Of a stretch of 64,000 nucleotides of DNA, positions 1-64,000 are shown one piece after another. Below the pieces are notes generated by a model. That model did no database searches, was not told the DNA's origin, and worked only from the letters and a program-made list of their open reading frames with translations. The position numbers and the translations under genes are program-made. The stretch's first letter is position 1; each line of letters opens with the position of its first letter. Source of the stretch: Lachnospiraceae bacterium (GTDB lineage: Bacteria > Bacillota > Clostridia > Lachnospirales > Lachnospiraceae); NCBI GenBank assembly GCA_024697065.1, contig JAILGE010000030.1:43972-107971 (forward strand), written 5' to 3'.

Positions 1-2
1 TT

Positions 3-287
3 ACGCAGGCCATAAAGATAGTGCCGGTGGGATGCTGTGTCAGATTTACCAATGGTGACAAAGGTATAGTTCTGACTGAAAATGAAGACGATATCCTTCG
101 CCCCTTCGTATTGTCATTCCGTGACAACAAGATATATAACCTCTCGGACGGTAAAGTGTTTGAGAAGATCCAGATAGCTGATGTACTCAAGACCATGGAC
201 AACAGACACATTATGACAGACCAGTACGAGAAATACAGAGAGGCGCTTAAGACCGGAAAAGTCAAGGCCGTTTCTCTGGAAACGTAA
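3..287 (+). CDS. C-terminal fragment, probable HD-GYP domain protein (partial, open at the window edge)
   Basis: The frame is open to the left edge of the window, so only about 94 C-terminal residues are present and the real start lies upstream; the GTG at 21 is internal. The pattern, a short beta-rich unit (VRFTNGDKGIVLTEN, then RPFVLSFRDNKIYNLSD) followed by IADVLKTMDNR, resembles the tail that follows the HD-GYP domain in clostridial cyclic-di-GMP phosphodiesterases. The catalytic HD-GYP core itself is outside the window, so the assignment rests on the tail alone. The gene ends about 30 bp before the beta-mannosidase. Confidence 0.5.
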   Translation, partial: TQAIKIVPVGCCVRFTNGDKGIVLTENEDDILRPFVLSFRDNKIYNLSDGKVFEKIQIADVLKTMDNRHIMTDQYEKYREALKTGKVKAVSLET

Positions 288-317
288 TAAGTAATCAGAC
301 TAAGGGATCGGATAAAT

Positions 318-2840
318 ATGATCAAAGAAAGTTTATGTGGTGATGGCTGGCTCGTAAGAGAAAAAGGCGCGGCCAGCGGATATAAGGCAAAAGCACCCTG
401 TTCTGTTCTGTCTGTTCTCATGGAACAGAAACAGATCGATAATATCTATTACAGGGAAAACGAAAAGAACGCATTTGCCTGCCTTGAAAAGGATTATGAA
501 TTTATAAAGAATTTTTCCGTGGGTGGCGAGCACATGCAGCAGGAGTCTGTTGAGCTCGTTTTTTACGGTCTGGATACATGTACCGAGATCTATCTGAATG
601 ATGAGCTCCTGGGACGTACCAGGAATATGCATCGCACCTATCGTTATCAGGTCAAGGATAAGATACGTGTGGGAGCAAATGAGCTTCGCATAGTATTCGA
701 GTCACCTCTCAGATATATTTCGGAATACAGACCCGAGGACAATAAAAAATCGGATTATTCGCCCACCGGCGCGGTTTTCGGAGGACAGTACCTCCGTAAG
801 CCCCACATGATGTTTGGATGGGATTGGGCACCTTCGTTACCCGATATAGGGATTTTCAGGGATATCACGATAGAAAGTTTCTCTAAGGTAAGGATAGGAG
901 ATGTATTTTTTTCACAGGATCATTACGGAGACGAGCTTATCGTCAGAGTAGATCCCATATTGGAATACACAGATCCCATACCTGTTGAGATCGCTGTCAA
1001 TATCACGGGCGAGGAAGAGAGAACCGTGATGACCAGAATGCCGGAGCCCGGAACAATAGAGTCGGATCCCGGTGAGAATGAATTTGTGATCCCTATCCAG
1101 TCGCCTCAGTTGTGGTGGCCCAACGGAATGGGACCCCAGCCTCTTTACACGGTTAAGGTCTCTGTTAGAAAAGCTGACAAGGCCTATGACGAGAAGACAT
1201 ATCAGATAGGACTCCGTACCATAGAGGTTGAAAGGAAGAAAGACGAAAAGGGAGAATCCTTCTGTTTTGTTGTAAACGGCAGAAAGATGTTTGCCCGCGG
1301 AGCTGACTATGTTCCGGAAGATTCTGTTTTTTCCAATATCTCAGAGAAGAAAACAGTGTCTCTTGTTGAAAATGCGGCGAAGGCCAATTTTAACTGCCTG
1401 CGCGTATGGGGAGGCGGTTATTATCCGTCTGATGCTTTTTATGAAGCATGCGACAGATTCGGTATCGTTGTATGGCAGGATCTTATGTTTGCCTGCAATA
1501 CATATGAGATGACAAGACAGTTTGAGAGAACGGTACTTTCCGAGATCCATGACAATGTCAGCCGTATCCGTCATCATGCATGTCTGGGACTCTGGTGCGG
1601 TAATAACGAGATTGAATCCTTCTGGGCCGGGAACGGGGTATTATCAAAGGAACCTTTAGCTCTTAAGTCCGACTACGTAAAGCTTTTTGAGTATCTGCTT
1701 CCCCGTGCAGTTGCGGCAGATGATTCACAGACTTTTTATTGGAATTCTTCTCCTTCGTCGGGAGGCAGTTTTGATGCTCCGGATGATGAAAGCAGGGGAG
1801 ATTCTCATTACTGGGATGTATGGCACGGTAACGGAGTGATAGAAGATTATAAAAAGCACGACTTCAGATTTTTATCTGAGTTCGGCTTCCAGTCTTTCCC
1901 TGGGATCAAAACCGTAAAAGCCTTTACCGGCGAGGTAGACAGGAATATCTTCTCTCCTGTGATGGAAGATCATCAGAAGTCTCCCGATGGAAACGGTAAG
2001 ATCCTTCAGCATATAGCAAGGAATTTCAGATATCCCAAAGATTTTGTTCAGTTCCTGTATGTCAGTCAGATCATGCAGGGAATGGCAGTGAAGTATTGCG
2101 TAGAGCATATGAGACAAAAGCGCGGTACCTGCATGGGAACTATTTTCTGGCAGTTCAATGACTGCTGGCCCGCCGTTTCATGGTCATCCGTGGATTATTA
2201 CGGAAGATGGAAGGCGCTTCAGTATATGGCAAGGAAATTCTACGCTCCCGTAGTGGGAAGTATAGATGTTGAAGGCACTTCGGTACGTGCATTTGCCGTA
2301 AATGACAGTAATGAAGCACTGACAGTCAAGGTCCGCACCGCACTTTGCTCCATGGATGGTAAAGAGCATATACATTATGTGGAGTCCATAAAGCTCCCTC
2401 CCGACAGCTCCGTGGCTCTTAAGGTTCATGATTTCAGCAGACAGCTGGAAGAGAACTTTAAGCGTGATGTTTTTGTATGTGTTGATTTTGAGTTTTCCAA
2501 CGGTATAAAGCAGACAGAAGATGCTGTATTTGTTCCTTACAAGCATCTCAATCTGAAAGAAAACGGCGTGGAGATATATGCTGATGAGAAAGACGATGTA
2601 TATGAGATCACCATCGAGAGTGAAGTATATACACCGTTTGTAATGGTTGAATTATCAAGGGGAGATGCCGTATTCTCCGACAATGTGGTGACTGTATTTA
2701 AGGATCGTCCCGCTGTTATCACAGTCAATAAGGATGAGATCGAGAATGCAACATTTGAATCTCTGGATGATTTTATCGATTCTCTTGTGGTCTATACTCT
2801 CCAGGGCTCATTTGATATGGGCGATGTGATATACAGTTGA
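318..2840 (+). CDS. GH2 beta-mannosidase
   Basis: This 840-residue protein has the layout of family GH2 beta-mannosidases, which release terminal beta-linked mannose from manno-oligosaccharides. The N-terminal sugar-binding jelly roll (about 1-190) contains the diagnostic FGWDWAPSLPDIGIFRDI block near 167-184. An immunoglobulin-like domain follows, then a TIM barrel from about 310. The acid/base glutamate is E431 in WCGNNE and the nucleophile is E521 in LSEFGFQSFPG. There is no signal peptide, so it should act in the cytoplasm on imported sugars. The ATG at 318 follows AAGGGAT at normal spacing. Mannosylglycoprotein endo-beta-mannosidase is a less likely alternative. Confidence 0.92.
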   Translation: MIKESLCGDGWLVREKGAASGYKAKAPCSVLSVLMEQKQIDNIYYRENEKNAFACLEKDYEFIKNFSVGGEHMQQESVELVFYGLDTCTEIYLNDELLGRTRNMHRTYRYQVKDKIRVGANELRIVFESPLRYISEYRPEDNKKSDYSPTGAVFGGQYLRKPHMMFGWDWAPSLPDIGIFRDITIESFSKVRIGDVFFSQDHYGDELIVRVDPILEYTDPIPVEIAVNITGEEERTVMTRMPEPGTIESDPGENEFVIPIQSPQLWWPNGMGPQPLYTVKVSVRKADKAYDEKTYQIGLRTIEVERKKDEKGESFCFVVNGRKMFARGADYVPEDSVFSNISEKKTVSLVENAAKANFNCLRVWGGGYYPSDAFYEACDRFGIVVWQDLMFACNTYEMTRQFERTVLSEIHDNVSRIRHHACLGLWCGNNEIESFWAGNGVLSKEPLALKSDYVKLFEYLLPRAVAADDSQTFYWNSSPSSGGSFDAPDDESRGDSHYWDVWHGNGVIEDYKKHDFRFLSEFGFQSFPGIKTVKAFTGEVDRNIFSPVMEDHQKSPDGNGKILQHIARNFRYPKDFVQFLYVSQIMQGMAVKYCVEHMRQKRGTCMGTIFWQFNDCWPAVSWSSVDYYGRWKALQYMARKFYAPVVGSIDVEGTSVRAFAVNDSNEALTVKVRTALCSMDGKEHIHYVESIKLPPDSSVALKVHDFSRQLEENFKRDVFVCVDFEFSNGIKQTEDAVFVPYKHLNLKENGVEIYADEKDDVYEITIESEVYTPFVMVELSRGDAVFSDNVVTVFKDRPAVITVNKDEIENATFESLDDFIDSLVVYTLQGSFDMGDVIYS

Positions 2841-2844
2841 TTTT

Positions 2845-2873
2845 TTGACCCATTCAGTGGTTTGTGTTATAGT
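2845..2873 (+). promoter_or_regulatory. Probable sigma-A promoter of the NAGPA-CotH operon
   Basis: TTGACC (2845-2850), a 17-bp spacer and TATAGT (2868-2873) lie just after the beta-mannosidase stop codon. Transcription would begin near 2880. This places the TTG at 2862 inside the promoter and supports the ATG at 2913 as the start of the next gene. Confidence 0.65.
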
Positions 2874-2912
2874 TACGTGCGTTATGGCAATTTGAAGATT
2901 AGCGCATTAGTT

Positions 2913-4052
2913 ATGAAGAAATTATTCCAAGCCCTCGGATGGGTCTTTCTGTTTTTAATAACTGCTCTGGGTGTGACTTTTGTTACACTCTGGCTTCTTA
3001 TGTACATGTTCTGTAACGGTCCCTCGGAATCCGCAAAGAAAACATTCGTTGCCACCATGCTTGAAACAGGTGGCCTTAAGTTTGTCGTATCCTGGTATAT
3101 GACGGATGATGAGGTCATGTCCATAATGAATGAAGGGATCGCGTCTGCTGCACCTGTAACGGAAAAATCTGCCGATACGGATGCTTCTCTTGTGAATATG
3201 AATGAAAACGGTACGGTATCCGGCAATCTGGGAGACGGTGCTGTGGACAGTTCCATTCCGCAGATATTAAAGGATGCATATGCTCAGGATACGGATGGAG
3301 ACGGTCTGATACTGGTGCCGGTAACTTCACATACTTTTTCCGGCGGACTGTTGGTGGTAAGGGATCCTTCCCGTATACGGATTTCTTCTTCATATCCCTG
3401 GTCTGATGAAACCAGAAATAAAAACGGTCTTACTGTAGGAGAGCACTGCGAACAGTCAGGTGCTGTTGCGGGTATTAATGCGGGAGAATATGTTACTTCC
3501 GGTACAAACTGGGGCGGAATGCCGGTGGGAGTCGTGGTCGAGGACGGAGAGATATTATACAACGGTCCCGGTTACGGTGACGTTATGGTAGGTTTTAATT
3601 CGGATAATGTATTGATCCTTACCGATGTGGGCGGTATGTCCGCATCTTCATTTGAAGCTTACGTAAAAGAGAATAACATAACCGATGCTGCTTCTTTTAA
3701 AGATATGGCAGGCGGAAATATCAACCATTTCACAAAGCTTATCGTTAACGGTGAGGCTGTTGAGCTTGGAGGAAAAGGTATCGGCGCAAATCCCCGTACT
3801 GCCATAGGACAGTGTGCGGATGGTACAGTACTCTTTCTTTGCACGGACGGACGCGGAACGGGTGGACATCTTGGCGCGACGGGGCAGGATCTGATAAATG
3901 TCATGCTGCAGTACGGCGCGGTGAATGCCGCAAATCTGGATGGCGGCAGTTCCTCATCTCTTTATTATGAAGGTGAATATGCAGTCACTTCCACACACAT
4001 GAGATATGCCGATACATCCAGAAGAGTTCCGACTGCATTTGTAGTGGAGTAA
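2913..4052 (+). CDS. Membrane-anchored phosphodiester glycosidase (NAGPA domain)
   Basis: The 379-residue protein begins with a membrane segment (about 5-35) and then has an extracytoplasmic domain of the phosphodiester glycosidase / NAGPA family, whose animal member removes GlcNAc from a phosphodiester on mannose-6-phosphate. Seen directly: AGINAGEY, GGMPVGVVVEDGEI, PRTAIGQCADG and NLDGGSSSSLYY, all family blocks. Bacterial members are found with envelope and exopolysaccharide genes and their substrates are mostly unknown. A longer frame from TTG 2862 is unlikely because it starts inside the promoter. The next gene begins 15 bp downstream, so an operon with the anchored unknown protein and CotH kinase is likely. 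Confidence 0.85.
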   Translation: MKKLFQALGWVFLFLITALGVTFVTLWLLMYMFCNGPSESAKKTFVATMLETGGLKFVVSWYMTDDEVMSIMNEGIASAAPVTEKSADTDASLVNMNENGTVSGNLGDGAVDSSIPQILKDAYAQDTDGDGLILVPVTSHTFSGGLLVVRDPSRIRISSSYPWSDETRNKNGLTVGEHCEQSGAVAGINAGEYVTSGTNWGGMPVGVVVEDGEILYNGPGYGDVMVGFNSDNVLILTDVGGMSASSFEAYVKENNITDAASFKDMAGGNINHFTKLIVNGEAVELGGKGIGANPRTAIGQCADGTVLFLCTDGRGTGGHLGATGQDLINVMLQYGAVNAANLDGGSSSSLYYEGEYAVTSTHMRYADTSRRVPTAFVVE

Positions 4053-4067
4053 CAGATATAAGCAGGT

Positions 4068-5246
4068 ATGGATAAGCACAGTAAAAAAAAGATCAAGGAA
4101 AAAAAGAGCCGCATGCCTCGGATTTATCTTTCATATCTGGGCATACTTATCTTGCTTATGCTCATTTTGCTGATGTATGCCAGAAAGAGTCTGATACTCT
4201 ATGAGTGTTCACAGCCAGACCGTATACTTGAAAGCATATCGGAATCTCTTTCCCGTAACGGTATAACCAACTTTGTTACTGCGGAAAAGAGCACGGACGG
4301 CGAAGACAAGGTATCATACGAGATACCGGTCACCGTTTCCGTAAGCTGCAATGATTATGAAGAAGTAAAAGATTATGTGACAGAACTTGGGAAGGATCTT
4401 TCTCAGAGTGAGATCACATATTATAAGACTACAGAGGATTTTGCTTCCGGAAAAGTAACATATACCGCATATCTCGGAAACCGCCGATTTGCGGATGTGG
4501 TACTCGGTTCGAAGGGGAGCAAAACAAGGCTTAAATATCTGACTATCGTTGACTGGTGTCCGGAATCTATAACTGTATATAGGGACTCGGATACATATGA
4601 TATCAATATCACCATTCCTGAGAACTGCACCGCATGGGTAAACGGGAAAGAAATAAGTGAGGACCTTGTAACATCATCCGAACCGGTGGAAGCGCTTGCA
4701 TATTGCAGCGAGTACACGGAGATACCTGACATCGTTACCGTAAGATTAAACGGCTTTTATGATCCTGCTGAAGTAACGGTAAAGGATGATGCCGGCAACA
4801 GTCTTGAAGTTACGGAAGTGAGCGATGAAGCAAGCGGTAACAGGGAGTATAAGTGTGAATTTCCCTCTCCTGACATGCCTTCGGATCTTAGGAGTATGGT
4901 ACTCGAAATGGCAGAAGATTATTCGCGCTTCTTTACCAGAGATCTTCCCGGAGCTACGGTAAGCATCGATCCTATAAGAGATCTTTTTCCCGAGGGTTCG
5001 GACTACCTGACGCTTGCGGAAACATACCGCCGTCAGGATATGGAGATCATCGTAGCGCATACAGGTACCGAATTTATTGACGAAGAAGTATCGGATTACA
5101 CGGTTTATACGGATAAATGCTTCTCATGCCGGATCGTTTTTACGAAAACAATGCAGATGGGAAACCAGACCGTTACGGATAACACGGACAGTGTATATTA
5201 TTTTGTTAATACAGATGGTGAGTGGAAGATAGCCGATATTGAATGA
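4068..5246 (+). CDS. Membrane-anchored extracytoplasmic protein of unknown function
   Basis: I do not recognise this 392-residue protein. The N-terminus is very basic (KKKIKEKKSR), followed by one hydrophobic segment (about 18-38), giving an inside N-terminus and a large outside domain. The first part is beta-rich (roughly 55-260). The last 110 residues, with a DYSRFFTRDLPGATVSIDPIRDLFPEGSDYL stretch broken across positions about 285-315 and a terminal DGEWKIADIE, look like an NTF2-type alpha+beta fold by pattern only. It sits 15 bp after the NAGPA-type glycosidase and 24 bp before the CotH protein, so it may scaffold or present their substrate. That role is inference. Confidence 0.6.
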   Translation: MDKHSKKKIKEKKSRMPRIYLSYLGILILLMLILLMYARKSLILYECSQPDRILESISESLSRNGITNFVTAEKSTDGEDKVSYEIPVTVSVSCNDYEEVKDYVTELGKDLSQSEITYYKTTEDFASGKVTYTAYLGNRRFADVVLGSKGSKTRLKYLTIVDWCPESITVYRDSDTYDINITIPENCTAWVNGKEISEDLVTSSEPVEALAYCSEYTEIPDIVTVRLNGFYDPAEVTVKDDAGNSLEVTEVSDEASGNREYKCEFPSPDMPSDLRSMVLEMAEDYSRFFTRDLPGATVSIDPIRDLFPEGSDYLTLAETYRRQDMEIIVAHTGTEFIDEEVSDYTVYTDKCFSCRIVFTKTMQMGNQTVTDNTDSVYYFVNTDGEWKIADIE

Positions 5247-5270
5247 TAGAGGCCGGATCGTTTTTATAAA

Positions 5271-8201
5271 ATGAGATCATCAAAGAATAAAAAAATCATA
5301 AGAGCTCTGCTGTCAGCATCTGTCTTCTTTGCGGCAGTTTATTTTTTCCGTATTAAAACTGAACCTGCCGAGCAGGGGGCGGTGATAGTTGCCAATGCTC
5401 CCGGAGATATGCCTGTGATCTGTGCTTTGGGATCTCCGGATGCCGCAAAGGGAAATATCCTTCCGGAATCGGTGCTTCCGCTTGCGGGATCAGGCGACGG
5501 AATAGCTGCGCCTTTCGGAAGATATACAGAGAATTTTTCCGTGAAGGCAGGAAACAACGGTACATGGTATTCTCTTGCGGATATGGATCCGGGTGACGGA
5601 TCCGATGTGACTGCGGATCCTGAAAAGATCCTTAGAGATGCCGAGGAGAGATCTCTCGTTCCCGATAAACTTACTCTTTATAAAACATCAGACAGAACAT
5701 CTTCATATGCCGATACGGAATTCAGTATCGAAGGAAATGTGATAACAATAGGACTTACTCTGGACACCAATGATAAAGTCCTTTATTCTTCATATCCGGA
5801 GTTTTCGGTTTCCGGCGGATCCTGTGAATATGTAGGGTTTTCGGACGACACGGGTCTTATAGATCTGACTGAAAAGCCTACTTTACGCGTGACCAATTCC
5901 AACGGTGAATTCAGTGATTACACGGTCTGTGCAGATTATCTCACTGATCTTCCCGTTCTCCATATCGATCTGAACGATCCTTCCAAACCTATAGAAAGAT
6001 ACAATACCGTAAGCGCCAACCTTATGATCGACGGCGAAAATTATCCAATGGATATAAGAGGAAGGGGAAATACCAGCTGGTGGTCTTTTGCTCAGAAAGC
6101 TTATCTCCTGAAACTGGATGACAGAGCACCTCTTTTGGGATGGGATGCTTCCGATAAGTGGATACTGGTTCCTACATATATAGACCGTACTCTTATCAGG
6201 AATCCCGTATCCATGGAGATGGCATCGGTCATGGACAATCTTGAGTACACTCCCAGGCAGATCCCTGCTGACGTTTTCTTAAACGGGGAGTACGCAGGTG
6301 TATATACTTTCTCGGAATGTCTGGATCCCGGCGAAGGAAAGGTTGATATTTTCACCGCTGATACATATGTGCCCGGATCCGGGGAAGCCTTTGAGGCCCT
6401 TGCTTCCGGAGAGTATATAACTACGGTTTCTTCGAATGAAGGACTTACCGAGATACCTTTCTTTCTTGAATGCGGCGGTGATCTTCGCAGTCCGCAGACG
6501 TTTACCAAAGATTATTTCACTACCGCATATATGCCGAAGCTCTTTTTCCACTATCCGGAGCCGGATGCAACCTATTCTGACGAGTACAGGTTTGTCCAGT
6601 CCTACATGGATCAGGTTGGAAAAGCCATCAAGTCGGGCGAGGGTTACGAAGAGTATATAGATGTGGATTCCTGGGTGGACTGGTTCATCATCATGGAGCT
6701 GTCATGCAATACGGATTCGGGATTCTGGCGCAGTACTTTTATGTATAAGCGTAACGGCGAAAAACTTATGTTGGGTCCCCTCTGGGATTTTGACCGTGCA
6801 TACGGAAATTTTGCAAACGACAATCCTTCATATCGTTACTGGTCAATGGCGGAGCAGGTTTACGATCTGGCGCAGGGCCACTACATGTCTTATCTGTACG
6901 AGTCTGATGAATTCATGGAAAAAGTCCGGGACAGGTGGGATGAGAAAAAGGAGGAACTGCTTGCGACTGCTTTGGAATCCGTGGATGAATACGGAAGGAT
7001 GACGAGGACATCAAGCGTTTATAACGGAAAACGTTGGGGGACCTATGTTTCCGACAAGAATCTGGAGAATTTAAAGAGCTTTATAAAAAAGAGATACGAA
7101 TGGATGGACGAAAGCCTTCATATGGAAGGGTTTAACAGACATCCAGCTCCCTTTACGGTTTCCGACCCGAAGCCGGATGAACCTGAAGCGATAGACGGGA
7201 TACTTCCTGACGGAGGGGAACTGGGTCCAATACCGCCTGACGGAACCGTACCTTTTCCGGGTACTACCGACGGCACATTTCCGGTTAATACAGAGACTAC
7301 TGAAATGACACCGGGAGCACCCTTTGTGATACCGGTGAATAATGAGCTCAGGGAACCGGAGGAAACAGAGGAGGAGAATACGGTATCGGAAAATATTTCC
7401 GTTTCTCTTACCGATTTTGAGAGTGATGATACAATGGATGAAGAAGCATCCGTTTCGTTTAATTTCGTAAATGGCGGAGTGACAGTGCGGTTCCCTAAGG
7501 GAGAGGATGCATCCACCGGCAGGATCTCGATAGAAGGCAAAAGAGTAAAGATACTATCCGAAGGTACGTATGTGTTCAGCGGATCTGCCACAGATGCTCA
7601 GATACTGGTAGATGCTCCCGATGATGCAAAAGTTCATCTGGTCTTTAATCGACTTCATCTGCATTGCAACGATTCGGCTCCGGTATGTAATCTTGGCGCG
7701 GGAGAGGTTGTGATCACCATATTGAGTGATACATATAATGCTGTCTCGGATGGAAGAACCTATTCTGTCGAGGCTGAAAATGAAGGGATCAATGCATGTA
7801 TCTATTCCGTATCGGATATCGCTTTTAACGGCGGGGGGATACTCTGCGTGGAGGGTAGCTGCAATAATGGTATCGGAAGCAAAGATAATATAAGGATCGC
7901 CGGGGCTGATATTTATGTTCATTCCTGCAATAACGGCATAAAGGGAAAAGACAGTGTGGCCTTCCTTGGCGGAAATGTCATTGTCCATGCATCGGGAGAT
8001 GCGGTAAAGTCCGATAAAAAAGAAGAAGGGTATATTTTCATTGATGGCGGAAATATGAGCTTTACAGCTCAGGATGATGCTTTTCAATGTCCGAAAGCCT
8101 TTGTCTTAAAGAGCGGCAATGTCCATGTCAGATGTTTCGGAAAGATCGTGGACTGTGACGGATATACCGAAGGAGAAGATGCCCTGAATTTTGTAATGTA
8201 A
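5271..8201 (+). CDS. CotH-family kinase fused to a C-terminal carbohydrate-binding domain
   Basis: This 976-residue protein has an N-terminal hydrophobic segment (about 9-25) that is a signal or anchor. Residues of about 250-620 match the CotH family: NLMIDGENYPMDIRGRGNTS, then PRQIPADVFLNGEYAGVYTF, then GPLWDFDRAYGNF near 500, where the aspartates are expected to bind metal. CotH proteins are atypical protein kinases known from spore coats and from secreted proteins of other bacteria. A proline/threonine/glutamate-rich linker (about 625-705) leads to a repetitive Asn/Gly-rich beta domain (about 710-976) like the carbohydrate-binding DUF4353 domain. Last gene of its operon. The substrate is unknown. 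Confidence 0.85.
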   Translation: MRSSKNKKIIRALLSASVFFAAVYFFRIKTEPAEQGAVIVANAPGDMPVICALGSPDAAKGNILPESVLPLAGSGDGIAAPFGRYTENFSVKAGNNGTWYSLADMDPGDGSDVTADPEKILRDAEERSLVPDKLTLYKTSDRTSSYADTEFSIEGNVITIGLTLDTNDKVLYSSYPEFSVSGGSCEYVGFSDDTGLIDLTEKPTLRVTNSNGEFSDYTVCADYLTDLPVLHIDLNDPSKPIERYNTVSANLMIDGENYPMDIRGRGNTSWWSFAQKAYLLKLDDRAPLLGWDASDKWILVPTYIDRTLIRNPVSMEMASVMDNLEYTPRQIPADVFLNGEYAGVYTFSECLDPGEGKVDIFTADTYVPGSGEAFEALASGEYITTVSSNEGLTEIPFFLECGGDLRSPQTFTKDYFTTAYMPKLFFHYPEPDATYSDEYRFVQSYMDQVGKAIKSGEGYEEYIDVDSWVDWFIIMELSCNTDSGFWRSTFMYKRNGEKLMLGPLWDFDRAYGNFANDNPSYRYWSMAEQVYDLAQGHYMSYLYESDEFMEKVRDRWDEKKEELLATALESVDEYGRMTRTSSVYNGKRWGTYVSDKNLENLKSFIKKRYEWMDESLHMEGFNRHPAPFTVSDPKPDEPEAIDGILPDGGELGPIPPDGTVPFPGTTDGTFPVNTETTEMTPGAPFVIPVNNELREPEETEEENTVSENISVSLTDFESDDTMDEEASVSFNFVNGGVTVRFPKGEDASTGRISIEGKRVKILSEGTYVFSGSATDAQILVDAPDDAKVHLVFNRLHLHCNDSAPVCNLGAGEVVITILSDTYNAVSDGRTYSVEAENEGINACIYSVSDIAFNGGGILCVEGSCNNGIGSKDNIRIAGADIYVHSCNNGIKGKDSVAFLGGNVIVHASGDAVKSDKKEEGYIFIDGGNMSFTAQDDAFQCPKAFVLKSGNVHVRCFGKIVDCDGYTEGEDALNFVM

Positions 8202-8235
8202 TGGGGACTTTATAAAAGTCAGTGTCCGCGAGACG

Positions 8236-8264
8236 TTGTAAGTAAAAGGCTGTAATGGTATAAT
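8236..8264 (+). promoter_or_regulatory. Probable pgi promoter
   Basis: TTGTAA (8236-8241), a 17-bp spacer and a perfect TATAAT (8259-8264) precede the pgi ribosome site and the ATG at 8317. The longer pgi frame from 8281 would start almost at the transcription start, which argues against it. Confidence 0.7.
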
Positions 8265-8316
8265 TGCATCCGGAATCCAGGTGGATTTCCAAAACCGGAG
8301 AAGGAGAAAAAACAAA

Positions 8317-9663
8317 ATGAGTAAGGTTACATTTGACTATTCCAAAGCAGCACCGTTTATCGCGGATCACGAAGTTGAGAACATGAAAAAGATCGCTGAA
8401 GATGCGAAGGAGCTTCTTGTTTCCAAAAAGGGAGCAGGAAATGATTTCCTCGGATGGATAGATCTTCCCGTCAACTATGATAAGGACGAGTTTGCCAGGA
8501 TCAAGAAGGCAGCAGAGAAGATCAAGAGTGATTCGGATGTTCTTGTTGTCATCGGTATCGGCGGTTCCTATCTCGGAGCACGCGCAGCGATCGAGTATTT
8601 AAGACACAGTTTCTATAACGTTATCGGAAAAGATGAGAGAAAGACCCCGGAGATCTATTTCTGCGGTAACTCCATCAGTTCCACATATCTTTCACACCTC
8701 GTTGATGTGATCGGAGACAGAGACTTCTCCATCAACATGATCTCAAAGTCAGGTACAACAACCGAGCCGGCCATTGCTTTCAGGATCCTTAAGAAGAAGC
8801 TTGAGGCAAAGTACGGAAAGGAAGAGGCAGCAAAGAGGATCTATGCTACTACCGATAAGGCAAAGGGATCTCTTAAAAACCTTGCCAACGAAGAAGGCTA
8901 TGAGAGCTTTGTTGTTCCCGATGATATAGGCGGACGTTTTTCCGTTCTTACAGCAGTAGGTCTTCTTCCTATCGCAGTATCCGGTGCTGATATCGACAAA
9001 CTCATGGAGGGTGCGGCAGCGGGAAGAAAGGCTGCTCTTGAGTCTTCCTTCGAAGAAAATGATGCGGTTAAGTATGCGGCAATAAGAAATATCCTGCTTA
9101 GAAAGGGTAAGACAGTTGAGATTCTTGCCAACTATGAACCTTCCGTTCACTATGTATCCGAGTGGTGGAAGCAGCTCTACGGTGAGTCAGAAGGTAAGGA
9201 TCAGAGAGGTATCTTCCCTGCAAGCGTAGATCTCACAACCGATCTTCACTCAATGGGACAGTTCATACAGGATGGTGCCCGTATCATGTTCGAGACTGTC
9301 ATCAATATAGAGACTCCGAGAGTAGAGCTTACTATCGAAGAGGAGCCGGTAGATCTGGACGGACTCAACTATCTCTCAGGCAAGACAGTTGATTTTGTAA
9401 ATAAGAGCGCTATGAACGGTACGATACTCGCTCATACCGATGGTCAGGTTCCCAACCTTATGATCAGTATTCCTGAGGTTAACGAGTTCTATCTCGGTGA
9501 ACTCTTCTATTTCTTCGAGTTTGCCTGCGGCGTAAGCGGATATATTCTGGGAGTTAACCCTTTCAACCAGCCCGGCGTTGAGTCATATAAGAAGAACATG
9601 TTTGCACTTCTTGGAAGACCCGGTTATGAAGCTCAGAGAGAAGAGCTTATGAAGAGACTTTAA
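8317..9663 (+). CDS. pgi: Glucose-6-phosphate isomerase
   Basis: The enzyme interconverts glucose 6-phosphate and fructose 6-phosphate in glycolysis. The 448-residue length fits the short Gram-positive form. Motifs seen: [19 protein letters not shown], the phosphate-binding [14 protein letters not shown], the [14 protein letters not shown] signature and the C-terminal [14 protein letters not shown] chose the ATG at 8317 because GGAGAAGGAG lies upstream at normal spacing; the frame is open from 8281 but those 12 residues are Arg/Lys-rich and unlike the family. It stands alone between its own promoter and a strong terminator. Confidence 0.97.
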
Positions 9664-9695
9664 TTCAAACATCTTTTGAATTATTTGAAAAAAAT

Positions 9696-9737
9696 GACAG
9701 CATCGGAGGAAAAGATGGTATCCGGTGCTGTCTTTTT
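9696..9737 (+). terminator. Rho-independent terminator after pgi
   Basis: GACAGCATCGG (9696-9706) pairs with CCGGTGCTGTC (9722-9732), with one G-U pair, followed by a run of five T. Confidence 0.9.
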
Positions 9738-9759
9738 GTATGTTTTACACCGCGCTGTC

Positions 9760-9788
9760 TTGACTTTCGAGTAAATTTGCTCTAAACT
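9760..9788 (+). promoter_or_regulatory. Probable promoter of the histone-like gene
   Basis: TTGACT (9760-9765), a 17-bp spacer and TAAACT (9783-9788) lie just after the pgi terminator. The transcript would have an untranslated leader of about 110 nt before the ATG at 9903. I see no clear riboswitch in it. Confidence 0.6.
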
Positions 9789-9902
9789 CATCAATGGAAA
9801 ATTGTACACTTTTGTATTCATTGCATGGGGCTAGGCAGTTATATGCCTGTATCACAGTACACGAAGGGACGGGGGGAACCGGATCCCGGAAAGAGATGAG
9901 AG

Positions 9903-11279
9903 ATGGCAGATAAGAAGAACAGCAAAGCTAAAAAGGAAAAAAGCATTATGAAGCGTAATGCTACAGCCTTCCTGAAGATGGCACCTGAGGAAGAAAAGCC
10001 CTTGTTTGAGGAGAAAAAGCCGGTTTCATCAGGAAGTTCCGAACCTGTTAGACATACTTTCGCGGAGCTGTTTTCCGGTGAGATGAGTCGTGAGGAGACC
10101 AAGGCTATACTTCGCGAGCAGCTGGTTACCAGAAAGAGCGAGGATTCCGATAAAAAGGAATCTGATGTTAAGCCCGAGGCTAAAAAGGCTGATAAAAAAG
10201 AAGCCAAGTCGGCAGCTAAGACTGCTGCATCGGATAAAAATGCTGCCAAAAAGGCTGAAGTGAAAAAAGCTGAGGTTAAAAAGCCGGCAGCGAAAAAAGA
10301 TACAGATAAAAAGGCAACAGCCAAAGCTTCTGATAAGAAGCCGGCAGCAAAGAAGGTTGCGGATAAGAAGACTTCCGATAAGAAGATTTCAGATAAGAAA
10401 AATGTTGCTAAAAAAGCTGCAGATAAGAAAACAACAGCTAAGAGTACTGTAAAGAAGACAGAAGTTAAAAAGCCTGCAGTAAAGAAGGCGGCAGCCAAAG
10501 TAACAGCTAAAAAGCCTGCAGCTAAGAAGGCAGCAACCAAGGTAACAGCTAAAAAGCCTGCAGTAAAGAAGGCAGCATCCAAGGTAACAGCTAAGAAGCC
10601 TGCAGTAAAGAAGGCAGCAGCCAAAGTAACAGCTAAGAAGCCTGTAGCCAAGAAGGCAGCAACCAAGGTAACAGCTAAGAAGCCTGTAGCCAAGAAGGCA
10701 GCAGCCAAAGTAACGGCAAAGAAGCCTGCAGTAAAGAAGGCGGCAGCCAAAGTAACGGCAAAGAAGCCTGTAGTAAAGAAGGCGGCAAGCAAAGTAACAG
10801 CTAAAAAGCCTGCAGTAAAGAAGGCGGCAAGCAAAGTAACAGCAAAGAAGCCTGCGGTTAAAAAGTCAGATGCAAAGAAACCTGCGGCTAAAAAAACTGC
10901 TGTAAAAGCTACAGCAAAGAAGCCTGTTGCAAAGACAACACCTGCAAAAAAGACCGCAGTTAAGAAAACCGCTGTCAAAGCTGCAGTAAAAAAGACTGCA
11001 ACAACAAAGGCTCCTGCCGGTAAAAAAGTTGCAAAGAAGGCAGAAGTAAAAAAAAAAATAAATGATGAAAAAAGCGTGATATCCGAGAAGGTTTTTCTGC
11101 AGTACGGCGGAAAGACAGCGGAAGGATCTCGGTTCGTGGAAGAAGCTCTTTCGATATGGACAAAGGATATGAAGAGAGCGGAAAGCGACCTCAAGACCAT
11201 GGATCTGTATGTTAAACCGCAGGAAGGAAAGGTTTATTACGTTTTTAATAAGAAAGAAAACGGAAGTTTTTCAATCTGA
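9903..11279 (+). CDS. Lysine/alanine-rich histone-H1-like repeat protein with DUF6465-like C-terminus
   Basis: The 458-residue protein has three parts. Residues 1-80 are mixed (KSIMKRNATAFLKMAPEEEK, then a helical SREETKAILREQL). About 85-385 is almost only K, A, V, T, P and S, including nine tandem copies of a 14-residue unit such as AAAKVTAKKPAVKK. About 385-458 is an ordinary globular domain ending in KVYYVFNKKENGSFSI, resembling the DUF6465 domain of Lachnospiraceae proteins. The basic tail is like eukaryotic H1 and bacterial HctB or AlgP tails, so DNA or RNA binding is likely. Its role in compaction or regulation is inference. It is transcribed alone, with a promoter and terminator of its own. 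Confidence 0.8.
   Translation: MADKKNSKAKKEKSIMKRNATAFLKMAPEEEKPLFEEKKPVSSGSSEPVRHTFAELFSGEMSREETKAILREQLVTRKSEDSDKKESDVKPEAKKADKKEAKSAAKTAASDKNAAKKAEVKKAEVKKPAAKKDTDKKATAKASDKKPAAKKVADKKTSDKKISDKKNVAKKAADKKTTAKSTVKKTEVKKPAVKKAAAKVTAKKPAAKKAATKVTAKKPAVKKAASKVTAKKPAVKKAAAKVTAKKPVAKKAATKVTAKKPVAKKAAAKVTAKKPAVKKAAAKVTAKKPVVKKAASKVTAKKPAVKKAASKVTAKKPAVKKSDAKKPAAKKTAVKATAKKPVAKTTPAKKTAVKKTAVKAAVKKTATTKAPAGKKVAKKAEVKKKINDEKSVISEKVFLQYGGKTAEGSRFVEEALSIWTKDMKRAESDLKTMDLYVKPQEGKVYYVFNKKENGSFSI
10482..10859 (+). repeat. Nine tandem 42-bp coding repeats (14 residues each)
   Basis: Nine in-frame units of exactly 42 bp encode KKAA(A/T/S)KVTAKKP(A/V)(A/V). Copies differ at the residue before KVTAKK and at the two before the next KK, and by synonymous changes such as AAA/AAG and GCT/GCA. 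Such arrays change length by slippage or unequal recombination, so the copy number probably varies between strains. Confidence 0.92.
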
Positions 11280-11305
11280 AAATAATACCAGTCAGAAGAT
11301 GATTA

Positions 11306-11337
11306 CCCGGAAGAGAGATCTTCCGGGTTTTTAATTT
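11306..11337 (+). terminator. Terminator after the histone-like gene
   Basis: CCCGGAAGA (11306-11314) and TCTTCCGGG (11319-11327) form a perfect 9-bp stem with a GAGA loop, followed by a T-rich tail. It separates this gene from the HrcA operon. Confidence 0.93.
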
Positions 11338-11342
11338 TTGCA

Positions 11343-11371
11343 TTGACAATAAATGGGGTGAGTGATATTTT
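11343..11371 (+). promoter_or_regulatory. Promoter of the hrcA-grpE-dnaK operon
   Basis: A perfect TTGACA (11343-11348), a 17-bp spacer and TATTTT (11366-11371). Transcription should start near 11378, just before the CIRCE element, so HrcA bound at CIRCE would block initiation. Confidence 0.8.
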
Positions 11372-11385
11372 ATGTTTAGGCTGTG

Positions 11386-11412
11386 TTAGCACTCCAAATA
11401 AATGAGTGCTAA
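11386..11412 (+). promoter_or_regulatory. CIRCE operator (HrcA-binding site)
   Basis: TTAGCACTC, nine bases, then GAGTGCTAA: an exact match to the CIRCE consensus. It lies between the promoter and the hrcA start and predicts autorepression by HrcA that is relieved by heat shock or depletion of the GroEL chaperone. This is the only CIRCE copy I found in the window. Confidence 0.97.
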
Positions 11413-11439
11413 CAAATAAAAAGAAGGGAGGCTCGGACA

Positions 11440-12546
11440 GTGGCAAAGCAGGAAAAAAAGGAAACTGCTGGTGAACTTGACGGAAGAAAGTTAAAAATCC
11501 TGCATGCGATCATCAGGAATTATCTTGAGAGCGGAGAACCTGTCGGAAGCCGTACCATTTCCAAATATACGGATCTCAACTTAAGTTCCGCCACCATCAG
11601 AAATGAGATGTCGGATCTTGAGGAACTGGGATATATAGTTCAGCCTCATACATCAGCGGGACGTATCCCTACGGACAAGGCTTATCGTCTCTACGTGGAT
11701 ACCATGATGGAGGAAAAGGACAGAGAGATAAGCGACCTGAAAGGTATGCTGACCCAGGCTGAAGAAAAGATGGATCAGATGCTGAAAAATGTGGCCAGGG
11801 TCCTTGCGGTAAATACCAATTACGCCACAATGGTTACTGCACCTGCGATCCGTGGAAATAAACTTAAATTCATACAGATTTCGAAAGTAGATGATACACA
11901 GATCCTTGCAACGATAGTTGTTGAGGGTAATGTGATCAGAAACAATATGATAGCCATTGAGGATCCTCTTTCGGATGAAACGATACTCAAGCTCAACATA
12001 CTGCTTAATACACATCTTACCGGCATGAGTCTTGATGATATCAACCTTGGCATGATCACTCTTTTAAAAGAGCAGTCGGGGATCCACTCCAAGATAGTCG
12101 GAGAGATCCTGGATGCCGTAGCTCAGGCTATAAGAGGTGACGAAGACCTGGAGGTCTACACCAGCGGCACGACAAATATCCTGAAATATCCCGAGCTTGC
12201 CGATAATCAGAAGGCCGGAGCACTTATCAGTACATTTGAAGAGAAACAGGCACTCGCAAGGATAGCATCGGAATCCTTAGAAGGAAATGAGAACAACGGG
12301 ATTCAGGTATATATAGGAGATGAAGCTCCCATAGAGTCCATGAAGGACTGCAGCGTAGTCACTGCCACATACGAGCTTGGAGAGGGAATGCGGGGAAGCA
12401 TAGCGATAGTAGGTCCCAAGCGAATGGATTACGATAAAGTGGTTGGAACCCTCAAGACCATGAAAGATGAGCTTGAGACGATGTATAAGAAGAAAAATAA
12501 ATCCGGAAAGTCCGGGTCGCCGAAGGATAAAAGGGGTGACAATTAG
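11440..12546 (+). CDS. hrcA: Heat-inducible transcription repressor HrcA
   Basis: The 368-residue protein starts at GTG 11440, preceded by AGAAGGGAGG. It has the N-terminal winged helix (RKLKILHAIIRNYLESGEPVGS, broken at about 16-38, then SSATIRNEMSDLEELGY), the TSAGRIPTDKAYR motif that follows it, a GAF-like middle domain and the C-terminal PKRMDYDKVVG block. HrcA represses chaperone genes by binding CIRCE, which is present 28 bp upstream. It is first in the operon with grpE and dnaK. The lysine-rich C-terminal tail (KKKNKSGKSGSPKDKR) is an extra beyond the usual family end. Confidence 0.97.
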   Translation: MAKQEKKETAGELDGRKLKILHAIIRNYLESGEPVGSRTISKYTDLNLSSATIRNEMSDLEELGYIVQPHTSAGRIPTDKAYRLYVDTMMEEKDREISDLKGMLTQAEEKMDQMLKNVARVLAVNTNYATMVTAPAIRGNKLKFIQISKVDDTQILATIVVEGNVIRNNMIAIEDPLSDETILKLNILLNTHLTGMSLDDINLGMITLLKEQSGIHSKIVGEILDAVAQAIRGDEDLEVYTSGTTNILKYPELADNQKAGALISTFEEKQALARIASESLEGNENNGIQVYIGDEAPIESMKDCSVVTATYELGEGMRGSIAIVGPKRMDYDKVVGTLKTMKDELETMYKKKNKSGKSGSPKDKRGDN

Positions 12547-12577
12547 GGACCCGGGATAAAAGAAAGGAATGAAAGTA

Positions 12578-15185
<2,608 letters not shown>

Positions 15186-15222
15186 TGAGTATTGCCGTTG
15201 ATCGGCAGAGTCGTCAGCAGTA

Positions 15223-15272
15223 GCAAAGAGCGGGAAGAATGTCCGGTAACGGAGTTCTCCCCGTATTCTTGC
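15223..15272 (+). other. Imperfect hairpin in the dnaK-dnaJ gap
   Basis: The 153-bp gap holds a stacked hairpin: CGGG/CCCG, AGAA/TTCT and TCCG/CGGA close a GTAA tetraloop at 15246-15249, with an outer GCAA(A)GA/TCTTGC stem. There is no T-run, so it is more likely to be an mRNA-processing or attenuation structure than a terminator. I see no convincing promoter for dnaJ in the gap. Confidence 0.55.
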
Positions 15273-15338
15273 TTTATGAGTGTTGCGGTCGATGGGAATG
15301 ACAGATCGTAGATTTCTTAAGAAAAGAGTTTGATTATT

Positions 15339-16526
15339 ATGGCTGAGAAGAGAGATTATTATGAGGTACTCGGTGTAGACAAGAATGCCGATGCCGATAC
15401 CCTGAAAAAAGCATACAGACAGCTGGCAAAAAAGTATCATCCGGATGTTAATCCCGGAGATAAGGAAGCGGAAGCCAAGTTCAAAGAGGCGTCCGAAGCG
15501 TATGCCGTACTTTCTGATCCGGAGAAGAAGCAGAAGTATGATCAGTTTGGTCATGCCGCATTTGAAAATGGCGGTGGCGGTTATGACGGAGGATTTGATT
15601 TCTCCGGAATGGATTTCTCTGATATATTTGGCGACCTGTTCGGTGATCTGTTTGGCGGCGGAAGATCCAGAGGCAGCAGAAACGGCCCGTCAAGAGGAGC
15701 GAATATCAGAACCAGTGTCCGCATGACTTTTGAAGAGGCTGTATTCGGATGTAAGAAGGAAGTAGAGCTTAATATTAAAGAGCCCTGCAAGACCTGTAAC
15801 GGAACCGGAGCAAAGGCAGGAACTACACCTGAGACATGTCCCAAGTGCGGAGGCAAAGGTCAGGTAGTATTCAGACAGCAGTCTTTCTTCGGTGTGGTTC
15901 AGAATGTTCAGACTTGTCCCGAATGCGGAGGCTCGGGTAAGATAATAAAGGAAAAATGTTCTGACTGTCGCGGTACGGGATATGTATCCATGCGCAAGCG
16001 CTATGAGGTTGAATTCCCTGCCGGTGTTGATAATGGTCAGTGCAAGCGTATGACAGGACTCGGTGAGCCGGGCAGAAACGGTGGTCCCAGAGGTGATGCT
16101 TTGGTTGAGGCTGTGGTTGCACCTCATCCTATCTTCCAGAGACAGGATATGAACATCTTCTCTACCGTGCCGCTTTCTTACGCTATAGCTGCACTTGGCG
16201 GTGATGTTGTAATAGATACAGTCGACGGACCTGTAACCTATGAGGTTAAACCGGGTACTGCTACCGATACTCAGATCAGACTCAGAGGAAAAGGTGTACC
16301 GAGTCTCAGAGATTCAAAGACAAGAGGAGATCATTATGTAACTCTCGTAGTTCAGACTCCTTCAAAGCTTTCAGCTAAAGCAAAGGAACTTCTCAGACAG
16401 TTTGATGAAGAGACCGGAAGCAGTCTCACTGCTGCTGAACGTTTCCGTGCACAGCGAAATGCGGGTTCCGGCAGTCAGGAAGCAGCACCTAAGAAGACCA
16501 AGAAGAAGAAAGGATTATTCTCTTGA
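15339..16526 (+). CDS. dnaJ: Chaperone DnaJ (Hsp40)
   Basis: DnaJ delivers substrates to DnaK and stimulates its ATPase. The 395-residue protein has the J domain with the HPD triad ([11 protein letters not shown], about 30-40), a Gly/Phe-rich segment (about 75-115), four CxxCxGxG zinc repeats ([32 protein letters not shown]; about 145-220) and the C-terminal substrate domains. It ends in a lysine-rich tail ([11 protein letters not shown]). The ATG at 15339 leads directly into the family start [12 protein letters not shown]. Confidence 0.97.
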
Positions 16527-16556
16527 TCCTTTCGGATGTGATGGGGAGGTAAATAA

Positions 16557-16979
16557 ATGGGCAATCCCTTTGAGGATGCGTTAAGCTCCGAGATCAGACT
16601 TGAAAAACCTAAGGCGAAAAAAGCCGTGGAGAAGGATATAATCAAGATCCTGGAAAATGCTGATGCGGTCGATCCCGGTGCGGTATATACGCAGGAACAG
16701 CTGAAGGATGCGGCAAACGACGGTGACAATGCCATAAAGGATATCAGGAAAAGACTAGAAGGTATCCTCTATGAGCTTGATACCATCACGGATGAGATAT
16801 CGGCGGAGCACGAAAGTCAAAAGAGCATCTATAATGATATGACCTACGGACAGCAGCACGACCTGATCGGACCCGGAGACAGGATACATGATCAGGCGGG
16901 TATGCTTGCTGAGGCATCAAAACTGCTGGAAGGTATATCCGGCAGGATATCCGAAGCAATATCCGCGTTGGATGACTGA
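16557..16979 (+). CDS. Small acidic helical protein of unknown function
   Basis: I do not recognise this 140-residue protein. It starts 30 bp after dnaJ behind GGGGAGGT and has neither signal peptide nor membrane segment. It is predicted to be mostly helical, with heptad-like stretches (DIIKILENADAV, AIKDIRKRLEGILYELDTI, AEASKLLEGISGRISEAISAL). A strong terminator follows, so it is probably the last gene of the chaperone transcript. That position suggests a link to protein quality control, but nothing in the sequence shows it. Confidence 0.65.
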   Translation: MGNPFEDALSSEIRLEKPKAKKAVEKDIIKILENADAVDPGAVYTQEQLKDAANDGDNAIKDIRKRLEGILYELDTITDEISAEHESQKSIYNDMTYGQQHDLIGPGDRIHDQAGMLAEASKLLEGISGRISEAISALDD

Positions 16980-17021
16980 GAAGCTTATGTGCGTTTGAAA
17001 TAATTTTTAAATTAATATCTT

Positions 17022-17084
17022 AAAACACCCCTGAAGGGTAATGTTCATCTTTATTTTATGACATTCCCCCTGAGGGGTGTTTTT
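17022..17084 (+). terminator. Long terminator hairpin after the chaperone cluster
   Basis: AAAACACCCCT (17022-17032) pairs with AGGGGTGTTTT (17073-17083). An inner AGGG...AATGT / ACATT...CCCC extends the stem. It ends in a T-run. Confidence 0.85.
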
Positions 17085-17209
17085 AATGATAAAGAGACTT
17101 CGCTGTATTTACTCTCGCTGCCGCGGGTTCTTCTCTCTATCGCTGTGTGTGAGAAATCGGACCGTCGGGCTTTTTCCAAAAAAAAATGAAAAAACTCCGG
17201 GTATACCTC

Positions 17210-17240
17210 TTGACATGTAATACTATGCGACGTATAGTAT
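17210..17240 (+). promoter_or_regulatory. Promoter and overlapping operator of the padR operon
   Basis: A perfect TTGACA (17210-17215), a 17-bp spacer and TATAGT (17233-17238). ATACTAT (17220-17226), seven bases, then ATAGTAT (17234-17240) form a perfect inverted repeat covering the -10. Dyads like this are typical PadR targets, so autorepression is likely. Confidence 0.8.
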
Positions 17241-17262
17241 AGTGCGTAAGGAGGCATATCAA

Positions 17263-17583
17263 ATGGATAAGCAATTGAAAAGAGGCATGCTTGATATATG
17301 CGTTCTTGCCGTTCTCGTGGGGGGAGATTCTTATGGATACAAGATAATACAGGATCTGAATACAGTAGTATCGATCTCTGAATCTACCTTGTATCCAATA
17401 TTACGAAGACTCGAAGAAAGCGGTGCGGTAAGAGTATATTCGGTTGAGCACAACGGAAGACTGAGAAAGTATTATGCGATCACAGATATCGGTAACCAGA
17501 AGATAACCACATTTCTTGATGAGTGGAAATCCATGATGGACATTTACGCATTTATCAAAGGAGCGGCAAACGAAAATGAATAA
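17263..17583 (+). CDS. PadR-family transcriptional regulator
   Basis: This 106-residue winged-helix repressor starts MDKQLKRGMLDICVLAVLVGGDSYGY (split around 10-26), the PadR signature, followed by the recognition region SESTLYPILRRLEESG and the wing VEHNGRLRKYYAIT. The short form without a long C-terminal dimerisation domain belongs to the PadR-s2 type. TAAGGAGG precedes the ATG at 17263. It overlaps the next gene by 8 bp, so the two are translationally coupled. Its target is probably the dyad over its own -10 box. Confidence 0.93.
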   Translation: MDKQLKRGMLDICVLAVLVGGDSYGYKIIQDLNTVVSISESTLYPILRRLEESGAVRVYSVEHNGRLRKYYAITDIGNQKITTFLDEWKSMMDIYAFIKGAANENE

Positions 17584-18187
17584 AACTGAATTTTTGGAAA
17601 AATTAAAAACAGAATTAAACGTATATTCCAGCGATGAGGTCGACAGATCGATCAGCTTCTATTCGGAAATGATAGATGACCGTGTGGAAGACGGTATGGA
17701 GGAAGAGGCCGCAGTCGAATCACTGGGATCCATCGAAGAGATAGTAAACCAGATAAAATGTGAGCTTCCGCTTTCAACCTTATTAAAGAATAAGGCTCAG
17801 GAAAAGTTTGAAAAGAACAAGGACAAAGGGGGAAGAAATGCAGTCATCATCACGTTGCTGATACTGGGATTCCCCGTATGGTTTCCGATCATGGCAGGTG
17901 TATTTGCGATATTATTCGCTCTGTTTGTAGTACTGTGGTCTTTGGATCTGTCACTTTGGATAGTATCACTTTCCGGAATACTGGCGGCAGTAATTGGGAT
18001 TCTGAGCATAGTCCCTGCGGCGTCCATAGGATTATGGCCGGTAATATACTGTATCGGAGTTTTCTTTGTCGGGATCGGCGCAACAATATTGTTCTTCTAC
18101 GCTGCTTTATATACAGCCAAGGGTATCATCAAAATGTCGGTTGCTTTTATCAAGTTCATAAAGAGATTGCTTGTAAACGGAAAATAA
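17576..18187 (+). CDS. HAAS/DUF1700-type membrane protein
   Basis: The first 80 residues are a small helical domain (MNKTEFLEKLKTEL, then SISFYSEMIDDRVEDGMEEEAAVESLGS) typical of the HAAS domain of DUF1700 proteins, which are usually encoded directly after a PadR regulator. Residues of about 88-195 hold three or four membrane helices. In other Firmicutes these pairs control nearby envelope or transport genes, with the HAAS domain thought to contact PadR. That contact is inference here. Overlap with padR indicates coupled translation. Confidence 0.85.
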   Translation: MNKTEFLEKLKTELNVYSSDEVDRSISFYSEMIDDRVEDGMEEEAAVESLGSIEEIVNQIKCELPLSTLLKNKAQEKFEKNKDKGGRNAVIITLLILGFPVWFPIMAGVFAILFALFVVLWSLDLSLWIVSLSGILAAVIGILSIVPAASIGLWPVIYCIGVFFVGIGATILFFYAALYTAKGIIKMSVAFIKFIKRLLVNGK

Positions 18188-18222
18188 TGAGGGACCGCGA
18201 TCGGCGGTAAAAGGAGGAAAAA

Positions 18223-19164
18223 ATGAAGAAGGCGGCTAAAATTGTGCTTGCAGCAGGTGCGGCATCAGCGGTTTTAGGGTCGGTATTATGCGTGACTGCC
18301 GGCTCAATGATCTACAAAAATATAGATTTATATAATGCAAACAGACATCTCACAAAAATAGAATATACTGCACCGGAAGAGATCACGGCTATCAGGACTA
18401 ATCTTTCAGCAGATGATATAGACATAGTAACGGGAGATGTTGAAAATGTCGAAATGATCTATTGGGAAATCGAAGATAACGAAAAATACAACGTTAAGGT
18501 AAATGACGGAGTACTTTCTATATCGAGAAACGAAGATTTTCGCGTGAAATGGGAATTAAGCTTACCTGGATTTACCAATGAGAGAAAGATAAGTATTGTT
18601 GTTCCGGAAGATTCTGATATTGAATACTCGCTCAAAGGTTCATCAGGCAGCATCAAGATGTCTGATGTAAGTACCAGTTCGGATCTCAACGTTGAAGCAA
18701 CATCCGGCTTCATATCGCTGGATAATGTGTCATCCGAAGGTGCGGTCGTATGCGAAATGACCAGCGGTTTATCAGATCTCAAGTCCATATCCTGCAACAG
18801 CCTTTCATATAAAGCATCATCCGGTGAACTGAAAGTCAGTGATGTTGAATGCAGCGATGAGATAAACCTGGAACAGACATCGGGAATGATGATCGCAAAC
18901 AACTTAAACTGCAATAGCTTAAAGGCAAAGGGAAGCTCCGGTGAGATGATACTTAAGAATGTCGAGTCAAAAGATATAAATATAGAAGGTACTTCCGGCG
19001 ATATCCAGCTGACTCTTCCCGACAGCAAAGAAAATTACAATGCGACCTTCAACATGACAAGCGGTTTTTGCAATCAGGATTCGATCAGCAACCCGGATGC
19101 CGAAAAGAATCTGAACATCAGGATGACATCCGGAAATATAAATGTTAAATATGGTAAAGAATAA
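18223..19164 (+). CDS. DUF4097-type beta-repeat envelope protein
   Basis: The 313-residue protein has an N-terminal hydrophobic segment (about 5-30, signal or anchor) and then a right-handed beta-helix-like repeat domain. Short units recur roughly every 20 residues with the pattern T/S-SG-x-hydrophobic: SSGSIKMSDV, TSGFISLDNV, TSGLSDLKSI, SSGELKVSDV, TSGMMIANNL, SSGEMILKNV, TSGDIQLTL. This is the DUF4097 pattern, commonly found with PadR/DUF1700 genes. AAAAGGAGGAAAAA precedes the ATG. Function in the family is unclear; an envelope-stress role is often suggested. Confidence 0.85.
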   Translation: MKKAAKIVLAAGAASAVLGSVLCVTAGSMIYKNIDLYNANRHLTKIEYTAPEEITAIRTNLSADDIDIVTGDVENVEMIYWEIEDNEKYNVKVNDGVLSISRNEDFRVKWELSLPGFTNERKISIVVPEDSDIEYSLKGSSGSIKMSDVSTSSDLNVEATSGFISLDNVSSEGAVVCEMTSGLSDLKSISCNSLSYKASSGELKVSDVECSDEINLEQTSGMMIANNLNCNSLKAKGSSGEMILKNVESKDINIEGTSGDIQLTLPDSKENYNATFNMTSGFCNQDSISNPDAEKNLNIRMTSGNINVKYGKE

Positions 19165-19185
19165 AAATCTTCTAAAAGTGTAGCA

Positions 19186-20088
19186 ATGGATATCATAAAA
19201 AAAGTTTTTAAAAATGCAGGTGTGATAATACTGTCCATAGTAATATTTATTATCGGAGATACCATAGGCGGACTGACGAATATGTTTATTTCCGGGGATG
19301 GTCTTCAAACAGTGATCTATGCGACAGTGAGGATCGCGGTAACCATGGTACTGGCCGGGTTCGTATCTTACAGGCTGTTAAAAATGGATCCTGATGAATT
19401 GGGGATAAAAATAAAACCTATAGATATAAGACTTGTGGTTTTAGCCATAGCCTTGCCGGTAGCAGTGTTGTTGTTTTATGCGTATATACTTCCCGGAAAA
19501 CCGTATATCGCAAAGCAGGGAGAATTTTGGGGATCTTTGATAAAAGCTGTTTTCGGAACCGGAATAACAGCGGGGATATGTGAAGAACTGGTGTTCAGGG
19601 GAATGATATTTCGTTACATGAAAAAGACACTGGGGATCAAAGCAGCGGTGATAACACCTGCAATATTGTTTGCATGCCTGCATATCATGAATATGGAGAA
19701 GTTTGATATTGTGGATGTCACAATACTCATACTGGCAGGTTCCTCTGTTGCCGTGATGTTTACTTTATTCGCGCTGTCATCCGGATCCATCTATCCGGGA
19801 GCTTTGTCTCATACTCTGTGGAATACGCTGATAATAGGCGGCATTTTCGGTATAGGCGAAATAGTGAACGGCACCGCTAACGATTCGTATATCATCATTC
19901 CGGTAGAATACGGTCAAAAGCTGCTCACAGGCGGTAACTTCGGTGTTGAGGCGTCCATTCCGTCAATCATAGGCTATATAGTAGTTATCATCTTTATAGC
20001 GATATATATGAAAGCGGGAAACAAACGTTTGAAAAAGGAGACAGTTAAAACTGTAAAAAATGCACATAGTTTTAAAAACCACATGTAA
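19186..20088 (+). CDS. CPBP-family intramembrane glutamic endopeptidase
   Basis: The 300-residue polytopic membrane protein has about eight hydrophobic segments and the three CPBP (Abi/CAAX protease) motifs: CEELVFRGMIFRY with the glutamate pair near 132-133, FACLHIMN with histidine near 166, and LSHTLWN with histidine near 209. Such proteases process prenylated or peptide substrates within the membrane and in lactic acid bacteria act in bacteriocin self-immunity. It follows the DUF4097 gene by 21 bp and is the last gene of the PadR operon, so the operon may answer membrane-active peptides (inference). Confidence 0.9.
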   Translation: MDIIKKVFKNAGVIILSIVIFIIGDTIGGLTNMFISGDGLQTVIYATVRIAVTMVLAGFVSYRLLKMDPDELGIKIKPIDIRLVVLAIALPVAVLLFYAYILPGKPYIAKQGEFWGSLIKAVFGTGITAGICEELVFRGMIFRYMKKTLGIKAAVITPAILFACLHIMNMEKFDIVDVTILILAGSSVAVMFTLFALSSGSIYPGALSHTLWNTLIIGGIFGIGEIVNGTANDSYIIIPVEYGQKLLTGGNFGVEASIPSIIGYIVVIIFIAIYMKAGNKRLKKETVKTVKNAHSFKNHM

Positions 20089-20111
20089 TCATTTTAGGAA
20101 CTGTGTGCATT
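20059..20111 (+). other. 13-bp inverted repeat spanning the end of the CPBP gene
   Basis: AATGCACATAGTT (20059-20071) pairs with AACTGTGTGCATT (20099-20111), with one G-U pair, across a 27-base loop. It covers the last codons of the CPBP gene. No T-run follows, so its role (3'-end stability, weak termination) is unclear. Confidence 0.5.
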
Positions 20112-20133
20112 GAAATAGAGGAGGCATTTTCAT

Positions 20134-20169
20134 AAGATGTTATGGTTAGGATCATAGCATCTTTTTTAT
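20134..20169 (+). terminator. Terminator or leader hairpin between the CPBP and DegV genes
   Basis: AAGATGTTATG (20134-20144) pairs with CATAGCATCTT (20153-20163) and a T-run follows. Read as a terminator it ends the PadR operon. A possible promoter (TTGAAA 20110-20115, 17 bp, TAAGAT 20133-20138) for the DegV gene overlaps its left arm, so a role at the start of the degV transcript is also possible. Confidence 0.75.
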
Positions 20170-20185
20170 TTTGGAGGATACTTTA

Positions 20186-21055
20186 ATGTTCAGAATAGTT
20201 ACCGACAACGGGTCGGATATACCTGCGGAATACAGTGAAAAACACGGGATCGAGACACTTAATCTTGCAACTATCATAGACGGAGTGACATATAATCACG
20301 GTGTTGAGATCAGTGCAGAGGAATTCTACAGGAAACTTTCCGAGGGAGCAAAGCCTACCACATCTCAGGTCAACCCTGCGGAAGCCAGGGAATATTTTGA
20401 AAAGAAAGCGGATAATGAGAAAGAGATTCTCTACATTGGTATTTCATCAGGTCTGTCAGGTACCGTCGGAAGTGTTAAGATCGGTGCAGATGAGGTTATG
20501 GAGAAATATCCTGACTTAAAGATAGAAGTGGTTGATACGCTTACCGGATCATTGGGAGAAGTGCTGGTCATAGATCAGGCGATAAAATTTCGTGAAGAAG
20601 GAAAGAGTCTGGAGGAAACTGCAGGTATACTCAGGGATATGGTTAAAAATGTGTGCCTCGGAGTTACCGTTGATAATCTGATGGATCTCTGGAGAGGCGG
20701 TAGAGTCAGCAAGTCCAGTGCATTCCTTGGAACGCTTGCTTCGATCAAGCCTTTCATAATAGTAGATAATGAAGGCAAGCTGGAGGTGGTATCCAAGCTT
20801 CGTGGGAGAAAAAAGGCCCTTGAGCACCTGCTTGATTATATGGAAGATCATATGGGATCAAAGCGTGCAATGAATGAGAAATTCATGGCAGTGGGACACG
20901 GGAATTGTATTGAAGATGCCGAATATGTTAAGAAGCGTATTGAAGAGAGATTTGGATTCAGGAATATTATGATCAATAATATGGGCCCCGTGATCGGAAC
21001 GCATACGGGTCCGACTATAGTAATAGTTTGTTTTTACGGTGATTCCAGAGAATGA
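20186..21055 (+). CDS. DegV-family fatty-acid-binding protein
   Basis: The 289-residue protein has the DegV/FakB layout: the start FRIVTDNGSDIPAEY, the KPTTSQVNPAEAREYF block that binds the fatty-acid carboxylate, GISSGLSGTVGS, VDTLTGSLGEVLV and a C-terminal GPVIGTHTGPTIV. Members bind fatty acids and may present them to the FakA kinase; no fakA lies in this window. A clear GGAGG is 9 bp before the ATG at 20186. It is monocistronic between two hairpins. Confidence 0.93.
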   Translation: MFRIVTDNGSDIPAEYSEKHGIETLNLATIIDGVTYNHGVEISAEEFYRKLSEGAKPTTSQVNPAEAREYFEKKADNEKEILYIGISSGLSGTVGSVKIGADEVMEKYPDLKIEVVDTLTGSLGEVLVIDQAIKFREEGKSLEETAGILRDMVKNVCLGVTVDNLMDLWRGGRVSKSSAFLGTLASIKPFIIVDNEGKLEVVSKLRGRKKALEHLLDYMEDHMGSKRAMNEKFMAVGHGNCIEDAEYVKKRIEERFGFRNIMINNMGPVIGTHTGPTIVIVCFYGDSRE

Positions 21056-21086
21056 TTTAGCCAAAGTGCTTCGGTATGGAAGAGTA

Positions 21087-21122
21087 TAAAAAAAGGAAGG
21101 GCTGGAGCCCTTCTTTTTTTTT
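21087..21122 (+). terminator. Terminator after the DegV gene
   Basis: GAAGGGCT (21096-21103) and AGCCCTTC (21106-21113) form a tight stem flanked by an A-run and a nine-base T-run. It can work in both orientations. Confidence 0.92.
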
Positions 21123-21149
21123 ATACTTTGTAATGATAAGATAGTCCTT

Positions 21150-22169
21150 ATGAAAAAGAAGATTAGCAGATATCGTACACTTATTATATTCGGTATAGTT
21201 TTCACAATTTTGCTCAGTGGGATCTTTTATTGGGTTTACAGAGGTATACTGAAGAATGCCGGACTTCTGGAGGGAAAGGAAGAAACGGTTATTTTTGATA
21301 AGCATTATGTGATGATAGTTGATGGCTCCTATGCCGACTATTGGAATGATGTTTATACCGTTGCATCGGAAGCGGCGGCGGAAAATAATGCATATATAGA
21401 ACTCAAGATGCGTGATATGGACAGCGACTACACCATGTCGGATCTTATGAATAAGAGTATTTACAGTAAGGTAGACGGTATAATCCTGCAGTATACGGGA
21501 GAAAGTGGTCTTGATACGAAGATCGATGAGGCTGCAAAGGAGGGAATCCCCGTAGTAACTCTCCTTAATGATGCTCCTGAAACAGGCAGGATATCTTATG
21601 TTGGGATCAATGCCTATTCTCTCGGCCAGATCTATTCGGATTTCTTTGCCGGCATTTTTACCGGAGATGACAGGTCGGACAATATTGTTTTTTTTATAAC
21701 GGATTCAGATCCTTCGAGAAACCAGCAGCAGATCTTTAATCAGGCAAGAGCCGGTATATTAAGCCGTGTTCCTGCAGGAGGACATATCAGTATTTCATCT
21801 GTGGAAGTACCGGCAGATCAATTATTCAGTGCAAGTGAAGTGATAAGGAGCAATTTCAAATATTCCGAGAAGTGTCCTGATTATGTGGTTTGTTTCGATA
21901 CCGCAACAACGGATATCGTTTATCAGGCTTTACTTGACTATAATCTCCTGGGTGATGTGAAAGTATTGGGTTATTACACGTCCGATACGATAGTCAAGGG
22001 AATAGAAGATGAAAATGTCATTGCTACGCTCATGCTCGATACCCACGATATGGGGAGGTATGCGGTTGAGGCTCTGGTGGATTACGGAACCGACGGATAT
22101 AACAATGCATACTATACCATACCGTCAAAACTTGTGAAAAAGGGGGACACCGGGATTGCGCAAGAGTGA
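21150..22169 (+). CDS. Membrane-anchored sugar-binding sensor protein (XylFII-like)
   Basis: The 339-residue protein begins with basic residues and one membrane helix (about 11-31) without a lipobox cysteine, then a periplasmic-binding-protein fold of the LacI/ribose type: VMIVDGSYADYWNDVY, VDGIILQY, IPVVTLLNDAP, YVGINAYSLGQIY, VLGYYTSD. It overlaps a LytS-like kinase by 14 bp. In Clostridium a similarly anchored binding protein (XylFII) senses xylose for a LytS/YesN pair. By analogy this is probably the ligand sensor of the downstream kinase. The ligand cannot be read from the sequence. Confidence 0.82.
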   Translation: MKKKISRYRTLIIFGIVFTILLSGIFYWVYRGILKNAGLLEGKEETVIFDKHYVMIVDGSYADYWNDVYTVASEAAAENNAYIELKMRDMDSDYTMSDLMNKSIYSKVDGIILQYTGESGLDTKIDEAAKEGIPVVTLLNDAPETGRISYVGINAYSLGQIYSDFFAGIFTGDDRSDNIVFFITDSDPSRNQQQIFNQARAGILSRVPAGGHISISSVEVPADQLFSASEVIRSNFKYSEKCPDYVVCFDTATTDIVYQALLDYNLLGDVKVLGYYTSDTIVKGIEDENVIATLMLDTHDMGRYAVEALVDYGTDGYNNAYYTIPSKLVKKGDTGIAQE

Positions 22170-23598
22170 CGGTTCCATAAAGAAAAAGCTTACGTTCATA
22201 ATGCTCTATATGATAGTGCTGATCTTTTTCAGCAATATCATTATGTTCGGACTGGTCAATAATCTCACGAGACAGCTGGATTCGGTCTATTCCAGTAACG
22301 TAGACCTTAATGAATTACAGGAGCAGCTTAATGCCCTTCAGAAAAATCTGTATAACTATCTGAAGGTAAGAGATTACGATTCACTGCAGGAATATTACAG
22401 GATCCAGCAGGATCTTAACGCCAGACTCTTTGAGATGAACGGTGATGTAACGGGTAATAAATCGGATATCCTGGAGAAGAATATAAAAAATATGACCTAC
22501 CGCTTTATAAAGAAAGCGGATGATTCCATTGCTGCCAAAAGAGGCATGCAGATAGAAGACTACAAAACAAACTATGAAGAGGCGATGGAAATCTACGGCT
22601 ATATCAACTCGGATATCGCGACACTTAACGAAACGCTTCTCAAGAATAATGCAGCAAGTTACCGGTCTTTACAAAGTGCTTTGGGAATACTGGAAATAGC
22701 GGTGATCGGTGTCCTGGCCATAATAATGATATTCGGACTCTATGTGATGACAAAGATGACCAATGATATAGTTGCTCCGCTCACACTGCTGTCTAAAAAG
22801 GCAGAACTGGTAGGTGAAGGTGATTTTAACCAGAAGGTGGAAATAGAGAGCGGAGACGATGAGATCGGAATCGTTACAGGTGCATTTAACGGAATGGTGG
22901 ATTCTCTTAATGAATACATGCTCCGAGTGAAAGAGAGCGCCGACAAGGAACTGATAATGGAAAATCATCTGAAGGAAGCAAGACTTAGATTTTTGCAGGC
23001 TCAGATCAATCCCCATTTCCTGTTTAATTCTCTTAATGCAGGTGTACAGCTTGCCGAAATGGAAAATGATGAGAAGACATCTGTCTTCTTAAACCGCATG
23101 GCTGATTTTTTCAGATATAATGTTAAGAAAACCACGGAGGATGCTACTCTTGAAGAGGAAGTAAAGCTTGTAGATGATTATATTTATATACAGAATGTCA
23201 GATTTGCCGGAGACATTGTATTCATAAAGGATATAGACGAGAGTGTGCTTGGTTACAGGATACCAAGCATGATACTCGAACCGCTGGTGGAGAATTCGCT
23301 TCAGCATGGTATCAGAGATGACCTTTCAAGCGGACATATAAAGCTTGAGATAAGGGATAAAAAAACATATATATACATATCAGTTTCCGATAACGGAAAG
23401 GGGATCGATGAAGAAACGAAAAAGAAGATCCTTGGAAGCGGTAAGATAGAACATGATGATGATTCTACAGGAATAGGAATGGATAATGTGTTCTCGAGAC
23501 TGGACTTCTATTTCGGAGACAATGCTTCCTATAATATAAAAAGCGGAAGCGAAGGAAAGGGAACGGAGATAATACTGAAGATACCGAAGAAGGAATGA
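22156..23598 (+). CDS. Sensor histidine kinase, LytS/YesM type
   Basis: This 480-residue kinase starts at TTG 22156 behind AAGGGGG, inside the end of the binding-protein gene. Layout: membrane helix (about 12-32), short helical extracellular domain, second helix (about 175-195), HAMP domain (about 195-250), then a His_kinase domain with the phosphoacceptor in AQINPHFLFNSLNAG (histidine near 286) and an ATP-binding domain with LEPLVENSLQHG, VSDNGKG and GTGI-like blocks. It should phosphorylate the next gene product. The small extracellular domain is unlikely to bind sugar itself, which fits signalling through the anchored binding protein. Confidence 0.95.
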   Translation: MRKSDGSIKKKLTFIMLYMIVLIFFSNIIMFGLVNNLTRQLDSVYSSNVDLNELQEQLNALQKNLYNYLKVRDYDSLQEYYRIQQDLNARLFEMNGDVTGNKSDILEKNIKNMTYRFIKKADDSIAAKRGMQIEDYKTNYEEAMEIYGYINSDIATLNETLLKNNAASYRSLQSALGILEIAVIGVLAIIMIFGLYVMTKMTNDIVAPLTLLSKKAELVGEGDFNQKVEIESGDDEIGIVTGAFNGMVDSLNEYMLRVKESADKELIMENHLKEARLRFLQAQINPHFLFNSLNAGVQLAEMENDEKTSVFLNRMADFFRYNVKKTTEDATLEEEVKLVDDYIYIQNVRFAGDIVFIKDIDESVLGYRIPSMILEPLVENSLQHGIRDDLSSGHIKLEIRDKKTYIYISVSDNGKGIDEETKKKILGSGKIEHDDDSTGIGMDNVFSRLDFYFGDNASYNIKSGSEGKGTEIILKIPKKE

Positions 23599-23613
23599 TA
23601 TTGGGGTGTATAA

Positions 23614-25203
23614 ATGTTCAGAATTTTGATTGCGGATGATGAAGGTATAATGCGTGAGTCCATCAGGAATACGATCGAGTCCAATTTCGGAAGCGAGACG
23701 GAGATCGTTACCGTAAAGACCGGACGTGAAGTGGTGGAGCAGGCAGAAAGTTTCAGGCCGGATATTGCATTTGTTGATATCCAGATGTCGGGATTATCAG
23801 GTATCCAGGCTATCAAAGAGATAAAGAAGTTCAATTCATCCATAGTCTTTGTCGTGATCACGGCATATGATAATTTTTCCTATGCAAAAGAATCCGTCAA
23901 TCTCGGAGTTATGGAATATATCCTGAAGCCCGTAAACAAGCAGAAGATAATAGATGTCTGCATCAGGGCAAAAAAAAGGACCGAGGAATTAAGACAGAAG
24001 AGAAGTGATGATCTCAGGATAAAGGAAAAGTTAGAGATCGTCATCCCTATGCTGGAAACGGCATTTATAAACAATATGCTTCAGGAGTCCGGGGGTGACA
24101 GAAACCGTAATTATCTTAATATTCTTGATATCGATGAAGAGAACGGATACGTTATAGTATTTGAGTATGGGGATGATTTCAAAGACGGTAACTTCACAAA
24201 TGCCGTCGGCTCCAATGTAAAAATGAATAATTATTACAAACTCTTCAAGGAGACTCTGGCAGGATTCTTTGAATGTGTGACCGGCCCTGTAATGGGTAAC
24301 AGGCTAATCGCTTATGTTCCCACTGCAATGGAGAAGATCAGTTATGAAGCACGTAATGAGATCATAAGCAGGGGAAGATCCTTTGTTCACAAGATCGAAG
24401 AAGAACTGGACATGAAGTTTCGTGCGGGAATAGGCGGTGTTAAAAACATCGATATGATCTATGAATCCTATACCGATGCTCTGAAATGTCTGATGGAAAG
24501 CGACAAGCACATAGTGCATGTTATGGACCTCAGTGCTTCGGAGGATAAGAGTTCAACCCAAAAAGATCTCAGGGATATCGAAAGCAGATATCTCGCAAAA
24601 GCCATGAAGGGAGATACGGACGGAGCGCTTTCCGTATTGAGCGGAATGTTTGATATGTTCGGTAAAGACGATGATATATCGGAAGCAAGGATTTCCGTAC
24701 TCGAGCTCATGCTTTCTCTTGAGAAAAAAGCCGGGGACGAGAATCTGGTGGCTTATGATATCAGAAGACATGAAAGCTATATGAAAGGCGCCATGAAGAT
24801 AGACAGCATTGCAGAGCTTAAGATGTGGGCTGAAAACATAACTACCAATGTCTGTGCGGAGATACTTTTGTCCAGAAATACGAAAGTCCACGGTGTTGTG
24901 GGCAAGGCGACGGAATATATCAAGGAACATTATGCCGATGATCTCAGTCTGGATGATGTTGCCAGACAGGTTGATATCAGTCCCTATTATTTCAGTAAGC
25001 TTTTCAAACAGGAGACGGGAGATAATTTCATCGAATTTCTGACAGGAGTCCGTATCGGCAAAGCAAAGGAGTATCTTTCCGGAGACAAGTACAGCATAAA
25101 GGAGATCTGCTCCATGTGCGGGTATACCGATCCGAATTATTTCAGCAGAACATTTAAAAAGTATGAAGGGGTCACGCCCACGGAATTCCGTGAGAAAGGG
25201 TAG
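23614..25203 (+). CDS. AraC-type response regulator, YesN type
   Basis: The 529-residue regulator has an N-terminal receiver domain with the acidic pair near 9-10 (IADDEGIMRES) and phosphoacceptor aspartate at about 55 in IAFVDIQMSG, then a long middle region (about 130-400), then two AraC helix-turn-helices (DLSLDDVARQVDISPYYFSK and YSIKEICSMCGYTDPNYFSR; about 430-529). It lies 15 bp after the kinase gene. Its likely target is the transporter promoter near 26.3 kb, where three phased repeats occur. Confidence 0.95.
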   Translation: MFRILIADDEGIMRESIRNTIESNFGSETEIVTVKTGREVVEQAESFRPDIAFVDIQMSGLSGIQAIKEIKKFNSSIVFVVITAYDNFSYAKESVNLGVMEYILKPVNKQKIIDVCIRAKKRTEELRQKRSDDLRIKEKLEIVIPMLETAFINNMLQESGGDRNRNYLNILDIDEENGYVIVFEYGDDFKDGNFTNAVGSNVKMNNYYKLFKETLAGFFECVTGPVMGNRLIAYVPTAMEKISYEARNEIISRGRSFVHKIEEELDMKFRAGIGGVKNIDMIYESYTDALKCLMESDKHIVHVMDLSASEDKSSTQKDLRDIESRYLAKAMKGDTDGALSVLSGMFDMFGKDDDISEARISVLELMLSLEKKAGDENLVAYDIRRHESYMKGAMKIDSIAELKMWAENITTNVCAEILLSRNTKVHGVVGKATEYIKEHYADDLSLDDVARQVDISPYYFSKLFKQETGDNFIEFLTGVRIGKAKEYLSGDKYSIKEICSMCGYTDPNYFSRTFKKYEGVTPTEFREKG

Positions 25204-25209
25204 AGCTGT

Positions 25210-26241
25210 ATGAAGCTTAAGGGGTTGGCAATAGTTTCTGTCATTATGATCAGCTTGCTGGCCGGAGGCTGCACTGACGCAAAGAGCAGCGGTGGTAAGA
25301 AAGAAAAAAAGGACGATGACCGGATCCAGATAGGGATGAGCTTCGATTCCTTCGTTATAGAGAGATGGATCACGGACAGAAATGTATTTGTTTCCACTGC
25401 GGAAGAAGCCGGTGCGGTGGTAAATGTTCAAAGTGCCAACGGTGATGTCGCAACTCAGATCGACCAGATAAGATATCTGATAGATCAGGAAGTGGATGTT
25501 ATAGTTGTTGTTCCCATCGACTGCAGTTCTCTGTCTGATGTTTTGCTTGAGGCAAAGGAAAAGGGGATCAAAGTCATTTCCTACGACCGACTGGCTCTTG
25601 ATTCCAACGTGGATCTCTATGTTTCTTTCGATAATGAAGAGGTGGGACGTCTGATGGGAGAAGCCATCAAGGATAAGCTTGGACCTGACGGCGGAGGGAT
25701 ATACATGATCTGCGGTCCTGATACGGATGCAAACGCGGTATCTGTGGAAAAGGGATTTTCCAAAGCAATGGAAAACAGCAATATTACGGTCTTATATAAG
25801 ACCAGATGTGAGAACTGGAATGCCATGGAAGGTTACGAAGCTGTAAAGACCGCACTTGAAAACTATCCGGAAGTTGATGCGATCATGTGCGGCAATGATG
25901 ATATTGCCACACAGGTTTTTATGGATCTGTCGGAGAACCGGCTGGCAGGGAAGGTGCTGCTTACCGGACAGGATTGCGATCTGATGGCGTGTCAGAGGAT
26001 AGTGCAGGGAACACAGCTTGTTTCTATATATAAGTCTTTTGAAACAGAGGCCAAGGCTGCGGCCGAAAATGCCATCAAACTGGCCAAGGGTGAAGATATC
26101 AATGTGGAAAATGAGATTTTTGACGGAAAGTATGTCGTAAAATACCTTGAGCTGGATCCTCTTGCGGTCACGGCGGAGAATATAGACACTGTAATAGTCG
26201 ATGGTGGTGTTCATACGGAAGAAGAGGTATATTCCCGATAG
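25210..26241 (+). CDS. Sugar ABC transporter substrate-binding lipoprotein
   Basis: The 343-residue protein has a lipobox LLAGGC with C21 as the lipidated cysteine, then a type I periplasmic binding fold: IQIGMSFDSFVIERW, IDQIRYLIDQEVDVIVVVPID, VISYDRLAL, YVSFDNEEVG, LTGQDCDLMACQRI. It resembles XylF/ChvE proteins but is shorter than the ChvE-like protein downstream. It starts 6 bp after the regulator gene, which makes it the fourth gene of the sensing operon, and has no dedicated transporter. It could deliver sugar to the 27.7-30.5 kb transporter or act as a second input to the sensor. Confidence 0.88.
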   Translation: MKLKGLAIVSVIMISLLAGGCTDAKSSGGKKEKKDDDRIQIGMSFDSFVIERWITDRNVFVSTAEEAGAVVNVQSANGDVATQIDQIRYLIDQEVDVIVVVPIDCSSLSDVLLEAKEKGIKVISYDRLALDSNVDLYVSFDNEEVGRLMGEAIKDKLGPDGGGIYMICGPDTDANAVSVEKGFSKAMENSNITVLYKTRCENWNAMEGYEAVKTALENYPEVDAIMCGNDDIATQVFMDLSENRLAGKVLLTGQDCDLMACQRIVQGTQLVSIYKSFETEAKAAAENAIKLAKGEDINVENEIFDGKYVVKYLELDPLAVTAENIDTVIVDGGVHTEEEVYSR

Positions 26242-26269
26242 GAAAAAAACCGAATAGCACAAATCCGAT

Positions 26270-26305
26270 ACAGAGATAGCATTTTTTTGCTGTCTCTGTT
26301 TTTTT
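26270..26305 (+). terminator. Terminator of the sensor operon
   Basis: ACAGAGATAGCA (26270-26281) pairs over 12 bp with TGCTGTCTCTGT (26288-26299), one G-U pair, loop of T, followed by a T-run. Confidence 0.93.
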
Positions 26306-26313
26306 ATGTTCAT

Positions 26314-26366
26314 ATTTGTTCACAATTTGTCAATAATTTGCTAAATAATCGCAATACATTTAAAAA
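26314..26366 (+). promoter_or_regulatory. Phased ATTTG repeats and probable promoter of the transporter operon
   Basis: ATTTGTTCA (26314), ATTTGTCAA (26325) and ATTTGCTAA (26336) recur at exactly 11-bp intervals, one helical turn. The third can serve as a -35 (TTGCTA 26338-26343), 17 bp from TAAAAA (26361-26366). Direct repeats at a -35 box are how AraC-type activators commonly bind, so I propose this as the target of the upstream response regulator. A small GCAGG/CCTGC hairpin follows in the leader at about 26388-26402. Confidence 0.45.
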
Positions 26367-26446
26367 ACCCGGTGATAATATGAAGTTGCAGGAGAAAACC
26401 TGCTTAGATAAATCTATCATTTTTCTTAAAAGGAGGAAAAGCACAG

Positions 26447-27664
26447 ATGAAGAAAAGACTTATATCCTTAGCTCTTTCAGCAGCACTTGTTGGAACAATG
26501 CTTACAGGATGTACAGGTAATGAAGGCGGACAGAATCCTGCTCCCGTTGACAATGGCGGAGCAGAAGCTACACAGGCTCCCGATGCAGGTGGCGAAACAG
26601 CTACTTCCGCTCCCGTTGCTGAGGGTGGAAAGACCATCGGTATCGCAATGCCTACACAGTCTCTTGAGAGATGGAATCGTGACGGTTCTTACCTTAAGGA
26701 GAAATTCGAAGAGAAAGGCTACACAGTTCAGCTTACATATTCCGACAACAAGATCGATCAGCAGGTTAAGGATATCGAAGGCCTTATCGCTGATAACGTA
26801 GATCTCCTTGTTATCGCTGCTATCGATGGTGAGTCTCTCACACAGGTACTCGGCGATGCTAAGAGCAACAACATCCCTGTTATCTCTTACGACAGACTTA
26901 TCATGGGAACAGATGCAATCAGCTACTACGTATCATTCGATAACTACACCGTTGGTAAGCTTCAGGGCCAGTTCGTAGAGAGCTCACTTGATCTTGCTAA
27001 TGCAGGTGATAAGACTTACAACATCGAGTTCACTGCAGGTGATCCCGCTGATAACAATGCAGGATTCTTCTTCAACGGTGCATACGATGTATTAAAGCCT
27101 TACATCGACAAGGGAACACTTGTTGTACCTTCAGGTCAGACAACTTTCGAGAAGGTTGCTACAGCTCAGTGGGATACAGCAAACGCTATGGAAAGAATGC
27201 AGAACATCCTTGGTTCCTACTACTCAGACGGAACACAGCTTGATGTTGCACTTTGCTCCAACGACTCTACAGCACTTGGTGTTACACAGGCTATCGGAAC
27301 TGACTACGCAGGAAGCAACACAGTTCTTATCACAGGTCAGGACGGTGACGTTGCTAACCTTGCTAACATCGTAGATGGAAAGCAGACAATGACAGTTTAC
27401 AAGGCTGTTGCTAACGAGGCAGTTGCTACTATCGACCTCGGTGTTGCAATCCTTAACGGTGAGACACCTGATGCTTCTCTTATCGACAATGCCGGTTGGA
27501 GCTTCGATTGCGCATATGATACATCTTCATATGACAACGGCACAGGCGTCATCCCTTCATACCTGCTCGTTCCTACAGTTGTAACAAAGGACAACATCCA
27601 GAAGGAACTTGTTGATACCGGATACTACACACTTGATAGCAACGGATATCCTCAGGCAAACTAA
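26447..27664 (+). CDS. ChvE-type multiple-sugar substrate-binding lipoprotein
   Basis: The 405-residue lipoprotein has lipobox LTGC with C22, then a low-complexity linker rich in G, A, P and T (about 25-62) and a type I binding domain: IGIAMPTQSLERWNRDG, IDQQVKDIEGLIADNVDLLV, VISYDRLIMG, YYVSFDNYTVGKLQG, VLITGQDGD. These match ChvE/XylF-type proteins that bind xylose, glucose, galactose or arabinose. Codon use is extremely biased (GCT, ACA, ATC, CTT), like dnaK, which points to very high expression. AAAAGGAGG precedes the ATG. A 15-bp hairpin separates it from the ATPase gene. Confidence 0.93.
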   Translation: MKKRLISLALSAALVGTMLTGCTGNEGGQNPAPVDNGGAEATQAPDAGGETATSAPVAEGGKTIGIAMPTQSLERWNRDGSYLKEKFEEKGYTVQLTYSDNKIDQQVKDIEGLIADNVDLLVIAAIDGESLTQVLGDAKSNNIPVISYDRLIMGTDAISYYVSFDNYTVGKLQGQFVESSLDLANAGDKTYNIEFTAGDPADNNAGFFFNGAYDVLKPYIDKGTLVVPSGQTTFEKVATAQWDTANAMERMQNILGSYYSDGTQLDVALCSNDSTALGVTQAIGTDYAGSNTVLITGQDGDVANLANIVDGKQTMTVYKAVANEAVATIDLGVAILNGETPDASLIDNAGWSFDCAYDTSSYDNGTGVIPSYLLVPTVVTKDNIQKELVDTGYYTLDSNGYPQAN

Positions 27665-27691
27665 TTAGTGTAATAAAGTAAGAAAAACCAA

Positions 27692-27731
27692 ATTATCGGG
27701 TAAGCGATGGATGGCACGCTTACCCGATAAT
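27692..27731 (+). other. Intra-operon hairpin between the binding-protein and ATPase genes
   Basis: ATTATCGGGTAAGCG (27692-27706) and CGCTTACCCGATAAT (27717-27731) form a perfect 15-bp stem with a 10-base loop and no T-run. Such a structure can protect the upstream mRNA and lower expression downstream, giving far more binding protein than transporter. Confidence 0.75.
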
Positions 27732-27766
27732 ATTAAGTAAGAAGTTAGGACTGGAGGGTTATTGCA

Positions 27767-29323
27767 TTGTCAGATTTTATTCTTGAGATGGAGAACATTA
27801 CAAAAGAATATCCCGGAGTCAAGGCTCTGAATAATGTAAATCTTCAGGTTGAACGCGGAGAAATTCATGCGCTGGTCGGGGAGAACGGCGCCGGCAAGAG
27901 TACTCTGATGAATGTTCTGTCAGGAACGATTCCGTTCGGCCAGTATACAGGGGATATAAAGTACAACGGTAGTGTTTGTTCCTTTTCGAATATCAAGGAT
28001 TCCGAAGCTAAAGGAATCGTTATCATTCACCAGGAACTTGCGCTTATACCGGAATTGACTATTGCTGAGAATATGTTCCTCGGCAATGAGAGAAAGAATC
28101 AGTTTGGTAAGATTGATTGGGCAAGGACGTATTCCGAAGCCCAGAAACAGATGGAGAGAGTCGGACTTAAAGAAAAATCCGATGTACTCATCAAGGATAT
28201 AGGAACAGGAAAACAGCAGCTTGTAGAGATCGCTAAAGCTCTTTCCAAGAATGTTAAGCTCCTTATTCTCGACGAGCCCACTTCATCGCTTAATGAAGAA
28301 GATTCCAAGATGCTTCTTGATATGCTTCTTGCATTCAAAGAAGAAGGTCTTACATCCATAATCATTACTCATAAATTAAATGAGGTTGCATACTGCGCCG
28401 ATAACATCACGGTGCTCAGAGACGGATCCACCATCGAGACCATGTCAAATGCCGAGCACAACATCGATGAGGAGAGGATAATCAAAGGAATGGTAGGTCG
28501 TGAGCTTACCAACAGATTCCCTTCCAGAGAGCACAATGTCGGCGAAGAAGTAATCCTCGAAGTTAAGGACTGGACGGTTTACCATCCCGTATACACAGAG
28601 AAGTGCGTAGACAATAAAGTCAGCTTCAAGGTTCATAAGGGCGAGATCGTAGGATTCTCAGGACTGCAAGGAGCCGGAAGAACAGAGCTTGCGATGTCAC
28701 TTTTCGGAAAAAGCTACGGATCTCATATCACCGGTCATGAGTATATCAACGGCAGGGAAGTTCACCTCAAGAACGAGAAGGATGCGATAAAGCACGGACT
28801 TGCTTATGTTACTGAAGACCGTAAGGTGAACGGACTTGTGCTTGAGGATTCCATCGCATGGAATACCACTATGGCCAAGCTTGAGAAGGTAAGCCAAAAC
28901 GGTATCATCAATGTTCAGGAAGAGAACAAGGCTGCTGAGGAATACAAGAAAAAGATGAACACCAAGACACCCAGTGTTCAGCAGGCAGTCGGAAATCTCT
29001 CCGGTGGTAATCAGCAGAAAGTTCTGCTTTCCAAGTGGATGTTTGCTGAGCCGGACGTACTTATTCTCGATGAGCCCACAAGAGGTATCGATGTCGGAGC
29101 CAAGTACGAGATTTACTGCATAATGAATGATATGGTTGCACAGGGTAAGGCGGTAGTTATGGTATCATCCGAACTTCCCGAGCTTCTCGGAATGTGCGAC
29201 AGGATCTATGTTATGAATGAAGGAAGCATGGTGGCTGAATTTGACGCTAAGGAAGCCACACAGGAAAAGATAATGAGCGCCATTCTGTCTACGGACAACA
29301 ATCGGAAGGAGAAAACAGCATGA
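27767..29323 (+). CDS. mmsA: Sugar ABC transporter ATP-binding protein (MmsA/GguA type)
   Basis: This 518-residue protein carries two ATPase domains in tandem, as in RbsA/XylG/MmsA. Domain 1 has [16 protein letters not shown] (Walker A), the linker [14 protein letters not shown] in place of the classical LSGGQ, and [11 protein letters not shown]. Domain 2 has a degenerate Walker A ([10 protein letters not shown]), [15 protein letters not shown] and [11 protein letters not shown]. The PFGQYTGDI insert after the first Walker A is typical of the XylG/MmsA branch. It starts at TTG behind CTGGAGGG and overlaps the permease gene by 4 bp (ATGA). Confidence 0.95.
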
Positions 29324-30510
29324 ACATCAAAGCATGGATAAAAAAATACACCATGGTCATAGCTCTGGTGGTGGTATTCATATTCTTCACCATACTGACC
29401 GGAGGACGTCTGGTACTTGCACAGAACGTATCAAACCTCTTACTTCAGAACGCATACGTACTTGTAATGGCCTGTGGTATGCTCCTCTGTATTCTTACCG
29501 GTGGTAACGTTGACCTCTCTGTAGGTTCAACACTTTGTCTTTCAGCCGCTCTTTCGGCTAAGATGCTTCAGACAGGACATTCGGCACTTACGGCAATACT
29601 TGTTTCCGTAGCAGTGGGAATCGTGATCGGATGCATTCAGGGTTTCCTTATCGGTTATGTTCATATCCCGCCTTTCATCTGTACACTTGGCGGTATGTTC
29701 CTTTACAGAGGTTTTGCACGTGTCGTATTGAGTTCCAAAACAATTGCGGTTACAGATGACAAATTCCTTAAACTTTTTGCAGATTACATCCAGATTGACG
29801 GAATCGACAGGATCGGTCAGACGGCTGCAGACGGATCTAACCTTCCCAACAAGTTCTATTCAGCGCTTATTGTAGGTATTCTGATCGCTATAATTGTTAC
29901 TGTAGCTACTATCATGAACAGAATGAAGCAGAAGAAGAGCGGTTACAATGTAACAAAGCCTTTCGGAACTTACTTCAAACTCGTGATCATCGATATCCTT
30001 ATAATCGCTTACGCATACAAGCTTATGAACTACAAGGGTATCCCCGTAATGCTTATCTGGATTCTTGCGATCGTACTTATATTTGCATTCATCACAAGCT
30101 CTACAGTATTCGGAAGATACTTCTACGCTGTAGGTGGTAACGAGAAGGCTACAAAGCTTTCCGGTATCGATCCCAGAAAGGTTTATTTCGTAGCTTACTT
30201 CTTAATGAGTGTACTTGCTGCTTTCTCAGGTCTCTTAATGGCTTCCAGAATCGGATCTGTTGACGGTAATATGGGTAACTCATACGAAATGGACGCTATC
30301 GCATCCTGCTTCATCGGTGGTGCATCTGCATACGGCGGATCCGGTACAGTACCCGGCATCATGATAGGTGCTATCCTCCTCGGTGTTATCAACCAGGGTA
30401 TGTCTATCTTCGGTCTGTCCGACATGTGGCAGTACGTAGTTAAGGGCGGAGTTCTTCTTGCAGCCGTAGTATTCGACGTAGTATCCAACCACAAGACAGG
30501 TAAGTCATGA
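29320..30510 (+). CDS. mmsB: Sugar ABC transporter permease (MmsB/GguB type)
   Basis: The 396-residue membrane protein belongs to the RbsC/XylH/MmsB family, with about ten hydrophobic segments and the family blocks [33 protein letters not shown] (split near 115-135), [25 protein letters not shown] at about 265-285, [17 protein letters not shown] and [12 protein letters not shown]. It forms the membrane channel with the ATPase encoded by the overlapping upstream gene. Cargo is probably a pentose or hexose monosaccharide. Confidence 0.95.
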
Positions 30511-30570
30511 TGATATAAAGGCCTCCCGGGCTGCAGATCATCGGCAGGAAAATAACCATCTTAAATGCAG

Positions 30571-30600
30571 AACAGGAGCCCGAAAGGACTCCTGTTTTTT
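30571..30600 (+). terminator. Terminator of the sugar transporter operon
   Basis: AACAGGAG (30571-30578) pairs with CTCCTGTT (30589-30596), enclosing a further CC/GG pair, and a T-run follows. Confidence 0.88.
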
Positions 30601-30692
30601 GTACAGAATAATAGTCAGAAAACACTTTTTTTGTGCATACATGGCATCAGTTATATAGACACTTACTAACCATAATATGGTAAAATCAAATC

Positions 30693-31805
30693 ATGTTTGA
30701 GAAGCTGAAAAAATGGATAATGAAGGATCTGACAGGTGAGAATGAAGCTGCCAGAGTTGCCTTTATCATAAGGATCAATTCCCTTCTGATGTGTTCATAC
30801 TTTCTTCTGTGGGCCATAGGTTTTGCTTTTGAAGAAAGGTGGAGGAATGTTGTCAGTTGCGGGGTATGTTTGTATGCTTTTGCGGTAAGTATGTGGCTTA
30901 CATACAGAAATAAAGTTAATGCAGCCAGATACATCTACAGTACGGTCCTTGTATTATGGATGACGGGATTTGTAATGCAATGGGGATGGGACTGCGGGAT
31001 TCAGCACTTCATTTTTGTTCTGTTGGCACTTATCTTCGTCAGTTCATATAACTCAGACAGCATAAAGTTCCTTGGCTGTGTGGGGATCTTTGCACTTCGA
31101 ATGTTTCTTTATGTCTGGCATATCATCCATGAACCCTTTGAGATACTGGATGATCAGATCATCTATATTTTTCAGATGTTCAATATCGTTTATATCTTTT
31201 CTTCCATGATCATCGTGCTCTATTTCTTTACCCGAGACATAATGGACACAGAGGCAAAGCTTGCAAGGTACAATCAGAAGTTAAGGGCTGTTGCGGGTCA
31301 GGATCCCCTTACCAAGCTTCCCAACAGAGAGAAGATCTATGCTTACATAGACGAGAAGATAAAGAGTAAAACTCTTGAAAACGGTATGTGCGTTGCCATG
31401 GGAGATATAGATTTCTTCAAGAAAGTCAACGATACTTACGGGCACGACGCCGGAGATGAAGTGTTAAGATCCGTGGCAGCAGTGTTCAGGGAATATATGA
31501 GTGAACACGGTTCCGTGGCGAGATGGGGAGGAGAGGAATTCCTCTTTATCTTTGTAAATGAGAATCTTGATACAGCAGGTTCCGAAGTATTTGAACTTCT
31601 CGGTAAGATAAGAGCTCTCCCTATCGAATGGAATGGAGAGATACTAAAGATTACCATGACCTTCGGTGTTGCGGATGTAAATATTGCACCGGGTGACGGT
31701 GATAACGAGAATATAATCGCAGATAATGTAAGAGAAGCGATCACTTCTGCCGATCAAAAGCTCTATATGGGCAAAAAGGGTGGACGAAATACTGTAATGA
31801 TCTGA
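30693..31805 (+). CDS. Membrane diguanylate cyclase (GGDEF domain)
   Basis: The 370-residue protein has about six membrane helices in residues 20-185, then a GGDEF domain (about 205-368) with QDPLTKLPNRE, MGDIDFFKKVNDTYGHDAGDEVL and active-site WGGEEF. It should make cyclic di-GMP. The residues five positions before GGEEF are SEHG, not RxxD, so product inhibition at the usual I-site is not expected. The sensory membrane domain resembles MASE-like modules but I cannot name it. Ribosome site is weak; a start at 30719 is possible. Confidence 0.92.
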   Translation: MFEKLKKWIMKDLTGENEAARVAFIIRINSLLMCSYFLLWAIGFAFEERWRNVVSCGVCLYAFAVSMWLTYRNKVNAARYIYSTVLVLWMTGFVMQWGWDCGIQHFIFVLLALIFVSSYNSDSIKFLGCVGIFALRMFLYVWHIIHEPFEILDDQIIYIFQMFNIVYIFSSMIIVLYFFTRDIMDTEAKLARYNQKLRAVAGQDPLTKLPNREKIYAYIDEKIKSKTLENGMCVAMGDIDFFKKVNDTYGHDAGDEVLRSVAAVFREYMSEHGSVARWGGEEFLFIFVNENLDTAGSEVFELLGKIRALPIEWNGEILKITMTFGVADVNIAPGDGDNENIIADNVREAITSADQKLYMGKKGGRNTVMI

Positions 31806-31849
31806 TAGATCCGAAACGCAGGAAAAAGGGGTAAGAAAGGAGTCTGACC

Positions 31850-33220
31850 ATGGATTATGATGTGATCATTATCGGAGCAGGACCGGGAGGTATCTTTTCG
31901 GCATATGAACTGGCTAAGCTCAAAGATAATCTGAAGATAGGTGTATTTGAAACGGGGAATCCTCTTGAGAAGAGAAAATGCCCCATCGACGGAGAAAAAG
32001 TTAAAAGCTGTGTAGGCTGTAAGCCCTGCTCTATCATGAATGGATTTGGCGGCGCAGGTGCTTTCTCTGACGGTAAATATAATATCACAAATCAGTTTGG
32101 GGGCACTCTTTTCGAGTATGTAGGCAAGAATAAAGCCATCGAGCTTATGAAGTATGTGGATGATATCAATGTCAGCCACGGCGGTAAGGGTACAAAGCTT
32201 TATTCAACTGCCAACACTGATATCAAGAAGCTTTGTCTCAAGAATGATCTTCATCTTCTGGATGCTTCCGTAAGACATCTGGGTACCGACATTAATTACG
32301 TGGTCCTGGAGAATATCTTCAATGAATTAAAAGATAAAGTGGATTTCCACTTCCTTTCTCCCGTACAGCGTGTGGAGAAGACTTCGGACGGTTACAGGAT
32401 ATTCACGGGAGACAAGTCATACGAGGGTAAGTATTGCATCATATCTGCCGGAAGAAGCGGAAGCAAGTGGATGGAGCAGGTATGCAGTGATCTTAAGATC
32501 CCTACCAAATCCAATCGTGTCGATATAGGTGTACGTGTGGAGCTTCCTTTTGAGGTGTTCTCACATCTTACGGATGAGCTGTATGAAAGTAAGATAGTCT
32601 ACCGTACCGCAAAATACGGGGATCTGGTCAGAACTTTCTGTATGAATCCTAAGGGTGCCGTTGTTAATGAGAATACAAACGGTATTGTAACTGTTAACGG
32701 GCACAGCTATGAGGATCCCGAGAAGCAGACAGAGAATACCAACTTCGCTCTTCTGGTGGCAAAACATTTTTCGGAGCCTTTTAAGGACAGTAACGGTTAT
32801 GGTGAGAGTATAGCAAAACTTTCAAATATGCTGGGAGGAGGGGTCATAGTACAGCGTTTCGGTGATCTGACCACAGGACACCGCAGCACTCAGTCCAGGA
32901 TCGATGAAGCATTTATTACGCCTACTCTGGCCGCTACGCCGGGTGATCTGAGTCTTGTGATGCCTAAGAGGATATTGGACGGTATCATCGAGATGATCTA
33001 TAAGCTCGATAAGATCGCTCCGGGAACAGCCAATGATGATACGCTTCTCTACGGTGTGGAAGTTAAGTTCTACAATATGGAAGTGGAGATAGATAAGAAT
33101 CTGGAGACACTCTACAAGAATCTCTTTATCATAGGTGACTGCAGTGGTATTACACATTCGCTGTCCCATGCTTCTGCCAGCGGAGTTCACGTTGCAAGAT
33201 ATATAGCGGAACAGAACTGA
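31850..33220 (+). CDS. FAD-dependent dehydrogenase (COG2509 type)
   Basis: The 456-residue flavoprotein starts MDYDVIIIGAGPGGIFSAYE, a GxGxxG nucleotide-binding fold. It has a cysteine cluster C44, C54, C57, C60 (CPIDG, then SCVGCKPC), then NGFGGAGAFSDGKYN and a C-terminal FAD block LFIIGDCSGITHSLSHASASG. This arrangement matches the COG2509 group of uncharacterised dehydrogenases distantly related to geranylgeranyl reductases. Substrate unknown. AAGAAAGGAG precedes the ATG. It lies 44 bp after the cyclase gene and may be cotranscribed with it. Confidence 0.85.
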   Translation: MDYDVIIIGAGPGGIFSAYELAKLKDNLKIGVFETGNPLEKRKCPIDGEKVKSCVGCKPCSIMNGFGGAGAFSDGKYNITNQFGGTLFEYVGKNKAIELMKYVDDINVSHGGKGTKLYSTANTDIKKLCLKNDLHLLDASVRHLGTDINYVVLENIFNELKDKVDFHFLSPVQRVEKTSDGYRIFTGDKSYEGKYCIISAGRSGSKWMEQVCSDLKIPTKSNRVDIGVRVELPFEVFSHLTDELYESKIVYRTAKYGDLVRTFCMNPKGAVVNENTNGIVTVNGHSYEDPEKQTENTNFALLVAKHFSEPFKDSNGYGESIAKLSNMLGGGVIVQRFGDLTTGHRSTQSRIDEAFITPTLAATPGDLSLVMPKRILDGIIEMIYKLDKIAPGTANDDTLLYGVEVKFYNMEVEIDKNLETLYKNLFIIGDCSGITHSLSHASASGVHVARYIAEQN

Positions 33221-33224
33221 GTTG

Positions 33225-33259
33225 AAAAAAAAGCGCCGGTTTATACCAGCGCTTTATTT
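33225..33259. terminator. Bidirectional terminator between convergent genes
   Basis: AAAGCGC...GGT and ACC...GCGCTTT pair around a TTAT loop, with A-run and T-rich flanks on either side. It overlaps the last codons of the minus-strand acyltransferase gene and serves both transcripts. Confidence 0.8.
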
Positions 33260-33975
33260 CTTATATATGCTTCTGTCATCATAGCACGTACAGTCTCCGG
33301 AAGAGCTTTTTTCTCTTCGCGGTTCATTGCAGGTACATCAACCGGAGGAAGATATTCAACGACTACATGTGCCGGCTTCAATGCGGGAAGATGATCTTCG
33401 AATATGGTCTGTGTGTTGTTCAGAACAACGGGGACTATCTTACATTTTCCCATTTCCGCGATCTTGAAGCTTCCCTTGTGGAATTCAAGCATAGGCTCAT
33501 CGGTCTTGTTTCTGGTACCCTCGGGGAATATAGCCATGGAAATTCCTCGCTTGATCTTCTGCGCGGAACTCTTGATAACATTAAGTCCCTGTCGTAAATC
33601 TTTTCTGTCAAGGAATTCACAGTGCAGTAACATCATCCACGTGGTAAGAGTAAAATACTTCTTCATCTCTTTCTTAGCGATATAACCTGTAGGACGGGGT
33701 ACCTGTCTGTATGTGATGAGTATGTCGAAGATACTGTGATGATTGATGATATAAAGCACCGGTTCATCTTTGGGAACGTTCTCAAGACCTATGAATGTGG
33801 TCTTAACCCCTGCTAATTTCAGGCATACTCCAAAAGCCCAGTTAACGATGCCAAGACTCATCTTATCCCGGCCGGAGGGACTGAAGATTCCTATAAGCAG
33901 TGCTATCAGCTGAAGCAGTATGGATACTGTCAGAAAGATAACAAGAAGAGGAACCAGTATGATAAAACGGATCAT
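33241..33975 (-). CDS. plsC: 1-acyl-sn-glycerol-3-phosphate acyltransferase (PlsC family)
   Basis: The 244-residue enzyme has an N-terminal membrane segment (about 2-30), the catalytic NHHSIFD (HxxxxD) motif near 75-81 and the FPEGTRNKTDEP motif near 150. It acylates lysophosphatidic acid in phospholipid synthesis, using acyl-ACP or acyl-CoA. A clear AAAGGAG precedes the start. It is 109 bp downstream of the SGNH/MBOAT genes on the same strand, and the AMP-ligase/ACP pair lies at the other end of that cluster, so a specialised role in that pathway is possible. Housekeeping PlsC is the simpler reading. Confidence 0.9.
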   Translation of the reverse strand: MIRFIILVPLLVIFLTVSILLQLIALLIGIFSPSGRDKMSLGIVNWAFGVCLKLAGVKTTFIGLENVPKDEPVLYIINHHSIFDILITYRQVPRPTGYIAKKEMKKYFTLTTWMMLLHCEFLDRKDLRQGLNVIKSSAQKIKRGISMAIFPEGTRNKTDEPMLEFHKGSFKIAEMGKCKIVPVVLNNTQTIFEDHLPALKPAHVVVEYLPPVDVPAMNREEKKALPETVRAMMTEAYIRNKALV

Positions 33976-34084
33976 TTATTTATCTCCTTTCAAAAAGGTC
34001 TGAAATTTTCTCAGATCTTTTACACAATGATACCATTATAAAGCATATATAGCCATATTGAATTGAATACTACATGAGATGGTA

Positions 34085-35512
34085 TCAGTTATCCGGATTT
34101 ATGGCACTTTCATAACGGCCCCAGAAATAATCTGTCATATATGTATTATAGATCTCTACAGGGACCTTAATACTTATATTTGCGGAAGCACCATCCAGGA
34201 GTTCTTCTCCCACTTCGGGCAATGCGCCGCAGGGAAGTATCACATCTCTTAGAATGGATGCACCGTAGAATGCACCATCCGATAAAGAATTGATAGATCG
34301 GGGAAGGGTGATCGAAGTAGCAACACTTCCGTCAAATGAATGGGAAGCGATACCTGTAACGGTTGATCCGCCGATCGTATCCGGTATCGTTATGGACGAT
34401 GCCTTCTTTCCGTCCTGAGTGAGGCCTGTAATGATGATTCCGGTATCCGTAACGTCATAGGTAAGAATATCTGTGCTGCCGCTGGATATAACGGCACCGT
34501 TTTGAGACACGGCAACGGGATATGGCATGCTTGTTGATGCGAGGGAGTTATCGCCCCTCTCTCTCTTTATATCATTTATAAGGAGCATGGTATTGTAGGT
34601 CATGCCGTAATCATTGGTATGGAAATTGGAATCGTAAAAAAATCCGGGATCCATTATGTGGTCATCCAGTGAGGAGATGACGGGGATATCAAGCCTGGAT
34701 CTGAGAGCGTTCACAAATGCCTGCTTCTGCTCATCCGACACATCACTTACGGAAAGTGAATTTATCGGACAGAATGCGAAATAGACTGTTGCACCTTTTA
34801 TCCTTGCCATAAGTGAATATCGGTTGATCATATCCGCAAAATCATCCGTAACAATGGAAGCATCTATATCGGGAAGTGAATCCGGAGCATAAGCCTTTGA
34901 CATGATATTACCGGGTCTCGGATAACTGATGTCGCCATAGGAGTCAAATGAAGAAAGTGCATAAACATTGTTATCGGATACAGAGGCTGCATTGGATGAC
35001 AGATTGTTTCTTTCATTCAGGAATCCTTTGAGAGCACCTGCCATTCCCGGAATCGAGTCTGCTTTCAGAGCAAATAGCATATCGGATCTTCCTTCACATG
35101 ATTTCCAGAGAGAATTATAGCCTTCATAATCGGAATACATCTGAGAGTCTGTCTCAGGACAGATGATCACAGTATCTCCCGGACGTATCGAAGAGGCCGA
35201 GAGATCCAGCATTGGCTTTAAGCCTATTGCGGCATAAAGGCCGAAGTTGACACAGGGTTCTCCAAGTTCTTTTTCTATAAGTTTTGAGTCTGTTCCGAAT
35301 GCAGTGGATGAACCGCCTATAACAATGATCCTGGGAGAAGGAGTATTTTTTAATCTGTCATATTTGAGCGGAAGGCCCGCATAGTAGCTTTCACCGTAAA
35401 CGGAAGGGAGTGAAGAGACGTAAAGTGTTACGGCTGCAACAGGAGTCATAATGATAACCGCCGCAACCAGAACTAACCATATAAATTTTACGATAGGTGA
35501 TTTTTTTTTCAT
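34085..35512 (-). CDS. Membrane-anchored SGNH-hydrolase-like protein with C-terminal leucine-rich repeats
   Basis: The 475-residue protein has an N-terminal anchor helix (about 8-32). An SGNH/GDSL-like domain follows (about 50-310): IIVIGGSSTAFGTD holds the nucleophile serine and FYDSNFHTNDYG, near 297, the Asp/His pair. Residues of about 345-475 form BspA-type leucine-rich repeats (IIITGLTQDG, TVTGIASHSFDG, ITLPRSINSLSDGAFYGA). SGNH proteins beside an MBOAT, as in DltD, AlgX or PatB, complete transfer or removal of acyl groups on surface polymers. It starts 6 bp after the MBOAT gene. The protein shares both modules, in reverse order, with the product of the gene upstream of the MBOAT gene. 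Confidence 0.82.
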   Translation of the reverse strand: MKKKSPIVKFIWLVLVAAVIIMTPVAAVTLYVSSLPSVYGESYYAGLPLKYDRLKNTPSPRIIVIGGSSTAFGTDSKLIEKELGEPCVNFGLYAAIGLKPMLDLSASSIRPGDTVIICPETDSQMYSDYEGYNSLWKSCEGRSDMLFALKADSIPGMAGALKGFLNERNNLSSNAASVSDNNVYALSSFDSYGDISYPRPGNIMSKAYAPDSLPDIDASIVTDDFADMINRYSLMARIKGATVYFAFCPINSLSVSDVSDEQKQAFVNALRSRLDIPVISSLDDHIMDPGFFYDSNFHTNDYGMTYNTMLLINDIKRERGDNSLASTSMPYPVAVSQNGAVISSGSTDILTYDVTDTGIIITGLTQDGKKASSITIPDTIGGSTVTGIASHSFDGSVATSITLPRSINSLSDGAFYGASILRDVILPCGALPEVGEELLDGASANISIKVPVEIYNTYMTDYFWGRYESAINPDN

Positions 35513-35518
35513 TCCGTT

Positions 35519-36901
35519 TTAAAAATTAAAATATATAAAATTATTTCCTGTCTGCGTTCCTGAACTTACCGCACCTGCGAGTATAACGATCCATGCGGAT
35601 ATCACCGCGATAAACAATGTACGGAGGAATCCTTTTTTGTTCCTGCAAAACCTGTCTGAAAAGACTGAGAAGATGATTGCGGGTATCATCACGTACAGAT
35701 ATGTGATCTGAGGCATGCATCTTGAGATCATTACCTGTGGAGCAGCCCAGGGTGATATCATCTGTTTAAATAACAACAGGGCACTTTCCACAGAGTCGGC
35801 TCTGAAGAACACCCATGCCGCAGTAACTAAAAGGAATGTACTGATAACGGCGGGTACTTTCCATATGAGAGATCTTTTCCCGGGACCGATGGCCCTGATG
35901 ATCTTATTCCCCAAAGGTGCAAACAGTATCTCCAGAACCTGTGCAATGCCGTGAAGGGCACCCCAGACAACGAAGTTGAGTGTGGGACCGTGCCAGACTC
36001 CACTGATCAAAAAAACTATGAGGATGTTGATAAGTCTTCTGGCGTTCCCTCTTTTACTTCCTCCCAAAGGTATATATATATACCCGGTAAGCCATTTTGT
36101 GAGAGTGATGTGCCATCTCTTCCAGAAGTTTCTTACGGACACGGCGGTATAGGGCGAATCGAAGTTCTCGGAAAGCTTTATCCCGAAGAGAGAAGCGCTG
36201 CCTATGGCAATATCCGTGTATCCCGAGAAATCAAACAGGATGAGGAAAGAGTACATGACAGATGCCGTAACAGCGGAGAGACCGTCTGCGCTTAAAGGGG
36301 ATGAAAACACGGTTTCAACACCGGGAGCGAGCAGATCCGCAACAGCGATCTTTTTTACAAAGCCTGTAGATATCCTTGTTATTCCGGTAAAAATATCTTC
36401 CTCAGAGAGAATGGGTCTTTTGGTAAGCTGTGGCAGAAAGTCCACAGGTCTTTCTATGGGACCTGCGGTTACCTTGGGGAAGAACATTGCGTATAAGAGA
36501 AACTGAACAGGGTCATATAAGGATATTAGCTTCTTTGATCTTAAGTCCGCCAGATACGAGATGCAGCGGAAAGTTATATAAGATATACCAAGGGGAACCG
36601 CCAGAGAGAGTTCAAGATATCTGTTCAGATATCTGCAGATAAAAAGAAGAGCGACGGAAATGATAATCCCGAAAGCAGTAAAAAGTGAAGCGCCTTTCTG
36701 CGATCTCTTTATGGCAATTCCAAGCATGTAGACTATCCAGAGATATATGAGTATCACGGGAAATGAAGAAAGAGAAAGCGATGCGTAGAAAAGCATCGAA
36801 AAAACAAGCAGTACCGCATTTCCAAAACGTGAAGGAAGCAGATGATAAAAAAGAACTGCCGTAAGTAAAAATATGATAAATGACAAAGATGTAAGCTGCA
36901 T
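35519..36901 (-). CDS. MBOAT-family membrane-bound O-acyltransferase (AlgI/DltB/PatA-like)
   Basis: The 460-residue polytopic membrane protein has the MBOAT pattern: FDFSGYTDIAIGSASLFG (about 225-242), NFWKRWHITLTKWL (about 260-273) and the catalytic-histidine region SGVWHGPTLNFVVWG (about 305-320). Family members move acyl groups across the membrane to alginate, peptidoglycan, teichoic acid or exopolysaccharide. It starts 1 bp after the upstream SGNH gene and ends 6 bp before the second, so the three are a tight operon. AlgI-type polysaccharide acetylation is the default reading; the nearby ligase and carrier protein also allow a Dlt-like reading. Confidence 0.92.
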   Translation of the reverse strand: MQLTSLSFIIFLLTAVLFYHLLPSRFGNAVLLVFSMLFYASLSLSSFPVILIYLWIVYMLGIAIKRSQKGASLFTAFGIIISVALLFICRYLNRYLELSLAVPLGISYITFRCISYLADLRSKKLISLYDPVQFLLYAMFFPKVTAGPIERPVDFLPQLTKRPILSEEDIFTGITRISTGFVKKIAVADLLAPGVETVFSSPLSADGLSAVTASVMYSFLILFDFSGYTDIAIGSASLFGIKLSENFDSPYTAVSVRNFWKRWHITLTKWLTGYIYIPLGGSKRGNARRLINILIVFLISGVWHGPTLNFVVWGALHGIAQVLEILFAPLGNKIIRAIGPGKRSLIWKVPAVISTFLLVTAAWVFFRADSVESALLLFKQMISPWAAPQVMISRCMPQITYLYVMIPAIIFSVFSDRFCRNKKGFLRTLFIAVISAWIVILAGAVSSGTQTGNNFIYFNF

Positions 36902-36902
36902 A

Positions 36903-39134
36903 TTATTGCTGTATCACTCCGCTTGCATTGATATCTTCTATAAGTCTGCCGGTACGTATGGCAGCTCCTTCGATCGTAAGGTGGCTGGCATTGTCATAAA
37001 AATAACCGTTGGACATAACATAAGTACCGGGAGTCGAGATTATGCGGCAGCAGTCTGTATCCAGCATGGAGGAGAGTCTGTCGCTGAAAGGTCGTGTGCT
37101 AAGGTCTGCCTCTTCCCTGCTCATTCCGTCTATACAGATGGGCGGGAATGAGAAGCAGCAGACGGCACCCTTGGCGTTTAATTTATAGCAAAGAGAGTTG
37201 AAGTGTTCCATTCCGCCGGAGGTGATGAGATTTTCCGAAGGAAGAGAGGCTTTAAAAGGACCGCCGGGATTTCTTACCGTGATAAGATCTCCCTGGTAAT
37301 TCATGCCGCTTCTTGAGTAGGCAGCTTTGCTGTTAATGGATTTACCGGGTATTATCTTTCTCTTACCGTTGAGATACGGAACGAAGGTTCCGAGAAGGGA
37401 ACGGTTTTCTTTAAGATCCATCTCTTCAAGGATGTCGTAATTGCTTTCCAGATATTCCCAGTTGGCTACGCTTCCTGATTCACTGTTGGCATACATTGTA
37501 TCTATGTATTCGGGAGCGAAGATAACGATATCTCCTTCCCGGACATTATTCTCAAGAAGATCCAGGAGAGGTATTATCCCGTAGCGGTAGGAACAGGAGA
37601 AATTGACCACCTGATAATCCGGAAAGGAAGTCTGGATCATTGGTGAATTGATACCGAAGGTAAGGCTTGATCCCCCTACAAGAATGATACGCCTGCCCTC
37701 GGTATTTTTAAGTCTCATGAATTTGTCGGCCAGTGCTGAATCATAATCGTAATCATATACTCTGGGGAGAGAAGCTATGATATGCAGATGTGAGAGAGCA
37801 TATGTATAGTTAAAAGCCGAAGGCGAATATTTTTTCAGAGTCTCGGGAAGATAAAGTGTCGTAAGCCCGGTGCATCCCGAAAAGCAGCTTTCACCCAGAT
37901 CATCAATACCTGTGGGGATTATGACAGTCTCTATATCTCTCCTTAATCTGAATGCTTCGGGACCGATGGCCAGAACCTGCACACCGTCGATGCTTTGAGG
38001 AATGCATAGAGTATCATCTTCAAGGATCGCATCATCCGTAAGGCCGGTAATGATAAGGCCCTTTTTCCCCATTCTGTAAGTAAAATATTCTTCAGGCGTG
38101 ATCTTTGCCCATTCGCAATAAAGATCCACATTATTTTCCGGCATGCTGATCATGGCACCGGGAGCATGATGAGTCCCGCTGCCGTCCGGTTTGGTATTGT
38201 AACCCGTGAGAACATAACCCTCTCTTTTGAAGCTTCCGTTATCTGCAGGGAGGTTATAGAGCGTGGAGGGACTGCAGTCTCTTAAAGCCTCGTTTCCGCT
38301 TACGTATGTGAAAGTTCCTCCGTTTGGATCGATATTTACATCATAAGTATGGGAGCTTTTGAAATTGGCAAAGCAAACCGTATCGCCTTTAAGAGGAATC
38401 TTAAGTTCTTCATCGGCTGTAAGGAAGGTGCCGCTTTCCGAAAGGGGAAGGTCTTCGGTCCATCCTTCGAAGACAGCATTTGCGCTGTCATAGGATACGG
38501 ACAGTTCCGCAATTTCACCGTAACGGTGATCAGCCAGAGGAGGCGATGCTATATAACCGGGACCCTTTGTAAAAGCTGCGAGTGTGACGGGTTCACCGAT
38601 AAAAGAAAATTCCACTTCACTGTCATCCCTTACCGTGAAAGTAAAGCTGTCTCCGGAAGGAAGCGGATAAGGGACACCGTTTACGGAAACGGCTGACAAT
38701 ACCCTGTGTTCATCGGGGCTAAAAGTTGCAGTTGCGGATCCTCCCGTAGGAACAGGCAAAGGAGTGGTGATGGAAGCCTTTCCGGCTCCGTTGACAAAAG
38801 CATGTATGTCGCAGAGATGTCCGGGCTTGTAATAATAACTTTTGTCGGAAGATGCGGGACCGAAGAAAAGAGTGGTGCTGTTTCCTGATACACCTTCTTT
38901 TTCTTCATAATAATAATCCGGATGAAATGCCACATCAAAACAGACTTCTTCGCCCACAGGGACGGTTTTGGGATTCTCGGAGAGAATATCCATTCCTTTG
39001 TCGGGTACAAGAAAAACAGTCGCATATCCGGAAGAACCCGCATGCGACATGGGTTCAAGGTGTGTTTTACAGACTGATGCCGTTATAGCAGCAATAGAGA
39101 GCAGGACGGCAAACAGGATATCAGAGCGTCTCAT
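36903..39134 (-). CDS. Secreted multidomain protein: InlB-type repeats, leucine-rich repeats and C-terminal SGNH-like domain
   Basis: The 743-residue protein has a signal or anchor segment (about 5-20). Its N-terminal half is beta-rich, with Listeria-Bacteroides (InlB B) repeat patterns, clearest at about 270-345 (VNIDPNGGTFTY, EGYVLTGYNTKPDGSG). BspA-type leucine-rich repeats follow (about 355-465: LIITGLTDDA, VLAIGPEAFR). The C-terminal SGNH-like domain (about 475-743) has RIILVGGSSLTFGIN with the serine and FYDNASHLT with the Asp/His pair. The repeats suggest binding to wall or carbohydrate and the hydrolase-like domain suggests acyl transfer. The ribosome site is weak. A promoter lies just upstream. 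Confidence 0.82.
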   Translation of the reverse strand: MRRSDILFAVLLSIAAITASVCKTHLEPMSHAGSSGYATVFLVPDKGMDILSENPKTVPVGEEVCFDVAFHPDYYYEEKEGVSGNSTTLFFGPASSDKSYYYKPGHLCDIHAFVNGAGKASITTPLPVPTGGSATATFSPDEHRVLSAVSVNGVPYPLPSGDSFTFTVRDDSEVEFSFIGEPVTLAAFTKGPGYIASPPLADHRYGEIAELSVSYDSANAVFEGWTEDLPLSESGTFLTADEELKIPLKGDTVCFANFKSSHTYDVNIDPNGGTFTYVSGNEALRDCSPSTLYNLPADNGSFKREGYVLTGYNTKPDGSGTHHAPGAMISMPENNVDLYCEWAKITPEEYFTYRMGKKGLIITGLTDDAILEDDTLCIPQSIDGVQVLAIGPEAFRLRRDIETVIIPTGIDDLGESCFSGCTGLTTLYLPETLKKYSPSAFNYTYALSHLHIIASLPRVYDYDYDSALADKFMRLKNTEGRRIILVGGSSLTFGINSPMIQTSFPDYQVVNFSCSYRYGIIPLLDLLENNVREGDIVIFAPEYIDTMYANSESGSVANWEYLESNYDILEEMDLKENRSLLGTFVPYLNGKRKIIPGKSINSKAAYSRSGMNYQGDLITVRNPGGPFKASLPSENLITSGGMEHFNSLCYKLNAKGAVCCFSFPPICIDGMSREEADLSTRPFSDRLSSMLDTDCCRIISTPGTYVMSNGYFYDNASHLTIEGAAIRTGRLIEDINASGVIQQ

Positions 39135-39163
39135 TTTGGTTTACCATAAATAAATTCATGTAA

Positions 39164-39192
39164 ATCATACCACATGGCGTTCTTTCGGGCAA
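39164..39192 (-). promoter_or_regulatory. Probable promoter of the SGNH-MBOAT operon
   Basis: On the minus strand, TTGCCC (39187-39192), a 17-bp spacer and TATGAT (39164-39169) precede the ATG at 39134. It is back to back with the promoter of the acyl ligase, so the two operons share one control region. Confidence 0.55.
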
Positions 39193-39205
39193 AGTAAAGC
39201 ACGGA

Positions 39206-39234
39206 TTGCGGGAAAACTGCAGGGGTGTTACAAT
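39206..39234 (+). promoter_or_regulatory. Probable promoter of the acyl ligase-ACP-pyrC transcript
   Basis: TTGCGG (39206-39211), a 17-bp spacer and TACAAT (39229-39234). The two -35 boxes of the divergent promoters are only 13 bp apart, so a single regulator could control both. Confidence 0.55.
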
Positions 39235-39286
39235 CAGAACGCCGGTGCGCATCAAAAATCAGCCGGAAAAAGGACAGGTAAGGATA

Positions 39287-40942
39287 ATGAAAAATAAAGA
39301 TTACCCTTTGTATGATACGCTCAGACAGATCACCGATCTTAAGGATATGGTGAACTCTCATGCTGTGGAACTGGCGGATAAGCCGGCATTCTCCTGGAAT
39401 GAGGGAAAAGAAGTTAAGACCAAAACCTTTGCTGATTTTAAAAATGATACCGAAGCCTTCGGTACATGGCTTTACAGCAAAAAATATAAAGATGTTCATA
39501 TCGCAGTTGTGGGCGAGAATTCTTATGAGTGGGTAGTTGCTTTTATGTCGGCTGCCAACGGCGGAGATGTTGCCGTAGCACTTGATAAGGAACTTCCCGA
39601 TGACAAATTGAAAGAGCTAGTAGAACAGGGCGAATGCTCGATTGTATTTGCTTCCGGCAAGAATTTCAAGAGCCTTGCAGGTGAGAACAAGCAGGAAGAG
39701 AACGCCGCTGTATGCACAGAGGTCTCCATCGGAGGAAAGATAGTTGATGTCTATAATCTTGAAGATGTAGAGGACTTCATTGCTACGGGAAAGACTCTTT
39801 TGAGTGGCGGCAATACGGATTATAAGGACTATAAGATCGATCCCGGGAAGATGGCTGCTCTTTTCTTTACTTCGGGAACCACGGGAAAGAGCAAAGGCGT
39901 AATGCTTTCACAGAAGAATATGGCAGCAGATATCAATGCGGCCTGCAAGAATTTCCTGCTTGAAGGCGAGACCACGTTGGCGCCTCTTCCTTTCCATCAT
40001 GCATTCGGTCTTATCACGGCCGTATTCATGGTATTCAACTACGGGAAGCTTGTTTTCATCAACAGATCTCTGAAACAGATACAGCGTGAGCTTAAGCAGG
40101 TTAAGCCTGATATGATGTTCCTTGTCCCTCTTTTTGTAGAGACATTTTACAAGCTTATCCGTCAGACCGTAAGAAAGAAGAAAAAGGAAAAAGTGCTTTC
40201 TGTCGCAAGCGGCGTCAGCAATATGCTCCTTGCGGTGGGTATCGATAAGCGTAACGATATCTTCCGGGAGGTAAGAGAAGGACTCGGCGGAAACTTAAGT
40301 GTTATCATCTCCGGTGGCGCTCACCTTGACGAGAAATATGTTAAAGCTTTCAGAACTTTCGGAATCGATATCCTTTGCGGATACGGTATTACCGAATGTG
40401 CGCCTGTTCTTTCCGTTAACAGAAACCATTATTTCTGCGACGGAAGTGTCGGACTTCCGCTTAAAGGCTGCGAAGTAAAGATCGCCGATGACGGTGAGAT
40501 CATTGCCCGCGGCGACAATGTTATGATGGGATATTATAAAGATAAGGAATCTACCGATGCCGTATTTGAGGACGGATGGTTCAAGACGGGTGATCTCGGA
40601 AGGATAAATGAGAATGGCTTTCTTTTCATTACCGGAAGAAAGAAAAATCTGGTAATCTTAAGTAACGGTGAGAATGTTTCGCCTGAGGAAATAGAAGACA
40701 GACTGCTCAGACACGAGGAGATAGCCGAGATAATCGTTTCCGGAGAGAACGGACAGCTTATCGCAGAGATCTTTCCTGCGGAGGGTCACATGGGTGATCA
40801 GGCTTTCTTCGACTCTCTCATCGATAAGGAAAATGAGAAGCAGCCTCAGTATAAGAAGATCAGGAAAGTGATACTTCGTGATACGGAATTTGAAAAGAAT
40901 TCAACCAAGAAGATCATCAGATATAAAAAGGATCAGGCTTAA
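39287..40942 (+). CDS. AMP-forming acyl ligase (long-chain acyl-CoA/acyl-ACP synthetase type)
   Basis: The 551-residue ANL-family enzyme has the ATP loop FFTSGTTGKSKGVMLSQ (about 200-216), PLPFHHAFGL, GYGITECAPVLSVN, the hinge region KTGDLGRINENGFLFITGRKKN broken around 420-440 and the C-terminal catalytic lysine in NSTKKIIRYKK. It activates a carboxylic acid as an acyl-adenylate and passes it to CoA or a carrier protein. The acyl carrier gene begins 31 bp downstream, so acyl-ACP formation is likely. TAAGGATA precedes ATG 39287; a longer open frame from 39206 starts within the promoter. Substrate unknown; fatty acid is the best guess. Confidence 0.9.
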   Translation: MKNKDYPLYDTLRQITDLKDMVNSHAVELADKPAFSWNEGKEVKTKTFADFKNDTEAFGTWLYSKKYKDVHIAVVGENSYEWVVAFMSAANGGDVAVALDKELPDDKLKELVEQGECSIVFASGKNFKSLAGENKQEENAAVCTEVSIGGKIVDVYNLEDVEDFIATGKTLLSGGNTDYKDYKIDPGKMAALFFTSGTTGKSKGVMLSQKNMAADINAACKNFLLEGETTLAPLPFHHAFGLITAVFMVFNYGKLVFINRSLKQIQRELKQVKPDMMFLVPLFVETFYKLIRQTVRKKKKEKVLSVASGVSNMLLAVGIDKRNDIFREVREGLGGNLSVIISGGAHLDEKYVKAFRTFGIDILCGYGITECAPVLSVNRNHYFCDGSVGLPLKGCEVKIADDGEIIARGDNVMMGYYKDKESTDAVFEDGWFKTGDLGRINENGFLFITGRKKNLVILSNGENVSPEEIEDRLLRHEEIAEIIVSGENGQLIAEIFPAEGHMGDQAFFDSLIDKENEKQPQYKKIRKVILRDTEFEKNSTKKIIRYKKDQA

Positions 40943-40973
40943 CCTGACAGAAAAAATATAAAGGAGAAATCAA

Positions 40974-41207
40974 ATGTTTGAGAAGATCGTAAATATTCTT
41001 GTGGAGCTTACCGAGAACAGTGTGAGTCCGGAGGACATCTCGAGAGACACCAAGCTTGTTTCGGATCTTGATCTCACATCACTTGATGTTGTTAATGCCG
41101 TAGTAATGTTCGAGGATGAATTTGATGTTCAGATCCCCGACGACAAGATCGCTGATCTTGAGACTGTAGGAGATATCGAAGAATATCTCAAGGATCTTAT
41201 AGGTTGA
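40974..41207 (+). CDS. Acyl carrier protein
   Basis: The 77-residue acidic helical protein has the carrier-protein pattern, with the 4'-phosphopantetheine serine at S36 in DLDLTSLDVVN. The usual DSL is TSL here, as in some specialised carriers; the following FEDEFDVQIPD is like fatty-acid-synthase ACPs. AAAGGAG precedes the ATG. It lies between the acyl ligase and pyrC, away from fatty acid synthesis genes, so it probably works with the ligase. It overlaps pyrC by 4 bp. Confidence 0.92.
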   Translation: MFEKIVNILVELTENSVSPEDISRDTKLVSDLDLTSLDVVNAVVMFEDEFDVQIPDDKIADLETVGDIEEYLKDLIG

Positions 41208-42484
41208 AAAAATTGTCTGAAAAATTACTGATCAAAAACGGAAAGCTTGTTAATCCCTGCGGTAAGAGCGGCATGTTTGACATTCTTGTGGAAGACGGGA
41301 ATGTAAGCAGTATCGCCCCGGCAGGGAGTTTACAGGGAGATACGGTGATAGATGCCGGGGGCTGTATAGTGGCGCCCGGGTTTGTTGATGTTCATTCTCA
41401 TTTCAGAGATCCCGGCCAGACTTACAAGGAGGACATCCTCACCGGCGCAGAAGCGGCAAAGAGGGGCGGATACACATCTATCGTCCTGATGGCCAATACC
41501 ATCCCTGCAGTTGATAATGCGGATACGGTTAAATACGTACTGGATAAAGGAAAGAAAACAGGGATACGTATCCATACCTGCGCGAATATAACCATGGGAA
41601 TGGCCGGCAGTGAGCTCACGGATTTTGCGGAGCTGAAAAAAGCCGGAGCAATAGGCTTTACAGATGACGGTAAGCCTCTTCTCGATAAAGAGCTTGTGCG
41701 TGATGCCATGGTTGCGGCAAAGCAGCTGGACGTGCCTTTGAGTTTTCACGAGGAAGATCCTGCATTTATAAAGAATAACGGAATTAATCACGGCAAGGCT
41801 TCCGAGCATTTTGAGATCTACGGTGCCGACAGGGAAGCTGAAATCTCAATGGTAAAGAGAGATATAGAGCTCGCAAAAGAGACCGGCGCGGATATCGACA
41901 TACAGCATATCAGTACGGCGGAGGGGGTAGAGCTTGTACGACAGGCACGTAAAACCCATAAAAATGTTCATGCCGAAGCAACGCCGCATCATTTTTCTCT
42001 TACCGAAGATGCGGTAATAGAATTCGGAACACTGGCAAAGATGAATCCGCCTGTCAGAACCGAGGATGACCGCATCGCCATAATAGAAGGATTAAAAGAT
42101 GGCACTATAGAAATGATCGCGACGGATCACGCTCCTCACAGTATGGAGGAGAAGGAAAAGGGTCTGCTTCAGGCACCGAGCGGTATAATTGGGCTGGAGA
42201 CGGCGCTTCCTCTGGCGATAATGAACCTTGTGGATCCGGGTTATCTGTCAATGGAACAGTTCATTGAAAGGATAAGCTGCGCACCTGCGGCGCTTTATCA
42301 TCTGGATGCAGGAGTGATAGAGGAAGGTAAGGCGGCGGATATCGTGATATTTGATCCGGAAGAAAAGTGGATCGCCGGAGATTATGCTTCCAAATCTGAG
42401 AACAGCCCCTTCACGGGAAAAGAGATGACAGGAAAGATTAAATATACTCTGTGTGAGGGCAGAACGGTATATAGAGATTTTTGA
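41204..42484 (+). CDS. pyrC: Dihydroorotase
   Basis: The zinc enzyme closes carbamoyl aspartate to dihydroorotate in pyrimidine synthesis. The 426-residue length and motifs fit class I: GFVDVHSHFRDPGQTYKEDI (metal-binding HxH), RIHTCANITMG, EATPHHFSLTE and MIATDHAPHS with the catalytic aspartate. The start is TTG 41204, overlapping the ACP stop (TTGA), so translation is coupled. No other pyrimidine gene is nearby. Coupling of pyrC to an ACP gene is unusual and may only reflect shared transcription. Confidence 0.95.
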   Translation: MKKLSEKLLIKNGKLVNPCGKSGMFDILVEDGNVSSIAPAGSLQGDTVIDAGGCIVAPGFVDVHSHFRDPGQTYKEDILTGAEAAKRGGYTSIVLMANTIPAVDNADTVKYVLDKGKKTGIRIHTCANITMGMAGSELTDFAELKKAGAIGFTDDGKPLLDKELVRDAMVAAKQLDVPLSFHEEDPAFIKNNGINHGKASEHFEIYGADREAEISMVKRDIELAKETGADIDIQHISTAEGVELVRQARKTHKNVHAEATPHHFSLTEDAVIEFGTLAKMNPPVRTEDDRIAIIEGLKDGTIEMIATDHAPHSMEEKEKGLLQAPSGIIGLETALPLAIMNLVDPGYLSMEQFIERISCAPAALYHLDAGVIEEGKAADIVIFDPEEKWIAGDYASKSENSPFTGKEMTGKIKYTLCEGRTVYRDF

Positions 42485-42486
42485 TG

Positions 42487-42516
42487 TTGACAAATCTCGT
42501 GATGAGGGATTACACT
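42487..42516 (+). promoter_or_regulatory. Promoter of the riboswitch-controlled exchanger gene
   Basis: A perfect TTGACA (42487-42492), an 18-bp spacer and TACACT (42511-42516) begin just after the pyrC stop. Transcription would start at about 42523, at the 5' edge of the riboswitch. Confidence 0.65.
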
Positions 42517-42522
42517 AGTCAC

Positions 42523-42667
42523 AGTGTTAAGGGAGTAGCTTGCGGACATAGTTCCGCGGTATGTTTCGTCAAGACGGGAAAGGGAACCGCAAATATAAGG
42601 GTCTGTTTCCCCGGAGCATTTCCTGATTGTAAACTGTTGTTGTTTATGAGAAAGCGAGACTTACATC
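42523..42667 (+). ncRNA. yybP-ykoY-type (Mn2+) riboswitch
   Basis: The leader has the family hallmarks: the 5' GGGAGTAGC (42531-42539), a P2 hairpin GCGGA/TCCGC, a long arm of ATGTTTC (42561-42567) with GGAGCAT (42613-42619) and CGGGAAA with TTTCCCCG around a conserved GTCAA (42568-42572), a small TAAAC/GTTTA hairpin, and the 3' AGCGAGACTT (42653-42662), whose end pairs back to the 5' TGTTAAG. Known yybP-ykoY elements sense Mn2+ and switch on efflux genes. The 3' strand is shared with the terminator that follows, giving an ON-switch when ligand is bound. Confidence 0.82.
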
Positions 42668-42697
42668 ACGGGATTACTGTGGTGTGAGTCTTTTTTT
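42657..42697 (+). terminator. Riboswitch expression-platform terminator
   Basis: GACTTACATCAC (42658-42669) pairs over 12 bp with GTGGTGTGAGTC (42679-42690), two G-U pairs, followed by seven T. It uses the bases that close the aptamer, so the two structures exclude each other. Confidence 0.88.
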
Positions 42698-42716
42698 ACG
42701 GCAAAAGGAGAAAACA

Positions 42717-43715
42717 ATGATTACGTATTTTGAGTTCCTTATTGTAGGTTTCTTTGCTCTGATCAAGGGCGCAGACATGTTTGTTGACGGAAGCTCGTCT
42801 ATTGCCAAGAAATTTCATGTGCCCGGAGTGATAATCGGACTTACCATCGTGGCAATGGGAACCAGCGCACCTGAGCTTGCGGTATCGATCTCCGCAGCGC
42901 TTCAGGGCTCTAATGAGATAGCAGTCAGTAACGTAATTGGATCGAATTTCTTCAATATACTTGTGGTGCTGGGATTGTGCGCGGCTATTCATCCTGTCCC
43001 TGTAGAAAAGAGCATCATTAAGAAAGATATGCCGGTTAATATCGGTATCACTGCTCTTATATGTGCGGTCGGTGTGGCCGGAGTATTTGCCGGAAGACAG
43101 TTCGGCGAGATCACAAAGATCCCCATGGATCAGAGCGTTGCAACCTTCGGACACGGACTCGGCATCATCCTTACTGCGATCTTTGTTGCTTATATCATTT
43201 TTCTTATTATGGAAGCGAAAAAGAATCCGACTAAAGGAGACGCAGAAAAAACAGAGATAATGCCCATGGGAAAATGCATCTTCTCTATCCTCTTCGGTAT
43301 CACACTTATCGTTTCCGGCGGTGAAGCAGTTGTTTACTCCGCCAAGAATATAGCTCTTTCATTCGGAATGTCCGAGACCCTGGTAGGTCTCACCATCGTA
43401 GCTGTCGGAACATCACTTCCAGAGCTTGTGACATCTGTTGTTGCAGCAAGAAAGGGACAGGTTGATATGGCGGTGGGTAATTGCGTCGGATCTGATATCT
43501 TCAATATACTGTTGATACTCGGACTGTCATGCGCTATCCATCCTATCTCCGTAAACTTTGCATCCGTATGCGACATGACGATACTCATTATCGTTAATAT
43601 AATATGCCTTGTATTTTGTATCACAGGCAGGAAGATCAACAGGGGCGAAGGTATCACGATGGTTGGTTTGTACGTTGCGTATATGGTATTTGCGTGTGTA
43701 AGAGAACTGGGATAA
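42717..43715 (+). CDS. CaCA-family cation exchanger (Na+/Ca2+ type), riboswitch-controlled
   Basis: The 332-residue membrane protein has about ten helices in two inverted halves, each with the alpha-repeat signature: [17 protein letters not shown] (about 42-58) and [17 protein letters not shown] (about 218-234). Such proteins export Ca2+ in exchange for Na+ or H+. The Mn2+-type riboswitch in the leader suggests that this one exports Mn2+, or both metals. AAAAGGAG precedes ATG 42717, which lies after the terminator; the longer frame starts inside the terminator region. Confidence 0.93.
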
Positions 43716-43742
43716 GATAGCGGTTAATATCCGGTGATGGTT

Positions 43743-44915
43743 ATGAAGAAAAGAAATACAGAAAATACAGCTCCGGGGGGAAAATATGACAGACGCAGGA
43801 TGATAGCGAAAAAGCGCGGCCTGTCTTATGAGTATGATGATGAAGATTTAAAGGACGATGAGCCCGAAGAGGGTTATGATGAAGAAGAGGATGAAACTCC
43901 CAAAAGAAAAAGAAAGTCCTCAAAAGAGCATTCATCAAAAGAGCGCGCCGCAAAAGAACATCCTGCAAGGAAGAGTCATAAAGGTCTCGTTACGTTCCTT
44001 GTGGTACTTCTTATACTCGCTGCGATCCCATTTTGTCTCGTATATGCTGCTGTGGATTATGCATATGATAAAATGACATATAAAGAGATAGGATCCGTAG
44101 CGGATGAGAAGGTAAAGGAGGATGGCGTTATCAATATCCTTCTCATCGGAAATGATTCCAGAGAAAACGGTGAAGACGGAAGATCGGATGCGATGATCCT
44201 AATGTCCGTAAGTTCCGTTACGGGCAAGATATTATTTACATCTCTGCTCAGAGATATATATGTATCTATTCCGGGGCATGATGACAACAGGCTTAATGCT
44301 GCTTATTCCATCGGAGGTCCCGAACTGTTGATGCAGACCGTTGAAGAGAATTTCGGGATACCGGTTCACAGGTATGTATTGGTGAATTTTGAAGCCTTTG
44401 CCGGAGTGGTTGATGCGGTAGGCGGTGTCGATCTTGATCTTACAAATGATGAAGTTAAGTGGATCAATGCTTACCTGAATGAATATAATATGCTTCTCGG
44501 TCAGGATATGAAGACCGATTATATGGATGAGAAAGCGAGCGGAAACCTGCATCTCAACGGCCCCCAGGCTCTTGCCTATACGAGAAACCGTACTATAGGT
44601 ACCGATTTTGGCAGAACGGAGAGACAGAGGAAAGTTATCAATGCCGTGATAGAGGCACTTCCGAATGCGCTGATGACAAACGGCCCGGAAGTGGTCGATG
44701 AGTTTTGCGGGCATCTGACTACCAATCTTACGAAGGGTGAATGTTACATGCTTGCTCTTCAGGGTTGGAAACTGAAATTATATGAGAGAAGCTCAGGCAG
44801 CATTCCGCTGGAAGGTACGTGGGGTGACATGAGAGCAAGAGGTATGGCGGTACTTGACATAGACTTTGACAAGAACAAGGCATACTTACAGGAGAATCTT
44901 TACAAAACGGAATGA
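43743..44915 (+). CDS. LytR-CpsA-Psr (LCP) family protein
   Basis: The protein, about 390 residues, has a charged cytoplasmic N-terminus (about 1-75, with KEHSSKERAAKEH-like repeats), one membrane helix (about 80-105) and an extracellular LCP domain: INILLIGNDSRENG, RSDAMILMSVSS, SLLRDIYVSIPGHDDNRLNAAY (split), VDAVGGVDLDL and YTRNRTIGTDFGRTERQR. LCP enzymes attach teichoic acids or capsule to peptidoglycan, using lipid-linked precursors. GGTGAT before ATG 43743 can serve as ribosome site; starts at 43734 or 43737 are also possible. Confidence 0.92.
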   Translation: MKKRNTENTAPGGKYDRRRMIAKKRGLSYEYDDEDLKDDEPEEGYDEEEDETPKRKRKSSKEHSSKERAAKEHPARKSHKGLVTFLVVLLILAAIPFCLVYAAVDYAYDKMTYKEIGSVADEKVKEDGVINILLIGNDSRENGEDGRSDAMILMSVSSVTGKILFTSLLRDIYVSIPGHDDNRLNAAYSIGGPELLMQTVEENFGIPVHRYVLVNFEAFAGVVDAVGGVDLDLTNDEVKWINAYLNEYNMLLGQDMKTDYMDEKASGNLHLNGPQALAYTRNRTIGTDFGRTERQRKVINAVIEALPNALMTNGPEVVDEFCGHLTTNLTKGECYMLALQGWKLKLYERSSGSIPLEGTWGDMRARGMAVLDIDFDKNKAYLQENLYKTE

Positions 44916-44927
44916 TGAGTGCTTTGG

Positions 44928-44956
44928 TTGATACGCCCCAATATGGGGCGTATAAT
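44928..44956 (+). promoter_or_regulatory. MMPL operon promoter with palindromic operator in its spacer
   Basis: TTGATA (44928-44933), a 17-bp spacer and a perfect TATAAT (44951-44956). ATACGCCCC (44931-44939), five bases, then GGGGCGTAT (44945-44953) is a perfect 9-bp inverted repeat that fills the spacer and touches both boxes. A repressor bound here would block RNA polymerase. No T-run follows, so it is not a terminator of the LCP gene. Confidence 0.75.
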
Positions 44957-44996
44957 AACATTAACGGTATATTTAATAACGGTGGGAGAAAGGAAA

Positions 44997-47561
44997 ATGG
45001 ATAACAAGAACACCGAAACCGGGAAAAAGGATAAAAGTTCAAGCCTGATGATCAAGATTGCGACGTTTATTGTAGACAGACGCAATCTGTTTTTTTTACT
45101 TTTCGCGATAGGAATAATCTTTTCTCTGGTTTCATCAAACTGGGTTAAAGTAGAAAATTCATTGGCGGCATATCTTCCGGATACAACTGAGACCAGGATG
45201 GGGCTCGATCTGATGGAAGAGCAGTTCACCACATACGGAACCGCCAAGGTGATGGTGACAAATATCAATAAGGAGAGTGCGGATGAGATAGCCGAGAGTC
45301 TTGAGCAAAATCCCGAGATCTCTATGCTCACTTACGACGACAGCAGTGATCATTTTAATAATTTCTCTGCTCTTTATGATATTACGTTTTCTTATCTGGA
45401 AGATGACGACAGGGCGCTGGAAGCACTTGAGAAAGTTAAGCAGGATCTTGACGGCTACGACATATATGTATCCACATCAATGGGAGATGCCGCAGCGGAA
45501 CAGATAGATAAAGAAATGCAGGTGGTCAGCGTTATAGTTGCCATTATTGTGCTGTCGGTGCTCATCTTCACTTCGCAGACCTATGCGGAAGTCCCGGTTC
45601 TTATACTTACGTTTGGTGCATCCGCGATATTATCCGCCGGAACCAATTTCCTTATGGGAACCATATCCTTCGTTTCGGATTCCGTGACCATAGTTTTGCA
45701 GCTTGCCCTTTCAGTGGATTATGCGGTTATCTTCTGTAACCGTTACAAGGAGGAACATCAGTTACTCGGTATCCGCGAAGCAGATATAGTGGCTCTTTCA
45801 AAATCGATTCCCGAGATATCATCCAGCTGTATGACAACGGTGGGCGGACTTCTTGCCATGATGTTCATGCAGTACGGGATAGGTTCCGATATGGCCGTGT
45901 GTCTTATCAAAGCCATATTCTTCTCGCTGATGAGCGTATTCCTTTTTATGCCCGGACTCATTATGATATTCGGACCTCTTATGGACAAGACCAGGCATAA
46001 GAATTTCGTTCCGAAGATATCTTTTGTAGGCAAGCTGGATTACAGGACGAGACATGTCATGCCCGTTCTTTTTCTCGCTGTTGTGGCGGGAGCTTTCTTC
46101 CTTCAAAATCACTGCCCCTATGTTTACGGTTATTCTCTTTTGGAGACACCTGTCAAGAATGAGACCCAGATCGCGGATGAGCGTATCAGGGAAAGCTTCG
46201 GTGACAGCAATTTCGTAGCGTTGATGGTTCCTGCAGGCAGCTATGAGACAGAGAAGAAGATGCTTAAGGATCTGGAAAGCAGGAAGGAAGTCGATCACTG
46301 CGTAGGACTTTCAAATACGGAAGCAATGGATGGATATATGCTCACCGATAAGCTGACTGCAAGAGAATTCTCCGAGCTCCTTGATCTTGATTACGAAGAG
46401 GCGCAGCTGCTTTATACTGCTTATGCCGTAAATGACGAAAATTATGCCAAGCTGGTCAACGGGTTGAGTTCCTATTCCATTCCTTTGATAGATATCATCA
46501 TGTTCCTCTATGACGAAGTAGAAGAGGGATATGTAACACTTGATGATGATATGTATGAAACCTTAAAAGATGCTCATGATCAGATGAAGATTGCGCAGGA
46601 TCAGCTTCAGGGTGAAGATTACAGCAGAATGCTTGTGTATCTGGATCTTCCTCAGGAGGGTGAGGAGACTTTCGCTTTTCTTGATGAAATGCACAAGCTG
46701 GCGGGAAGCTACTATCCGGACGGTGATGTGATCATAGTCGGAGAGCCTACCAGCCAGTACGATCTGAACAAGACATTCGACAGAGATAACATAGTTGTAA
46801 GTGTAGGTTCCATCCTGATAGTCCTTGCGGTATTGCTCTTTACCTTTATGTCTGCGGGAATGCCGGTGCTCCTTATCGCGGTTATCCAGGGTGCTATATG
46901 GATAAATTTTGCATTTCCCACGATCCAGAAGACCAACATTTTCTTCATGAGTGAACTTATAGTCAGCTCCATCCAGATGGGTGCGAATATCGATTACGCC
47001 ATAGTCATCTCCGGAAGATTTATGGAGCTTAGAGACAAGATGTCCAAGAAGGAAGCTATAATAGAGACTCTCAATTTCGCATTTCCCACCATTGTTACAA
47101 GCGGATCCATGATGGCACTTGCGGGAGTATTTATCGGACAGCTTTCTTCCGACGGCGCTATCAGCGGTATCGGACAGTGCCTGGGCAGAGGAACCATCAT
47201 TTCCATATTCCTGGTTATGTTTGTCCTTCCTCAGATCCTCCTGATAGGTGAAAAGGTGATCGAAAAGACAAGCTTCAAGGTATCGGTGCCCATCAGGCTC
47301 GACAGAGGTCTTGGTCTTATGCAGGTAGACGGTTTCGTCAGAGGACAGGTAAACGGTATGGTTGTAGGTGAGATGCATGCCGTTGTCAGAGGCGAAGTCA
47401 ACGCTCTTGTTTCTCTGGGCAAGATGACGACGCTTTCATCGGACCCGGAGGCGGCGCTGCCGGATGAATTGAAGACGATCAGAGAAAATGACGAAGATAT
47501 TTCCGGGGAAACTGCATCGGATGATTCCGAAAATAAGAAGGGAGGCGCCGGAAATGTTTGA
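44997..47561 (+). CDS. MMPL/RND-family membrane exporter
   Basis: The 854-residue protein has the RND/MMPL plan: a membrane helix near 20-40, a large outside loop, a bundle of five to six helices (about 175-375), a second outside loop (about 385-600) and a second bundle (about 605-760). Seen: LALSVDYAVIFCNRY in the first bundle and SIQMGANIDYAIVISGR in the second, the conserved Asp/Tyr helix-4 and helix-10 motifs of proton-driven exporters. Cargo is unknown. AGAAAGGA precedes ATG 44997, which lies after the promoter. It overlaps the next gene by 8 bp. Confidence 0.9.
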   Translation: MDNKNTETGKKDKSSSLMIKIATFIVDRRNLFFLLFAIGIIFSLVSSNWVKVENSLAAYLPDTTETRMGLDLMEEQFTTYGTAKVMVTNINKESADEIAESLEQNPEISMLTYDDSSDHFNNFSALYDITFSYLEDDDRALEALEKVKQDLDGYDIYVSTSMGDAAAEQIDKEMQVVSVIVAIIVLSVLIFTSQTYAEVPVLILTFGASAILSAGTNFLMGTISFVSDSVTIVLQLALSVDYAVIFCNRYKEEHQLLGIREADIVALSKSIPEISSSCMTTVGGLLAMMFMQYGIGSDMAVCLIKAIFFSLMSVFLFMPGLIMIFGPLMDKTRHKNFVPKISFVGKLDYRTRHVMPVLFLAVVAGAFFLQNHCPYVYGYSLLETPVKNETQIADERIRESFGDSNFVALMVPAGSYETEKKMLKDLESRKEVDHCVGLSNTEAMDGYMLTDKLTAREFSELLDLDYEEAQLLYTAYAVNDENYAKLVNGLSSYSIPLIDIIMFLYDEVEEGYVTLDDDMYETLKDAHDQMKIAQDQLQGEDYSRMLVYLDLPQEGEETFAFLDEMHKLAGSYYPDGDVIIVGEPTSQYDLNKTFDRDNIVVSVGSILIVLAVLLFTFMSAGMPVLLIAVIQGAIWINFAFPTIQKTNIFFMSELIVSSIQMGANIDYAIVISGRFMELRDKMSKKEAIIETLNFAFPTIVTSGSMMALAGVFIGQLSSDGAISGIGQCLGRGTIISIFLVMFVLPQILLIGEKVIEKTSFKVSVPIRLDRGLGLMQVDGFVRGQVNGMVVGEMHAVVRGEVNALVSLGKMTTLSSDPEAALPDELKTIRENDEDISGETASDDSENKKGGAGNV

Positions 47562-50500
47562 TATAACATTAAAGAGTCGTAAATATCTTGCCCGTGTGCT
47601 TACCACCGTTACGGCGGCAGGGATGATCGGCAGTACAATGTCCGGAAGTGTGTGTTATGCAGGTGGGTATAATGCACCCACAGTTTCCGTTAATGAAAGT
47701 CTTTCGGATAACGAGGCAAGAACAAGGATAGAGATATATACGGAAAGCGACCTTGCAGAGCTTGCAAAAAACTGTCATTCCGATACCTGGTCCGAAGATA
47801 AGGATGTTGTACTGATGTCGGATATATCTTTATCCGGAGATGAGTTTACCAACATACCCACATTCAGAGGACACTTTGACGGACAGGGTCATACCATCAG
47901 AGGATATATCTACGGCGGTGACGGTTATGTGACAGGTCTGTTCCGTTATGCGGATGAAGGAGCGGAGATAAAGGATCTTACGCTTATGGGATCTGTATAT
48001 GCTACAGGTGATGAAGAAGTGACCGGTGGCATTGTTGGCATAAACAGAGGTCTGATCAGCGGATGTAAATTTGTCGGACGTGTGGAAGGCAAGAATGTTA
48101 CCGGCGGTATAGCTGCCATAAACGAGGCCAGCGGCACTCTTGATAATTGTGAAAACCAGGCTGTTGTATACGGTTACTATTTTACCGGAGGAATAACCGG
48201 AAAAAACTACGGCCTCATAAATTTTTGCAATAACAAAGGCGATGTCAATTCATCATCGGAATGGGTAACGGGCGATGATGAGATGAATGAGAATATAATA
48301 AGTGATCTTACCGAGAACGGAGTAAAGGACGTGAAGGTAAGGAGTGGTATTGATACGGGAGGTATCGCGGGATACTCAAAGGGTATCCTCATCAGATCAT
48401 CCAATGACGGGACTGTCGGATATCCCCATACCGGTTATAACGTAGGAGGTATCGCTGGAAGACAGTCAGGTATAGTGACAAGCTGCGTTAACCGCGGAAG
48501 CGTCTGCGGCAGAAAGGACGTGGGTGGCGTTGTCGGCCAGATGGAGCCTTTCCTTCAGGTGGATGATACAGGATCTGTTTCAACATCCGTTGATCAGCTT
48601 CATGATATGATAGACGATCTTCTGGATGATATGGATTCCGGCAATGCAACATTGGGATCTGATTTTGATGAACTGAAGAATATAGCAGATTCAGCTTTGG
48701 ATACGAGCGATGAGCTTGCGGATAACTTTGAGGACTATATCAACAGCAATACAGATACCATAAATAAACTCGGAGACAGAGCGGATGATGTTACCGGTAT
48801 GCTGCCGGAAGTTGTGGATAATGTTACGGATGCGTCAAAAAAAGCCGATGAGGTATCCGATGCACTTGGTGATATGAGTGATGCGGTGAGCGGCATCACC
48901 GATTTTTCCGATAAGGACAAAAAGCTCCTGGAGGAAGCTCAGGGGAAGATAGATGAAGAGAAGGCAAGTTCAGACAGACAGTCGGAGATCATCAGTGCAA
49001 ATGCGGCTGATATAGATTCCATTCTTTTCAATGAGGACGGAACTCCAAGAGTTCCGAACAGTGAAGAGAGAAGCAGACTTGCGGATGATATGTCGGCGAT
49101 AGCTGCTGCGGGAATAGAGCAGGAGAGATCTCTTATGGTCATCTCTCAACAGCTTGCCGATATGGAAGAGATCTACAAGGGATATATCACCGATGGAGCA
49201 AAGGATGCGGCATCCGATGCGAAGACTGCAAAGGAGAAGACCGATGATGCTTTGGACTCTATCCAAAAAGCACAAAACGGAGTGAGTGACATAGTAACTT
49301 ATCTCAACGCATCCGAAGACCTTCAAATGGTAGGTATCAGCAGGACCATCGAGGAAGGTGAAGATACTCTTAAATCCCAGATGGACGGTATGAGTGATAT
49401 CATGGGCAGACTTGCCGATGATGCGGAAAACTATCCCACTAAGGTCAATGATGATATCAGGAAGATAAACGATCAGTTAAAGCATATCTATGATCTGCTT
49501 GAAGACAGGGCGGAGGATATAAATGACGGTCCAGGGGAAAACTTTGAAGATGTTTCCGAGCTTGCTGTTTTAACGGCAACCCAGGGCAAGGTTTCATATG
49601 CTTTAAACGAGGGTGAAGTCAAAGGTGATATCAACATCGGCGGTATCGCAGGTTCGATGGCTCTTGATAAAGATGATCCCGAAGAGAATGCGGCGGGAAG
49701 CGTAGACATTTCTCTCGGTGGAAAATATACTTCTCAGAATGTTCTTTATTACTGCACCAATTACGGATATGTTTCTTCTAAAAATGATGGAGCCGGCGGT
49801 ATCGTAGGTTTCATGAAGCACGGTGTGGCAAGCGACTGTATGTCTTACGGCCCGGTGGAAAGCACAGGCGGAAGTTATGTCGGAGGCATCTGCGGACAGT
49901 CTCTTTCCGTAATAAGGGACTGCTATGTATTATGTACTCTTTCCGGAGACAATTATATAGGAGGTATCGCCGGATACGGTTCTACCATTTCAGGGTGCTG
50001 TTCAATGCCGACGGTATCTGCGGCTAACGGAAAGTGTGGAGCTATCGCAGGACAGATAGAGATAGATGAGGATACGGAAGAACCTCATCTGGATACTGTG
50101 ACGGGAAATTATTATGTAAGCGACTCACTGTACGGAATAGATGAGATCAGCTACGGAGGATCGGCGGAACCCATCTCCTATGAAGAACTTCTTGCAAGAC
50201 CCGAATGCCCTTCGGCTTTCGCTCATCTGACGATAAGATACTATATAGATCTTGATGAAAGCGAGGATGAGAGTGAACTGTATGATCTCGGAAGCGAGGA
50301 TCTTTCCTACGGGGATGCGCTGACAGATCTTCATTATCCCGATATACCGGTCAAAACAGGTTATTATGGCAAGTGGCCGGAAGTCGGATCGGGCACTGTT
50401 TCCGGCAATCTGGTGCTGGTGGCGGAATATGTTAAAGCTGTAGAGGTCGTGGAAAGTGACGGCCGTGAAAGCACTTCGGCAAACAGGGCGCTTGTTCTGG

Positions 50501-50907
50501 TGGACGACTCTTTTGATGACGGTGCCGCTCTTGATGCCGAGATCGTGACAGAACCTGCTTTCTATTCGGAGAAGGGAAGCTTTTCCGAGCATGTGATATA
50601 TCATGTTACGTTATCGGGCAACAGTCTTTCAGGTTCGAAAGAATTCAGACTGAGACTCCTTGATCCTTATGGCGGGAAAAGAAGGGTGTTCGTATACGAC
50701 GGTAGTAAATGGCAGGAGCTGGAACTTGAGGAGCGCGGAGGATACCTGGAAGTAAAGATGACAGGTACGGAAGGATATTTCTGTATTGCCAAAGAGAGCG
50801 ACTACACTGTTATATATGCGGTTTCCGCCGTTGTGGCGCTCATCATTTTGATCATTGCGGTTAAGACAGGCAGAAAAAAGAAGAAAAAGCAGGCTCCGAT
50901 TGTATAG
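47554..50907 (+). CDS. Surface protein with GLUG-type repeats split by a long coiled coil
   Basis: The 1117-residue protein has a signal peptide (about 10-38) and about six GLUG-like repeats (VTGGIVGINRGLISGC, FTGGITGKNYGLINFC, NVGGIAGRQSGIVTSC) up to about 340. A coiled coil rich in D, E, K, S and A spans about 342-660. Four more GLUG repeats follow (NIGGIAGS, GAGGIVGFMKHGVASDC, YVGGICGQ, YIGGIAGYGS). It ends in a beta domain, a membrane helix (about 1090-1107) and a KKKKK stop. GAAGGGAGG precedes ATG 47554. Overlap with the MMPL gene predicts a physical partnership. The precise function is unknown. Confidence 0.85.
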   Translation: MFDITLKSRKYLARVLTTVTAAGMIGSTMSGSVCYAGGYNAPTVSVNESLSDNEARTRIEIYTESDLAELAKNCHSDTWSEDKDVVLMSDISLSGDEFTNIPTFRGHFDGQGHTIRGYIYGGDGYVTGLFRYADEGAEIKDLTLMGSVYATGDEEVTGGIVGINRGLISGCKFVGRVEGKNVTGGIAAINEASGTLDNCENQAVVYGYYFTGGITGKNYGLINFCNNKGDVNSSSEWVTGDDEMNENIISDLTENGVKDVKVRSGIDTGGIAGYSKGILIRSSNDGTVGYPHTGYNVGGIAGRQSGIVTSCVNRGSVCGRKDVGGVVGQMEPFLQVDDTGSVSTSVDQLHDMIDDLLDDMDSGNATLGSDFDELKNIADSALDTSDELADNFEDYINSNTDTINKLGDRADDVTGMLPEVVDNVTDASKKADEVSDALGDMSDAVSGITDFSDKDKKLLEEAQGKIDEEKASSDRQSEIISANAADIDSILFNEDGTPRVPNSEERSRLADDMSAIAAAGIEQERSLMVISQQLADMEEIYKGYITDGAKDAASDAKTAKEKTDDALDSIQKAQNGVSDIVTYLNASEDLQMVGISRTIEEGEDTLKSQMDGMSDIMGRLADDAENYPTKVNDDIRKINDQLKHIYDLLEDRAEDINDGPGENFEDVSELAVLTATQGKVSYALNEGEVKGDINIGGIAGSMALDKDDPEENAAGSVDISLGGKYTSQNVLYYCTNYGYVSSKNDGAGGIVGFMKHGVASDCMSYGPVESTGGSYVGGICGQSLSVIRDCYVLCTLSGDNYIGGIAGYGSTISGCCSMPTVSAANGKCGAIAGQIEIDEDTEEPHLDTVTGNYYVSDSLYGIDEISYGGSAEPISYEELLARPECPSAFAHLTIRYYIDLDESEDESELYDLGSEDLSYGDALTDLHYPDIPVKTGYYGKWPEVGSGTVSGNLVLVAEYVKAVEVVESDGRESTSANRALVLVDDSFDDGAALDAEIVTEPAFYSEKGSFSEHVIYHVTLSGNSLSGSKEFRLRLLDPYGGKRRVFVYDGSKWQELELEERGGYLEVKMTGTEGYFCIAKESDYTVIYAVSAVVALIILIIAVKTGRKKKKKQAPIV

Positions 50908-50928
50908 AAATTGTTTTTGGTTTATAAT
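50900..50928 (+). promoter_or_regulatory. Probable promoter of the ispE-gntR transcript
   Basis: TTGTAT (50900-50905), a 17-bp spacer and a perfect TATAAT (50923-50928). It overlaps the last codons of the GLUG protein gene. Confidence 0.6.
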
Positions 50929-50956
50929 GTTCAAAAATTAAAACAAAAGGCTGACA

Positions 50957-51895
50957 ATGATCAAAATCAGTGCATATGCAAAAATTAATCTGACGCTGGA
51001 TGTAACGGGAAAACTTCCCAACGGATATCATGAACTGCGTTCGGTGATGCAGCAGACAGATCTTCACGATGATGTCATCATAGATGAAGGTTCGGATAAA
51101 CGGATAATTCTTGAAGTGATGAGTGAATCCGAAAAAAACAGCGATAATGTGGCGGGTGCTCTCTGCCACGATATGGTTCCGACGGATGGCCGAAATATTG
51201 CCTATCGTGCTGCCGAAAAGATCCTTGATGCGGCTAAACAATGCGGAAAGCCCTGCGGTAATGTTAAGATATCTCTTGTAAAGAGAATACCTGCGGCAGC
51301 GGGTATGGCCGGAGGAAGTACGGATGCTGCCGCTGTTTTGACCGGTATCAACAGATTCTATGAATTGGGTTTTACGGAAGAAAAGCTTTGTGAGATCGGT
51401 GTGACCCTGGGGGCGGATGTTCCGTTTTGTATAAAGGGAGGAACAGCTCTTTGTGAGGGAATAGGCGAGAAGATGACAGCTCTGCCTTCGCCGAAAGGCA
51501 TCCCGGTGCTGATAGCAAAGCCTGCTATAGCAGTATCCACGGCAGAGGCGTACTCACTCCTTGATGAAGCGGATGCAGAAGGAAAGCTGGTTCATCCGGA
51601 TACTGACGGACTGGTAAGCCTACTTAAAGCCGGTGGAGCGGACGGAACGATATCTGCAACGAAGATCTCCGGGTATCTCGGAAACGGGTTTTATCAGGTG
51701 ATAGGAAATCTCCATCCGGAGATCCGTGATCTGTGTAACGAAATGACAGAGAGAGGCGCGGCCGGATCGTTGATGAGCGGCAGTGGTCCGTCGGTCTTCG
51801 GATTATTTGAAGATAAGTCCCTTGCGGACAAAGTCAGAAAAGAAATGGAAGTAAAGTATCCCGGAGTATTCTTTTATTCCGGATATCTTATATGA
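50957..51895 (+). CDS. ispE: 4-diphosphocytidyl-2-C-methyl-D-erythritol kinase
   Basis: This GHMP-family kinase phosphorylates CDP-methylerythritol in the non-mevalonate isoprenoid pathway. The 312-residue protein has AYAKINLTLDVTGKLPNGYHEL at the start (split around 6-28), the ATP loop IPAAAGMAGGSTDAAAVL, GADVPFCIKGGTALCEGIGE and the third motif SLMSGSGPSVFGLF. The segment before the ATP loop carries an extra K/S-rich stretch. AAAAGG precedes the ATG. The gene pair with a downstream GntR regulator is common in clostridia. Confidence 0.95.
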   Translation: MIKISAYAKINLTLDVTGKLPNGYHELRSVMQQTDLHDDVIIDEGSDKRIILEVMSESEKNSDNVAGALCHDMVPTDGRNIAYRAAEKILDAAKQCGKPCGNVKISLVKRIPAAAGMAGGSTDAAAVLTGINRFYELGFTEEKLCEIGVTLGADVPFCIKGGTALCEGIGEKMTALPSPKGIPVLIAKPAIAVSTAEAYSLLDEADAEGKLVHPDTDGLVSLLKAGGADGTISATKISGYLGNGFYQVIGNLHPEIRDLCNEMTERGAAGSLMSGSGPSVFGLFEDKSLADKVRKEMEVKYPGVFFYSGYLI

Positions 51896-51947
51896 AAGTA
51901 ATTCTTATGGTGAGGTTATTGGGGAATAACATGAGGAGGGAACAGAG

Positions 51948-52631
51948 ATGAAAGATTATTTGAGGGTCGAAGCCGACGAATTTACGCCACTACGTGATGT
52001 GGTGTGCAAGACACTTCGCAGAGCTATTCTGGCAGGCAAGATGCCGCCCGGAACAAGACTTTTGGAAGTCCACCTTGCAGACGAGATGGGAGTCAGCAGA
52101 ACACCCATACGTGAAGCGATAAGAGTGCTTGAACAGGAAGGTCTTGTCATAATGAGACCCAGACGCGGTGCTGAGGTCGCCAGGATAACCGTTCCGCAGA
52201 TGAGAGATGTTCTTGAATTAAGAACCGTTCTCGATGTACTTGCTGTAGAACTGGCCTGTGAACGCGCTACTGATGAAGATATCAAAGAGATAGAAAAAGC
52301 ATCAAAAGAATTCGAACAGGCAGTTTACGACGGTGATCTTCATGTGATGATAGAGAAAGATACCGTATTTCACGGAATGCTGGTAGCTGCATCTCACAAC
52401 AAGAAGCTCATGATAGTTAATCATGATATGGAGGACCAGGTCAATCGCTACAGATACGAGACCGAGAAGGAAGCTTCTGCAAGAGGTGTGCTTTTAAAAG
52501 ATCATGAAGCGATCATCAAAGCTTTGAAAGAAAGGGATAAGAGTGCTGCTTCCGAAGCTGCAAGGGTTCATGTCTTAAGACAGATGGAAGCATTCCTTAA
52601 AAGATATCCCGAAGAACAGGACAATCAGTGA
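51948..52631 (+). CDS. GntR-family transcriptional regulator (FCD/FadR subgroup)
   Basis: The 227-residue protein has the GntR winged helix (TPLRDVVCKTLRRAILAGKMPPGTRL, split around 13-38, then HLADEMGVSRTPIREAIRVLEQEGLV) and a helical FCD effector domain (about 80-220) with ELRTVLDVLAVELA and the metal-binding type DTVFHGMLVAASHN. Effector unknown. A GAGGAGGG ribosome site precedes the ATG. It follows ispE by 52 bp and precedes the DUF1934 gene by 9 bp, so it is part of that operon. Confidence 0.93.
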   Translation: MKDYLRVEADEFTPLRDVVCKTLRRAILAGKMPPGTRLLEVHLADEMGVSRTPIREAIRVLEQEGLVIMRPRRGAEVARITVPQMRDVLELRTVLDVLAVELACERATDEDIKEIEKASKEFEQAVYDGDLHVMIEKDTVFHGMLVAASHNKKLMIVNHDMEDQVNRYRYETEKEASARGVLLKDHEAIIKALKERDKSAASEAARVHVLRQMEAFLKRYPEEQDNQ

Positions 52632-52640
52632 AAGGATTTT

Positions 52641-53105
52641 ATGAATAAAGAAGTACTGATATCAATACGCGGACTGCAGTATCAGGGTCCCGGAAATGAG
52701 CAGGGAAGTGCGGAGGCCATACTTGCGGGCAGATATTATCTGAAGGACGGCGCAAGATATCTGATATATGATGAGCCCGAGGAGGATTTTGCCAAGGGAT
52801 CTCATACCATGATCAAGATAACGGATAACAGGGTGGAGCTTTCGAGAAAAGGTCCGGTAGCTGTCAGCATGAATTTCCTTAAAGGTGAAAAGAATCTCTG
52901 CAGTTATAAGACGCCTTTCGGAAGCCTCATGGTTGGTATCGACACTACGGATATAAAACTCGAGACGCCTGATGATGATACATTGAAGCTGGAGATCTTC
53001 TACAATCTGGACATTAATTATTCTTTCTATGCTGAATGTCATATGGAGCTTGAGGTAAGATCGAAGGAAACTGCAGGTCCTCTGTTCTCGGAAATAAAGG
53101 CATAA
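52641..53105 (+). CDS. DUF1934 (YwiB-like) protein
   Basis: The 154-residue protein begins KEVLISIRGLQYQG and continues as a series of amphipathic beta strands (YLIYDEPEEDFAKGSHTMIKI at about 47-67, SMNFLKGEKNLCSYKTPFGSL, DINYSFYAECHMELEV), the pattern of the DUF1934 lipocalin-like barrel family. Function is not established in the family. It lies 9 bp after the GntR regulator and is followed by a bidirectional terminator. Confidence 0.85.
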   Translation: MNKEVLISIRGLQYQGPGNEQGSAEAILAGRYYLKDGARYLIYDEPEEDFAKGSHTMIKITDNRVELSRKGPVAVSMNFLKGEKNLCSYKTPFGSLMVGIDTTDIKLETPDDDTLKLEIFYNLDINYSFYAECHMELEVRSKETAGPLFSEIKA

Positions 53106-53139
53106 AAAAAGAGCGGTGTGATACCGCTCTTATTATTTT
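53103..53139. terminator. Bidirectional terminator between convergent genes
   Basis: AAGAGCGGT and ACCGCTCTT form a 9-bp stem with a short GTGAT loop, flanked by an A-run and a T-rich tail. It serves the DUF1934 gene and the minus-strand gene facing it. Confidence 0.9.
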
Positions 53140-53619
53140 TTACTTGGAAGGCTTTGCGCCTGCTTTTTCCTGTGCGGCTTCCAAAGCTCTCTTGAAGATA
53201 CTCTTCTTTTTCTTGCTCTTCTCATCCAGTTTTGTTCCGTGTACACCCCTTACAGCTGTGATGTAGTTACCGCTGATGGTAGCCTTTACTTCCTTCTTTA
53301 CGGGGATGGTTTCGAATACTGCTTCATCGCAAAACATCGTCAGTATCTGAGGTCCGATCTTAACCTTTACCATGGGAACCTTGATGCCTCTTGAGATCTT
53401 GGGAACCTGCTCTAAAACTGCGGCAGGAAGATTGGCATCTTTGATCTTCTTCTTCTGTTTGTCGATGACGAGCATGGAAACAGATTGCTTGTTTGCTTCA
53501 ATGGCGGCCTGCTGCTCATCCTGTCTGGCTTTCATTTTCTTGCCAACGAAGTAAAGCACTACCATCGCTACAAGAAGTACTGTAATTATAATAAGAGTTA
53601 CTGTTAAAACGGGATTCAT
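53140..53619 (-). CDS. Single-pass membrane protein of unknown function
   Basis: The 159-residue protein has one N-terminal membrane helix (about 3-26), a KKMKARQDEQQ stretch and then a cytoplasmic beta-rich domain (ISRGIKVPMVKVKIGPQI near 85-102, EAVFETIPVKKEVKATISG) and a lysine-rich tail (KKKKSIFKRALE). I do not recognise the family. A GAGGTATATAT ribosome site supports the ATG at 53619 over the longer frame. It has its own promoter and terminator. Confidence 0.75.
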   Translation of the reverse strand: MNPVLTVTLIIITVLLVAMVVLYFVGKKMKARQDEQQAAIEANKQSVSMLVIDKQKKKIKDANLPAAVLEQVPKISRGIKVPMVKVKIGPQILTMFCDEAVFETIPVKKEVKATISGNYITAVRGVHGTKLDEKSKKKKSIFKRALEAAQEKAGAKPSK

Positions 53620-53651
53620 ATATATACCTCCACAATTACATCGGCTCAGAT

Positions 53652-53680
53652 ATTTTATCATTTAGAAGACCGTTATGCAA
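53652..53680 (-). promoter_or_regulatory. Probable promoter of the single-pass membrane protein gene
   Basis: On the minus strand TTGCAT (53675-53680), a 17-bp spacer and TAAAAT (53652-53657), upstream of ATG 53619. Confidence 0.5.
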
Positions 53681-53697
53681 CGTCATGCCCTCTCAGG

Positions 53698-53726
53698 TTG
53701 ACCACCCTGTTCCTTAAAGGTAAAAT
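53698..53726 (+). promoter_or_regulatory. Probable cls promoter
   Basis: TTGACC (53698-53703), a 17-bp spacer and TAAAAT (53721-53726), just before the ATG at 53745. The leader is very short. Confidence 0.55.
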
Positions 53727-53744
53727 AACGTCGGAGAATAAGTT

Positions 53745-55343
53745 ATGTCCGAAACTAAAGCTAAATTTGCAGATCATATGGGAGGCAGAGCCGGAGTCCG
53801 GCATTTTGACAGAAGAAGAGCAAAATATCACGGGCTGATAAGAGCGGCTACTGTACTTCTTGTTCTTTTTCTTCAGATAGGGTTTATCGCAGGGCTGGCG
53901 TACTGGATGCAGACCGACGGTTTGAAGATCTACTTTATCGTTGAACTGCTTTCCGTGGCAATCGTATTCGGCCTGGTAAACAGTGAAGCGTACAACCAGA
54001 CTTTCTGGATCGTTATATTGCTTGTTCTTCCGGGATTCGGATTCATACTGTATTTTTTCTGGGGCAGCTTCAGAAAAGATTTTCTGGTCAATTCCGGTCT
54101 CAGAAAGAGAGAGGCGGAAGCGTTAAAACGGCTTCCGGCTAATAAAGAACAGCTCAGTGAGCTGGCACAGATCCATCCAAATAAGATACAGATATCCAAT
54201 TATCTGGCCAAGGAAGGGTTCCCGGTATACCGGAATACCGTTCAAAAATACTATCCGATTGGGAATGAAGAACTTGCAGGTGATTTTGTAAAAGATCTAA
54301 AAAGTGCAAAACACAGCATCCTGATGGAATTCTTTATCGTATATGACGGTAAGTGGTGGCAGGAGATAGAGGATGTTCTGGTCGCTAAGGCAGCCGAAGG
54401 TGTTGATGTAAGGGTGCTCATCGATGATTTCGGAAGTATCTTCATGGATACCGTTGCCATGAAAAAAGAGATGCGCAGATGCGGGATAAAGCTGGAATCC
54501 TTTAAACCCATCAATAAGAGGATCTCTTCCATAAATTTTAATTATCGAAATCATCAGAAGATAATGGTGGTGGACGGTACCGTCGGATATACCGGAGGAT
54601 GCAACCTTGCGGATGAGTATGTTAACAGGATAAAACGTTTTGGCGGATCCGAGTGGAAGGATTCCATGGTAAGACTCGAGGGCGAAGCGGTATGGACCCT
54701 TACCAACATCTTTCTCATGATGTGGGAGGACAGTACGGGAAAGGCTGTGGAAGATCCTTCGAAATATAAGCCCGAATGGGAAGTGAAAGATGAGGGTTTT
54801 GTTCAGCCGTTTTCGGGCGGACCGCACAAGACTCCTTTCAATCCGGTTGAAGGCGCTTATACCAGGATGATCTCCAAAGCAAGGGATTATATCTATATCA
54901 CCACTCCTTATCTTGTGCTGGATGACAGGCTTACGGGATATCTTATAGATGCGGCCATGAGCGGAGTCGATGTAAGGATTGTAACTCCAAGGATATATGA
55001 TAAATGGTATGTCTATATGGTCACTGTCTCCAACTACGGAAAGCTCTTAAAGAACGGAGTCAGATTATATGAATATATCCCGGGCTTCATCCATGAAAAG
55101 GATGTGGTCGCGGATGATGAGTGTGCGATATGCGGAACCATCAATCTTGATTTCAGAAGCATGCACATACACCATGAGAACGGTGTCTTTTTCAGCAGAA
55201 CACCCATAGTGGATGAGATACGTGATAATATATTAAAAACTATTTCCAAGAGCGAGGAGATCACGTATGAAGAATGGAAGAAACGTCCGGTGACGGAGAA
55301 GATAATGCAATGGTTTTTCAGACTCACGAGTCCGTTGCTATAA
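53745..55343 (+). CDS. cls: Cardiolipin synthase
   Basis: The phospholipase-D-family enzyme joins two phosphatidylglycerols to make cardiolipin. The 532-residue protein has two or three N-terminal membrane helices (about 30-110) and two HKD domains: NHQKIMVVDGTVGYTGGCNLAD (about 267-288) and FIHEKDVVADDECAICGTINLD broken around 448-470, where the second motif has HxK with the following D. This is the bacterial Cls layout and length. It stands alone on its own promoter. Confidence 0.95.
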   Translation: MSETKAKFADHMGGRAGVRHFDRRRAKYHGLIRAATVLLVLFLQIGFIAGLAYWMQTDGLKIYFIVELLSVAIVFGLVNSEAYNQTFWIVILLVLPGFGFILYFFWGSFRKDFLVNSGLRKREAEALKRLPANKEQLSELAQIHPNKIQISNYLAKEGFPVYRNTVQKYYPIGNEELAGDFVKDLKSAKHSILMEFFIVYDGKWWQEIEDVLVAKAAEGVDVRVLIDDFGSIFMDTVAMKKEMRRCGIKLESFKPINKRISSINFNYRNHQKIMVVDGTVGYTGGCNLADEYVNRIKRFGGSEWKDSMVRLEGEAVWTLTNIFLMMWEDSTGKAVEDPSKYKPEWEVKDEGFVQPFSGGPHKTPFNPVEGAYTRMISKARDYIYITTPYLVLDDRLTGYLIDAAMSGVDVRIVTPRIYDKWYVYMVTVSNYGKLLKNGVRLYEYIPGFIHEKDVVADDECAICGTINLDFRSMHIHHENGVFFSRTPIVDEIRDNILKTISKSEEITYEEWKKRPVTEKIMQWFFRLTSPLL

Positions 55344-55420
55344 GCCTAAAATCGGTAGACCGTCGGGAAGTTTGATCTGATCATAATTTAAGAAGAAAAT
55401 TTTAGAAAGGATATCAAGAA

Positions 55421-56611
55421 ATGATCTCAAAGAAATTTAAAGACATGTGCAATACTCCTTCAGTTATCCGTGCACTTGCCGGATACGCCAATGAGAGAGG
55501 AAAAGAGATAGGATACGGGAATGTATTTGATTACACACTGGGAAATCCCTCTGTTCCGGTTCCGGAGGAGTTTAATAAGGCGATAAGAGATCTCACCACG
55601 GAGCTTTCTTCGTCAGCACTTCACGGATACAGCCCCAATCCCGGAAATCCCGAGGCTCGTTCCATTATAGCGGATTCACTTAAGAGAAGATTCGGTATTC
55701 CTTATGAGCAGAAGCATATCTTCATGACATCGGCAGCAGCATCCGCAATAGCTCATGCCGTAAGATGCGTTACCGAACCCGGAGATGAGGTCATTACATT
55801 TGCTCCCTACTTCCCCGAGTACAATCCTTATATCAATCAGAGCGGCGCTGTGCTGAAGGTGGTTCCTGCCAATACCGAAGATTTCCAGATCAATTTCGAT
55901 GCTTTCGAGCAGATGATGAACAAAAAGGTTCAGGCGGTACTTATCAATACACCCAATAATCCTTCGGGTATCGCATATTCTTCCGCTACCTTAAAGAAGC
56001 TTGCGGATTTCCTCTATGCAAAGCAGGAAGAATACGGCCATGAGATCTTCCTTATTTCGGATGAGCCTTACAGAGAGATCGTATTTAAGGGTGCGGATGC
56101 TCCTTATGTTTCGTGTTTTTATGATAATACGCTTTCCTGCTACAGTTATTCCAAGTCGCTGTCGATCCCGGGAGAAAGAATAGGATATGTTGCGGTAAAT
56201 CCCAAGGCTAAGGATGCTGACATGATCGTTCCCATGTGTGTTCAGATATCACGCGGTATAGGTCATAACTGTCCTTCATCCATTATTCAGATGGCTGCGG
56301 CAAGATGCGTCGATTTGACCAGTGATCTTTCCGTATATGAGACCAATATGAATATCCTTTATGATGAATTCGTAAAGCTTGGTTTCACTGTAGTTAAGCC
56401 CGGAGGAACTTTTTACATCTTCCCCAAGGCACTTGAGGATGATGCGGTCGCATTCTGTGAGAAGGCAAAGAAATATGATCTTATATTTGTTCCAAGTGAC
56501 AGTTTCGGTGTTCCCGGATACTTCCGTGCAGCTTATTGCATAGATACCGAAAAGGTTCAGAGATCACTTCCCGTTCTCGAGAAGTTTGTTAAGGAAGAAT
56601 ACGGTAAGTAA
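55421..56611 (+). CDS. PLP-dependent aminotransferase (class I/II)
   Basis: The 396-residue fold type I enzyme has NTPNNPSGIAYS (PLP phosphate/ring contact), SDEPYREIVF with the PLP-pyridine aspartate, and the Schiff-base lysine in SYSKSLSIPGERIGYVA. It resembles the aspartate/aromatic aminotransferase group common in Lachnospiraceae. The exact amino acid substrate cannot be read from the sequence. GAAAGGATATC precedes the ATG. It is 6 bp upstream of uppP, so the two may share a transcript. Confidence 0.92.
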   Translation: MISKKFKDMCNTPSVIRALAGYANERGKEIGYGNVFDYTLGNPSVPVPEEFNKAIRDLTTELSSSALHGYSPNPGNPEARSIIADSLKRRFGIPYEQKHIFMTSAAASAIAHAVRCVTEPGDEVITFAPYFPEYNPYINQSGAVLKVVPANTEDFQINFDAFEQMMNKKVQAVLINTPNNPSGIAYSSATLKKLADFLYAKQEEYGHEIFLISDEPYREIVFKGADAPYVSCFYDNTLSCYSYSKSLSIPGERIGYVAVNPKAKDADMIVPMCVQISRGIGHNCPSSIIQMAAARCVDLTSDLSVYETNMNILYDEFVKLGFTVVKPGGTFYIFPKALEDDAVAFCEKAKKYDLIFVPSDSFGVPGYFRAAYCIDTEKVQRSLPVLEKFVKEEYGK

Positions 56612-56616
56612 GATAT

Positions 56617-57549
56617 ATGGATATACTGATAGAATTATTCAAAGCCCTGTTGTTTGGGGCGGTGGAAGGTATCACGGAGTGGCTGCCCGTATCGAGTACA
56701 GGGCATATCATACTGCTTAACGGTTTTGTGAAGTTTGACATTCCGGGGACGGCAGCAGAGCAGGCGGCATTTATGGAATTTTTCGATGTTGCCATACAGC
56801 TGGGAGCGATCCTTGCGGTTGTGATACTTTTCTTCAGGCAGATATGGCCCTTCGGGATAGAAGATCCCGATTCGGAGGTTAAAGTAAAGGTCGGAGATCT
56901 TGAAAGTCATGTTATCAGGATCTGCGGACCACTCATCATCAAGAAGGATATACTGTTCCTTTGGATCAAGATCGCGGTGGCATGCCTTCCGGGATTTGTA
57001 TACGGTGTATTGCTCGATGATATTGTGGAGGAGTTCACCGGACCTTATAAGACTATCATTGTGGCAGTAATGCTGATACTGGTAGGTGTGCTGTTTATCA
57101 TTGTTGAGGCGGTTAAGAAAAATGAAAGACCCCGTGTCAGAAAGATAGCCGATATATCATATATGATGGTGATAGTTACCGGTGTGGCACAGGTAATAGC
57201 CGGAGTCCTTCCGGGGACCAGCCGATCCGGAGCTACGATAATAGCAGGTCTGTTAATGGGACTTTCCAGAACGGTTGCGGCAGAGTTTACTTTTTTCCTT
57301 GCAATACCTACAATGTTCGGAGCAAGCCTGCTTAAGCTTCTTAAATTTTTGAAAAACGGAATGACTTTCTCCGGAATGGAGATCGCTGTATTATCTGTAA
57401 GCTCGGTAGTTGCATTTGCGGTATCACTGCTTGCGCTTAACTTCCTGATGGGATATGTCAAGAAGCACGACTTCAAAGTGTTTGGCTGGTACAGGATAGT
57501 GCTTGGTTTTGCTGTCCTGGGGCTTGTACTTGGAGGGATATTGAGATGA
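56617..57549 (+). CDS. uppP: Undecaprenyl-diphosphate phosphatase
   Basis: The polytopic enzyme recycles undecaprenyl diphosphate for peptidoglycan and polymer synthesis and gives bacitracin resistance. The 310-residue protein has both family motifs: EGITEWLPVSSTGHIIL near the start (about 16-32) and LPGTSRSGATIIAGLLMG (about 198-215). The middle carries an extra hydrophilic loop (about 85-110) compared with the 265-residue E. coli enzyme. Its stop overlaps the start of the GH13 gene (ATGA). Confidence 0.95.
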   Translation: MDILIELFKALLFGAVEGITEWLPVSSTGHIILLNGFVKFDIPGTAAEQAAFMEFFDVAIQLGAILAVVILFFRQIWPFGIEDPDSEVKVKVGDLESHVIRICGPLIIKKDILFLWIKIAVACLPGFVYGVLLDDIVEEFTGPYKTIIVAVMLILVGVLFIIVEAVKKNERPRVRKIADISYMMVIVTGVAQVIAGVLPGTSRSGATIIAGLLMGLSRTVAAEFTFFLAIPTMFGASLLKLLKFLKNGMTFSGMEIAVLSVSSVVAFAVSLLALNFLMGYVKKHDFKVFGWYRIVLGFAVLGLVLGGILR

Positions 57550-59654
57550 ATGAAGAAGATTTTCTTCATCTGAATCAGCAATACATAACGGGAATGCGGC
57601 CTATAGTCCGCAAGAATTCTTTTTATTCCGATACTACCGGTAATTTTATTTCACCCGAGCAGCCTGAATGCTTTGATGTTATGACGGTGCGGTTTCGTGC
57701 TGCCCACAATAATCCCGATAATGTCTATCTTGTTCATGACGGTGAGAAGATGCTCATGGAGTGCTATGACTTTGATGAGCTGTTTGATTATTATCGCGTG
57801 AACGTCAAACTTGGCGACAGCCAGTTCTCATACTACTTTGAGATCTGTGTCGGAAATGTTACTCTGATCTTTGATACAAGAGGTGTTGTAAAACAGTCGG
57901 ATGAACATTTTAATTTTCGTGTTATACCCGGCTTTAAGACTCCCGACTGGGCTAAGGGCGCAGTCATGTATCAGATATTTGTAGACAGATTCTGTAACGG
58001 TGATCCGGATAATGATGTACTTACCAATGAGTACTGTTATATCGGAGAGCCTGTTCGTCGTATCGAAGACTGGGACAGATATCCCGACGGAATGGATGTC
58101 AGGAATTTCTACGGCGGTGATCTGCAGGGAGTACTGGACAAGATGGATTACCTGGCAGATCTGGGCGTTGAGGTCATATATCTTAATCCCATTTTCGTAT
58201 CACCTTCAAATCACAAATATGACATCCAGGATTATGATCATATCGATCCTCATTTTGGCAAGATAGTTCATGATGAAGGGGAACTGCTTGCGGAAGGGGA
58301 TCATATAAACAGTCATGCAACCCGTTATATTGACAGAGTGACCAACAGAGAAAATCTTGAGGCGGGCAACAGACTTTTTGCAAAGCTTGTTGCAACTGCG
58401 CACAGCCACGGTATCAGAGTGATTATCGACGGAGTGTTCAACCATTGCGGTTCCTTTAACAAGTGGCTGGACCGCGAGAAGATATATGATAATGCGGAAG
58501 GATATGAGAAGGGTGCATATATTACTAAAGAAAGCCCTTATCATGATTATTTCAAATTCTACGAGGACAGATGGCCGGATAATCACAGCTATGACGGATG
58601 GTGGGGAAATGACACCATGCCCAAACTTCGTTATGAGACATCCAAGAGTCTGAGAGAATATATTTTAAGGATAGCTAAGAAGTGGGTTTCTCCGCCTTAC
58701 AATGCAGACGGATGGCGTCTGGACGTAGCTGCGGATTTGGGAGAATCCACAGAATATAATCATAAATTCTGGCAGGAATTCAGGAAGGCGGTAAAGGAAG
58801 CAAACCCCAACGCCATCATACTTGCGGAGCATTACGGCTCTCCTGCCGCATGGCTGCAGGGAAACGAGTGGGATACGGTCATGAACTACGATGCGTTTAT
58901 GGAGCCGGTGTCCTGGTTCCTGACGGGTATGCAGAAACACAGTGATGAATACAGGCATGATCAGGAGAATAATTCCGACAACTTCTGGAATTGCATGTTC
59001 TATCATGTTGCGGACATGACCGCACCGTCCATTCTTACTGCCATGAACGAACTCTCCAATCACGATCATTCGCGATTTCTCACCCGTACCAATCGTAAGG
59101 CAGGCAGAACGGGATCCCTCGGTCCCGGCGCTGCGGAGGATGGTATCAATAAAGCTGTGATGAGAGAAGCGGTGCTTTTTCAGTTTACCTGGATAGGGGC
59201 ACCGACGATATACTACGGTGATGAAGCCGGTGTATGCGGATTTACGGATCCGGACAGCAGACGTACATATCCGTGGGGGAATGAAGATAAGGAAATGATA
59301 ACCTTCCACAAGAAGATGATCGCCATAAGGAAGAAGTTCCATGAGATGAAGCATGGGTCCATCAAGGTGATCAAACAGGGAAGGGGACTTATTGCATTCG
59401 GACGTTTTGACAGGGAAGGTCAGTCAGCGATACTGATCAACAATACTCCCGAGGAACGTACGGAGGAATTTTCTTTTTGGGAGCTTGGTATCAAGAAAAA
59501 TGCCACCATCAAGCAGATAATGCTGACATGGGAAGAAGGCTTTGATGATGCGGTAAGAGAATATTGGCTCGAAAACGGCAGGATAACCCTTACTCTTCCG
59601 GCATATTCCGCGACTATCATGAGGCATGCCGGAGACGGAGACTTAAAATTTTGA
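57546..59654 (+). CDS. GH13 alpha-glycosidase (neopullulanase/cyclomaltodextrinase-like)
   Basis: The 702-residue enzyme has an N-terminal beta domain (about 1-130, CBM34-like) and a GH13 barrel: YQIFVDRFCNGD, LGVEVIYLNPIF, DGVFNHCG, the nucleophile region ADGWRLDVAADLG (aspartate near 393), acid/base ILAEHYG (near 428) and LSNHDHSR (near 506). This is the GH13 subfamily that degrades maltodextrins and cyclodextrins. No signal peptide, so cytoplasmic. Translation is coupled to uppP by a 4-bp overlap. The orphan sugar-binding lipoprotein follows by 48 bp. Confidence 0.92.
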   Translation: MNEEDFLHLNQQYITGMRPIVRKNSFYSDTTGNFISPEQPECFDVMTVRFRAAHNNPDNVYLVHDGEKMLMECYDFDELFDYYRVNVKLGDSQFSYYFEICVGNVTLIFDTRGVVKQSDEHFNFRVIPGFKTPDWAKGAVMYQIFVDRFCNGDPDNDVLTNEYCYIGEPVRRIEDWDRYPDGMDVRNFYGGDLQGVLDKMDYLADLGVEVIYLNPIFVSPSNHKYDIQDYDHIDPHFGKIVHDEGELLAEGDHINSHATRYIDRVTNRENLEAGNRLFAKLVATAHSHGIRVIIDGVFNHCGSFNKWLDREKIYDNAEGYEKGAYITKESPYHDYFKFYEDRWPDNHSYDGWWGNDTMPKLRYETSKSLREYILRIAKKWVSPPYNADGWRLDVAADLGESTEYNHKFWQEFRKAVKEANPNAIILAEHYGSPAAWLQGNEWDTVMNYDAFMEPVSWFLTGMQKHSDEYRHDQENNSDNFWNCMFYHVADMTAPSILTAMNELSNHDHSRFLTRTNRKAGRTGSLGPGAAEDGINKAVMREAVLFQFTWIGAPTIYYGDEAGVCGFTDPDSRRTYPWGNEDKEMITFHKKMIAIRKKFHEMKHGSIKVIKQGRGLIAFGRFDREGQSAILINNTPEERTEEFSFWELGIKKNATIKQIMLTWEEGFDDAVREYWLENGRITLTLPAYSATIMRHAGDGDLKF

Positions 59655-59702
59655 TACGGGAAGTATGTTTACACGGTAAGATTTCCCGATCCGGAGAATA
59701 AT

Positions 59703-61124
59703 ATGAAAAAGAGATATTTGGCTCTTTCGATGACGATCATCATGGCAGCAGGTTCACTTGTTGCATGCGGCGAAAAAAATAACAGCGGTAATACGGGAGA
59801 TATCCCTGTAACGACTGTATCCGCGACGGAGGCGGCGCAGCCTTCCGAGGCTGTCACGGACAGCCCGGCCCCCATCACTGTTAATGCGCCGGTCACCGAG
59901 GGGTGGGATGAGAGCAGGAAGATATATATCTATTCATGGAATGATGAATTAAAGACCCGCCTGGATATGGTCCTTGCAAAATATCCGCAGTACAGAGATT
60001 ATTGCGAATATATCAATCTTGATATGCCGGGGACTGACGCGGGGTATCTGAAGGCGATAGAAGAGGCAATGAAGGATCCGGATAAGTACCCTTCGATAAT
60101 CCCTTCTGATGATGCCGTGACAGAAAGTTTTATAGAATCGGGTGAAGTACTCTCTATGGAGGATGTGGGGATCACTGCGGATATGTACGCCGATGCATAC
60201 CGATACACCGTAGAAAGAGCTTCTTTTAACGGTTCCCTTATGGCTGTGACGTGGCAGGCTACTCCCGGTTGTTTTGCATATCGTACCGATATCGCTGAAC
60301 TGGTCCTTGGATCTTCCGATCCTCAGGCTGTTCAGGAGGCGGTAAATGACTGGGATTCTTTTTTCGAAACTGCGGACAGGATGAGAGCCGCCGGATATAA
60401 GATGCTTTCCGGACCGGATGATATAAGCATTGCAGCGCTGGATCAGCAGACCTCACCCTGGATCACGGTCAGTGCTGACGGGACAGAGATACTTTCCCTT
60501 GATGATTCTGTTGCATCTTACTTCGAGAAGTCGAAGCGTCTTTATGATGGCGGATACACGGACAAAACGGTTGTCGGCGACAGTGCATGGGAAGCAAATT
60601 TTGAAGATGATGTATTCGGATATTTTGGAAATCCGGAATTTGTTTACAATGAGATAAGCACAAGCCCGGACAGTGAAAAAAGTTCCTTTGGCAAGTGGAG
60701 TATCTGCAAAGGTCCTGTCTCCTATCATCAGGGAGGAACATATTTATGCGTGGGGAAGGACACGTCCAATCCCGCGCTTTGCAGATTTCTTTTATATGAG
60801 CTCTGCTGTGATAAGGACATGATGTATGAGATATCGGATAAGACGTCTGATTTTGTCAATAACAGCGAGGCCATGGAACAGATACTTGCGAACGGGGGTG
60901 GACAGGCACCTGTTCTCGGTGACACTAACCCCGTTGAGATCTGGCTTGATATCGCACCGGATATCAGCCTCGGGAACAGCACTTATTTAGATGACTCTAT
61001 CAGGAGGATCATGATAAAGACTTCATCGGAATATAATTCGGGGGCGTATAAATCTGTTGAAGAGGCTGTGGGACACCTTAAAGAAGAACTGGGTGAAAAC
61101 TACCCTCACGTGACAGTCGAATGA
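59703..61124 (+). CDS. Carbohydrate ABC transporter substrate-binding lipoprotein (orphan)
   Basis: The 473-residue lipoprotein has lipobox SLVAC with C22, a Thr/Ser/Pro-rich linker (about 25-70) and a type II (maltose-binding-like) fold: IYIYSWNDELKTRLDMVLAK (split near 78-98), IPSDDAVTESFIESGEV, AVTWQATPGCFAYRTDI, FGYFGNPEF, SYHQGGTYLCVGKDTSN. No permease or ATPase genes are adjacent. Next to the GH13 enzyme, it may bind maltodextrin, working with transporter genes elsewhere, but this is inference. Confidence 0.88.
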   Translation: MKKRYLALSMTIIMAAGSLVACGEKNNSGNTGDIPVTTVSATEAAQPSEAVTDSPAPITVNAPVTEGWDESRKIYIYSWNDELKTRLDMVLAKYPQYRDYCEYINLDMPGTDAGYLKAIEEAMKDPDKYPSIIPSDDAVTESFIESGEVLSMEDVGITADMYADAYRYTVERASFNGSLMAVTWQATPGCFAYRTDIAELVLGSSDPQAVQEAVNDWDSFFETADRMRAAGYKMLSGPDDISIAALDQQTSPWITVSADGTEILSLDDSVASYFEKSKRLYDGGYTDKTVVGDSAWEANFEDDVFGYFGNPEFVYNEISTSPDSEKSSFGKWSICKGPVSYHQGGTYLCVGKDTSNPALCRFLLYELCCDKDMMYEISDKTSDFVNNSEAMEQILANGGGQAPVLGDTNPVEIWLDIAPDISLGNSTYLDDSIRRIMIKTSSEYNSGAYKSVEEAVGHLKEELGENYPHVTVE

Positions 61125-61149
61125 TCTTTAAGTAATACAAAAAGGCGAG

Positions 61150-61166
61150 TCGCGGAGGCGCCGCGA
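61150..61166 (+). other. GC-rich inverted repeat in the gap before the DUF4177-like gene
   Basis: TCGCGG and CCGCGA flank AGGCG, and AGGCG occurs again directly after. The GC richness stands out in an otherwise AT-rich gap. There is no T-run. It lies 14 bp upstream of the next promoter. Confidence 0.5.
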
Positions 61167-61179
61167 GGCGCGGAAAACT

Positions 61180-61208
61180 TTGACACTGCATGCTGATTAT
61201 GCTACTAT
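61180..61208 (+). promoter_or_regulatory. Promoter of the DUF4177-like gene
   Basis: A perfect TTGACA (61180-61185), a 17-bp spacer and TACTAT (61203-61208). Confidence 0.7.
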
Positions 61209-61276
61209 AGCTTATGCAGGATTAATCCAAAATAAACGTACCGGCAATAAAAGATGTGCGGAGGAGCGGAGCTTAA

Positions 61277-61888
61277 ATGGTTGATGTTAATCAGATCATG
61301 TACAACATGATCAAAAAGAGCAATTCCATTGAAACAAGCAGCGTAAATGAGATTGAGGAGATTGTAGATACCGGACTGGACAAGACAGATGAGAACGTCC
61401 AGAAGATGGCCGCAGAGTATCTTGATGAGAAGGGATATTCCAGAAGCCCTCAGAATCTCGATCAGGCAAAGCAGCACATACTTGAAAGTTCTGCAGGTTC
61501 CGAAACTGTTCGCGTACGCAAGCGCCGCACGATGGTAGAAGATCTTTTGGAAGATGTTGAAGAAGAGGACATGAGTAAGATCATGCAGTCCTGTCTTCTT
61601 GACAATATGATCAGGATCAATTCCAAGCTTGATGTCCTGTCAGGAAAGCGTTATGAGTACGCGGTGGAGATAGTTGATGAGATCGCACTTGACGGCGAGA
61701 AGCCTTCCGGATCGCTCATCGAGTTCGTATCTTTCCAGGGACTGCTTAATAAATATGCGGCAGCAGGCTACCGTGTCATAGGTTTCACCGACAGAGAAGT
61801 AGGCAATCATAACAAGCTTATGATGAGTGGTTTTACAGGAACACAGAAGCAGACTGTTGTAATTTTTGAGAGAGAAGTTAAGAACTGA
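61277..61888 (+). CDS. Protein with a DUF4177-like C-terminal domain, function unknown
   Basis: The 203-residue soluble protein has a helical, acidic N-terminal part (about 1-120, with a basic RVRKRR patch near 79-84) and a C-terminal domain (about 123-203) YEYAVEIVDEI, LLNKYAAAGYRVIGFTD, TVVIFEREV, which matches the small alpha/beta DUF4177 pattern. DUF4177 has no settled function. The family normally stands alone at about 60-80 residues, so the long N-terminal region is an addition. It has its own promoter and a strong ribosome site (CGGAGGAG). Confidence 0.75.
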   Translation: MVDVNQIMYNMIKKSNSIETSSVNEIEEIVDTGLDKTDENVQKMAAEYLDEKGYSRSPQNLDQAKQHILESSAGSETVRVRKRRTMVEDLLEDVEEEDMSKIMQSCLLDNMIRINSKLDVLSGKRYEYAVEIVDEIALDGEKPSGSLIEFVSFQGLLNKYAAAGYRVIGFTDREVGNHNKLMMSGFTGTQKQTVVIFEREVKN

Positions 61889-61909
61889 TCGTTCATGGTT
61901 TTTAATCAC

Positions 61910-61945
61910 AAAGACGCTTTTCCGCAATGCGGTCGGCGTCTTTTT
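61910..61945 (+). terminator. Terminator after the DUF4177-like gene
   Basis: AAAGACGC pairs with GCGTCTTT around an inner CCGC/GCGG hairpin; a T-run follows. It lies between this gene and fumarase. Confidence 0.88.
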
Positions 61946-61964
61946 ATGTAGAAAAGAGGATTAA

Positions 61965-62807
61965 ATGAGAGAGATAGCATCAGCCGATATCACGGCAGCA
62001 GTAAAAGAAATGTGCATCGAGGCAAACCATAAGCTTGCGCCGGATATGGTCAGTTCGCTGGAGCGTGCAAAGGATTCCGAGGAATCCCCTATAGGAAAAA
62101 GAGTCCTGGGACAGCTGGAAGAGAATCTTCAGATCGCTGAGAAAGATACTATTCCCATATGTCAGGATACAGGTATGGCGGTTTTCTTCGTGGAGATCGG
62201 ACAGGATGCGCATGTTACCGGCGGATGGATAGAGGATGCGATCAATGAAGGTGTGAAAAAGGGATATACGGAAGGCTTTTTAAGAAAGTCCGTGGTCAAA
62301 AGTCCGATAGACAGAGTAAATACCGGCGACAATACCCCTGCAGTCATCCATTATTTTATGGTTCCGGGAGACAGGATTAAGATCACGCTTGCCCCCAAGG
62401 GATTTGGAAGTGAGAATATGAGCCGTGTCTTTATGTTAAAGCCGGCAGACGGTATAGAAGGTATTAAGAATGCTGTTGTTACTGCTGTTAAGGATGCCGG
62501 ACCAAACGCGTGCCCGCCGATGGTGGTTGGAGTAGGGATCGGAGGTACATTTGAAAAATGTGCCCTGCTCGCGAAGAAAGCCCTTACCCGTTCGGTAGAA
62601 GAAGGAGCTGCGGATCCCGGGATCAGAGAGCTTGAAAAAGATATACTAGACAGGATCAATAAGAGTGGTATAGGACCTGCGGGTCTTGGCGGGACCGTTA
62701 CAGCACTTGCTGTAAATATAGAGACGTACCCTACTCATATTGCGGGACTCCCTGTTGCGGTAAATATATGCTGCCATGTTAACAGGCATGCGGTCAGAGT
62801 TCTGTAA
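61965..62807 (+). CDS. Class I fumarate hydratase, alpha subunit
   Basis: The alpha subunit carries the [4Fe-4S] cluster of the oxygen-sensitive fumarase that interconverts fumarate and malate. The 280-residue protein has PICQDTGMAVFFVEIG with a cluster cysteine, FGSENMSRVFMLKP, CPPMVVGVGIGGTFEKCALLAKKAL (cysteines near 185 and 200) and GPAGLGGTVTALAV. It pairs with the beta subunit 37 bp downstream. L(+)-tartrate dehydratase is the main alternative for this family. Confidence 0.93.
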   Translation: MREIASADITAAVKEMCIEANHKLAPDMVSSLERAKDSEESPIGKRVLGQLEENLQIAEKDTIPICQDTGMAVFFVEIGQDAHVTGGWIEDAINEGVKKGYTEGFLRKSVVKSPIDRVNTGDNTPAVIHYFMVPGDRIKITLAPKGFGSENMSRVFMLKPADGIEGIKNAVVTAVKDAGPNACPPMVVGVGIGGTFEKCALLAKKALTRSVEEGAADPGIRELEKDILDRINKSGIGPAGLGGTVTALAVNIETYPTHIAGLPVAVNICCHVNRHAVRVL

Positions 62808-62844
62808 GTATAGCAACAGGCGAAAGAAAAGCAGAGGTAGTTAG

Positions 62845-63405
62845 ATGAGCGAAGAGAGAATAAATATTACGGCACCTTTTAAGGCCGAAGAGATAAAGAA
62901 ACTTAAAGCGGGAGATTATGTTTTTATAAGCGGGACGGTGTATACCGCACGTGATGCGGCACATAAGAGAATGCAGGAGGCTTTGGATCGCGGAGATAAG
63001 CTTCCGCTGGATCTTAATGAAAATGTTATCTATTATATGGGGCCTTCACCTGCACGTGAGGGACGTCCCATAGGATCGGCGGGGCCTACCACTGCCAGCA
63101 GAATGGACAAGTATGCACCGGCACTCCTTGATCTTGGTCTTAAGGGAATGATCGGAAAAGGAAAAAGAAGCGATGCGGTTCATGACGCTATCGTCAGAAA
63201 CGGTGCGATCTATCTCGCTGCCGTGGGGGGAGCGGGAGCTCTTTTATCCAAAGCTATAATCGCATCGGAGGTTATAGCCTATGATGATCTGGGAACTGAA
63301 GCTATCAGGAAACTGACCGTAAAAGATTTCCCTGCTGTGGTGGTGATAGATACCGAAGGAAACGATCTGTACAAGACAGCACCGGCACAATATTGCAAAG
63401 AGTAA
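62845..63405 (+). CDS. Class I fumarate hydratase, beta subunit
   Basis: The 186-residue beta subunit begins with ITAPFKAEEIKKLKAGDYVFISGTVYTARDAAHKRM (motif spread over about 7-42) and includes IYYMGPSPAREGRPIGSAGPTT (split) and KGKRSDAVHDAI, the substrate-binding blocks of the Fe-S type fumarase/tartrate dehydratase beta family. It forms a heteromer with the alpha subunit. Its stop lies 9 bp before the promoter of the tRNA gene. Confidence 0.93.
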   Translation: MSEERINITAPFKAEEIKKLKAGDYVFISGTVYTARDAAHKRMQEALDRGDKLPLDLNENVIYYMGPSPAREGRPIGSAGPTTASRMDKYAPALLDLGLKGMIGKGKRSDAVHDAIVRNGAIYLAAVGGAGALLSKAIIASEVIAYDDLGTEAIRKLTVKDFPAVVVIDTEGNDLYKTAPAQYCKE

Positions 63406-63414
63406 AAAACTGTC

Positions 63415-63443
63415 TTGACAGTTAAATGCCAAATCCGTATAAT
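63415..63443 (+). promoter_or_regulatory. Consensus promoter of the tRNA-Ser gene
   Basis: TTGACA (63415-63420), exactly 17 bp, then TATAAT (63438-63443): a full match to the sigma-A consensus, as expected for a stable RNA gene. Confidence 0.92.
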
Positions 63444-63491
63444 GAATTACGCGCTCTGAAAAGGGCGCGAGAATATGATTTTAAGTAATTC

Positions 63492-63579
63492 GGAGAAGTA
63501 CTCAAGAGGCCGAAGAGGCGCCCCTGCTAAGGGTGTAGGTCGGGCAACCGGCGCGAGGGTTCAAATCCCTCCTTCTCCG
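63492..63579 (+). tRNA. tRNA-Ser, anticodon GCU
   Basis: An 88-base cloverleaf: acceptor GGAGAAG (63492-63498) pairs with CTTCTCC (63572-63578) with G as discriminator; anticodon stem CGCCC/GGGTG encloses the loop CTGCTAA with anticodon GCT; a long variable arm (GGTCGGGCAACCGGCGC region) marks a class II tRNA; the T arm is GAGGG TTCAAAT CCCTC. CCA is not encoded. It reads AGC and AGU codons. Confidence 0.96.
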
Positions 63580-63582
63580 TAA

Positions 63583-63616
63583 ACAGTTCCCGGAAATATG
63601 AGGGAGCTGTTTTTCA
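63583..63616 (+). terminator. Terminator after tRNA-Ser
   Basis: ACAGTTCCC (63583-63591) pairs with GGGAGCTGT (63602-63610), one G-U pair, followed by four to five T. It separates the tRNA from the rRNA operon. Confidence 0.8.
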
Positions 63617-63679
63617 TTCAGAGGACCATTATTTACATAATACTGCGAAGCGGTTTACGTAACGGTCAAAAAACAGCTT

Positions 63680-63754
63680 AAAATAAAGGGTTTCAAAGTT
63701 TTTTGAAAATTTTTTAAAAAAGTTGTTGACATTTAAAACAGACGGTGGTACTCT
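63680..63754 (+). promoter_or_regulatory. rRNA operon promoter with AT-rich upstream element
   Basis: TTGACA (63726-63731), 17 bp, TACTCT (63749-63754). The 45 bases upstream are almost pure A and T tracts, typical of an UP element that binds the RNA polymerase alpha subunit. The 210-base leader to the 16S gene holds no gene; it contains several short hairpins, such as GATC-GTAA-GATC, that probably belong to processing and antitermination. Confidence 0.75.
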
Positions 63755-63970
63755 AGTGAAGTCGCGCGGGAAACACCAAAGCGACAGGAACCTTGACAAA
63801 AAAACAGTAATGCAACCCCGAAGATTTCTAAACAAGATATCCTATTTTCGAGGGATATGACGGTTGAGATCGTAAGATCAAGATCGAAGAAATTATTCGG
63901 AAGAACGGTTCAACGAACCAAGTAAAAAAGGAAACTAAAGCCAGAATTAGTCTGGACAGTTTCGAACACT

Positions 63971-64000
63971 TTAATCGAGAGTTCGATCCTGGCTCAGGAT
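63971..64000 (+). rRNA. 16S ribosomal RNA, 5' end only
   Basis: AGAGTTCGATCCTGGCTCAG at 63978-63997 is the conserved start of 16S (E. coli positions 8-27), so the mature 5' end falls near 63971. The rest lies beyond the window. Position 14 (E. coli numbering) is C, where T is usual. Confidence 0.95.

Follow-up and report, generated by a model that had tools for sequence, protein, structure and literature searches.

A conserved MBOAT module with two leucine-rich-repeat SGNH-like partners in a Lachnospiraceae bacterium, next to a probably separate ligase/acyl carrier protein unit

The described systems closest to the locus presented here are PatA/PatB, which serve the O-acetylation of peptidoglycan, the alginate O-acetylation machinery and the D-alanylation pathway Dlt. 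According to PMC12148441, the FxYxxF acyl shuttle is borne by the MBOAT itself in the PatA type and by DltX in Dlt; PatA self-acetylates the tyrosine of this hexapeptide with acetyl-CoA as the donor, PatB uses the acetyl-tyrosine hexapeptide, and the fused shuttle is associated with acyl-CoA donors. Our locus resembles that system, as portrayed there, by an MBOAT with a fused C-terminal FxYxxF and a conserved histidine, and by an adjacent SGNH partner; it differs in having two SGNH partners, both with LRR_5 repeats and one InlB-like, and in its occurrence in gut Clostridia. In AlgI/AlgJ/AlgF/AlgX, according to PMC4148444, one MBOAT is served by two different SGNH proteins, an arrangement which our locus recalls, and AlgX has a carbohydrate-binding module beside its SGNH domain. 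This module is a possible functional parallel to the LRR/InlB-like repeats found here, by analogy; however, neither of our SGNH proteins matches Pfam ALGX (PF16822), and their additional domains are LRR/InlB-like and not carbohydrate-binding modules. With Dlt the locus shares the MBOAT and SGNH chemistry, DltB as the best solved relatives of its MBOAT, and an adjacent ligase and carrier, but it misses the cut-off of TIGR04091, gives no DltC match, has a FadD/MenE-like ligase and a shuttle fused to the MBOAT instead of placed on DltX, and its pair was not found with the trio in other clade members. Membership of the Dlt pathway was rejected on the DltB, DltC, DltA and separate DltX-type features. 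In the open-licence full text searched, no account was found of MBOAT partners in which an SGNH domain is joined to LRR and InlB-like ones, and the matches listed for MBOAT and Lachnospiraceae concern, by their titles, host disease or metabolism.

The locus lies in a 64-kb stretch of DNA, hereafter the window, in which an ORF check found all six ORFs of the initial annotation open at the positions it gave, and in which there is no Rfam match at gathering scores. Three minus-strand genes, called here the trio, encode SGNHa (36903..39134), the MBOAT (35519..36901) and SGNHb (34085..35512). Across a divergent intergenic region, the plus strand carries an AMP-forming acyl ligase (39287..40942) and an acyl carrier protein (ACP; 40974..41207), followed by the housekeeping gene pyrC (dihydroorotase; 41204..42484), whose frame runs from about 41204 and thus overlaps or abuts the ACP gene, with its stop at 41207. 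The ligase frame is also open upstream to a TTG at 39206, the ATG at 39287 being the likelier start.

The MBOAT (PF03062 in Pfam, 136.5 bits) has a WHG motif at residues 303-305 that aligns to the WHG of DltB, and its best solved relatives are DltB structures (8jem and 6bug, 98 bits). It ends in the hexapeptide FIYFNF (residues 455-460, with Tyr457), which fits FxYxxF. It is the only one of the 664 ORFs of at least 25 aa in the window to have such a C-terminus, so that no separate DltX-type microprotein ending in FxYxxF was found among them. The same end was present in 20/20 other MBOATs of our first gene maps and in 58 of the 59 MBOAT ORFs extracted from the 78 module loci described below, the exception being an ORF with an ambiguous end stretch. 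Against the DltB equivalog TIGR04091 of NCBIfam, the protein scores 167.4 bits and does not reach the cut-off of 375 bits; nine other MBOATs score 138-202 bits, including one from a trio at 201.9 bits.

SGNHa is made up of an N-terminal TM/signal helix (about 4-22), InlB-like beta domains, LRR_5 repeats (390-462) and a C-terminal SGNH domain (about 455-743), with Ser489, Asp714 and His718 as candidate catalytic residues. SGNHb has an N-terminal TM anchor (10-28), then the SGNH domain, with Ser68, Asp294 and His298 as candidates, and C-terminal LRR_5 repeats (371-453). The families SGNH, AlgX, DHHW and DltD of Pfam and NCBIfam match neither protein at E<=1e-3. The putative SGNH identity of both partners rests instead on the aligned serine and histidine, invariant in 12/12 rows of one alignment (A1) and 33/33 rows of another (A3), and on modest fold matches of their AlphaFold models (pLDDT 90.2 for SGNHa and 81.5 for SGNHb). 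The aligned aspartate is found in 6/12 rows of A1, the others having Asn, and in 31/33 rows of A3. Foldseek places the models near SGNH folds that include DltD and rhamnogalacturonan acetylesterase; for SGNHb, DltD (6pfx) ranks second with an E of 7.9e-4 and a TM-score to the target of 0.32. ALGX itself does match the partners of two other MBOATs of this genome (L045 and L047).

The leucine-rich and InlB-like repeats which the initial annotation had attributed to these proteins are partly confirmed: by Pfam, LRR_5 is clear in SGNHa (40.3 bits) and slightly below the cut-off in SGNHb (27.2 against 27.7), and InlB-like repeats gave no call at E<=1e-3 in the window's own SGNHa, although 26 of 32 homologues have a listed match to PF09479 or PF18998, PF18998 being also listed for the protein of L134. 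Separately, weak matches to SGNHa (25 bits, L044) and SGNHb (22 bits, L040) had appeared in the first maps, perhaps owing to the repeats only; tblastn reproduced only the latter, with 42 bits.

LRR_5 and InlB-like domains are typical of surface binding proteins, and the acetylesterases 1deo, 3c1u and 7pzg obtain Foldseek scores similar to that of DltD. Both points would suit proteins that act at the surface as esterases or adhesins, removing or binding acyl-sugars instead of relaying acyl groups. We consider this very unlikely, in view of the conserved position of the two genes beside an MBOAT whose FxYxxF shuttle is intact and of the SGNHb relatives without the LRR part (L135-L143), of which seven of the nine mapped adjoin an MBOAT.

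The grouping of the MBOAT with two SGNH proteins, already proposed in the initial annotation, is supported across relatives. A scan of genome contigs, covering the best 80 of 148 relatives, left 78 loci. In 63 of them an SGNH stretch has a same-strand MBOAT no more than 2.5 kb away; two or more SGNH stretches occur in 55 of these 63 loci, and 34/78 have the exact plus-strand order SGNHa-MBOAT-SGNHb. By the same measure, 15 loci lack an MBOAT, and in 13 of them none was found in the sequence examined, including L191 with 21.6 kb. Many of the relatives are MAGs, and absences among them are therefore weaker evidence; two genomes appear under more than one label (G185 is L165/G193, and G039 is L169/G197). 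Four loci (L185, L187, L192 and L194) share nearby gene clusters, typed in L187 as an ABC-2 transporter, an ABC ATPase and a ManC-like protein, and these were counted in favour of a surface-glycan acceptor. The PlsC-type 1-acylglycerol-3-phosphate acyltransferase gene (33241..33975, minus strand), which had been included in the proposed system, is indeed present (PF01553 in Pfam), but it was matched in only 1/78 module loci, that of the sister species, and was therefore judged to be outside the module and rejected as a member of the system.

The ligase (PF00501 in Pfam, with AMP-binding_C_3) is FadD/MenE-like: among the best 25 of 100 NCBIfam families, the top ones are fatty-acid and o-succinylbenzoate CoA ligases, and AA-adenyl-dom scores 124.6 against a cut-off of 317.4. 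PF00501 picks out three AMP-binding genes in the genome, and for none of them do the best 25 families include a DltA family. The ACP (PP-binding, PF00550 in Pfam; LTSLD motif with Ser36) matches 15 NCBIfam families at E<=1e-3, among which the DltC model NF003464 is absent; this model matched another ACP of the genome (L051) with 20.9 bits.

The initial annotation had proposed that ligase and ACP feed the MBOAT in a Dlt-like manner, the acyl group, perhaps a fatty acyl, being loaded on the ACP, and such an acyl-ACP supply could have been recruited in this lineage. The divergent adjacency is kept in the sister species together with a strongly conserved gap, the genome offers no DltA-family ligase among the families just cited, and elsewhere in it (contig C17) another FxYxxF MBOAT stands in a same-strand run with PP-binding and FkbH-like proteins, so that an MBOAT with a fused shuttle may still draw on a donor bound to a carrier. 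Yet the distribution of the genes did not uphold the proposal. In the 11-row MBOAT clade of the window (100/100), the window-type ligase/ACP pair lies beside the trio only in the window and in the sister species (L165). None of the nine other members (L166-L174) has a window-type ligase in the locus sequence examined, which before the SGNHa gene amounts to at least 5.7 kb in L166, L167, L168, L169, L170 and L172 and to at most 1 kb in L171, L173 and L174. When these nine genomes were searched as a whole for the ligase, six were without a match at E<=1e-40 and three had weaker ones (one of 37% within a frame of 1005 aa, the other two partial). Conversely, no trio was found in the 19-20 kb compared for each of the five nearest ligase/ACP pairs, and their genomes gave no SGNHa match at E<=1e-6, two of them being 72% (G176) and 85% (G189) complete. 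The pattern of a trio without the pair, named initially as one that would refute the proposal, was encountered as far as the neighbourhoods could be read. Since the MBOAT also carries its own shuttle, linked to acyl-CoA donors in PMC12148441, and the ACP is without a DltC match and its gene abuts pyrC, we hold the acyl-ACP supply to be quite unlikely.

The simpler alternative, chance neighbours, is better supported by this separate occurrence. Ligase and ACP probably form a unit distinct from the trio, to judge by sequence comparison. In 35 loci of ligase relatives, several of them from the same genomes, tblastn located an ACP match at most 260 bp from the ligase in 20; it matched SGNHa in none and MBOAT in three. 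The window's pair shares this two-gene arrangement, which we take to be acyl-ACP synthetase-like, and differs by its position beside pyrC; in two genus members among the five nearest genomes (G004 and G176) it stands behind a gene read as metK, the reading in G176 being drawn from a gene of the same length and its upstream sequence.

Supply of acyl-CoA, and not of acyl-ACP, by the ligase would have a functional parallel in a remote clade. In 13/78 module loci, the MBOAT or an SGNH gene has an AMP-binding ligase of 495-540 aa nearby on its own strand, FadD-like in the three cases typed; an MBOAT row is available for ten of these 13 loci, and the ten form one clade (100/100). Since a remote module clade has its own acyl-CoA ligase, feeding by a ligase is possible for such modules, and the idea that the ligase feeds the MBOAT keeps partial support. 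For the window itself a supply of acyl-CoA by the ligase is very unlikely: this ligase shares only 28% identity (94 bits) with its counterpart in L203, a member of the remote clade, it lies outside the presumed transcription unit of the trio, and in its relatives it has an ACP at its side. The divergent ligase of L241 was rejected as a parallel to the window, as its neighbours read as subunits of an indolepyruvate oxidoreductase and as a PaaK-like ligase.

The divergent gap of 152 bp (39135..39286) proved real, with 139/151 bases (92.1%) shared with the sister species. None of the other intergenic stretches, eight having been measured in all, is as well conserved, and neither is any CDS of both arms except that of the ACP (93.1%); the CDSs for ABC transporters lying further upstream likewise reach about 92%. 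At the protein level, the two species agree in 93.8% of residues for the ligase and 98.7% for the ACP but in 73.3% for the MBOAT, a difference counted in favour of separate units. An 8-bp inverted repeat in the gap, GGCGTTCT (39176-39183) and AGAACGCC (39236-39243), is kept in both species and, with the conserved gap, would fit a shared control of both arms, a point against separateness. No copy of the 8-mer was found upstream of other ligase orthologues in five 280-base slices, some of which may start at a wrong start codon. The back-to-back promoters proposed initially are weak: the scan called only a minus-strand site in the gap (39192-39164), and a plus-strand TTGCGG-17-TACAAT was seen by eye. 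In the region, 23 promoter-like sites were counted, where shuffled sequence gave 18.0 +/- 4.0.

The reading we favour, and consider probable, is that the trio is a conserved module relaying acyl groups to a surface glycan, the ligase/ACP pair being likely a separate acyl-activating unit. It is built on gene content, conserved order, motif, predicted folds and phylogeny, and the trio is read as a relay of the PatAB or AlgI-AlgJ-AlgX kind with repeat-decorated partners; the acyl export to the surface suggested initially is in line with the anatomy of the MBOAT and SGNH genes. From these elements we infer the relay chemistry, its donor and acceptor and the role of the repeats. The MBOAT would take an acyl group from a cytoplasmic thioester, likely an acyl-CoA, with His304 of the WHG motif acting as base, and would acylate Tyr457 of its own C-terminal FIYFNF. 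The membrane-anchored SGNH proteins would receive the acyl group from this tyrosine, on Ser68 or Ser489, and would pass it to a surface polymer, the LRR and InlB-like domains serving to hold or to reach the acceptor.

In conclusion, the module would extend MBOAT-SGNH surface acylation to Clostridia of the rumen and gut, in a form whose SGNH proteins also bear LRR/InlB-like domains, and the locus indicates that units which are neighbours yet separable can together produce a Dlt-like list of genes. It is unlikely, though conceivable, that ligase and ACP were captured beside the LRR-decorated module under one divergent control, so that a carrier-fed MBOAT with a fused shuttle would send longer acyl groups to a surface glycan. 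If true, this would stand as a third architecture midway between Dlt, with its carrier and separate shuttle, and Pat/Alg, where acyl-CoA is the donor and the shuttle is fused. Moreover, since one clade of the module has its own acyl-CoA ligase, a relay cargo other than acetyl becomes a directly testable question.

The six genes proposed in the initial annotation are all found at the coordinates given there: on the minus strand, a PlsC-type gene (33241..33975; PF01553) and the trio SGNHb (34085..35512), MBOAT (35519..36901; PF03062) and SGNHa (36903..39134), and on the plus strand, an acyl ligase (39287..40942; AMP-binding, PF00501) and an ACP (40974..41207; PP-binding, PF00550). Neither SGNH protein matches an SGNH-type family at E≤1e-3, and the GxS serine and the DxxxH-type histidine are invariant in every aligned row (12/12 and 33/33). 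In the AlphaFold models of the two proteins (pLDDT 81.5 and 90.2), Foldseek gives modest matches of the repeat parts to LRR proteins and of the remaining parts to SGNH enzymes, including DltD. The genome carrying these genes (2.69 Mb in 44 contigs) contains 6 MBOAT, 5 PP-binding and 3 AMP-binding genes by Pfam census.

The trio is a module in its own right. A profile search of the genomes' contigs, built on an alignment of 33 SGNHa proteins, left 78 loci from the best 80 of 148 relatives; 63 of them have an MBOAT no more than 2.5 kb from an SGNH stretch and in the same orientation, 55 of these 63 holding two or more SGNH stretches (tblastn), and the exact order SGNHa-MBOAT-SGNHb is kept in 34 of the 78 according to the ORF maps. 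Thirteen of the 15 loci failing the MBOAT test have no MBOAT in the locus DNA examined, on contigs that are often short, though L191 has 21.6 kb; in the other two, L240 and L242, it stands beyond 2.5 kb, behind a ligase gene. A large-protein family, typed in L237:5829-8873 as a GH3 glycosidase, occurs near 12 of the 78 module loci, and families with one member each typed as a GHKL kinase (L191:6713-7987) and a LytTR regulator (L208:8744-9490) near 8 and 6. The full-text literature searched, mostly open-access with few subscription journals, yielded no account of an MBOAT with an SGNH protein bearing leucine-rich repeats, nor of an MBOAT and SGNH protein coupled with an acyl-CoA synthetase or acyl carrier protein; for SGNH, BspA and leucine-rich repeats combined, the same open-access full text held nothing on such an architecture, judged by the listing.

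The initial annotation had joined the trio and the ligase/ACP pair in one Dlt-like pathway, in which the ligase would load the ACP and the acyl-ACP would feed the MBOAT. The neighbourhoods speak against this union from both sides, and the two arms are separable. On the trio side, the MBOAT tree (71 sequences) has an 11-row clade (100/100) made up of the window and L165-L174, within which a pair of the window's type occurs only in the window and in L165, the locus of the sister species (genome G185). A ligase is found in 0/9 of the loci L166-L174 in the DNA examined, which extends at least 5.7 kb before the SGNHa gene in six and at most 1 kb in L171, L173 and L174. Of their nine genomes, six have no ligase match at E≤1e-40, and the other three give one 37% match in a 1005-aa frame and two partial, weaker ones; these records are mostly MAGs by title, and absence there is not proof.

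On the pair side, the 35 genomes searched for the genus offer a close MBOAT orthologue only in G185 (73%; second by score, 37%), which is syntenic with the window from the GGDEF gene through the RND gene. The MBOAT (35519-36901) is the most diverged of 11 genes compared between the window and this sister species, with 73.3% protein identity beside 85-99% for the others and 85-89% for both SGNH genes. Ligase relatives at 57-65% are present in G176, G004, G160, G164 and G189, with an ACP match at most 260 bp after the ligase in 5/5, and MBOAT, SGNHa and SGNHb give no match in the 19-20 kb fetched around these five nearest pairs (tblastn, E≤1e-3). SGNHa has a match at E≤1e-6 in 0/5 of these genomes, G176 being 72% and G189 85% complete. 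In G004 the pair is preceded by a gene which we take to be metK, and in G176 by a gene of the same length with matching upstream sequence. A survey of 35 ligase-relative loci, several from the same genomes, gave an ACP match within 260 bp of the ligase in 20, an MBOAT in three (L146, L147, L148), SGNHa in none (tblastn) and one weak SGNHb match (L040, 42 bits). In those three the frame matching the ligase encodes a longer protein (987-993 aa), A-T-reductase-like with AMP-binding, PP-binding and NAD_binding_4 domains in L146, the one typed; in these genus members (L146:6457-12399, and likewise L147 and L148) it is adjacent to the MBOAT (FIYFKF) and a 358-359 aa protein. In the window, the ACP gene abuts or overlaps pyrC (41204..42484, plus strand) at 41204-41207, so that a common transcript for ligase, ACP and dihydroorotase is probable in this lineage.

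The divergent gap (39135-39286) argues against separateness. It is identical to that of G185 at 139/151 positions (92.1%), above the seven other intergenic stretches measured and above every CDS of the two arms (71.9-85.6%) but that of the ACP (93.1%). It also holds an 8-bp inverted repeat, GGCGTTCT/AGAACGCC, at 39176 and 39236, both copies of which are kept in G185. This conservation makes shared control of both arms possible, and the repeat may be a shared operator, such an 8-mer pair being by itself unremarkable in 152 bp (about 0.16 expected by chance, as a rough estimate). One copy lies near each presumed promoter.

That the pair feeds the trio appears improbable to us, and we do not rate it lower mainly because another clade of the module carries its own ligase. 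An AMP-binding ligase of 495-540 aa stands on the same strand near SGNH or MBOAT genes in 13 of the 78 loci (L199, L203, L204, L207, L209, L215, L217, L220, L221, L236, L237, L240 and L242), with a further one in L224 seen by tblastn only; the ten with an MBOAT row form a single clade (100/100). The three ligases typed are all FadD-like, that of L203 shares 28% identity with the window's over 325 columns, and no ACP similar to the window's, the only likeness searched, was found at these loci. This clade offers independent evidence that acid activation can be joined to such a module. In 8/13 (L199, L203, L207, L215, L217, L237, L240 and L242) the MBOAT is preceded by a protein of 81-101 aa that we read as hydrophobic, and one also stands in L224; this set of nine loci includes L199:5979-6236 and L207:13025-13270. 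A second small hydrophobic family of ~72 aa (L179:12280-12498) stands near the MBOAT in 5 loci. Two such proteins tested gave no Pfam match.

The MBOAT ends in FIYFNF, the C-terminal acyl-shuttle hexapeptide FxYxxF, an anatomy that would place it with the Pat/Alg systems. What speaks against a strict Pat/Alg reading is a further FxYxxF MBOAT encoded in this genome (ending in FAYYIF; contig C17, L049:4211-14809, minus strand), a candidate carrier-fed MBOAT. It belongs to a run of genes on one strand that also encodes a 90-aa PP-binding protein, an FkbH-like protein (FkbH_N), enzymes of the MaoC-like and SDR types, and glycosyltransferases, one of them GT10 fucosyltransferase-like. The trio resembles the alginate system in combining one MBOAT with two SGNH partners, there AlgJ and AlgX; according to PMC4148444, AlgX binds the polymer and binding by AlgJ is weak or absent. 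A surface glycan is suggested as the acceptor by the surroundings of four module loci, whose neighbouring genes were assigned in L187 to polysaccharide-type ABC export and to a ManC-like type, and by analogy with AlgX and AlgJ the repeat domains of the SGNH proteins would serve to position that acceptor.
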